From a virus: DNA of 30,757 nt. Shown here one piece after another: positions 1-30,757 of this stretch. The stretch is from IMG/VR virus record IMGVR_UViG_3300032265_001771, positions 1 through 30,757 of that record; one strand, 5' to 3'. The notes below the pieces were generated by a model. That model did not search any database and was not told where the DNA came from. It saw nothing but the letters and a program-made list of their open reading frames with translations. Positions within the stretch are counted from its first letter, which is position 1. Every line of letters begins with the position of its first letter. Made by a program: the position numbers and the translations under genes.

Positions 1-585
1 GAGATCCGCAAGGCGTGGCTCAGCAACTACACCGAGTGGGAGCTGGTCTCGGTCATGGACTCGCTGGTCCGTGATGAGTCCATTGACTTCACGCACGCGA
101 TCCTCTGCGCCGACGACTGCATCGTGAGCCAGCAGGCGCTGGATGCGGTGCTTGAGGTCGCAGACGGGCTGCCGGTGGTCACCGGGTACTGCAGGCTGGA
201 TCACCAGCACCCGGAGGTGAACATCACCCGCCGGCCGCTGATGGGCGACGTGCCGGTACCCGGTGCATACGACTTCTACCGGTACGACCAGGTCATCAAC
301 CACGACGCCGAGGTGCTCCCCACAGGGTTTGTGGGCTTCGCCTTGACGTGCATGACCCGCGAGATGTGGCGGCAGTTCCCGTTTGGCGTGTTCGGGAACG
401 CCCAGCAGTCGTGGTCGTCGGACTTCCACCTGTCGATGCGTCTGCGCGACGCGGGCGTTGCGATGGTGGCGGCCCGCGACGGGTACGTGCATCACTGCAA
501 GGAGACGTGGAACCGGCTTGACCAGGCGCACGAGAAGCGGCTGCTGATCGGCGAGGAGCCCGCCGGCGTGGTGGTGGAGGGGTGA
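1..585 (+). CDS. Glycosyltransferase-like protein, 5' end outside the window
   Basis: The frame is open from base 1, so the start lies upstream; the first ATG inside the window (55) is internal. The visible 194 residues have a GT-A glycosyltransferase look: an acidic CADDC motif in a hydrophobic context (about residue 38), which could be a DxD-like nucleotide-sugar/metal site, and a later SSDFHLSMRLRDAG stretch typical of the acceptor half. The likely role is transfer of a sugar to a virion protein, host surface glycan or DNA base; the substrate cannot be read from the sequence. Its stop shares GTGA with the next start. A second glycosyltransferase lies at 6296-7060, but the two do not look like copies of each other. 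Confidence 0.6.
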   Translation, partial: EIRKAWLSNYTEWELVSVMDSLVRDESIDFTHAILCADDCIVSQQALDAVLEVADGLPVVTGYCRLDHQHPEVNITRRPLMGDVPVPGAYDFYRYDQVINHDAEVLPTGFVGFALTCMTREMWRQFPFGVFGNAQQSWSSDFHLSMRLRDAGVAMVAARDGYVHHCKETWNRLDQAHEKRLLIGEEPAGVVVEG

Positions 586-779
586 GCGGGTTGGTGGACG
601 CCCTGCAGCTGGCGATCAAGCCCATCTACGACGTGGCGGCGCGGCTCCCGCGCCACGACCGCGACGCAGTGGAGAACGCGCTGGATCAGGTTGTCGCCAT
701 CGGACTGGACGAGGAGCAGATGGCGGACGTGTCCGCGGATCTGCTGAACGACGCGATCAACGAAGCGGAGGACAAGTGA
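582..779 (+). CDS. Small acidic hypothetical protein
   Basis: A 65-residue protein starting at GTG in a GTGA overlap with the upstream glycosyltransferase and ending in a GTGA overlap with the HNH gene, so it is translationally coupled on both sides. It is rich in Asp/Glu and predicted helical (for example EQMADVSADLLNDAINEAEDK is near the C-terminus, with one short hydrophobic N-terminal helix). No family is recognised. The tight operon position and consistent G/C third positions are the reasons to call it real. Confidence 0.6.
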   Translation: MSGLVDALQLAIKPIYDVAARLPRHDRDAVENALDQVVAIGLDEEQMADVSADLLNDAINEAEDK

Positions 780-1189
780 GCTACCGATGGGATCCTCCGA
801 TGGAGGACGCAATCAAGATGAAGGCCAAGTTTTCAGGCACCTGCTCGTTCTGTTGTTACCCGTTCAGAGCAGGCAGATGGATCGCCTACATGCCGGAATC
901 GTTCGCGCAGACTGTGACAAGCGCATACAGCCGACGTGCGGTTACTACCCGCTGTATGGATTGGGAATGCTTCTACCAGTGGCTTCGGTTTGAGCATCAC
1001 CCGACGTGCGCCTACTGCTACGGCAATGAAGACCTGACGATTGACCACATCATCCCTCGTGCGGATCTCGGCGCAGACATTCCGTCCAACCTCACAGTTG
1101 CGTGCAGGTCATGCAATAGCTCAAAGGGCACACAAGATGTTCAGGACTGGCTTGATCAAATGCTTGATCAAGGTTCGGTGCCCAAGTGA
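776..1189 (+). CDS. HNH endonuclease with extra N-terminal cysteine pair
   Basis: 137 residues. The C-terminal half is an HNH (beta-beta-alpha metal) nuclease: zinc ligands C78/C81 and C110/C113, the catalytic pair D90-H91 in TIDHIIPR, N105, and the closing CNSSKG motif. The N-terminal half carries further cysteines (C23, C26, C60, C65) that could form a second zinc site. Such nucleases make nicks or double-strand breaks and are common in phage replication or packaging modules. This one is embedded in a GTGA-coupled operon with replication genes. It could instead be a homing-type mobile nuclease, but no intron or intein borders are visible. Confidence 0.85.
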   Translation: MSYRWDPPMEDAIKMKAKFSGTCSFCCYPFRAGRWIAYMPESFAQTVTSAYSRRAVTTRCMDWECFYQWLRFEHHPTCAYCYGNEDLTIDHIIPRADLGADIPSNLTVACRSCNSSKGTQDVQDWLDQMLDQGSVPK

Positions 1190-1695
1190 CGTGCGCTGTG
1201 CCGCAGTGCGAGGGGCAGGAGACGATTGAGGGCGTGTGCACCGCGCACTGGCTTGAGGCCGACGAGGTGGTGCACGGTGCGACACGCATTGAGGCCGCCA
1301 TCGCCGAGCAGCACGAGGTTGACCGGGCACGCGCCGCAAAGGACCGCGAGCGGTTGAAGGAGGCCGCACGCCTTCGGGCGCTGGACCCGCAGCACGACCG
1401 CGTTGACCGGGTGCTCGACAAGATCGTGGAGCGGTTCTGGCAGGAGGCCAGTGCCGAGTCCGGCAGAAATAGGGCGCTCGCCGGGGCCGCGTGGGCCGCC
1501 GGCCGCTTGGTCGCTGGTGGCGAGCTTGACGAGGCGCGGGCTGTGCAGGTGCTGGTGCACGAGGGCCACGCCTCGGGCCTGCCCTCGCACGAGTGCACCT
1601 ACGTCGTGAAGAAGCAGATCACCAGAGCGCGCACGCGGCCGCGGGCCTTGGCACGCACATCAACCTGGGCAAGTGATTGGGGGACGCGCTGGTGA
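1186..1695 (+). CDS. Primase-polymerase C-terminal-like protein, frame disrupted near its end
   Basis: 169 residues as read. The N-terminus has a possible zinc motif (C3, C8, C18, H21), followed by a charged, probably coiled helix, then a helical segment around AAWAAGRLVAGGELDEARAV that resembles the C-terminal helical domain found after phage bifunctional primase-polymerases. This fits its place directly before a DUF3987-type ATPase. From about 1621 the annotated frame loses its G/C third-position bias, while the frame one base back gains it (16 of 17 codons 1623-1673) and ends at TGA 1674-1676 with a plausible tail (GLGTHINLGK). The natural C-terminus is therefore probably in that frame. 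This looks like a one-base loss near 1621-1623, a sequencing error, or a -1 shift. Confidence 0.6.
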   Translation: MTCAVPQCEGQETIEGVCTAHWLEADEVVHGATRIEAAIAEQHEVDRARAAKDRERLKEAARLRALDPQHDRVDRVLDKIVERFWQEASAESGRNRALAGAAWAAGRLVAGGELDEARAVQVLVHEGHASGLPSHECTYVVKKQITRARTRPRALARTSTWASDWGTRW

Positions 1696-2975
1696 TACCT
1701 GAGACGGGGTTCCTCCGTGAGTGGTGCGATGACCTGGGCAAGGTCGGCGAGGCTGCGCCCGAGGCGCACCTGTCAACCGGGATCGCCGTGCTCTCGGCCA
1801 TCGGTGCGCCGAAGCTCAGGGTCACGATCGGCAAGAGCGAGGAGTTCGCGCATGTGTGGCAGCTGGTGGTCGGGCAGTCGGCCCTCGGGGCAAAGACCAC
1901 GACGCTGCAGTCGGCGCGTGCTGCGATTGACCGGGCCCGGATGTACGCCGGCGAAGGTGAGCTGCGCTTTGACTACCTGACTAGGGCGACCGACGCTGGC
2001 ATCGTTGAGCTGCTGGGCGCGCAGAACGAGGAGGACGCTGAGCGGTGGACCGAGCGTTGGCCGCGGTCGTGGCTCCTTGCGTGGAACGAGGTAAGCACCC
2101 TGTTCACCAAGGACGCGGCGCGCTGGGAGGAGAGCTCAAGGCGCGTGCTGCTGTCGGTGTACGACGGGTATGTGGGCAGCCACACCAAGGCGACCAAGGC
2201 CCACGCAACGCGGGTCTCGGTGACCATGATCGGGAACATCCCGCCGCATGTGCTTCACGGTGCGGCCAGTGAGTTGATGTTCTCCTCAGGCTTCGCCGGC
2301 CGGTGGCTGGTGATGCCGACCCCGCCGCTAGTGCGCTCGGTCCCCTTCCCCGCCCTGGCGAGCCAGACCGGGTGGGATCAGATTGAGTCCATCATTGACG
2401 ACCTTGGGCAGGTAGTCAGGCGGACGATGGAGCCCGTGCAGGTGTCAAGCCTCTGGACGCCCGAGGCGGCCATGCTCTACACCGATTGGTACGACAGGCT
2501 CTTCGCCGTGCACAACTCAGCGAGCGACGAGGGCGCGCATCGTGCGGCGGAGGTGTGGGCCCGGGCACGGACCACGGCGGTCAAGCTGGCGGCGCTGTCC
2601 GCGCTTGGTCGTCAGGCGTCACAGATCACGAGCCTGAACGACCTGAGGATTGAGGAGGCCGACGCCCAGTGGGCGATGGATCTCATTGACAGGTCGTGCG
2701 CGTACTGGGCACCGATGATCGAGGACTCACGCGACCAGGCAGACCCGGACGTGGAGCAGCTGCTGCGCTTTGCATCCCGTGCCGGCGCGACGTGCCAGGA
2801 GCAGGGCGTCACGCTGCGCGAGTTCATGCTTGCGACCAAGAGCGGTGGCCGGGTCAGGGTGACGGCTGAGCGGGCCAAGCGTGCGGTCCGTGCAGCGGCA
2901 GAAGCGGGGCTTCTGGACTTCGTCGAGGACGGTCGAAGGAGCATCCGGTATTGGGTTCTTGAGGACGCCGCATGA
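1692..2975 (+). CDS. DUF3987-type primase-helicase/ATPase
   Basis: 427 residues from GTG 1692. This start makes the same GTGA overlap used at the three preceding junctions; a TTG at 1677 would add five residues. A P-loop-like segment GQSALGAKTT lies at about residues 61-70, and a hydrophobic strand ending in an acidic residue (SWLLAWNEVS, about 135) could be Walker B. The mid-region is typical of the DUF3987 family (KATKAHATRVSVTMIGNIPP, SSGFAGRWL). The C-terminal 70 residues look like a winged helix. Family members act as replicative helicases or primase-helicases. With the primase-like gene before it and a candidate origin directly after it, a role in initiating or unwinding phage DNA is inferred. 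Confidence 0.75.
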   Translation: MIPETGFLREWCDDLGKVGEAAPEAHLSTGIAVLSAIGAPKLRVTIGKSEEFAHVWQLVVGQSALGAKTTTLQSARAAIDRARMYAGEGELRFDYLTRATDAGIVELLGAQNEEDAERWTERWPRSWLLAWNEVSTLFTKDAARWEESSRRVLLSVYDGYVGSHTKATKAHATRVSVTMIGNIPPHVLHGAASELMFSSGFAGRWLVMPTPPLVRSVPFPALASQTGWDQIESIIDDLGQVVRRTMEPVQVSSLWTPEAAMLYTDWYDRLFAVHNSASDEGAHRAAEVWARARTTAVKLAALSALGRQASQITSLNDLRIEEADAQWAMDLIDRSCAYWAPMIEDSRDQADPDVEQLLRFASRAGATCQEQGVTLREFMLATKSGGRVRVTAERAKRAVRAAAEAGLLDFVEDGRRSIRYWVLEDAA

Positions 2976-2989
2976 GCGGGAACATGACT

Positions 2990-3013
2990 TGTTCCCATGT
3001 TCCCATGTTCCCT
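2990..3013. repeat. Three tandem TGTTCCCA octamers
   Basis: Positions 2990-2997, 2998-3005 and 3006-3013 read TGTTCCCA, TGTTCCCA, TGTTCCCT. They are the reverse complement of the GGGAACA units at 3109-3138 and of the single unit at 2978-2986, so the region carries inverted clusters of one binding-site-like motif. Confidence 0.85.
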
Positions 3014-3035
3014 CTATGCACTCTCTTGCCCATAG

Positions 3036-3044
3036 TTATCCACA
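3036..3044 (+). promoter_or_regulatory. Consensus DnaA box
   Basis: TTATCCACA matches the strict bacterial DnaA-box consensus TTATNCACA. A single box in a GC-rich phage could be chance, but it sits between the two repeat clusters and next to an AT-rich segment. Confidence 0.5.
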
Positions 3045-3099
3045 GGCTGTTTCCCCGCTATTTACAAAGAAATCTGTGTGTGAAAGAGAGTAGGGGTAC

Positions 3100-3369
3100 A
3101 TGAGCGTAGGGAACAGGGAACATGGGGAACATGGGAACGGGTCCGTGGAACATGTGGATCTCGTTGTCATCTCTCGGGCCGTGTGTACCGACAGGCAGCT
3201 TGAGGTGCTCAGGCTGCGCGAGACCGGGCTTGGGTGGAAGGCAATCGCGCTCGTCCTGGGCGTCGGGCCTGACACGGTGCGCGAACACCATCGCCGGGCC
3301 ATCGTCAACGTGATGAAGGAGGTTGATCGTGTCGAGACTCTTCGCCGCAGTTCAGCGGGCACAGCTTGA
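3100..3369 (+). CDS. Small helix-turn-helix DNA-binding protein
   Basis: 89 residues from ATG 3100, which has a purine-rich upstream GAGAGTAGGGG; GTG 3154 in the same frame would give a 71-residue protein without the repeat-encoded leader. Residues about 35-70 (TDRQLEVLRLRETGLGWKAI, then ALVLGVGPDTVREHHRRA) match the LuxR/sigma-region-4 type HTH, with T-x-R-Q at its start and the recognition helix at GPDTVREHHRRA. No receiver or sensor domain is present. It probably binds DNA, possibly the repeats covering its own 5' end, so it may be an initiator or an autoregulator. The target is inference. Confidence 0.7.
   Translation: MSVGNREHGEHGNGSVEHVDLVVISRAVCTDRQLEVLRLRETGLGWKAIALVLGVGPDTVREHHRRAIVNVMKEVDRVETLRRSSAGTA
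3109..3154. repeat. Cluster of GGGAACATG-type direct repeats
   Basis: Units start at 3109, 3116, 3125, 3133 and 3146 (GGGAACA, GGGAACATG, GGGAACATG, GGGAAC, TGGAACATG), spaced 7 to 13 bases apart. They overlap the first codons of the gene at 3100 and encode its odd N-terminus (repeated Gly-Asn/Glu-His). Either these repeats are DNA sites read as protein, or the true start is the GTG at 3154. Confidence 0.8.
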
Positions 3370-3574
3370 GCGTGAGCACGCCGCGATGGTTGAGCGGGCG
3401 CTGAGCGAGGCCAGTGCGTCGGGCACTGCCCCGCGGATGGACCCTCGTGGTGCGCCGGCAGATGAGCGCAGGCTGCGCGGTATCCCCGTCATCGGTGGCG
3501 TGGGCGGCCACATACCTGGCACGCGACCGGATCAGCGGCACATACGCTTGCATGATGTCCGATCAGATGATTAG
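3329..3574 (+). CDS. Small hypothetical protein
   Basis: 81 residues from GTG 3329, preceded by an excellent Shine-Dalgarno AAGGAGG at 3316-3322 with six bases of spacing. It overlaps the HTH gene by 41 nt. The N-terminal half is helical and charged (VQRAQLEREHAAMVERALSE). The second half (after about 3460) loses G/C third-position bias, while the +1 frame (ATG 3462) gains it, so the gene may really end in the other frame or be followed by an overlapping gene. No family is recognised. Confidence 0.45.
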   Translation: MSRLFAAVQRAQLEREHAAMVERALSEASASGTAPRMDPRGAPADERRLRGIPVIGGVGGHIPGTRPDQRHIRLHDVRSDD

Positions 3575-3605
3575 TATTCCCGGTGCGAGGTGGGCTGCAG
3601 GATGA
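3462..3605 (+). CDS. Possible small overlapping ORF
   Basis: 47 codons from ATG 3462 in the frame next to the preceding small ORF, with higher G/C at third positions than that ORF over the same bases and a protein-like tail (YLARDRISGTYACMM). The ribosome-binding site is weak. It is either a separate small gene or the true 3' part of the gene at 3329 after an indel. Confidence 0.3.
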   Translation: MSAGCAVSPSSVAWAATYLARDRISGTYACMMSDQMISIPGARWAAG

Positions 3606-3660
3606 AGAGCCCGGTGCGCTAGCACCCCCTCCCCCCACCCCGCTCTAGCTGTCACTAGTC
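3606..3660. other. C-rich non-coding stretch with small hairpin before the packaging genes
   Basis: No gene is seen here. It holds a short perfect hairpin (GGTGC, loop GCTA, GCACC; 3613-3626) running into a C-run tract (3625-3640, almost pure C on this strand and G on the other), then CTAGCTGTCACTAGTCAC. The position, just ahead of HNH and terminase genes, is where many cohesive-end phages keep cos, but no end sequence can be read directly. Confidence 0.3.
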
Positions 3661-3694
3661 ACGGCCCGCCTACTCGGTGGGCCGTTCTCGTTCT
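3661..3694 (+). terminator. Rho-independent terminator closing the replication block
   Basis: ACGGCCC (3661-3667) pairs with GGGCCGT (3679-3685). The stem is extended inward by G-T, C-G and C-G pairs to 10 bp with a 5-nt loop TACTC, followed by the pyrimidine-rich TCTCGTTCT. It argues that the HNH gene downstream starts at ATG 3695 and not at the in-frame GTG 3677, which lies inside the hairpin. Confidence 0.7.
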
Positions 3695-4054
3695 ATGCCC
3701 AAGCTCAGGCTCTGCCAGGACTGCGGCACGTCCGCCCTACCCACTGATCTCAAGCGCGGACGCTGCCCCAGCTGCTTCGCAGGGTTCAGTGCTCGAGCTC
3801 AGCACCCACGCAACACATCAGCGCGCACCGCTGCTCACTCGTCCTTCATCAACACACCTGGCTGGCGCAAGGTGTCGAAGGAAGTCCGTGAGCGCGATGG
3901 GCGCTGTCGTCGTTGCGGCACCTACACCGACCTGACTGCTCACCACATCATTCCGGCTCGCGTGGCTCCGCATCTGGCGCTTGAGGCGAGCAACTGCGTG
4001 ACGCTCTGTCGTTCGTGTCACGCGACGTTTGAGTCAAGAGGGGGGCGGTCATGA
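3695..4054 (+). CDS. HNH endonuclease of the packaging region
   Basis: 119 residues from ATG 3695 (the upstream GTG 3677 lies in the terminator stem). Residues 7-27 form a CxxC...CxxC zinc ribbon (C7, C10, C24, C27). The nuclease domain has C71/C74, the H83-H84 pair in TAHHIIPARV, N100 in ASNCVTLC, and C105/C108-H109. An HNH protein directly before the terminase genes is the usual arrangement in cos-type siphophages, where it nicks DNA together with the large terminase at cos. The neighbours here are therefore good evidence for a packaging role. Its stop overlaps an ATG (ATGA, 4051). Confidence 0.85.
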   Translation: MPKLRLCQDCGTSALPTDLKRGRCPSCFAGFSARAQHPRNTSARTAAHSSFINTPGWRKVSKEVRERDGRCRRCGTYTDLTAHHIIPARVAPHLALEASNCVTLCRSCHATFESRGGRS

Positions 4055-4113
4055 CTTCATCACGCACCCAGACGGCCAGCCACCCTAACCCCTCCCGCCA
4101 AAACCCAGCCTAA
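4051..4113 (+). CDS. 20-codon leader ORF, possibly the detached N-terminus of the small terminase
   Basis: ATG 4051 overlaps the HNH stop as ATGA, exactly like true gene junctions in this genome, but the frame ends at TAA 4111-4113 after 20 codons. The next gene continues one frame over with no ATG. The peptide (MTSSRTQTASHPNPSRQNPA) is polar and resembles the flexible N-terminal tail of small terminases. It could be a translated leader, or the real N-terminus separated by an indel or a +1 shift at CCTAAGG. Confidence 0.4.
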   Translation: MTSSRTQTASHPNPSRQNPA

Positions 4114-4120
4114 GGCGATT

Positions 4121-4483
4121 TTGCAACTGACCCCAGAAGGCCGCCGCGCGGCCGATGCAGCGCGTGAGGTCCTTGCCACCCGTGGTGAGGTCACTCCTGA
4201 CATCGAACGCGCCATCGCGCGCTACGCGCGAATGAGTCAACTGGCCGAGCGCGCCTGGGACAGCGTTCCCGTCGACACGCTGCTCACCAAAGGTTCGACC
4301 GGGCAGGACGTCGCGCACCCCGCAATCGCCATCGCCATCTCCGCCGAGCGGGAGGCCGCACGCTGCGCGAAGGAGCTCGGCATCGAGTCCATCCCGATGC
4401 CCGTGAACAAGGGCGGCCGTCCCCGCGGCTCCGCCAACTCACCCGACCGCCAGCCGCGCGAGAAGCTCAGGGTCGTCTCCTGA
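4121..4483 (+). CDS. terS: Terminase small subunit (P27-like)
   Basis: 120 residues from TTG 4121 with AAGG five bases upstream. The order of elements fits the P27-type small subunit: an N-terminal LTPEGRRAADAAREV helix, a middle DNA-binding helical region with HPAIAIAISAEREAARCAKELGI, and a basic, disordered C-terminus (KGGRPRGSANS). Small subunits recognise the packaging site and load the large subunit. The gene sits between HNH and the large terminase, as expected. The TTG start may not be the true one (see the leader ORF at 4051). Confidence 0.75.
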   Translation: MQLTPEGRRAADAAREVLATRGEVTPDIERAIARYARMSQLAERAWDSVPVDTLLTKGSTGQDVAHPAIAIAISAEREAARCAKELGIESIPMPVNKGGRPRGSANSPDRQPREKLRVVS

Positions 4484-6024
4484 CCCCCGATTACCTCAAG
4501 GGCAAGCTGAGCTACGGCCCTGAGTTCGCCGATTGGTGCGCCGAGAACCTCGTGCTCTCGGTCGACCAGTTCGCCGGCAAGCCGATGGTGCTTGAGCCCT
4601 TTCAAGCTGACTTCATGACCGAGGCACTGGCCGTTGATGACCAGGGCGACTTCCGCTGGAACTCGATCTGCCTGGTGCTGCCGCGCAAGAACGCGAAGAC
4701 GCATCTGCTCGCCGCCTACGCGCTCTGGTCCCTGCTCGAGATGGACGGAAGCCCCGAGATCCTGCTGGCGGCCGCCTCCGACCGTCAGGCCGGGCGCCTG
4801 TTTGAGGCAGTGGTCGCGTTCATCCGCCAAAACCCCGACCTGATGGAGCGCGTGGTGCTGCGCGAATACATCGGCGAGGTCGCCCGGGCCGACGGCATGG
4901 GCAAGATCCTCCGCATGTCGTCAAGCCCGGAGCGGCTTCACGGCTACGGGCCGAGCTTGGTGATCTGTGACGAGGTCGCGCAGTGGACGACGCCGAACCT
5001 CCGCAAGGCGTGGGCGGCGCTCACGACCGGCGGCATGGCCCGCAAGTCGGCCCAGACGTTCACCATCACCACCGCCGGCGAGTCGCACACGCGCGAGTCC
5101 GGGATCCTCGGCCGCCTGATCGACGGCAACGAGGCCGCAGGCGACGTCGAAGAGCGCGGCGCGCTGACGATCTCCCGCAACTTCGACGGGCGCACGCTGG
5201 TCTACCGCTACGAGGCCAAGACCACCGACAAGAACGACATCGCCGCGATCAAGGCCGCAAACCCCGCTTCGTGGATCACCGAAGAGTCGCTCAAGCGTCA
5301 GGCCGCCAATCCAGAACTTTCCGCCGATGAGTATCTTCAGCTGCACGGGAACGTCTGGAGCGACGGCAGCCAGCGGGCGTGGATCGGGCGCGGCGCGTGG
5401 GACCGCCTGATGGTCCCCGACCTGCAGGTGCCCGAAGGCGCAGAACTGTTCATCGGCGTCGACTCCGCGCTGAACGACGACACCCTTGCGATCTCCTGGG
5501 CGTGGCGGTTCCCAGACGACGAGGAGCGCATCGGCGTCAAGTGCCACGTCATCGGCGCGCGCCGCGGCGTGCCCTGTCACGAGCTGGTCGCCGACCGCAA
5601 CCTTGACCCTCGTCAGGCGATCTCAGTGATCGAGCGCCTTCGCGCCGCCGGCCACGACATTCACTCGGTCGCATACGACCCGAACCGTTTCGAGGTCGTC
5701 GCGATGATGCTTGACGAGCTGGGATACACCGTCGTCGATTCGTGGGGCAAGAAAACCAATCAGACGCGCGCATGGGCGTCGTGGTTCGACGGTATCCACA
5801 CCGGCCGCCTCGCCCACGACGGCGATCTGGTGCTGGCCGAGCACGTCACTCACGCGCAGGCCGAGCACACCGAGAACGGCTGGAAGGTCCACAAGCTCCG
5901 CAACCAGCGCGGCGTGAAGATTGACGCCCTGGTCAGTTCCGCGATGGCCGCGTGGCGTTGTCAGGTGGAGCCTGCCGGCGGCGGCTACGTCATGTTCTGG
6001 GACGACACCGAGGTGCCGGCATGA
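4480..6024 (+). CDS. terL: Terminase large subunit
   Basis: DNA-packaging ATPase and nuclease. The first standard start in frame is GTG 4552, but the frame is open upstream and the 24 residues encoded there (LTPDYLKGKLSYGPEFADWC and on) look like the conserved N-terminus. A CTG at 4480 forms a CTGA overlap with the small-subunit stop, just like the GTGA junctions elsewhere, so 4480 is preferred, giving 514 residues. The Walker A variant is RKNAKT (about 69-74), Walker B LVICDE (160-165), the first nuclease acid D328 in FIGVDSALND, and a later acid near D482 (IDALVSSAM). The length is normal for the family. It acts with TerS and the HNH protein at the portal. Confidence 0.93.
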   Translation: MTPDYLKGKLSYGPEFADWCAENLVLSVDQFAGKPMVLEPFQADFMTEALAVDDQGDFRWNSICLVLPRKNAKTHLLAAYALWSLLEMDGSPEILLAAASDRQAGRLFEAVVAFIRQNPDLMERVVLREYIGEVARADGMGKILRMSSSPERLHGYGPSLVICDEVAQWTTPNLRKAWAALTTGGMARKSAQTFTITTAGESHTRESGILGRLIDGNEAAGDVEERGALTISRNFDGRTLVYRYEAKTTDKNDIAAIKAANPASWITEESLKRQAANPELSADEYLQLHGNVWSDGSQRAWIGRGAWDRLMVPDLQVPEGAELFIGVDSALNDDTLAISWAWRFPDDEERIGVKCHVIGARRGVPCHELVADRNLDPRQAISVIERLRAAGHDIHSVAYDPNRFEVVAMMLDELGYTVVDSWGKKTNQTRAWASWFDGIHTGRLAHDGDLVLAEHVTHAQAEHTENGWKVHKLRNQRGVKIDALVSSAMAAWRCQVEPAGGGYVMFWDDTEVPA

Positions 6025-6299
6025 CCACCGCCTTTCGCCCGAACCTTGATGAGTCGGCGGCCGTGATCTGGAACCTTGAGGACCGCCTGCGCCTCGCCCA
6101 CGGCGAGAACCTCGCGCTGCGCCTGCTGCTGAAGGAGCACGGCGTCGACATGCCCGCTCCGGCCGGCGTCATCTCGCTTGAGCGCATGCGCCGCCTTGAA
6201 GATGTGATGGATCTGGCCCGCGAATACCTGTTCGCAGAGTCCGAGGACAACCGCTCGCGCCTCTGGAAGGCCATCACCGACGCCGGGAGGGCGCCGTGA
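6021..6299 (+). CDS. Hypothetical protein between terminase and glycosyltransferase
   Basis: 92 residues from ATG 6021, which overlaps the terminase stop as ATGA. Mostly helical and charged (LEDRLRLAHGENLALRLLLK; then RMRRLEDVMDLAREYLFAE), with no cysteines and no membrane segment. It ends in a GTGA overlap with the glycosyltransferase. No family is recognised. Position suggests a head or packaging accessory. Confidence 0.65.
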   Translation: MTTAFRPNLDESAAVIWNLEDRLRLAHGENLALRLLLKEHGVDMPAPAGVISLERMRRLEDVMDLAREYLFAESEDNRSRLWKAITDAGRAP

Positions 6300-7060
6300 A
6301 GGTCGTCGGAGTGCTCAGCTGGTATCAGGAGCCCCCGGCCTTCCTCGCGGCCGCCGTGGCGAGCTTCGGCCCGCACATCGACCACCTGGTCGCAGTTGAC
6401 GGGCCGTATCAGGCATTCGACCATCAGGGGCGCTCGCGCTCAGAGGTCGGTCAGGTCGAAGTGATCCAGCAGACCTGTGAGGCCATGGGCATCGGGCTTA
6501 CGCTTCACCAGCCTGACGCTCCGTTCTTCGGCAATGAGGTCGAGAAGCGGTCGCTCTGCTTCCGCCTGGCGCTTTCGGTCGCAGACCCTGGCGACTGGCT
6601 CTGGGTGTTTGACGGCGATGAGGTGCTCATGAAGGCGCCGGCGGATTTCCGTTCGCGCCTTCACTGCATTGAGCGCGACGCGATTGAGGTCACGCTGACT
6701 CAGCGCCGAGGACTTGAGGAGTTTGGCGACGTCGAACAGTTCATCGAGCTGCCCAATGACTCGCGCTCTGACATGCGGATGCTGTTCCGCGCACTGCCGG
6801 GCCTTCGCGTTGAGGGACGTCATGACGTCTACCTCGCCGGCCACGGCGACCGTACGCGCGTGCTCTGGGCGCCGCACGGCTACCCGGGCCGCGAGGACGC
6901 CTTCGTCATGACCGACGTGGTCGTCGACCACCGCAACCACCGCCGCCCCGCGCACCGTCGCAGCGCGGCCAACGACTACTACAAGACCCGCGACGCGCTG
7001 GGGCTGGAAGCCCTCCCCCGCCCAGTCCGCGCGTCCGAGGAGCATGAGGTGATGGCCTAA
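6296..7060 (+). CDS. Glycosyltransferase (GT-A/family 2-like) in the head gene cluster
   Basis: 254 residues from GTG 6296. The N-terminus (VVGVLSWYQEPPAFLAAAVAS) is the nucleotide-sugar-binding strand/helix typical of GT-A folds, followed by HLVAVDGPY. A DxD-type acidic motif is VFDGDEVL (about residues 103-110). The C-terminal third contains conserved-looking aromatic/His residues (HRNHRRPAHRRSA, basic). The gene is coupled on both sides to virion genes (GTGA before, TAATG overlap with portal after), so it is transcribed with the capsid. It may glycosylate a capsid or tail protein; the acceptor and sugar are unknown. Confidence 0.75.
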   Translation: MKVVGVLSWYQEPPAFLAAAVASFGPHIDHLVAVDGPYQAFDHQGRSRSEVGQVEVIQQTCEAMGIGLTLHQPDAPFFGNEVEKRSLCFRLALSVADPGDWLWVFDGDEVLMKAPADFRSRLHCIERDAIEVTLTQRRGLEEFGDVEQFIELPNDSRSDMRMLFRALPGLRVEGRHDVYLAGHGDRTRVLWAPHGYPGREDAFVMTDVVVDHRNHRRPAHRRSAANDYYKTRDALGLEALPRPVRASEEHEVMA

Positions 7061-8325
7061 TGCCGTGGCCCTGGCAGAAGACGACCAAGCCCGCGAACCC
7101 CGAGGAGCGCGCACCGGCTGAGTGGGGGTCGTCAGCGATCCCGGCCCCTGGCAGCAGCTCGGCGGTCGGCTACTACACCTACACCAACCGCTACGTCACC
7201 CCCGACATCGCCGTGGGCCTGCCGGCGGTCGGTGCGTCGGTTCGCCTGATCGCAAACACGCTCGCCAGCCTGCCGCTCATTGTCTACAAGGGCGAGGGTC
7301 CTGATCGTGAGCGCGCGTGGAACCTGCCGATTTATCGCCTGCTGCACGATCAGCCCAATGCCGACCAGTCCCGCTTCGACTGGATCTCGGACATCGTCTC
7401 GTGCATTGAGCTGTGCGGGAACGCCTTCCTGCAGAAGGTAAAAGACCGACGCGGGCAGGTCGTCGAGATGCACGTTCTCGATCCGAACGCAGTCCGCGTG
7501 CATCGGAGTCGCGACACCGGCGAGAAGCAATTCGACGTTCAGATCGACGGCAAGACGCAGTCAGGTCTCACCACCTCTGACATCCTGCACATCCGCGGCT
7601 ACTCGATGACCGGTTCGCTCATCGGCATCTCCACGATCTCGCAGCACAAGCACGCGCTGGGGCTCGCCCTGGCGGCCGAGGAGTACGCAGGACGCGCCTA
7701 CGCGAACGACGGAACCCCCGGCCTCGCCATCACCATCCCGGGGTCCCTCGGTCGCCAGCAGAGCGACGAGATGCGCCGCCTCTGGGCTGAGGGCCACGTC
7801 GGCCTGTCAAACACCCGCAAGCCCGCCATCCTCACCAACGGCGCGACGCTGTCGAAGGTCACCATGACGCCGGCCGACGTCGAGGTCATTGAGGCCATGA
7901 AGTACGGCGTGGAGCAGGTGGCACGGATCTTCAACATCCCGCCGACCATGCTGGGCATTCAGGGTCCCGCAAGCTCGCAGACCGCCGAGGAGGAGTCGAT
8001 CCGCTTCGCCCGCTACTGCCTGTTCCCGCGCGCCTCGCGCATTGAGCAGGCACTTCGCGCGGACGTTGACCTCTTCCCCGCCAACCGCGATCTCATGCCG
8101 GAGTTCCTGATGGACGGCCTCATGCGCGCGGACACCATCAGCCGCATGCACGGTTACTTCTTCCTGCGCTCGGCCGGCGTGGTCACGCCCAACGAGCTGC
8201 GCGCGATGGAGAACCTTCCGCCGCTTGACGCCCCTGGCGCCAACGAGATCCAGATGACGCCGGTCGGAGGTGCCCCCAACCATGGCGCCGGCGGCGACAA
8301 CCTGCCACCCGCAGGCCAGAAGTGA
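7060..8325 (+). CDS. Portal protein (HK97 family)
   Basis: 421 residues from ATG 7060, whose A is the last base of the preceding TAA. Typical HK97-type portal features: SVRLIANTLASLPLIVY near the N-terminus, LLHDQPNADQSRFDWI, NAFLQKV, the IRGYSMTGSLIGISTI loop, VARIFNIPPTMLGI, and the C-terminal RSAGVVTPNELRAMENLPPL. It forms the dodecameric ring through which TerL drives DNA. It is followed by protease and major capsid in the standard order. The tail is Gly/Pro-rich and probably disordered. Confidence 0.93.
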   Translation: MPWPWQKTTKPANPEERAPAEWGSSAIPAPGSSSAVGYYTYTNRYVTPDIAVGLPAVGASVRLIANTLASLPLIVYKGEGPDRERAWNLPIYRLLHDQPNADQSRFDWISDIVSCIELCGNAFLQKVKDRRGQVVEMHVLDPNAVRVHRSRDTGEKQFDVQIDGKTQSGLTTSDILHIRGYSMTGSLIGISTISQHKHALGLALAAEEYAGRAYANDGTPGLAITIPGSLGRQQSDEMRRLWAEGHVGLSNTRKPAILTNGATLSKVTMTPADVEVIEAMKYGVEQVARIFNIPPTMLGIQGPASSQTAEEESIRFARYCLFPRASRIEQALRADVDLFPANRDLMPEFLMDGLMRADTISRMHGYFFLRSAGVVTPNELRAMENLPPLDAPGANEIQMTPVGGAPNHGAGGDNLPPAGQK

Positions 8326-8351
8326 CCAACAACCCCGCCAAGGAGGCAATT

Positions 8352-9635
8352 ATGGGCCGCGAGAAGCCCGCCGCGGCCGCTGAAAGCCGCGAGATCATCA
8401 GCATGGGCGAACGCATTCTCGCGGACGCCCTGATCGACGGCGTTGAGCAGAACGGACGCTTTGACCAGACGACCGTGCAGTACGACCCGCAGGCGGGCAA
8501 GTGCGGCGGCTGCATCTTCTACCGAGGCGAGGCGTGGGACGGGCCTGAGGCGTGCGTGCTGGTGGCTGCCGACGTGAACGCTCAGGGCGGATGCCGCATC
8601 GGTATTCAGGGCGAGCTTCCCGGCGCACTTGAGGACGAGGTCACCGACCCGATGGCAGATCCCATGCAGCCAAACGCAGAGGGCGAAGTTGAGGACGAAC
8701 AGAGCCTTGATGACGCACTTGAAGACGTCGACGAGGCGCTGCAGCTGGGCGAGGCAGACGAGGACGATGACGAGGACGACGAGGACGACGAGGGCACCGA
8801 CACGCCCACCATCAACATCTCGATCGACCTGGACATCGACAACGGCAGCCACAACGCAAGCGACGGGTCCGAGACCAACGTCGGCAGCGACGCGGACGAT
8901 GGCACGGAGGACGACCAGCCGGCAGAGCTGCTCCCGCTCTCAGACGTGTCGCCCATGCGCTCCTCCGAGCGTCACGCGAACGCCGCCGCCACTGCGACAT
9001 GGCGTGACTCAGGCGCCGGCGATCAGTTCCGCACCATTGTCGGCTACGCCAGCCGCTTCGGTGCGATTTCCGAGGACCTCGGCGGCTTCACCGAGTCAAT
9101 CGCCCCCGGCGCGTTTCGCGACGCGCTCGCGCGCGATGACCTGGACTGCCGTCTGCTCTTCAACCACGACCCCTCGGCGATCCTCGCGCGTACCGGCGTG
9201 AACCTTGAGCTGCGCGAGGACGCGGCCGGGCTTCGCATGTGGGCGCGCGTTGACACCAACGACTTCGACGTGAACCGCGTCACGAGCAAGATGCGGTCAG
9301 GTCTCATCACCCAGTGTTCGTTCTCGTTCCTCATCGCAGATGACGGCGAGGACTGGAACATGCGCGACGGCTACCCGCACCGCGTGGTGCGTTCCGTTGA
9401 ACAGTTGCTGGACGTCTCGGTAGTGACCTACCCGGCGTACCCGCAGGCAAAGGCGGAGGTGCTCGAACGCGCCATCCGCAGTGGTCGCGTGCCTTCGGCG
9501 GCACGGGCCATCGTCGCGCCGGTTGACCCGGCGGGCATGTCTTCGTCGCTCACCCCCGAGGGCGAGGCGCTCAAGAGGCTCAAGGCCAAGGCCCGGAGCC
9601 GCCTTCACATCATCCGATTCGATCTCACGAGGTAA
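8352..9635 (+). CDS. Prohead maturation protease with Cys4 N-terminal region and acidic linker
   Basis: 427 residues from ATG 8352, which has AAGGAGG at 8340-8346; a GTG at 8322 would add ten residues. The C-terminal half (about 215 on) is an HK97-type serine protease: VGYASRFGAISEDLGGF, catalytic H272 in NHDPS, S323 in TQCSFSF, and the SVVTYPAYPQA motif. The N-terminal part is unusual. C51, C54, C68 and C81 (C-x2-C-x13-C-x12-C, in KCGGCIFYRG...CVL...GGC) are spaced like the ligands of high-potential iron-sulfur proteins. An extremely acidic linker (about 130-150, runs of Asp/Glu) follows, possibly a scaffold-like segment. The protease cleaves scaffold/delta domains during head maturation. 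Confidence 0.88.
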   Translation: MGREKPAAAAESREIISMGERILADALIDGVEQNGRFDQTTVQYDPQAGKCGGCIFYRGEAWDGPEACVLVAADVNAQGGCRIGIQGELPGALEDEVTDPMADPMQPNAEGEVEDEQSLDDALEDVDEALQLGEADEDDDEDDEDDEGTDTPTINISIDLDIDNGSHNASDGSETNVGSDADDGTEDDQPAELLPLSDVSPMRSSERHANAAATATWRDSGAGDQFRTIVGYASRFGAISEDLGGFTESIAPGAFRDALARDDLDCRLLFNHDPSAILARTGVNLELREDAAGLRMWARVDTNDFDVNRVTSKMRSGLITQCSFSFLIADDGEDWNMRDGYPHRVVRSVEQLLDVSVVTYPAYPQAKAEVLERAIRSGRVPSAARAIVAPVDPAGMSSSLTPEGEALKRLKAKARSRLHIIRFDLTR

Positions 9636-9643
9636 TCATCACT

Positions 9644-10930
9644 ATGGACAAGATCCACGAGGCCCGCGTGGCTGTCGAGGACGCGCACTCGCGCATGCTT
9701 GCCGCCGGTGAGGCCATCGAGACGGCCGAGGAGAGCGCAGACATCGCCGCGCTCGAGGCCGACTTCGATCAGGCTTCTGAGGCTGTTGAGCAGCGCAAGG
9801 CGTCGCTGGCCCGGCTTGAGAAGGTCGCCGAGGCTCGCGCGAACACGCCCGTGCTCTCCACCGACGTCCGCGTCATTTCCGAGGAGCCGACCTACCGGCC
9901 GGACTCCCCCGACAAGCGTTCGTTCGTTCACGACCTGGTGTTCAGCCAGCGTGGCGACGGCGAGGCCATGCAGCGCCTGATGCGTCTGCAGGCCGAGCAG
10001 CGTGACGTCACCACCGGCAGTGGTTCCGGTGCTGGCTTCATTCCGCCGCAGTACCTGATCGAGTACGCCGTTGAGGTCGCCCGTCAGGGCCGCCCCTTCG
10101 CGAACATCCTGCCGTCCGTGCCGCTTCCCGACACGGGCACCGTGCTGACGATCCCGCGCATGCTCACGGGTACGACCGTCGCCGCGCAGCAGGAAGGATC
10201 GTCTGTCTCCAAGACCGACGCGACTTCGGACCAGTACAGCGTGAACGTCCGTACGATCGCCGGTCAGCAGGACATTTCCCTTCAGCTTTTGGAGAGAAGT
10301 GCCAGCCCTGGCTTTGACCAGATGATCTTCCGCGACCTGGCTCTGGCGCACGCCACCGAGCTTGACCGCGAGCTGCTGGTCGGTGCTTCGGCCAGCTACG
10401 AGCACGTCGGTATCGGCAACGTGTCGTCCATCAACTCGGTGAGCTACACCGACGCCTCCCCCACGGGTGGCGAGCTGTTCAGCCAGATGATGAACGCCGT
10501 GCAGCAGGTGCTCAGCAACCGCTACCTGCCTGCGACCCACTGGATCATGCACCCGCGTCGTGCCGCTTGGCTCGCCGCGGCGACCAGCTCGTCGCCCCTG
10601 CTGTTCCAGCAGATGGGCTTCAGCTACCCGGTCGGCGGTGGTTCGGACGGCGGCGTCGTCGGTTCGCTGGCCGGCCTTCCGGTCATCGTGGACGCCAACG
10701 TCCCGACGAACCTGGGCTCCGGAACGAACCAGGACGCCGTGTACCTGGTGCGCGCAGACGACCTGTACCTCTTTGAGGGACCGATCGTCACCCGCACGCT
10801 TGACCAGGTGCTCTCGGGCACCCTCGAGGTGCGCCTGCAGCTGTTCAACTACAGCGCATTCGCTGGCGGCCGCTACCCGAAGGCCATCGCGGCCATCACG
10901 GGCACCGGCCTGGTGGCGCCGACCTTCTAG
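9644..10930 (+). CDS. Major capsid protein (HK97 fold)
   Basis: 428 residues. Residues 1-65 are a coiled-coil delta/scaffolding domain (VEDAHSRMLAAGEAIETAEE; ASLARLEKVAEARA) that the adjacent protease should remove, probably near RDVTTGSGSGAGFIPP (120-135). The rest is the HK97 shell fold: PFANILPSVPLP, the DISLQLLERSASPGFDQMI spine-helix region, ATHWIMHPRRAAWLAA, GLPVIVDANVP, and a C-terminal FNYSAFAGGRYPKAIAAI. It follows the protease closely and is followed by a strong terminator, as expected for the most highly expressed virion gene. A short rare-codon patch lies at about 10282-10302. Confidence 0.95.
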   Translation: MDKIHEARVAVEDAHSRMLAAGEAIETAEESADIAALEADFDQASEAVEQRKASLARLEKVAEARANTPVLSTDVRVISEEPTYRPDSPDKRSFVHDLVFSQRGDGEAMQRLMRLQAEQRDVTTGSGSGAGFIPPQYLIEYAVEVARQGRPFANILPSVPLPDTGTVLTIPRMLTGTTVAAQQEGSSVSKTDATSDQYSVNVRTIAGQQDISLQLLERSASPGFDQMIFRDLALAHATELDRELLVGASASYEHVGIGNVSSINSVSYTDASPTGGELFSQMMNAVQQVLSNRYLPATHWIMHPRRAAWLAAATSSSPLLFQQMGFSYPVGGGSDGGVVGSLAGLPVIVDANVPTNLGSGTNQDAVYLVRADDLYLFEGPIVTRTLDQVLSGTLEVRLQLFNYSAFAGGRYPKAIAAITGTGLVAPTF

Positions 10931-10954
10931 TCGTCGCACCGACACCGTCCGATT

Positions 10955-10990
10955 CACCCGGGGCCCCGTATGCGGGCCCCGGGTGTTTCC
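10955..10990 (+). terminator. Strong hairpin terminator after the major capsid gene
   Basis: CACCCGGGGCCC (10955-10966) pairs perfectly over 12 bp with GGGCCCCGGGTG (10974-10985), with a 7-nt loop and TTT directly after. It probably ends or attenuates the head transcript, so that capsid protein is made in excess of the genes beyond. Confidence 0.75.
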
Positions 10991-11001
10991 GGCCCCTTCT
11001 C

Positions 11002-11205
11002 ATGAGCGAGAACAACATGACCACCGCAGAACGATCGGCACAGATCACTGCGCTCCTTGACGAGCGCATTGAGGCCGCCGACAAGAACCTGAATGCGCGC
11101 GTGCGCGTGATTGACGAGAAGCTGCGCGCGCTCACCACTAGCGCCAACCTCCCGAATCAGCGCGCAGAGCGTCGCGTAACCAACGCACCGGAGAAGCGCG
11201 CATGA
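11002..11205 (+). CDS. Small hypothetical coiled-coil protein
   Basis: 67 residues from ATG 11002 (a second in-frame ATG is at 11017; neither has a clear ribosome-binding site). It is a single long charged helix (ERSAQITALLDERIEAADKN, then RVRVIDEKLRALTT) with a basic tail. The stop overlaps the next ATG (ATGA). Small helical proteins at this position are often head-decoration or head-completion factors, but no family is recognised. Confidence 0.55.
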   Translation: MSENNMTTAERSAQITALLDERIEAADKNLNARVRVIDEKLRALTTSANLPNQRAERRVTNAPEKRA

Positions 11206-11834
11206 GCGCCGACGCCCGCGATCTGTGCACCGTTGCAGACGTGCGTGCGGCACTGGAAACCCCGTCCGCAGACACGCTGCGTGACAGCCTGATTCAGACC
11301 TACATCACGATCTACTCCGAAGCGATCATCAACGACACTGATCGCGAGTTCGCTCCGGTCAGCACCGCTGCCACCCGTCGCTTCCGCCTGAACATGGGCC
11401 AGTTCGTGTTGGACCTGGCGCCCTACGACGCAGCGTCTGTGACGTCGGTCGTCCTGCACCCTGAGTCAACGGCGCCAATCACCCTGACGGCGACGGACCA
11501 GTACCTGTTTCAGCCGATCTCAAAGCCTGACGGCGTGTTTACGTCGCTTGAGCTCTCGCGCCTGATGACGGGCATCTACACCAGCGCGACCGCCGTGCGC
11601 TACGGCTTTGCGATGGTGGACATCACCGGCAACTGGGGCTTCCCGTCCGTGCCGGTGGACGTCAAGCAGGCATGCATCCTCGCGGTCACCTCCGCGATGC
11701 GCCGCGACATCAGCGCGTTCGCGATGAACACCGACGACGCCTTGATGCTCGCGCCCGACCGCGCGGCGACCTACGGCCTGCCGCAGGCCACCCGTCGCCT
11801 GCTCTACCCCTACCGCCGCCACTTGGTGTTCTAG
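11202..11834 (+). CDS. Head-tail connector/adaptor protein
   Basis: 210 residues. The N-terminal helices (TVADVRAALETPSADTLRDS, then LIQTYITIYSEAIINDTDRE) and the later VKQACILAVTSAMRRDI helix followed by a C-terminal tail match the gp6/Ad1-type head-completion proteins that form a ring under the portal. The position two genes after the capsid supports this. It abuts the next gene with no gap (TAG then GTG). Confidence 0.7.
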   Translation: MSADARDLCTVADVRAALETPSADTLRDSLIQTYITIYSEAIINDTDREFAPVSTAATRRFRLNMGQFVLDLAPYDAASVTSVVLHPESTAPITLTATDQYLFQPISKPDGVFTSLELSRLMTGIYTSATAVRYGFAMVDITGNWGFPSVPVDVKQACILAVTSAMRRDISAFAMNTDDALMLAPDRAATYGLPQATRRLLYPYRRHLVF

Positions 11835-12260
11835 GTGGCCACGTCAACCGCACCGGCCGTCATGGCCGAGCTCTACACGCTGCTTTCGGCCGACTCCGGC
11901 CTCAGCGGCGTGCGCGTGAACTACGGGCCGGCGCTACCGGACCCCGGCCGCGAGTCCGTGAACATCCTCGGGCTCAGCGGTACCCAGACCTGGGCAGCTC
12001 TTGGACGAGGTGCCAAGGAGGAGGTCTACACCCTCGAGGTTCTCATCATGGTGATCCGCGAGGGACAGCAGACCCAGCCAGCCGTGGAGCGCGCATACGC
12101 GCTTCTGGCCGAGGTCGAGTCGGTGCTTCGTACCGACCCGACGATCGGAAACACCTGCCGCGTCGCGGCAGTCGAGGACGTGAAGCTCGAGGTGGGTGCC
12201 AGTGACACGACACGATCGGCACTGCTGACCACCGGAGTCCGCGTCGACGCCCGTATCTGA
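11835..12260 (+). CDS. Probable tail terminator/tail completion protein
   Basis: 141 residues from GTG 11835, directly after the connector's TAG. Alpha/beta composition with AVMAELYTLLSADSGLSGVR at the start, a central strand EEVYTLEVLIMVIREG, a helix AVERAYALLAEVESVLR and a final strand ALLTTGVRVDARI. This matches the layout of siphophage tail-terminator proteins, which cap the tail tube and join it to the head. Assignment is by layout and position, not by a diagnostic motif. Confidence 0.55.
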   Translation: MATSTAPAVMAELYTLLSADSGLSGVRVNYGPALPDPGRESVNILGLSGTQTWAALGRGAKEEVYTLEVLIMVIREGQQTQPAVERAYALLAEVESVLRTDPTIGNTCRVAAVEDVKLEVGASDTTRSALLTTGVRVDARI

Positions 12261-12273
12261 AGGAGACGGAGAG

Positions 12274-12552
12274 ATGACCAAGATCACCTACGTCGGGTAC
12301 GCGGACGGCGTCGACGTTCAGCTGCCGGACGGTTCAGTCGTCACGGTCCTGAACGGCGAGACCGCCGACCTGCCGGACGACATCGCGCAGAGCCTCATCG
12401 CGCAGGGCTGGGAGGCCGCAGCTGGCACTCCCGCGCCCAAGAAGACCAAGTCAGACCCGCCGGCAGACGCCGGCAGCCCCACGCCCACCCAGGGACAGGA
12501 CGCAGCTCACGCGCCTGCACCCGCCGACCCGGCCGCACCTCCGGCCGCGTAA
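12274..12552 (+). CDS. Small head-tail region protein with Pro/Ala-rich tail
   Basis: 92 residues from ATG 12274 with AAGGAGA upstream. Residues 1-50 form a compact beta-rich unit ending in LPDDIAQSLIAQGWE, a pattern seen in small phage virion proteins. Residues 52-92 are a low-complexity Pro/Ala/Asp tail, probably disordered. It lies directly before the tail tube gene. Function unknown. Confidence 0.6.
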   Translation: MTKITYVGYADGVDVQLPDGSVVTVLNGETADLPDDIAQSLIAQGWEAAAGTPAPKKTKSDPPADAGSPTPTQGQDAAHAPAPADPAAPPAA

Positions 12553-12561
12553 GGAGCCTTC

Positions 12562-13608
12562 ATGGCAGTTTCAACCGGTATCCGCAGCGGCCTCTCGGCC
12601 TACCTGGGGATGAAGCAGGAGTCCGCGTATGGAACATTCATTTCGCCGGACCACTTCTACGAATTCCTTGACGAGTCAATCGCCTTCACGATTGACCGCA
12701 ACGAGTCCAAGTCGCTTCGTGCGTCGGGCCCGACGACCGCCAACTCGGTCGCAAGCCCGAACCGCGTGCTGCGCGCTGACCGCTATTTCCCCGGCAAGAA
12801 GAAGGCCGCTGGTCAGGTGAACCTTGACGTGCCCACCAAGGGCATGGGCCTGATCTTTGCCAACACCTTCGGCGCGTCGTCGATCACGACCCCGTCTGGT
12901 GCCACCAACACCCGTCAGCACACCTACACGCTGGCCGACACCTACGGCAAGAGCCTGTCCCTTGAGATCGGCCGCCCCGACAACCAGGGCAACGTCTACC
13001 CGTTTCAGTATTCGGGCATGAAGGTGTCCGCGCTGCAGCTGCAGTCGCAGATGGACCAGACCCTGCAGGCGCAGGTCACCTTCACCGGTCAGAACGAGAC
13101 CATCGCGTCCAGCAACTCGGTCCCGTATTACCCGACCACGTCAACCAATGCGGCCTACGAGCTCATGTACTGGACTCAGGGCGTGATCTCCGTCGGTGGC
13201 ACGACCCTCGGCAACGTGACCAACTTCCAGTTCACCTACACGCTGGGTCTGAAGGACGACCGCTACTTCCTCGGCGGCGCGACCATGGCCGAGCCGATCC
13301 TGCACGACTTCACCATGGGTGAGGGCTCAATCACGGTGGAGTGGAACAGCACCACCGCGTATCAGCGCTTCCTGAACAACACCACCGCGCAGATCGAGGC
13401 AAAGTGGACCTCCGCCACGGCGATTGAGGGCAGCTTCTACTCCTACGTCGACCTGGTGCTTCCCAGCTGCCGTTTCGACGGCAGCACGCCGGCGGTGAAG
13501 GGCCCTGAGGTCATCTCTCACGACCTCAAGTTCAAGATGCTGCAGCCGACGACCGACGCGACGTCGCCGCTGACGCTGATCTACCAGACCTCAGACACCG
13601 CCGACTGA
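12562..13608 (+). CDS. Major tail tube protein
   Basis: 348 residues from ATG 12562 with AAGGAG upstream. The N-terminus (SAYLGMKQESAYGTFISPDHFYEFLDES) and the alternating beta-strand composition fit the tail-tube family of actinophages. Strands with conserved Gly/Asn (SLSLEIGRPDNQG; SALQLQSQMDQTLQAQVTF) form the tube barrel. It is longer than the simplest tube proteins, which suggests an added surface domain. It is followed by a strong terminator, as expected for an abundant structural product. Confidence 0.85.
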   Translation: MAVSTGIRSGLSAYLGMKQESAYGTFISPDHFYEFLDESIAFTIDRNESKSLRASGPTTANSVASPNRVLRADRYFPGKKKAAGQVNLDVPTKGMGLIFANTFGASSITTPSGATNTRQHTYTLADTYGKSLSLEIGRPDNQGNVYPFQYSGMKVSALQLQSQMDQTLQAQVTFTGQNETIASSNSVPYYPTTSTNAAYELMYWTQGVISVGGTTLGNVTNFQFTYTLGLKDDRYFLGGATMAEPILHDFTMGEGSITVEWNSTTAYQRFLNNTTAQIEAKWTSATAIEGSFYSYVDLVLPSCRFDGSTPAVKGPEVISHDLKFKMLQPTTDATSPLTLIYQTSDTAD

Positions 13609-13615
13609 GGTAACT

Positions 13616-13658
13616 CGCCGCGGGGTCGGGCTAGATCCCGGCCCCGCGGCGTCCTGTC
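13616..13658 (+). terminator. Strong hairpin terminator after the tail tube gene
   Basis: CGCCGCGGGG (13616-13625) pairs with CCCCGCGGCG (13642-13651). Inner pairs (T-G, C-G, GGG-CCC) extend it to a 15-bp stem with loop CTAGAT, followed by TCCTGTC. It is placed so that the tube gene can be expressed above the genes downstream. Confidence 0.75.
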
Positions 13659-14207
13659 ATGGCAGCAAGCACAGCGGGTTTCGGGAAGATCAGCGGAGCG
13701 TCCGGCGATGGCACCCTCATCGTCAATGGGCTCTACGACGTCCGCAAGGCACTTTCCGCGGTCGCAGCGGATGCCGTCAAGGGCGAGAGCAAGGCCCTTC
13801 GCGAGATCGGCGACATTGTCGCCTCAGAAGCAAAATCCGTTGCTCGCCAAAAGGGACTGACGGGAACGACCGGCGATCTCGTCAACAAGATCCGTCCGTC
13901 TGTCACGCAGTCGGCGGTGTACGTGCGCGACAACGCGATGCGTACTTCAGGCAAGAACGCGCCGTTTAGCTACCCGTTCATCTGGGAGTTCGGCGGCGGC
14001 GGAGTCCGTTCCAACAAGAACGGCGGATGGTCCAAAGTGGAAAAGCGCAGCCTGATCGGTGCTCAGATCATCAAGAAGTACGGCGAACGCGCGGGCGTTC
14101 GTGGCGGCCGAGCCTTCCTGGGCCCGGCGCTGACGCGCAAGGAAGTCGTCGTCGAGCAGAAGTTCAACGAGTGGGTGGACCGTCTGTTCACCACCTACCA
14201 GCTCTAG
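13659..14207 (+). CDS. HK97 gp10-like neck/tail-joining protein
   Basis: 182 residues from ATG 13659, which lies immediately beyond the terminator and has no clear ribosome-binding site. The family layout is visible: an N-terminal helix (DVRKALSAVAADAVKGESKA), an EAKSVARQKGLTGTTGDLVNKI segment resembling the usual tG-L-...-si motif, a central FSYPFIWEFGGGG equivalent to the Ya..vEfG motif, and a C-terminal FLGPALTRKE. This family bridges head and tail. Here it lies after the tail tube gene instead of before it, a modest departure from common order. Confidence 0.7.
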   Translation: MAASTAGFGKISGASGDGTLIVNGLYDVRKALSAVAADAVKGESKALREIGDIVASEAKSVARQKGLTGTTGDLVNKIRPSVTQSAVYVRDNAMRTSGKNAPFSYPFIWEFGGGGVRSNKNGGWSKVEKRSLIGAQIIKKYGERAGVRGGRAFLGPALTRKEVVVEQKFNEWVDRLFTTYQL

Positions 14208-14218
14208 GAGAAGAACGA

Positions 14219-14581
14219 ATGCCAGAAGTCATCGTGAAGTGGCCCACGGGCGAGCGCCGTTACCCGGTGCCCGACAACTTCACATACCGCGAAATGAGCC
14301 GCATCAAGACCATGACCGGGCAGACCCCCATGCATCTCATGGAAGCCCTTGCAGAGGGCGACGCGGACGCCACCATTGCCCTGACCGTTGTCGCCATTGA
14401 GCGCGCCGGCGAAACGGTGAACGTGGACGACCTTGAGGGGCTGCCCTTCGGCGCGATCACCTCAGAGGCTGACCAGCCTGCGCCGGACCCTACGGCGGCC
14501 GTCCCGGCAGCCCCAGACGTCCCCGCCGAGGACGGCAGCAGCAGTCAGCCGACCCCCGAGAGTGGTGGAACCCCGGTCTAG
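14219..14581 (+). CDS. Tail assembly chaperone, short form (gpG-like)
   Basis: 120 residues from ATG 14219 (AGGAG upstream). It has a compact N-terminal domain (FTYREMSRIKTMTGQTPMHL, then AEGDADATIALTVVAIERAG) and a Pro/Ala/Asp-rich C-terminus. The gene lies directly before the tape measure, the place of the G/G-T chaperones. The next ORF, one frame back, encodes a chaperone-like extension, so a fraction of ribosomes is expected to shift -1 before the stop at 14579-14581. The protein coats and folds the tape measure during tail assembly. Confidence 0.8.
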   Translation: MPEVIVKWPTGERRYPVPDNFTYREMSRIKTMTGQTPMHLMEALAEGDADATIALTVVAIERAGETVNVDDLEGLPFGAITSEADQPAPDPTAAVPAAPDVPAEDGSSSQPTPESGGTPV

Positions 14582-14682
14582 CCCGGGTGTACGGGATCAA
14601 GCCCTGGGAGATGGCGGACCTCACGCAGCGTGAGGTCGAAGCCATCGCAGAGGACATCAAGAATATGAACAGGGACAGCTAA
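14473..14682 (+). CDS. Tail assembly chaperone -1 frameshift extension (gpGT-like)
   Basis: This frame is open from 14473 (after TGA 14470) to TAA 14680-14682 and has no convincing start. Its translation after 14557 (REWWNPGLARVYGIKPWEMA, then DLTQREVEAIAEDIKNMN) is typical of the T part of G-T chaperones: a Trp/Arg-rich N-part and a PWEM...LT..E motif. It is in the -1 frame of the upstream ORF. The shift window is 14473-14581. Candidate slip points are the five-C run 14553-14557 (Pro CCC re-pairs with CCC) and GGAACCCCGG at 14567-14576. Neither is a classic X-XXY-YYZ heptamer. Confidence 0.75.
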   Translation, partial: PACAGPYGGRPGSPRRPRRGRQQQSADPREWWNPGLARVYGIKPWEMADLTQREVEAIAEDIKNMNRDS

Positions 14683-17243
14683 TGGCACCGCGCAAGGTTG
14701 AAGTCGCGGTCATCGCCAACGCCGCGTCATTCATTCGCGGAATGCGCGAGGGCATCGTCGCCACTGACGAGTTCGCCGCGTCAATGGCGAAGACCGGTCA
14801 CACGGTCGACGAGTTCCAGCGCAAGTCAAAGGACACTACGCCGCACCTGACGGCGATGAAGGCCGCGGTCGCCGGCGCTGCGATCGGTGGCTTCTATCTC
14901 CTCAAGCAGTCCATCGGCGAGGGCATCAGGGTTGAGGAGCAGCACCAGGTCGTCGCTGCGCGCACCGCCACGGTCATCAAGTCAACCGGCGGCGCGGCCA
15001 ACGTCACGGCCGAGCAGGTGCGCGGACTGTCCGAGCGGCTTTCGGAGCAGTCCGGGCAGACTCAGGAGGCAACGCAGGCTTCGGCAAACCTGCTGTTGAG
15101 CTTCACCAACATCAAGAACTCAGGCACGCACAAGACTTTCGACCAGGCGGCACAGGCAGCGCTGAACCTGAGCACCGCGTTCGGGAAGAACCTGAACTCC
15201 ACGACCCTCATGGTCGGCAAGGCGCTGAACGATCCGGTGAAGGGTCTGGGCGCACTGTCCCGCGCCGGCGTGCAGTTCAGCTCAGGTCAGAAGGACGTCA
15301 TCAAGAACCTGGTCGAGACCGGTCACCAGGCGCAGGCGCAGCAGCTGGTCCTTGACGCTTTGCAGCAGAAGGTCGGCGACGCAGCTGCGGCATACGGCGG
15401 AACGACCGCCGGGCAGTTCAAGCGGTTCAATAACGCGCTACGTGAAATCAAGGGCGGGCTTGCCGAAGGCCTTATGCCGGTGCTGAGCGCCTTTGCCAAC
15501 TTCATCACTTCGCATCAGGCTGAGATCACTGCCGCCTTCAAGTCCATCGGCGACGTGATTTCCAACATCGGCACAGCGGTGGTCACCATCGCGGGCCCGC
15601 CGCTTCGCCAACTGTTCAGCTTTATATCGGAGCATTCAAGCGTCGCCGCCGCGCTGGCGATCGCACTAATCGGCGTCGTCGGTGCCTTCAAAGCGTTCAG
15701 TGCGATCAAGGAAGTCATCGCAACTCTCAAAGAAATGCGGATTGCGTTCGCCGCACTGACCGTCGTGATGGAGCTCAATCCATTCGTCGTAATCGCGACG
15801 GCCATCGTGGCCGCCGGCGTCGCCATCTACGAGCTGTGGCAGCACTCGCAGACATTCCGCAACGGCGTGCTGGGCGTCTGGAACGCCATCAAGCCGTTCG
15901 CGACTTGGATCGGCGGCGTGTTTGTCAGCGCCTGGAACATGCTGAAGGGCGCGATCACTCCGCTGGTCCCTGTGTTTCAGAACGTGTGGAGCATCGGATC
16001 AACGCTCTGGGGCGTGCTCAAGTCGCTGTTCGGGTACATCAGCAACAGCCCGCTCTTCGGCCCGCTCGTCACCGCCGCGAAGCTGCTGTTGTCGCCGTTC
16101 AACCTCATCATCGCCTCGATCAACACGATCAAGAGCGGCATTCAGTGGATCGCAGACCACGTGAACCCGCTCGGCAAGACTCTGCCGCCTGGAACAACCG
16201 GCAGCAGCATCATCGGCGGTGGTGGTAATCAACTGCCGGGGACTAAAGCCAGCAACGCCTTTGAGGACGGAGTCGTCGGAGCCGCCAAGAAGTTCGGCCC
16301 GGCGATGGTCGACAGCATCCGTCAGGCGCGCGGGAACCTTGCCTCAATGGCAAGTTCAATCGGTTCTCAGGTCGGCCAGATCAAGTCATCAAGCTACCGC
16401 GATCCGGTTACCGGTCAGACCGTCACCGAGATGCAGGCGGCGCAGGACAAGATCATTCACGACCGTCGAAAGACGGAGCTCCAAGCGGCGATCGACGGTG
16501 CGGCTGACGACAATGCGCGCGCTCAAGCGCAGCAGGACATGAACGACTTTGTCGCGCAGGATGCCATCAACGCCGCACAAGCAGCGTCAGAGGCGACCGG
16601 CAAGGCCGCGCAGGATCAGGTCACCAACTGGACCAACGCCTTCAATGCCGGCACGCTCAGCGCCGCGGATTTCAAGAAGAACCTCACCGACCTTATTGGC
16701 GGCGACACCGGATCGTCCCTGGGCGCAGAGTTCGTCGCAAGTTTCACTGGCAACTTCGGCGACCTCATCAAGCAGATCAACGCGCTGAGCGGCGCGCAGT
16801 CTGTGACGGGCGAGCCGTCAAACGTGCAGACGCCCAGTGGGCAGGCAGACGTGGACGCCTGGAACACCAAGCGAGAGAACTTCAAGAAGGCTCTGAAGAG
16901 CGCCAAGAAGTCCGGCGGCGGCCTTACCAGTAAGGAAGAGGACCGCCTTGACAGCGACTACGGCGCGCACACGCTCGCCGGTTGGGAACGCGCACACCCG
17001 AAGCCGTCTGTCAGTCTCGCCACCGGCGGCATCACCCTTGGCCCGAACTTCGCCCTGATCGGCGAGGCCGGCCCGGAAGCGGTCATCCCGTTGAGCTCGC
17101 CGGCGGCCAAGAAGATGCTCAGCGGCGCCGGCGGCGGCGGTGGCCAGATCATCAACCTCACGTTCAACGGCGTCATGAACGCCAAGGACGCGGCGCGCAT
17201 GCTTCGCCCGGAGCTGGACCGCCTCGTGAGGATCGCGGTCTAG
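14682..17243 (+). CDS. Tape measure protein
   Basis: 853 residues from ATG 14682 (TAATG overlap with the chaperone extension). The N-terminus is helical (VEVAVIANAASFIRGMREGI), followed by the LSEQSGQTQEATQASANLLL and LMVGKALNDPVKGLGALSRA stretches that recur in TMP-like tail proteins. Hydrophobic segments lie at about 320-345 (SVAAALAIALIGVVGAFKAF) and 360-385 (FVVIATAIVAAGVAIYELW), followed by a Trp-rich helical region. The C-terminus contains LIGEAGPEAVIPL, a motif common near TMP ends. It sets tail length; the moderate size implies a medium-length siphovirus tail. Confidence 0.92.
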   Translation: MAPRKVEVAVIANAASFIRGMREGIVATDEFAASMAKTGHTVDEFQRKSKDTTPHLTAMKAAVAGAAIGGFYLLKQSIGEGIRVEEQHQVVAARTATVIKSTGGAANVTAEQVRGLSERLSEQSGQTQEATQASANLLLSFTNIKNSGTHKTFDQAAQAALNLSTAFGKNLNSTTLMVGKALNDPVKGLGALSRAGVQFSSGQKDVIKNLVETGHQAQAQQLVLDALQQKVGDAAAAYGGTTAGQFKRFNNALREIKGGLAEGLMPVLSAFANFITSHQAEITAAFKSIGDVISNIGTAVVTIAGPPLRQLFSFISEHSSVAAALAIALIGVVGAFKAFSAIKEVIATLKEMRIAFAALTVVMELNPFVVIATAIVAAGVAIYELWQHSQTFRNGVLGVWNAIKPFATWIGGVFVSAWNMLKGAITPLVPVFQNVWSIGSTLWGVLKSLFGYISNSPLFGPLVTAAKLLLSPFNLIIASINTIKSGIQWIADHVNPLGKTLPPGTTGSSIIGGGGNQLPGTKASNAFEDGVVGAAKKFGPAMVDSIRQARGNLASMASSIGSQVGQIKSSSYRDPVTGQTVTEMQAAQDKIIHDRRKTELQAAIDGAADDNARAQAQQDMNDFVAQDAINAAQAASEATGKAAQDQVTNWTNAFNAGTLSAADFKKNLTDLIGGDTGSSLGAEFVASFTGNFGDLIKQINALSGAQSVTGEPSNVQTPSGQADVDAWNTKRENFKKALKSAKKSGGGLTSKEEDRLDSDYGAHTLAGWERAHPKPSVSLATGGITLGPNFALIGEAGPEAVIPLSSPAAKKMLSGAGGGGGQIINLTFNGVMNAKDAARMLRPELDRLVRIAV

Positions 17244-17246
17244 GCG

Positions 17247-18371
17247 ATGGCGCTCCCAACCTTCGTGGTCCAGATCGGCTGGAACTCGGCAGTGCAGGGA
17301 ACCATCGTCATCGACTACACGCAGTTCCTGACGCCCGCGACGTTTGCGGTCACCAACAAGCAGCTCACGTCCAACGTCGCCACGTTGACCTGCGCCGGGC
17401 ACACGCTGAACGTCGGGGACACGATCTACGTGGCGGGCGTTGACGCGACGTTCAACGGCGTGACCGCTGCCAACGCAGCTGCTGGCACTGCGCCATACGT
17501 GGTGACCGCAACCACGCCAACCACGATCAACTACGCGCTCACCGCCGCCAACGTGGCGAGCACAGCCGTTACCGGCGGCACGGTCGGACTGGTCAGGACC
17601 ACAGACGTCTTCGCCAACGCATTCACGGCCTTCTACAACGGGCCGTATGACGACGTGACCCTGGACTGCCAGCGAGTCAGCGTCAAGCGTGGACGCGATG
17701 ACCTGGTGAACCAGATGAACGCGGGAACCTGCGACCTTGAGTTCATGCGCCCGACCTCGCGCAGCTACTGGAACCCGGCAAACCCGACGAGTCCGCTGAA
17801 CGCCAACAACTCGCCGGGCTTCGTTCCGATGCGTCCGTTGCGCGTGACGGCGCTCACCGGAGCAGTCACCAACACAATCACGAACAAGCAGCTGACCGCG
17901 GGCGTTGCGACGGTGACGACGCAAACCGCGCACGGCATCACGGCTGGTCAGCAGATCCTCGTCACCAACATCGACGCCAACTTCAACGGCACCTACACGG
18001 TGAGCTCAGTCACCACGACAACCGTCACCTACCTGGTGACCTCGAGCGTCACCGTGGCGTCAACGGCGGTGACCTACGACGACACGGTGGCCCCGGCAAC
18101 GCTGTACGGCCCGATCACCGGCACGTACGGCGTCTATGCGGGCTACCTGCGTTCAGCCAAGTTCGATTATCAGTCGGGCATGTGTCAGGTGTCGTGCATT
18201 GACTTGATGAGCTTCCTGAACAAGGCCCAGCCGATTGACCCTGACAGCTTCGGCGCAGTCACCACGACCTTCACGGGCGACGCCGGCGTGCAGGGCAACG
18301 TGCAGACGACCTCCTCGGTGGCAGCGACCGGGACTGGTAAGTCGGCCTACGCCCTGTTGAGGACGCAGTAA
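17247..18371 (+). CDS. Minor tail protein, N-terminal half of an apparently split gene
   Basis: 374 residues from ATG 17247. Regions typical of actinophage minor tail proteins are present: CQRVSVKRGRDDLVNQMNAG with CDLEF (about 140-165), the NPANPTSPLN motif, the FVPMRPLRVTAL strand, and YAGYLRSAKFDYQSG with CQVSCIDLMSFL near the end. In relatives this is followed in the same polypeptide by the region encoded here by the next gene. Two ~75-residue inserted modules interrupt it (about 34-113 and 207-282), each with NKQLT...VAT.T and TFNG/NFNGTY motifs. The stop overlaps the next ATG (TAATG), and the next gene lies in the -1 frame. Confidence 0.75.
   Translation: MALPTFVVQIGWNSAVQGTIVIDYTQFLTPATFAVTNKQLTSNVATLTCAGHTLNVGDTIYVAGVDATFNGVTAANAAAGTAPYVVTATTPTTINYALTAANVASTAVTGGTVGLVRTTDVFANAFTAFYNGPYDDVTLDCQRVSVKRGRDDLVNQMNAGTCDLEFMRPTSRSYWNPANPTSPLNANNSPGFVPMRPLRVTALTGAVTNTITNKQLTAGVATVTTQTAHGITAGQQILVTNIDANFNGTYTVSSVTTTTVTYLVTSSVTVASTAVTYDDTVAPATLYGPITGTYGVYAGYLRSAKFDYQSGMCQVSCIDLMSFLNKAQPIDPDSFGAVTTTFTGDAGVQGNVQTTSSVAATGTGKSAYALLRTQ
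17346..17590 (+). repeat. Tail module copy 1
   Basis: This encodes a beta-rich segment with the order VTNKQLTSNVATLT, hydrophobic G-D-T, VDATFNGV, YVVTA, TINYALTAANVASTA, TGGTV. It matches copies 2 and 3 in protein order and, for copy 3, closely in DNA as well (CTCACGTCCAACGTCGC is shared). Confidence 0.75.
17866..18090 (+). repeat. Tail module copy 2
   Basis: This encodes TITNKQLTAGVATVTTQTAH, then ITAGQQILVTNIDANFNGTY, TVSSVTTTTVTYLV and VASTAVTYDDTV. It has the same element order as copies 1 and 3 but is more diverged. Confidence 0.75.
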
Positions 18372-19570
18372 TGGCATACGCGGTCACCACAACCGGAGCC
18401 CGCATCGGCGGCATCCTTGATTCGATCGACTTCAACGACACCACGCTGCGTTCTGGCGGCTGGACCGCAGCGGCAGCAAAGAACACCGCGCTCGACACCG
18501 GCGACATCATCACGGTCATCAACGCCGACGGAAGCAAGAGCGCCCTGGCAGTGGTTCAGGACCTGCTCATCGCAGAGCGCGGCGTGGTCTACATGACCGG
18601 CCTCGGTGCCTTCACGTACGAGGAGCGCGGATCGCGGGCTCGTCGCACCGTGCCGACGGCGATGGCGAACACGGTCACGAACAAGGCACTCACGTCCAAC
18701 GTCGCGACCCTGACGATCGGCACTCATTCAATCGTCGTGGGCACCACCGTCAAGGTGCTGAACGTCGACAACACGTTCAACGGCGTGTACGTGGTGACCG
18801 CCGTCACCTCCAACACGATCAGCTACGCCAAGACCGCAGCCAACATCGCAAGCACCGCAGCCACCGGCACAGTCGCCGTGGTCGTCACCAGCGCAGCGCT
18901 CCTTTCCCAGCCGGGCTTTGAGTTCGACCAGCTCATCAACCGCCAGTCCGTCACGCGCCTGGACTACACCCAGCCCAGCCCCTACACGGCTTCCGGGTCG
19001 ACCATTCAGGTCGGCTCCAACCAAGTGAGCATGAAGCTGTTCGGCGTCTCAGACGGCCAGCCGATCACGACCGGCTACGTCAACACCGACGCCGCAGCGC
19101 TCAGCCTTGGTCAATACATCGCCAACATTCGCTCAACATACGTGAGCCCGGTGACGGTGCAGCTGGATTCAGCTGACACCACCACCATGATGATGCAGCT
19201 GACGACCGAGCTGCAGGACCGCGTGGAGGTCTATGACCAGACCTCCAACACGACGGGCAGCTACATCGTTGAGGGCATCGCGGTGGAGATCACCAACGGC
19301 GGCCAGTCGTTCGTGACGACCTACACCCTGTCGCCGTACGGATCCGCGCTGCCGTTCATTCTTGACTCGCCAACTCAGGGCATTTTCGCCCCGCCCGACG
19401 GCACGGTCGCCTATTCGGAAACGGTCTCGGGCGTGCGTCCGACTGACGCCACCTACGGCGCCGCCGGCGCGTGGGTGCTTGAGACCGACACCAGCCGTTA
19501 CTTCCAGAACACCGGGACCTTGGCATCGCCGGTCTGGACCCAGACGGTGTTCCCCGTCCTTACCTATTAG
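18371..19570 (+). CDS. Minor tail protein, C-terminal half of an apparently split gene
   Basis: 399 residues from ATG 18371, whose A is the last base of the previous TAA. The first 90 residues (GARIGGILDSIDF, LDTGDIITVI, ALAVVQDLLIAERGVVYMTG, FTYEERGSR) correspond to the middle of minor tail proteins in which an hD.vgW..., tG, ..L..ia.sE.G.lf.d..G...y..R pattern follows the N-terminal half directly. The two genes therefore probably derive from one. A third copy of the inserted module occupies about 97-175. The rest resembles tail-hub beta domains (NTTGSYIVEGIAVEITNGGQ; FVTTYTLSPYG). It likely forms part of the baseplate/tail tip. Confidence 0.75.
   Translation: MAYAVTTTGARIGGILDSIDFNDTTLRSGGWTAAAAKNTALDTGDIITVINADGSKSALAVVQDLLIAERGVVYMTGLGAFTYEERGSRARRTVPTAMANTVTNKALTSNVATLTIGTHSIVVGTTVKVLNVDNTFNGVYVVTAVTSNTISYAKTAANIASTAATGTVAVVVTSAALLSQPGFEFDQLINRQSVTRLDYTQPSPYTASGSTIQVGSNQVSMKLFGVSDGQPITTGYVNTDAAALSLGQYIANIRSTYVSPVTVQLDSADTTTMMMQLTTELQDRVEVYDQTSNTTGSYIVEGIAVEITNGGQSFVTTYTLSPYGSALPFILDSPTQGIFAPPDGTVAYSETVSGVRPTDATYGAAGAWVLETDTSRYFQNTGTLASPVWTQTVFPVLTY
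18661..18890 (+). repeat. Tail module copy 3
   Basis: This encodes NTVTNKALTSNVATLT, then VLNVDNTFNGVYVVTAVTS, TISYAKTAANIASTAATGTV. It is the copy most similar to copy 1, despite lying in the neighbouring gene. Confidence 0.75.
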
Positions 19571-19585
19571 CCAGGAGAATCCTCA

Positions 19586-20176
19586 ATGGCCAAGACTTTC
19601 GTCTCTTCCCTGCCCTCGGTTTCAACGGGCTCAACGTGGACCGCGACCGCAGCGAACAACCTGCTGACGACCACGAACAGCCACACCGTCCCGCCGCTGA
19701 TGCGCGCTCGCCGCGCCGCCGTGCAGTCAATCGCCAACAACACCTCTCAGGCGGTGAACTTCGACACCCGCGACATTGACACCGGTGCGACTGAGTCACC
19801 TGCCGATGCCATGTTCACTGCGACATCAAACGTAGTCACCATCAGGACTGCGGGCGTCTATCTGGTCACGGCAACGCTGAACTTCGTCGCCGGCAGCGCC
19901 GCGGGCCCTTACGCCGCTGCCATCTATCTGAACCCAACGTACTCGGGAAGCGGTGATACCGCGACGATTACCGCTGGTACTCGAATCACAGGAGCACTTC
20001 ACAGCCTCTCATCGGGAAGTACGCAGACGGTCGTCTCATGCTCGACCATCTACAGCTTCTCAGCGTCAAACACCATCGGTGTCATGGCGTATCAGAACTC
20101 CGGTGCCGCCGTGAACATCGCAGCGACCAACGAGCAGAACACCCTGTCCGTCGCGTTCCTCGGCAAGGTGTCATGA
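19586..20176 (+). CDS. Tail tip protein with C1q/jelly-roll-like domain
   Basis: 196 residues from ATG 19586 with AGGAGA upstream. Residues about 55-196 have the strand pattern of C1q/TNF-like trimeric jelly rolls found at phage tail tips: MFTATSNVVTIRTAGVYLVT, ATLNFVAG, AAIYLNPTY, STIYSFSASNTIGVMAYQNS, and a final TLSVAFLGKV strand. The N-terminal 40 residues would attach it to the tail. It is the best candidate receptor-binding or appendage protein in the window. The stop overlaps the next start (ATGA). Confidence 0.6.
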   Translation: MAKTFVSSLPSVSTGSTWTATAANNLLTTTNSHTVPPLMRARRAAVQSIANNTSQAVNFDTRDIDTGATESPADAMFTATSNVVTIRTAGVYLVTATLNFVAGSAAGPYAAAIYLNPTYSGSGDTATITAGTRITGALHSLSSGSTQTVVSCSTIYSFSASNTIGVMAYQNSGAAVNIAATNEQNTLSVAFLGKVS

Positions 20177-20457
20177 CCCCGCACACCGATCCCACCCTCG
20201 GGGTCATCCTCACCGAAGTCCGCGAGATGCGCGCGGAACTGCAGGCCGCAGACGAAGAGCTTCGCGCGCGTCTGTCGTCGATTGACCAGAAGCAGGCCGT
20301 CGCCAACGGACGCACGACCAAGCTTGAGGTCCGCATGGAATCTCATGATGCCGCTCAGCGTGAACGCTTCGCACTGAAGCGTGAGGTGCTCCTGTTCCTC
20401 GGCGCGTTCCTCTGCGGCGCCGCTCCCACGATCCTCGTGGTCTACCTCACTCACTAG
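20173..20457 (+). CDS. Small coiled-coil membrane protein of the lysis cassette
   Basis: 94 residues from ATG 20173 (ATGA overlap). Residues 8-62 are a charged coiled coil (ILTEVREMRAELQAADEELR and on), and residues 70-94 are one membrane segment (VLLFLGAFLCGAAPTILVVY). This layout, a coiled coil followed by a C-terminal anchor, recalls XhlA-type phage proteins that help holins. It is followed within 5 nt by a two-span membrane protein and then the endolysin. Confidence 0.65.
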   Translation: MTPHTDPTLGVILTEVREMRAELQAADEELRARLSSIDQKQAVANGRTTKLEVRMESHDAAQRERFALKREVLLFLGAFLCGAAPTILVVYLTH

Positions 20458-20462
20458 ACGTC

Positions 20463-20639
20463 GTGGGCCCGAATACCACCGTGGCTGCCACCGCCTTCGG
20501 CGGGGCGGTCGGCACAGTGCTGGGCTGGATCAGCCAGAGCGCCGGCGCTCCGTGGCCGCCTCAGGTGGCGGCGGCCGTTACCACCATCATCGCCGTACTG
20601 ATCGGGTGGCTTGCGCCGCCCGGAAGGAGCAAGGAATGA
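20463..20639 (+). CDS. Very small two-span membrane protein, probable holin
   Basis: 58 residues from GTG 20463 to TGA 20637-20639. Two hydrophobic segments, VAATAFGGAVGTVLGWI and VAAAVTTIIAVLIGWLA, are separated by a short polar turn (SQSAGAPWPPQ), and the C-terminus is charged (PPGRSKE). It lies between the coiled-coil membrane protein and the endolysin and shares ATGA with the endolysin start. Size, topology and coupling make it the most likely holin. Confidence 0.65.
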   Translation: MGPNTTVAATAFGGAVGTVLGWISQSAGAPWPPQVAAAVTTIIAVLIGWLAPPGRSKE

Positions 20640-21418
20640 CACCTGGCGAGCAGGTCGTGAACCACGCCATGCAGTTCGTGGGCGTTCACGAGAACCCGAT
20701 GGGAAGCAACCGCGGAAACCCTGAGCCGTCCGGCTGGATGCGCGAGGTCTACGGGTCCGATGGGATTCCGTGGTGCGCGTGTTTCGTAACGGCGCAGTGG
20801 CGTTCGCTCGGACCTCATGCCGACGACGGACTCGGTAGCGCGTCAACGCAGCTGATGTACGACACCGCGCGTCAGACGGGCGCGGTGCTCGCGCATCCGG
20901 TTCCGGGCTGCGCGTTCGTCTACCCGGGCGTGCACACCGGACTGGTCACGCACGTCCTGTCGGGATCAGTCGTGGCAACGGTGGAGGGCAATCACGGCGA
21001 CGCCGTGGCCACCGATCAGCGTGCCTACGGACCCGGCACCGGCCTCTACTTCATCGCGCCGAAGGCCATCCGCGAGAACGCTGCGCCGCCGGCCCCGCCC
21101 GAGCGGCTCTACTACATCGAGAACCTGAGCGCGCAGCCGGTGCTCTACGGCCCCTGGCGCTCCCAGAAGCTCCGCGACGCGCGCCTGGCAAAGCTGCCGC
21201 TCGCCCGCCGCAAGGCCGCACGCCCGGTCCAGACCGCCCCGGGCAAGTACGGCTGGCTCGAGGGACCGCGCAAGCTGCTCGGCCCCTGGGGCACCGCCGC
21301 CGCGCGCGACACCGCGCTCACGACGCTCAAGGCGCGCCACCCCGGCACGCCCTACCGCGCCATGTCCAAGGTCCACACCGTCAACGCCGTGGGCTCTTCC
21401 CTCGGCAAGACCACCTGA
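20636..21418 (+). CDS. Endolysin with CHAP domain and C-terminal repeats
   Basis: 260 residues from ATG 20636, overlapping the holin stop as ATGA and preceded by GGAAGGAG. The N-terminal CHAP peptidase/amidase domain has C47 in IPWCACF, H100 in YPGVHTGLVTHV, and VEGNHGD (about 116-122) supplying the third polar residue. After a Pro linker (about 150) the C-terminus has two related units (YYIENLSAQPVLYGPWRSQK and KYGWLEGPRKLLGPWGTAAA, each then ARDA/ARDT...L). These are probably cell-wall-binding repeats. It cuts peptidoglycan at the end of infection and, having no signal peptide, needs a holin. Confidence 0.85.
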   Translation: MTPGEQVVNHAMQFVGVHENPMGSNRGNPEPSGWMREVYGSDGIPWCACFVTAQWRSLGPHADDGLGSASTQLMYDTARQTGAVLAHPVPGCAFVYPGVHTGLVTHVLSGSVVATVEGNHGDAVATDQRAYGPGTGLYFIAPKAIRENAAPPAPPERLYYIENLSAQPVLYGPWRSQKLRDARLAKLPLARRKAARPVQTAPGKYGWLEGPRKLLGPWGTAAARDTALTTLKARHPGTPYRAMSKVHTVNAVGSSLGKTT

Positions 21419-21429
21419 AAGGGGTCACG

Positions 21430-21690
21430 ATGAACAAGGTTTCCTTCGGTCCCGCCAGCTGGATCGGCCTGATCGGCGCCATCGCCGCAGCCCTCTCACC
21501 GCTGGTGACCAACCTGCCCGGCACCTACGGAGCAATCATCGGTGCATGTCTGGCCGGCGTCGTGGTCATCGGCCGCCAGCTGCAGGCAGCACTCGGCCAG
21601 CCTGTCACGATCGACGCCACGGGCCTCGTGGCCGACGCGCCGGCGGTTCCGACCGACGTGCCCGCTCCCGACATCTCGCAGGCCGGGTAG
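21430..21690 (+). CDS. Small membrane protein after endolysin, holin-like
   Basis: 86 residues from ATG 21430 with GAAAGGGG upstream. Two hydrophobic segments lie at about 10-25 (SWIGLIGAIAAALSPLV) and 32-50 (YGAIIGACLAGVVVIGRQLQ); a polar, Pro/Asp-rich tail follows. It could be a second holin, an antiholin, or a channel-type partner of the small protein at 20463. Its position directly after the endolysin supports a lysis role. Confidence 0.6.
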   Translation: MNKVSFGPASWIGLIGAIAAALSPLVTNLPGTYGAIIGACLAGVVVIGRQLQAALGQPVTIDATGLVADAPAVPTDVPAPDISQAG

Positions 21691-21693
21691 TCC

Positions 21694-21933
21694 GTGGGCC
21701 TGCTCGACGAGATCAGCGTGGAGCAGGACAAGACCACGCAGAACCGCTGTCCCGTTGCAAAGCTCCTCGGCGACCTGTCGCCTGAGGACCGCGCCGATCT
21801 TGACCTGGCGCTCGCCGACGACGGCATCCGGCATGTGGCAATCGCCCGCGCCCTCTCGTCACGCGGCTACCGCGTGAACGAGAAGGGCGTGGCGGCGCAT
21901 CGGAGGGCGACCTGTGCCTGCGCTCGGGGATGA
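21694..21933 (+). CDS. Small HTH-like protein paired with the phosphoesterase
   Basis: 79 residues from GTG 21694, 3 nt after the previous stop. The pattern is LSPEDRADLDLALADDGIRH, VAIARALSSRGYRV, then KGVAAHRRATCACARG. A helix-turn-helix-like core is followed by an HRR...C-C basic tail, a layout that occurs in small DNA-binding phage proteins next to metallophosphoesterases. Its 3' end overlaps the phosphoesterase start by 20 nt. DNA binding is inferred. Confidence 0.55.
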   Translation: MGLLDEISVEQDKTTQNRCPVAKLLGDLSPEDRADLDLALADDGIRHVAIARALSSRGYRVNEKGVAAHRRATCACARG

Positions 21934-22942
21934 CATCAGTGGTGAAGAGCGCGCCGCTCAGCTGGAGGCCACCTGTCGTCGTCTACAGCGTCAGTTGGCA
22001 GACGCGCAGGCCAAGACGGCCGATCTCGTTGGGGCGGTCTATCGCGGGGCGTACGACGCAGCGTTGGTCAACGGAATGGCAGGCCCCGTGCCTGCCCCGA
22101 ACAAGGACCGCAGGAAGCCTCAGGGCGAGACGGCTCTTCTTCACCTGACCGACACGCACGTCGGGGCAAAGACCGAGAGCTACAACACGGAGGTCGCCTA
22201 CCGGCGGATCCGCGAGACCATTGCCAAGGCGATCCAGCTCACGGAGATGCAGCGGGCAGACCACCCGGTGCGCGACCTGGTGTTGCTACTTGGCGGTGAC
22301 CTGATTGAGCAGACGGGCCAGTTCCCCAATCAGGCCTGGGCGGTCACCGGATCGACCTTCCAGCAGATCTTTGACGCGGCCACGGTGCTGCAGGAAGCAA
22401 TCCTCACGCTCCTTCAGCACTTTGACACCGTGACCGTCTACGAGGTGCCCGGCAATCACGGAAGGGTCGGCCGTGGCAAGGGCAGGCAGTCGCTCGACTA
22501 CGAGACCGACACCAACTGGGACCGGATCATCGGGCGCGTGATCCGCGACCAGCTCGCCGGGCAGGAGCGGGTGATCTGGCACGACGCCGATACCTGGTAT
22601 CACGTCATTGAAATCGGCAAGTACCGGGCGCTCGTACACCACGGGGACACCATCCGGGGCTTTGGCGGAAACATCCCAGCGTATGGGGTGCTTCGAAAGC
22701 ACATGAGCTGGCAAGCGGGCGTGATGCCTGAGTTCCAAGACGCCTACCTTGGGCACTTCCACATTCCGATGGCGCTGCCGCTTCCGGGTGGCGGGCGTGT
22801 GTTCGTGACGCCGTCGCTGGTAAGCGATTCCAGCTTCGCGAAAGAGTGGATGGCGGCCACGTCTGTGCCTTCCCAGCGCCTGCACTTCATCGACCCTGAC
22901 GCCGGCCGCGTCAGTGCGGAGTACCTCCTGTGGCTCAACTGA
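21914..22942 (+). CDS. Calcineurin-like metallophosphoesterase
   Basis: 342 residues from GTG 21914, with GGAGG at 21902-21906. An N-terminal coiled coil (RAAQLEATCRRLQRQLADAQ) precedes the catalytic domain. All metal-binding motifs are visible: D80-x-H82 (HLTDTHVG), GGD129, GNH182 (EVPGNHGR), H242/H243-GD and GH281-F-H283. Residue order fits DNA-repair-exonuclease-type phosphoesterases (SbcD/Mre11-like superfamily), although no SbcC-like ATPase is in the window. The likely substrate is DNA or a nucleotide. The small HTH-like partner may target it. Confidence 0.85.
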   Translation: MPALGDDISGEERAAQLEATCRRLQRQLADAQAKTADLVGAVYRGAYDAALVNGMAGPVPAPNKDRRKPQGETALLHLTDTHVGAKTESYNTEVAYRRIRETIAKAIQLTEMQRADHPVRDLVLLLGGDLIEQTGQFPNQAWAVTGSTFQQIFDAATVLQEAILTLLQHFDTVTVYEVPGNHGRVGRGKGRQSLDYETDTNWDRIIGRVIRDQLAGQERVIWHDADTWYHVIEIGKYRALVHHGDTIRGFGGNIPAYGVLRKHMSWQAGVMPEFQDAYLGHFHIPMALPLPGGGRVFVTPSLVSDSSFAKEWMAATSVPSQRLHFIDPDAGRVSAEYLLWLN

Positions 22943-23232
22943 CGCCCGAAGAGGCCAAGGCGCTCTGGCCGCTGGTCCGTCGTGAGCTCGGGCCGGCGCT
23001 TGAGGACGCCCGTGCGCTAGTGATCGGCCCGCCAAAGGATCTGCGCGAGATGATCGAGGCGCGCTACCTCGCGGGCTGCGAGGAGTTCTCAGGTGACTGG
23101 ACAACCCGGTCTGGCGACTGGTGCACCGAGAACGCCAGCGAGGAGCTCGCGGATCTTGTGACCTACTTGGCTTTTCGGCGGGTGCTGCGTATGCGGCCGC
23201 GGCTCGGGTCGTCTGTGACCCCCAGCCAGTAG
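22930..23232 (+). CDS. Hypothetical protein with EELADLVTYL motif
   Basis: 100 residues from GTG 22930, overlapping the phosphoesterase 3' end by 13 nt. The second half contains CEEFSGDWTTRSGDWCTENA, then EELADLVTYLAFRRVLR. A helix with E-E-L-x-D is reminiscent of MazG/dUTPase-like all-alpha pyrophosphohydrolases, but the protein is too short to assign this. Its last 70 nt overlap the tail end of the minus-strand XRE gene. Confidence 0.55.
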   Translation: MAQLTPEEAKALWPLVRRELGPALEDARALVIGPPKDLREMIEARYLAGCEEFSGDWTTRSGDWCTENASEELADLVTYLAFRRVLRMRPRLGSSVTPSQ

Positions 23233-23417
23233 TCCCCGGAGACCCCCGACGCCGCCACAAGGCGGGCAAGCGCGTCATAGGACGGGGCACGCCCTGACTC
23301 CCAGTTGAGCAGCGTCTGTTCGGTCACACCGAGCCGGGCGGCGGTGGCTCTCCGCGACTCGCCTTGCGCGACGCGCCACTTCCCAAAGCGTTTGGCAAAG
23401 AGGTCTTGGCCTTGCAT
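23163..23417 (-). CDS. XRE-family transcriptional regulator (1)
   Basis: 84 residues from the minus-strand ATG at 23417. A longer upstream extension is open but lacks HTH sequence. The HTH covers about residues 8-60: FGKWRVAQGESRRATAARLG, then VTEQTLLNWESGRAPSYDAL, a clear XRE pattern with the recognition helix at EQTLLNWESG, followed by LARLVAASGVSGDYWLGVTD. It is convergent with, and overlaps, the gene at 22930. It faces the regulatory stretch 23418-23685 and probably binds there as a Cro- or CI-like switch protein. Confidence 0.8.
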   Translation of the reverse strand: MQGQDLFAKRFGKWRVAQGESRRATAARLGVTEQTLLNWESGRAPSYDALARLVAASGVSGDYWLGVTDDPSRGRIRSTRRKAK

Positions 23418-23685
23418 CCGCGACTCACCATTAGGGGACTCCTGATTGGTGTGTCGCGCCGCGCTCACTGCGGCCTTACGTTTTCCTACGCATAACGGGT
23501 TGCGCTCGTAGCATCCATAACTTAGTTTTCGCCACCAGCAGACCCCCAAACCCTCTTGTTGGAAAGTCGGTGACCCAATGCCTCTCCCGCAGCCTAACCG
23601 TGAACGCAACGACGGGGGTGCAGCGGGGTGCGCGTCCGACTCGGTGAGTAGAACACCCGTTCCCGATAACGGAACGGAGAGCACC
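23418..23685. promoter_or_regulatory. Divergent control region with operator-like palindrome
   Basis: No convincing gene lies between the minus-strand regulator and the GTG at 23686, although one frame is open from an ATG at 23578. A perfect inverted repeat CCGTTCC-n7-GGAACGG lies at 23657-23677, directly upstream of and partly overlapping the ribosome-binding site of the gene at 23686. The heptamer ATAACGG inside it also occurs at 23492-23498. These are good candidates for XRE operators. No unambiguous -35/-10 pair could be picked. Confidence 0.5.
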
Positions 23686-23895
23686 GTGCAGGACGACCAG
23701 TTCACCAGCGAGGTCACGGCCCAGCGGATGTCCGCTGCCTTTGATGCCGTCACTGAGGTTCTCGCGGTGATCCAGCGTCACCGGCACGACCTGTCCCACC
23801 TGCCCGCCGGCCGTGCTTTGGTGGAGCGGGCCGATCGTGTCCGCGCGCTCTACCCGTCAACCGACGAGGAGCGCGCTGCGGAGGCTGTCGCCTAG
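23686..23895 (+). CDS. Small hypothetical protein of the immunity region
   Basis: 69 residues from GTG 23686, which has GGAGAG 4 nt upstream. ATG 23578 in the same frame would add 36 low-quality residues. Helical (FTSEVTAQRMSAAFDAVTEV, then VIQRHRHDLSHLPAG), with no recognised family. Its TAG stop (23893-23895) interlocks with the stop of the minus-strand regulator through the palindrome CTAG, so the two genes converge with no spacer. Position between two XRE genes suggests a lysogeny-control role, unproven. Confidence 0.55.
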   Translation: MQDDQFTSEVTAQRMSAAFDAVTEVLAVIQRHRHDLSHLPAGRALVERADRVRALYPSTDEERAAEAVA

Positions 23896-24125
23896 AGCTG
23901 CTCCAGCGACTCGTTGACGGCGCGTGCGAAGGCAAGCCACGTCGCATCTGAGTCCATCCCCAGCACCTCGATGAGGCGCGCGAGATTGACCGGGTCTGGC
24001 ATGACCCGGTCGTTCTCCCATGTGCTGATCGCGTTGTTCCGCACACCGACGGCAGAGCCCAGCTCGTACTGACCCATTCCGCGCGCTGTGCGCGCCGCGT
24101 GGATCATCTCTCCAAGTGTCGCCAT
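23892..24125 (-). CDS. XRE-family repressor (2)
   Basis: 77 residues from the minus-strand ATG at 24125, preceded by AGGAAGGGGG. The HTH is textbook XRE: MIHAARTARGMGQYELGSAV, then GVRNNAISTWENDRVMPDPV, LARLIEVLGM. No catalytic or dimerisation domain is long enough to be CI-like with self-cleavage. It reads away from the early operon starting at 24320, with the operator-like repeats 24214/24265 between them. It is the better candidate for the immunity repressor of that operon. Confidence 0.85.
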   Translation of the reverse strand: MATLGEMIHAARTARGMGQYELGSAVGVRNNAISTWENDRVMPDPVNLARLIEVLGMDSDATWLAFARAVNESLEQL

Positions 24126-24319
24126 GGATCCCCCTTCCTGGCGATGCCCACCGTAGCGCATCCGTTTCGAAGGGGTACTCCCTGAATGTATAGGTTCGAT
24201 CGTTCACGTTTCCATCGCAAATAGCGGGGATAGTTGTGCGGTCTGGTCGTTTGTGGCGTAGGCGTTTGCGATTGCATCGGGTATTACACAGTCACAAGGG
24301 CTCAACGAAGGGAGACGTT
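24126..24319. promoter_or_regulatory. Divergent promoter/operator region of the early operon
   Basis: 194 nt without a gene. On the minus strand, TATACAT (24192-24186) is a good -10 for the repressor, about 60 nt upstream of its ATG, although no good -35 is seen. ATCGCAAA (24214-24221) and TTTGCGAT (24265-24272) form an inverted pair 43 nt apart and could be repressor half-sites. A weaker plus-strand -10 is TATTAC at 24282. The early gene ribosome-binding site is AGGGAG at 24309-24314. Confidence 0.5.
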
Positions 24320-24574
24320 GTGAGCCAGATGAGCACTCTGCACCTCTTTATCCGAACAGAGACCGTCCGGGCCTCTGGAGCCGCCAGGGCGGCGGCCATC
24401 GCCATCGACGACGCGCTTGATGACATGGGCGCGCACGTCTCGGCGGACGACGCAATCGCCAAGGCAACGCAGCAGCTCCACCGCGCGCTTGCCCACCTGC
24501 ATCAGGCAGCCGGTGTCCGGGCTGCTGTGCGTGTTGACCCTGAGCCCTTTGACGGACTGCGGGTGGTGGCGTGA
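24320..24574 (+). CDS. First gene of the early operon, hypothetical
   Basis: 84 residues from GTG 24320, chosen for the AGGGAG six nt upstream; a longer frame from 24236 runs into the control region. Helical with Ala-rich stretches (AARAAAIAIDDALDDMGAHV, then ATQQLHRALAHLHQAAGV). No family recognised. As the first gene facing the repressor it could be a Cro-like or host-takeover factor, but nothing in the sequence shows this. It overlaps the next ATG by one base. Confidence 0.55.
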   Translation: MSQMSTLHLFIRTETVRASGAARAAAIAIDDALDDMGAHVSADDAIAKATQQLHRALAHLHQAAGVRAAVRVDPEPFDGLRVVA

Positions 24575-24732
24575 TGGCCCGCAAGCACCACCGCAAGGAC
24601 CGCGGACTGACGCCAGCCACGGTGCTGATGCTCTTGGCCGCGATCTCGTTCCTGATCTTCTGCGCTGCGACCCGCTGGGGGCTTGACCTCTACGGGCCGT
24701 GGCTTGCCCACACCCTTGGGATGGGCAAGTGA
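24574..24732 (+). CDS. Small single-span membrane protein
   Basis: 52 residues from ATG 24574. A strongly basic N-terminus (ARKHHRKDRG) precedes one hydrophobic helix (TVLMLLAAISFLIFCAA) and a short amphipathic tail with several aromatics. Positive-inside charge predicts N-in topology. It ends in a GTGA overlap. Small early membrane proteins in temperate phages often act in superinfection exclusion, but no motif supports that here. Confidence 0.55.
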   Translation: MARKHHRKDRGLTPATVLMLLAAISFLIFCAATRWGLDLYGPWLAHTLGMGK

Positions 24733-24986
24733 CCACCGAGGCGGCCTTCGCGCCGCTCAAGTCCCGGCGTATCGAAAGCGCCTGGGCGTGTGAGACGTTC
24801 GAGCACATGCCGCTGCCTGTCATGGGCAGCACTCCCTCCGGGAACGGAAACCGCGCGCGGGGCGCGGAGGCGATCGACGTCCCCCGCACAGCTTGGCTCG
24901 GCCCTATCCCTTCGGGCCTTGAGCCCCCGGTGCCGCCTTCGGGGATGTCGGTGGCACCGGGACGACTTGCAAGGGACGCGGCGTGA
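24729..24986 (+). CDS. Hypothetical protein with Pro-rich, hairpin-forming 3' half
   Basis: 85 residues from GTG 24729, coupled by GTGA on both sides. The first half looks coding (AAFAPLKSRRIESAWACETF). The second half is Pro/Gly-rich (IPSGLEPPVPPSGMSVAPG), and its DNA forms two hairpins (24900-24918 and 24926-24961). The 3' half may therefore be shaped by RNA structure rather than by protein function. Confidence 0.45.
   Translation: MTTEAAFAPLKSRRIESAWACETFEHMPLPVMGSTPSGNGNRARGAEAIDVPRTAWLGPIPSGLEPPVPPSGMSVAPGRLARDAA
24926..24961 (+). other. Stable hairpin inside the early operon
   Basis: CCCGGTGCC (24926-24934) pairs with GGCACCGGG (24953-24961). Inner G-T, C-G and C-G pairs give a 12-bp stem with a 12-nt loop. 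No T-run follows, so it is not an ordinary terminator. It precedes the nuclease gene start at 24983 by 21 nt. Confidence 0.6.
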
Positions 24987-25804
24987 CGCCGCCACGCAAC
25001 GCCACCAAGAGCGGCTGGGGCCCGAGGCTCTACCCGTGGCCCGCTCCGCCGGACGAGGTGGAGCACTACCTGCCGAGCGTGACCAGCGTCATGGGCGTTG
25101 AGGCCAAGCCCGCTGTGGAGGGCTGGAAGCTCAAGGTGACCGGCGAAGAGGTCGCTGGCATGGTCAAGTCCGGCGCGCTCACCGCGCTTGTGGCACAGGA
25201 TCCATCCCTCGCGGTCAATGTGGTGAAGAACGCATGGCGCTCGCACCTGGACAAGGCCGGGAGCAACGGGACGCTGGTGCACGAGTACCTTGAGGCGCAG
25301 TTCAAGGGCGCACCGAAGCCGGAGCTTACGCCGGACGCCGAGAAGATCGTCAGGCACGCCAACCGGCTGCTTGACCTCTACGACGTCGAGCCGCTCTACA
25401 CCGAGTGCACCGTCTACGGCGGGCTCTCAGATGTGGAGAAGACCGGATACGCCGGCACGCTTGACCTGATCGTTGAGATGTTCGTCCCCGGCCGCGGGCG
25501 CAAGCGCCTTGTGGCTGACTGGAAGACCTCCAAGGGCATCTACGACTCAATGGCCGCGCAGTGTGCGGCCTACCGCTACGCGGACAAGCTCGTCACGGGC
25601 GATGACGGGAACGTCATTGACATGCCCGAGACCGATGGGGCAGTGATCTTTCACATCCGCCCCGATGGGGCGCTCGCGGTGCCAGTCGCCGCCGACGAGC
25701 ACGCCTGGGACTACTTCATGGCCGCCAGAAGGCTGTGGGGCGCGACTCACGACAAGACCTGGCGGGCGGTCTATCCGCCGCTGCCAGAGATCAAGGCTGC
25801 ATAG
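24983..25804 (+). CDS. PD-(D/E)XK nuclease (RecB/Cas4-like)
   Basis: 273 residues from GTG 24983 (GTGA overlap). The nuclease core is clear: GTLVHEYLE (H100, E101) as the helical motif, E131 in YTECTVYGG, GTLD161 as the metal-binding Asp, D179-W-K181 as the D-x-K, and Q193...Y197 in AAQCAAYRYA. There are no four cysteines, so no Fe-S cluster as in true Cas4. Phage members of this group work as recombination exonucleases. The SSB-like gene directly downstream supports a recombination/replication pair. Confidence 0.85.
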   Translation: MTPPRNATKSGWGPRLYPWPAPPDEVEHYLPSVTSVMGVEAKPAVEGWKLKVTGEEVAGMVKSGALTALVAQDPSLAVNVVKNAWRSHLDKAGSNGTLVHEYLEAQFKGAPKPELTPDAEKIVRHANRLLDLYDVEPLYTECTVYGGLSDVEKTGYAGTLDLIVEMFVPGRGRKRLVADWKTSKGIYDSMAAQCAAYRYADKLVTGDDGNVIDMPETDGAVIFHIRPDGALAVPVAADEHAWDYFMAARRLWGATHDKTWRAVYPPLPEIKAA

Positions 25805-25823
25805 GAAGCGAGGAACGAGAAGC

Positions 25824-26270
25824 ATGGACGCAGATCAGATTGCAGTGCTCAGGGCGCAGGCCCAGCAGAACGGCGGTGACTGGATTGGCCTCCGGGAGCC
25901 GGGCGAGTGGTTCGCCGGCACCGTCGCAGACCCGGCCCACCAGACCGTTGAGACGCCATTCGGTGAGTCCGAGGAGCTGCTGGTGGTCAACCCGACCATC
26001 AACGACGTGCCGAATGAGGGCACGCTGACCTTCCGCCTCTCGCGGTCGGTGCTCCAGCGCGAGCTCGGCAGCGAGGCAGAGAAGGACGTGCCGGGCCCCG
26101 GCTGGTCGGTGTACGTCGTCTACAAGGGCACGCGCATGAGCAAGGCCGGGCGCGAGTTCCACGCCTACGAGATCGCCAAGAGCGCGCCAACCCCTGAGGG
26201 CGTGGCCGCCGTGGCGAAGGCCAAGACCGCGAAGAAGAAGCCAGCAGGCGACGAGGACATCCCCTTCTAG
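25824..26270 (+). CDS. Probable single-stranded DNA-binding protein
   Basis: 148 residues from ATG 25824 (AGGAACGAGAAG upstream). The C-terminus ends DEDIPF, the acidic, Phe-ended tip by which SSB proteins recruit partners, preceded by a basic linker (KAKTAKKKPAG). The body (residues 20-110) is beta-rich and OB-fold-like (GEWFAGTVADPAHQTVETPF, then ELLVVNPTI, GTLTFRLSRSVL, WSVYVVYKGTRM), but does not match classic SSB closely. Together with the upstream nuclease it forms a replication/recombination set. Confidence 0.65.
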   Translation: MDADQIAVLRAQAQQNGGDWIGLREPGEWFAGTVADPAHQTVETPFGESEELLVVNPTINDVPNEGTLTFRLSRSVLQRELGSEAEKDVPGPGWSVYVVYKGTRMSKAGREFHAYEIAKSAPTPEGVAAVAKAKTAKKKPAGDEDIPF

Positions 26271-26290
26271 GTGGCGTCTGAGGAGGCCCG

Positions 26291-26548
26291 GTGCTCGTGC
26301 ATACGCCAAAGCCAAGTCGCGGATGGAAGCCGGAAGGCACTGCGACGTGGGCCAGGGCGGAAGCCGCGCGCCGGGCGCTCCTCGCCTACATCAACGAGCA
26401 CGGATCAGGCCAGTGCCCTGGGTGTCAGGGCAGCGGCGTGGTCTTGGTGAGAACCCCAGAGGGCGTGAGAGCGCCGTGGGGCGCGGTGCGGGTGTGGCTC
26501 TTGCCCGTGGTGTGCCCCCATTGTCGACCGGAGGATTGGGAGAGATGA
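26291..26548 (+). CDS. Small zinc-ribbon protein
   Basis: 85 residues from GTG 26291 with GAGGAGG upstream. A CPGCQGSG motif (C42, C45), as in DnaJ zinc fingers, pairs with CPHC (C75, C78) to form one zinc ribbon. The N-terminus is basic and Trp-rich (RGWKPEGTATWARAEAARRA). Nucleic-acid or protein binding is likely. The stop overlaps the excisionase-like start (ATGA). Confidence 0.6.
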   Translation: MLVHTPKPSRGWKPEGTATWARAEAARRALLAYINEHGSGQCPGCQGSGVVLVRTPEGVRAPWGAVRVWLLPVVCPHCRPEDWER

Positions 26549-26802
26549 CAAGCATGTTGAGCGTTCTAGAGGCCGCCGAGAAAGTGGCGTGCCACCCGGC
26601 GACGATCAGGCGCATGATCCAGCGCGGGCAGATCCCCGCGGTGCGGGTTGGCAGCAGGTGGCGCGTGCCAGCCGAGTCTCTTCAGGCGACATACATGGCC
26701 GCCTCGCAGCCAGCGCCTATCTCGCCTCCCGTTCCTCAAGGGCACTTCGCGCGTCTCGCGCGTGCGCTGCCTGAAACAGGTGGACGTAGTGGTCAAGCAT
26801 GA
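26545..26802 (+). CDS. xis: Excisionase-like HTH protein
   Basis: 85 residues from ATG 26545 (ATGA overlap). Residues 5-48 are a MerR-like winged HTH of the excisionase/HTH_17 type: LSVLEAAEKVACHPATIRRM, then IQRGQIPAVRVGSRWRVPAE. The tail is Pro/Ser-rich. It converges with the integrase and overlaps it by 86 nt, the classic neighbour of a phage integrase. The symbol is given by analogy. It is transcribed with the early operon, so excision would be switched on when repression fails. Confidence 0.75.
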   Translation: MTSMLSVLEAAEKVACHPATIRRMIQRGQIPAVRVGSRWRVPAESLQATYMAASQPAPISPPVPQGHFARLARALPETGGRSGQA

Positions 26803-27760
26803 CCCGAGTGCTGTGGCCCATGAGCGCAGCTGCGTTCGCGGGATCCATTCGCCTGGTCACGATGAGCTCGGAGGCGCGGGTATGACGCAGGCTGTACGGG
26901 ACGCAGTCGGTTCCGACCGCTTGGCGTGCGGGTGCCCACACCCTGCGCGTCCACATCTTCCAGTTGAGCGGGCCACCCTGCGTGCCGGCCACGATGTAGT
27001 CGTCCGCGTAGTACCTGTCGAGCTTCGACAGATCGGACTCAAGAGGCTCCTCAATCGGGATTGCCCGGAACACGCCGGTCTTGGTGGCGACGGTCTGACC
27101 TTCCTGGACAGTGTCGTAGACGGTCATGATCCCGTCATCGATGTCGCGCCACTGCATCCCGACGACTTCTGCCGGGCGCAGTCCGTGGCGCAGGAATCCG
27201 AAGACCGCCCGGTCACGGTCAGTCGGCATTTGCCGGTACAGCGCGTCGACGACCTCGGGCGGGTAGGCGCGTCGCTGCGGGCGCTGCGTCGGCACCTTGC
27301 CGATCCGGTGGCACGGGTTGTACGGGATCAGGCCGTCGTCAACGGCGACGGTGAGCGCGCTCGACAGCACCGCCATGACGTTGTTTGTGTTGGTGGGCGG
27401 GCTGCCGGCGTTGATGATCTCTGCGCGGAACTCGCGCACACGCTGACGCCCGAGCTGACGGAGTGGCACGTCGCCGATGAACGGCACGATCCACTTGTCA
27501 ATGAGGTGAGCGCGCGACCTTCGCGTGGTCATCGCCCAGGTGCCGGTGGCGAACCACCGTTCCAGAAAGTTCCACAGCAGCTCGGGCGAGGGATCGCTCG
27601 GAGCGAAGGCTCCCATCCTCTTCGACCTGCGCTGAGTCAGGTCGTAGGCAACCGCGTCGTCCTTCAGATCGAAGGTCCGGCCGCGGTTCTTTCCGGCCGC
27701 ATCGCGCCAACGAACGTCGAATACGAGGCCTTTTTTGGTCCTGCGGGGATGTACGGACAT
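26717..27760 (-). CDS. int: Tyrosine integrase
   Basis: 347 residues from the minus-strand ATG at 27760; a TTG at 27769 would add three. The N-terminal arm/core-binding domain (about 60-140) is followed by the catalytic domain: R195 in HGLRPAEV, K227 (TKTG), Y289-S-L-R292-H (the first HxxR position is Tyr, a common variant), H316 in LMGHS and the nucleophile Y325 in DHYVHL. It recombines attP with a host attB. The tRNA-Val-like attP core lies about 115 nt upstream of its start, a usual int-attP spacing. Confidence 0.93.
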   Translation of the reverse strand: MSVHPRRTKKGLVFDVRWRDAAGKNRGRTFDLKDDAVAYDLTQRRSKRMGAFAPSDPSPELLWNFLERWFATGTWAMTTRRSRAHLIDKWIVPFIGDVPLRQLGRQRVREFRAEIINAGSPPTNTNNVMAVLSSALTVAVDDGLIPYNPCHRIGKVPTQRPQRRAYPPEVVDALYRQMPTDRDRAVFGFLRHGLRPAEVVGMQWRDIDDGIMTVYDTVQEGQTVATKTGVFRAIPIEEPLESDLSKLDRYYADDYIVAGTQGGPLNWKMWTRRVWAPARQAVGTDCVPYSLRHTRASELIVTRRMDPANAAALMGHSTRVMLDHYVHLFQAAHARDARSALEEREAR

Positions 27761-27820
27761 GCACCGCAACGTACACAGACGAACGCTGAGATGTGCGACG
27801 AAGTTCTATGCGGCGACATG

Positions 27821-27837
27821 TTGACTAGGAGGTCAAA
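27821..27837. promoter_or_regulatory. Inverted repeat enclosing a strong ribosome-binding site
   Basis: TTGAC (27821-27825) and GTCAA (27832-27836) are inverted and enclose the AGGAGG at 27827-27832, five nt before GTG 27838. The site could be an operator, an integrase arm site or an RNA hairpin that hides the ribosome-binding site. Confidence 0.45.
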
Positions 27838-28485
27838 GTGAAGAATGTGCCGATTTGCAGGACTTCCGAGGAGTGGGCGTTGACGGGTTCGAACCGCCGA
27901 CCCCCAGCTTGTCGAAGCGCCTCGGTGCTGTTCGCAAGCGTCGCGGATAGTGCTCGTTCTGCCCATGTAGACGGCGGTTCCGTCGGTTCCCTGGCTGCTC
28001 GACTGCGCGGCAAGTTCGCGGCAGTTTCGGCACCAATGTTCGTCGCGTGTTCTATCGGACTGCTTGCGAGTTGGGGGTCACTTCCCGCCACTGCGGCTCC
28101 GTGCGCGAAGCACACCGGGTCCGCCAAGGTCGCGTGCGTCAAGCAGGCCAAGCGCGACGCAATGCCCTACCCACCCAACCCGTCGTGGCGTGAGGCTACC
28201 CGCCGTGTAAGCGCCTACGACCTCGCCACGGCGGAGCGCGTGAGCGGGTGCGAGGAGCCGGGCTCAGAGCACGGTACCGGCAAGGGCGCGTCCCCCTGGG
28301 CACGTCGCTGGTCGCTGAGCGGCAGCGGCTACGTGTCCGGGTTCGGCATGGCGAACTCGACCTACGGCATCGGCGCGCGGATCACCGGCTATCCCTACCC
28401 GCCTGAGGCGTCCCCGGCTCAGCAGCTGTTGGTGGCAGTCGCCGGCGCACACTCGTTTGGCTGGAGCGGATGGGGGTGCTTTTGA
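27838..28485 (+). CDS. Secreted Rpf/lysozyme-like protein whose ORF contains attP
   Basis: 215 residues from GTG 27838, which has AGGAGG with 5-nt spacing. An in-frame ATG at 28036 has no ribosome-binding site but would place a signal peptide at the N-terminus (MFVACSIGLLASWGSLPATA, then APC). The mature part resembles actinobacterial transglycosylase/Rpf-like domains: a possible catalytic Glu in VSGCEEPGSE, WSLSGSGYVSGFGMANSTYG, EASPAQQLLVAVAGAHSFGW and a final WGCF. Codons 13-26 are antisense to the tRNA-like attP core. If 27838 is used in the free phage, integration would separate the start and ribosome-binding site from the rest. The role is likely cell-wall remodelling or lysogenic conversion. 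Confidence 0.6.
   Translation: MKNVPICRTSEEWALTGSNRRPPACRSASVLFASVADSARSAHVDGGSVGSLAARLRGKFAAVSAPMFVACSIGLLASWGSLPATAAPCAKHTGSAKVACVKQAKRDAMPYPPNPSWREATRRVSAYDLATAERVSGCEEPGSEHGTGKGASPWARRWSLSGSGYVSGFGMANSTYGIGARITGYPYPPEASPAQQLLVAVAGAHSFGWSGWGCF
27874..27913 (-). other. attP: Phage attachment core (attP), 3' part of a tRNA-Val-like sequence
   Basis: Read on the minus strand this is the 3' half of a tRNA: the end of an anticodon loop (GACAA), 3' anticodon strand GCTGG, variable loop GGGTC, T-arm GGCGG-TTCGAAC-CCGTC, acceptor strand AACGCCC and discriminator A. The GGTCGGCGGTTCGAACCCGTC element and acceptor strand fit actinobacterial tRNA-Val. No 5' half is present, so it is not a functional tRNA gene. 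Integrases commonly target tRNA 3' ends and carry this segment to restore the gene. Its exact ends cannot be fixed without attB. Confidence 0.75.
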
Positions 28486-30023
28486 ATGACCACGCCCTCA
28501 CCTGCGGATCACTCTTCTCAGGCGTCGGAGGAATGGACATCGGCCTTGCATGGGCCGGGTTCCGACACCTCTTCTTCGCCGAGATTGACCCCTACTGCCG
28601 CGCAGTCCTTGCCACCAGGTTCCCCGGCGTCCACATCTATGACGACGTGCGAAACGTGGCACTTCCGAACGAGGGAAACGGGAGCCTGCATCGAGAAAGT
28701 GGATCTGCCAAACGTCAGTCGGGCGAGCGTGGGTGGGAGTGGCGGGGCGAAACTGATGATCGCCTTGATCTCCTCTGCGGAGGCTTCCCCTGCCAAGACC
28801 TCTCCGTCGCAGGGAAGCGCGCCGGACTCGCAGGGGAGCGCAGCGGCCTCTTCCACGAGTTCATGCGAATCGCTGACGCTCTTCGACCCCGCGCCATCCT
28901 TGTGGAGAACGTCGAGGGGCTCTACTCCAGCAACGGCGGCCGGGATTTCGGAGTCGTCCTCAACGCGCTGGCCGAGCGCGGGTATCTGGTCAGCTGGCGC
29001 ACTCTTGACGCGCAGCATTTCGGTGTGCCCCAGCGGCGACGCCGAGTGTTTGTGTGCGCCGTCCTTGACGGAGATCCTGGAGCCAAACGCATCGGAGAGG
29101 TACTCGCTCTCCAAGAAGGCAGCGACGGGGATCCTCCGACGAGCGACCCGGCGTGGCCGCTCTCTGCCGCCGGCGCTGGAGCAGGCGCTACGGGCGGTGG
29201 CGGAGTCAACGCCGTGAACGTAGAGAGAGAGAGAGAGTCATTCCCGCCGTCACCGCCAAGTGGGCGAAGGGCAGCGGAGGCCCAGCCGGGGACGAGTGTC
29301 AGAACCTCGTGTGGCCGGAACTCTGACAGCGACCTACGGAGAGCAGTCAGGTCAGGACATGGGCCCGAGCGGAGCTGGCCTGGTCTGGCCGTGGGATCAG
29401 AGAGAGAGAGTCGTGAGTGCCTTGACCTCAAGCATTCAGAATGGGGCGGACGTGCGGAACGCGCAGGCCGGCCACCTGATCGTCGAGCAGACGAGTGGCG
29501 AGGTGTCGGAGTGAACCCCGGCAACGAGGACATCGCGGGCACCTTGCCGAGTAACGCGCAGGGGGGGCAGCGCACCACCGACATCGCGGGCGCCTACGTC
29601 TACCGCAAGAGCGCGCGGGTCAGTGGACCAGGTACGCCAGAGACGTTGGTTGATGACGGCATCGCCAACACGCTCAATAGCTTTGACGTTGGCGACGTGC
29701 GAACGACGCACGCGCTCGTGACGGCGTTCGCTCAGAACCAGCGCGAAGAGGTGCGCGACCCTGAGGACAGGGCTGGCGCGCTTTCGGCGTCAGGTGGAAC
29801 GCATCAAGCCACCTACGTCGCCGAGCATCACCGTCCAACCGTGCGACGCCTCACGCCGCTTGAGTGCGAGCGCCTCATGGGTTTTCCGGACGGGTGGACC
29901 GACATCCCATGGAACGGCAAAGACCACGCCCCCGACTCGCGGCGCTATGCGGCCTGCGGGAATGGCGTGGTCTCGCCTGTCGCCTACTGGATCGGGGCGC
30001 GGCTTGCGGAGGTGCTCAAGTGA
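28470..30023 (+). CDS. dcm: DNA (cytosine-5) methyltransferase, variable region frame-scrambled
   Basis: 517 residues from ATG 28470, overlapping the secreted-protein gene by 16 nt; GTG 28476 or TTG 28482 are alternatives. C5-methyltransferase motifs in order: I SLFSGVGG (14-21), IV GFPCQDLS with nucleophile C108, VI ENVEG (146-150), VIII QHFGVPQRRRR (182-192), IX RRLTPLECERLMGFP (459-473) and X NGVVSPVAYW near 497. The segment 257-347 (29238-29511) is open, but the recognisable recognition-domain sequence there lies in the other two frames, flanked by AG repeats. The protein would methylate cytosines in a short site, probably to evade host restriction. No partner endonuclease is seen. Confidence 0.85.
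   Translation: MGVLLNDHALTCGSLFSGVGGMDIGLAWAGFRHLFFAEIDPYCRAVLATRFPGVHIYDDVRNVALPNEGNGSLHRESGSAKRQSGERGWEWRGETDDRLDLLCGGFPCQDLSVAGKRAGLAGERSGLFHEFMRIADALRPRAILVENVEGLYSSNGGRDFGVVLNALAERGYLVSWRTLDAQHFGVPQRRRRVFVCAVLDGDPGAKRIGEVLALQEGSDGDPPTSDPAWPLSAAGAGAGATGGGGVNAVNVERERESFPPSPPSGRRAAEAQPGTSVRTSCGRNSDSDLRRAVRSGHGPERSWPGLAVGSERESRECLDLKHSEWGGRAERAGRPPDRRADEWRGVGVNPGNEDIAGTLPSNAQGGQRTTDIAGAYVYRKSARVSGPGTPETLVDDGIANTLNSFDVGDVRTTHALVTAFAQNQREEVRDPEDRAGALSASGGTHQATYVAEHHRPTVRRLTPLECERLMGFPDGWTDIPWNGKDHAPDSRRYAACGNGVVSPVAYWIGARLAEVLK
29222..29237. repeat. (AG)8 dinucleotide tract in the methyltransferase gene
   Basis: Sixteen bases of perfect AG repeat. The frame carrying recognisable methyltransferase sequence changes here from the main frame to the -1 frame. 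Gain or loss of one AG unit would have that effect. Confidence 0.9.
29399..29410. repeat. (AG)6 dinucleotide tract in the methyltransferase gene
   Basis: Twelve bases of perfect AG repeat, 161 nt beyond the first tract and within the same variable region. Confidence 0.9.
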
Positions 30024-30274
30024 GTCCCGTCGCAGGTATCCCCGAGGCCATGCAGGGCAGCGTCGTCACGCGGGCGTGGCTTCTCTACTCAATCCAGAAG
30101 AAGAGCCTGCGCGAGTGCGCGGCGATCCTCTACCCCGAAACCCAGTACGCGAGCGAGTGGTCGCTGACGATGGCGATTTACCGCCAGTTTCGCCGGATGG
30201 ACCTGCCCCTTCGTGAGCCTGGTCCGATCAAGGGCAAGCCGCAGAGGCCGAAGAGGAAGCGGGTGGCCTCATGA
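30020..30274 (+). CDS. Small HTH-like protein
   Basis: 84 residues from GTG 30020 (GTGA overlap with the methyltransferase stop). The core SLRECAAILYPETQYASEWS, then LTMAIYRQFRRM, looks like a helix-turn-helix of small phage DNA-binding proteins, followed by a very basic tail (KGKPQRPKRKR). The stop overlaps the resolvase ATG. It may be a regulator or an accessory of the resolvase. Confidence 0.6.
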   Translation: MSPVAGIPEAMQGSVVTRAWLLYSIQKKSLRECAAILYPETQYASEWSLTMAIYRQFRRMDLPLREPGPIKGKPQRPKRKRVAS

Positions 30275-30756
30275 TCCTCGGCCTTGACGCAGCCAAGAAC
30301 CGCACGGGTTGGGCGCTGCTCACCGACGACTGCGCGGTGGTCGCCACCGGCGTCATCGTCATTGACCACAAGGACGGTGACATCCGCCGCGCGTTCCAGA
30401 TGGTGCGCGACGAGCTCGTCGACATTGACTACACCGCGCAGCACAAGGCCGCGGACGTGCTCGGCGTGTTTGTCGAGGCACCGTGGAGCGGGCCGAACCC
30501 AAAGACCACGCTCGCCCTGGCGCTCTGGTGTGGGGCATACGCGGCGATTGCCTCCCACATCTTTGGCTCCGCGCTGATTGAGCTACTTCCCTCGCGCGAG
30601 TGGCGGCAGCTGCTCGGCATCGAGGGCAGCGGCAAGGGCCCCATCAAGGAGTACGCGGTGACCAGGTGGCCGGAACTCGCCGGCCGCAGCCAAGACGAGA
30701 TTGACGCCTGCTGCATCGCCGCAGCGGCGCGCCTGAAAGTAGAGGTGTCGGCGTGA
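30271..30756 (+). CDS. RuvC-like Holliday junction resolvase
   Basis: 161 residues from ATG 30271 (ATGA overlap). The RNase-H-fold nuclease motifs are visible: D6 in ILGLDAAKNRTGWALL, E69 in GVFVEAPW, and the C-terminal acids D142/E143/D145 in SQDEIDACCIAAAA. Length matches RuvC. It probably resolves branched replication or recombination intermediates before packaging, working with the nuclease and SSB-like protein at 25-26 kb. Its stop shares GTGA with a further gene starting at 30753. Confidence 0.82.
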   Translation: MILGLDAAKNRTGWALLTDDCAVVATGVIVIDHKDGDIRRAFQMVRDELVDIDYTAQHKAADVLGVFVEAPWSGPNPKTTLALALWCGAYAAIASHIFGSALIELLPSREWRQLLGIEGSGKGPIKEYAVTRWPELAGRSQDEIDACCIAAAARLKVEVSA

Positions 30757-30757
30757 C
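30753..30757 (+). CDS. Start of a further gene, cut by the window edge
   Basis: GTG 30753 overlaps the resolvase stop as GTGA, the junction type used throughout this genome. Only five bases are visible, so the operon continues beyond the window. Confidence 0.4.

Follow-up and report, generated by a model that had tools for sequence, protein, structure and literature searches.

The window, i.e., the whole 30,757-nucleotide stretch of viral DNA analyzed here (IMG/VR record IMGVR_UViG_3300032265_001771), carries a leftward tyrosine integrase gene and a rightward gene for a putative secreted enzyme, with a tRNA-derived core of a phage attachment site (attP) lying inside the 5' part of the enzyme reading frame. 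The features, in order along the window, are:

26717-27769, minus strand: tyrosine integrase (Pfam PF00589, 4.7e-12; PHROG phrog_1, 5.4e-44)
27778-27802, no strand: candidate left (P) arm of attP, with GACGAA at 27778 and 27797; weak
27821-27836, no strand: inverted repeat TTGAC-TAGGAG-GTCAA enclosing the Shine-Dalgarno site, from the sequence
27827-27832, plus strand: Shine-Dalgarno AGGAGG, spaced 5 bases from GTG 27838
27838-27873, plus strand: GTG start; 12 codons precede the core, on its integrase side (9 codons in the related phages L003 and L005)
27874-27915, minus strand: attP core, a tRNA-Val(GAC) 3' half that runs from the anticodon loop TCGACAA (27909-27915) to the acceptor end
27916-27999, plus strand: N-terminal extension, read as the right (P') arm of attP in frame
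28000-28092, plus strand: predicted signal peptide LRGKFAAVSAPMFVACSIGLLASWGSLPAT, limits approximate, from alignment with relatives
28039-28044, no strand: candidate right arm repeat, a third GACGAA/TTCGTC copy; weak
28093-28485, plus strand: predicted mature Rpf/lysozyme-like domain and stop, from an AlphaFold2 model and the C-E motif

The Phage_integrase domain (PF00589) of the integrase scores 46.5 bits against a cut-off of 27.1, and R198, R295-H296, H319 and Y328 are invariant across alignments, as expected of a tyrosine integrase; its start is probably ATG 27760. The core matches bacterial tRNA-Val genes of other records. L035 has a chromosomal tRNA-Val(GAC) gene with the same anticodon loop (TCGACAA) as the core, and ARAGORN calls a chimera of its 5' half and the core tRNA-Val(gac). 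Neither ARAGORN nor Rfam detects a complete tRNA in the window, as expected of half a tRNA. The initial annotation had placed this core at 27874-27913, correct to within two bases, and inside an open reading frame, which is borne out: the antisense tRNA half is read in frame 0, beginning exactly 12 codons past GTG 27838. Strand exchange within the anticodon loop is common among tyrosine integrases with tRNA targets; in the window, it most likely takes place at 27909-27915, about 24 codons into the frame.

The start proposed earlier, AGGAGG at 27827-27832 followed by GTG 27838 and a frame whose stop ends at 28485, is confirmed at the same coordinates. The rightward frame spans 215 codons, and the nearest in-frame stop 5' of the GTG is at 27826-27828. 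The anti-Shine-Dalgarno duplex of GTG 27838 has an energy of -11.4 kcal/mol, within the best 1.7% of the window's ATG, GTG and TTG codons; GTG 27925 and ATG 28036, at -1.4 and -2.8 kcal/mol, have essentially no Shine-Dalgarno. Under a Markov null, a start this good followed by an open frame has P = 0.009 in the window alone. Codon usage at 27913-28035 is poor: the mean log-odds is -0.12, to be read against a 1st percentile of 0.016 for real genes and a 99th percentile of -0.17 for off-frames, so codon bias alone would not call this stretch ahead of the mature domain coding. Judged on the window alone, the case for the long frame is moderate. No sigma-70 promoter was seen upstream of the gene. 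The inverted repeat at 27821-27836 could be an operator or an RNA hairpin.

These data bear on a simpler account, in which translation of the enzyme begins within the gene body, for instance at ATG 28036, and chance alone has left the upstream stretch, as far as GTG 27838, open. Antisense tRNA frames often are open by chance, and the account is in keeping with the poor codon usage upstream and with the integrase-free homologues described below, which begin at the signal peptide. Yet ATG 28036 has no Shine-Dalgarno of its own, and a signal peptide begun there would lose its positive charges, which lie upstream of this ATG (RLRGK comes just before it).

The product is best read, though not proven, as a secreted Rpf/lysozyme-like muralytic enzyme. 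An AlphaFold2 model of the mature domain (eight relatives) reaches a pLDDT of 76.7 and a pTM of 0.75, and its top PDB matches are RpfB, RpfE and RpfC, with Z of 5.8-6.4 and Foldseek E of about 1. A Cys-Glu (C-E) pair is invariant in the 8 relatives, and a C-terminal W.C motif is also conserved. The likeness to the Rpf catalytic domains (RpfB 5e27/4emn, RpfE 4cge, RpfC 4ow1) lies in the predicted fold, for which they are the best matches, in C-E and W.C, and in secretion; the window protein differs in having no Pfam match, and the similarity amounts to Z of about 6 and 21-24% identity over 70-80 residues. The suggestion of a secreted Rpf/lysozyme-like domain in the initial annotation fits the signal peptide, the best matches of the predicted fold and C-E, but finds no support in family assignment: the window protein and four relatives match no Pfam family. 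A match of the L016 protein to PF22573, the sole hit among six proteins, is below the cut-off and implausible.

The anatomy of the window recurs elsewhere, in temperate phages known solely from metagenomes. In five further phages, reached by integrase or enzyme similarity and not chosen for layout, an integrase adjoins a homologous gene. L003/L004 and L005 were found via the integrase, which is 47 and 45% identical to that of the window, respectively; L013, L014 and L025 were found via the enzyme, and their integrases, divergent from and adjacent to the enzyme gene, form a second family about 21-28% identical to the first. L003 and L005 have a tRNA-Gly(CCC) 3' half as core, with chimeras called tRNA-Gly(ccc), and a Shine-Dalgarno start lies exactly 9 codons before the tRNA-Gly half, in the same antisense frame as in the window; in L003/L004 and L005, the frame is open from that start to the signal peptide and the homologous enzyme. 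No attachment core was found in L013, L014 and L025, and their start may lie on either side of the crossover. In all six phages, the start with the best Shine-Dalgarno lies far ahead of the signal peptide, and the frame is open through the attP region. Recurrence with a tRNA-Gly target, and with another integrase family in which the core was not located, strongly supports the anatomy. A stretch shared by L013, L014 and L025, AGCTGGTT, was also noted.

The Shine-Dalgarno is weaker in L005, L013 and L025 (-8.1 to -8.7), and, since it shares a purine-rich composition with the arm repeats, it may partly be an arm site. The start has been kept across a substitution: the GTG start of L013 is GGG in L025, where an in-frame ATG two codons on replaces it, and the two sequences show no indel over 204 bp. 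Ahead of the mature domain, L025 has no other start codon, and L014 has only one, inside the hydrophobic core of the signal peptide. No ordinary internal start would yield a complete signal peptide in these two phages; unless a rare start codon is used, secretion of the protein as such requires the upstream start. The joint Markov null over the six loci is about 2e-10, a value that overstates significance because the loci share ancestry and are not fully independent; dropping the non-independent loci weakens this result but does not remove it. A chance open frame was rejected on the strength of the start, the six-locus null and the absence of usable internal starts in L025 and L014, and initiation within the body of the gene is accordingly held to be improbable.

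Repeats resembling arm-type integrase sites surround the start and core region on both sides. GGGGAGA copies flank it in L013 (7 of 7), L014 (5 of 6) and L025 (4 of 6); in L005, 6 of 11 copies of GGGGAA cluster around it, and L003 has four copies of CCGAAC there. In the window, GACGAA occurs three times in the region, against 0.2 expected, and is a weak candidate for the arm repeat. Since arm-type repeats fall inside the extension, the best reading is that it is the right attP arm, translated into protein. Between L013 and L025, its codons differ by 6 synonymous and 26 replacement changes out of 44; judging from this comparison, the amino acids are not conserved, and the start and the open frame are what is kept.

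Homologues with no integrase at the gene are built differently. In L002, L015 and L016, the start codon stands directly at the signal peptide and has a good Shine-Dalgarno; L027 begins there with a weaker one, and L020 probably does so with a CTG. In L026, the integrase is 1.5 kb off, and an attP with the 5' half of tRNA-Gly(CCC) lies outside the enzyme gene. The extension is absent where no integrase adjoins the 5' end of the gene, and therefore goes with attP. Relatives beginning at the signal peptide and lacking a prior frame, which the initial annotation had set against the long frame, thus do exist, but they are confined to loci without an integrase at the 5' end.

Three relatives have features of their own. 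In L020, the CTG follows GGGAGG at about position 5928, where L016 has TTG, and no integrase is seen at the gene. At 1214-2600 of L026, the integrase is related to the others, and it is the 5' half of the tRNA-Gly gene, not the 3' half, that lies between int and the next gene. In L019, a serine integrase lies beside the gene, and the enzyme ATG is inside an inverted repeat, GTCCCGAA..CATACG / CGTATTCGGGAC (2620-2700), that resembles a serine-integrase attP; here too, attP may touch the start of the gene.

The association of the extension with a neighboring integrase can be understood with no switch at all: the upstream start and the attP overlap would both be real, the integrase module would simply adjoin the gene, and loss of the enzyme in the lysogen would be neutral. 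Compact gene overlaps are common in phages, and an extension that is not conserved as protein and is absent without an adjacent integrase looks tolerated rather than used. The presence of two integrase families and the kept start codons, on the other hand, ask for selection keeping the gene translatable, although an enzyme required in lytic growth alone would be under such selection as well. On balance, we regard this neutral arrangement as somewhat unlikely.

We favor, at a probability of about 0.55, a model in which the 5' end of the enzyme gene contains attP and the enzyme is made only from excised DNA. In the excised form, translation would run from GTG 27838 through the antisense tRNA-Val half and the right arm of attP into the signal peptide. 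Recombination in the anticodon loop of the host tRNA-Val gene would integrate the phage, and the phage 3' half would restore the host tRNA. The Shine-Dalgarno, the GTG and about 24 codons would then stay beside int, and the signal peptide and enzyme, bereft of a Shine-Dalgarno, would be joined to host DNA downstream of the tRNA. Expression of the enzyme, and perhaps also of the rightward genes behind it, would thus be limited to excised DNA, and the integrated int would fall behind the host tRNA promoter. The broader proposition, that phages with more than one integrase family place the start beyond attP, make the enzyme translatable only in the non-integrated state and keep the frame across Val and Gly cores, stands at about even odds.

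The initial annotation had likewise proposed that the crossover would part the start and ribosome-binding site from the gene body. The anatomy behind this proposal recurs in other phages, but neither attL nor attR was seen in the genomes searched; with no prophage junction there, we infer the switch from the geometry. Profiles of the integrase and the enzyme, and the pattern of the core, revealed no attL/attR, attB or host in the sampled genomes, which possibly lack the host. The integrase profile search of genome contigs yielded no prophage, and the enzyme profile search yielded two contigs from metagenome-assembled genomes (MAGs), L019 and L020. Among 396 genomes of the phylum of G001, the enzyme profile retrieved G001 itself and four weak matches, the strongest of which, L030, was rejected as a prophage: it is a chromosomal gene with no phage genes beside it. 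Integrase profiles found no prophage of this layout in the same 396-genome sample or in the family of G145. Their best matches, L034 and L035 (about 37-38% identical), lie in chromosomal elements and were set aside because the arrangement differs: the tRNA half sits at the 3' end of int, so that its antisense strand encodes the C-terminal peptide of the integrase (for example, GLEPATSTLPA). The core pattern had no match in viral contigs, nor, with up to 2 mismatches, in three genome samples. Phage records contained no relative of the enzyme and only distant integrases.

Alternatively, the body of the gene could be expressed in the prophage from a host start or promoter at attR, i.e., as lysogenic conversion. 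The gene would lie at a prophage end, and cargo genes are often found at such ends. However, this expression would rely on whatever host sequence lies there, and the existence of homologues in phages that have no integrase beside the gene suggests that the enzyme acts in the infection itself; we consider lysogenic conversion very improbable.

Under the excision-dependent model, the layout would work like several known systems. In mycobacteriophage BPs, integration takes 33 residues off the C-terminus of the repressor, activating it (PMC4557955; Broussard et al. 2013). The shared elements are an attP in a phage ORF near a tyrosine integrase and a gene whose viral and prophage forms differ. In the window, however, the gene encodes an Rpf-like secreted enzyme instead of a repressor, attP is at its 5' end, and integration would strip the start and ribosome-binding site, silencing the enzyme, with no trimming of a C-terminal degradation tag. 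Integration-dependent immunity, offered earlier as a precedent, thus fits as regards attP inside an ORF but holds as an analogy only, since BPs cuts the 3' end of a repressor gene; the window does not belong to the BPs system. Genes that the mobile form of Tn916 needs are promoterless in the integrated element and regain their promoter once the ends are joined in the circle (PMC11658703); Tn916 splits a promoter from an operon, whereas the phage layout also splits the start codon from the coding sequence. When ICEKp1 integrates behind a tRNA gene, int comes under the promoter of that host gene (PMC13023037), which the window geometry would fit, but the effect there is on int and not on a second gene across attP. 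A phage late gene interrupted by a helper-embedded PICI is expressed only once the element is excised (PMC10111431); there a satellite interrupts the gene, and here the phage's own attP would. No matching case was found in the literature searched, which left out most subscription papers. Relative to known integration-dependent control, truncation at the 5' rather than the 3' end and of an enzyme rather than a repressor would be new.

If the model is correct, expression of a potentially harmful enzyme would be tied to the physical state of the genome with no repressor: integration itself would turn the gene off, and excision would turn it on again. An attachment site and a coding sequence would be evolving on shared bases, where the antisense tRNA strand is kept open as a reading frame. 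The resulting signature (a Shine-Dalgarno, about 10 codons, a tRNA half, arm repeats and a signal peptide) is searchable and could be used in other temperate phages; because gene callers may misplace such starts, it would also aid correct annotation.

Several of these phages carry, downstream of the enzyme, a DNA C5-methyltransferase gene with dinucleotide tracts. The tracts, (AG)8, (AG)6, (AC)9, (GA)7 and (CT)10, lie at 29222-29237 and 29399-29410 in the window, at 4903 and 5037 in L013, and at 2005 in L005; from their sequence, the methyltransferase is possibly phase-variable.
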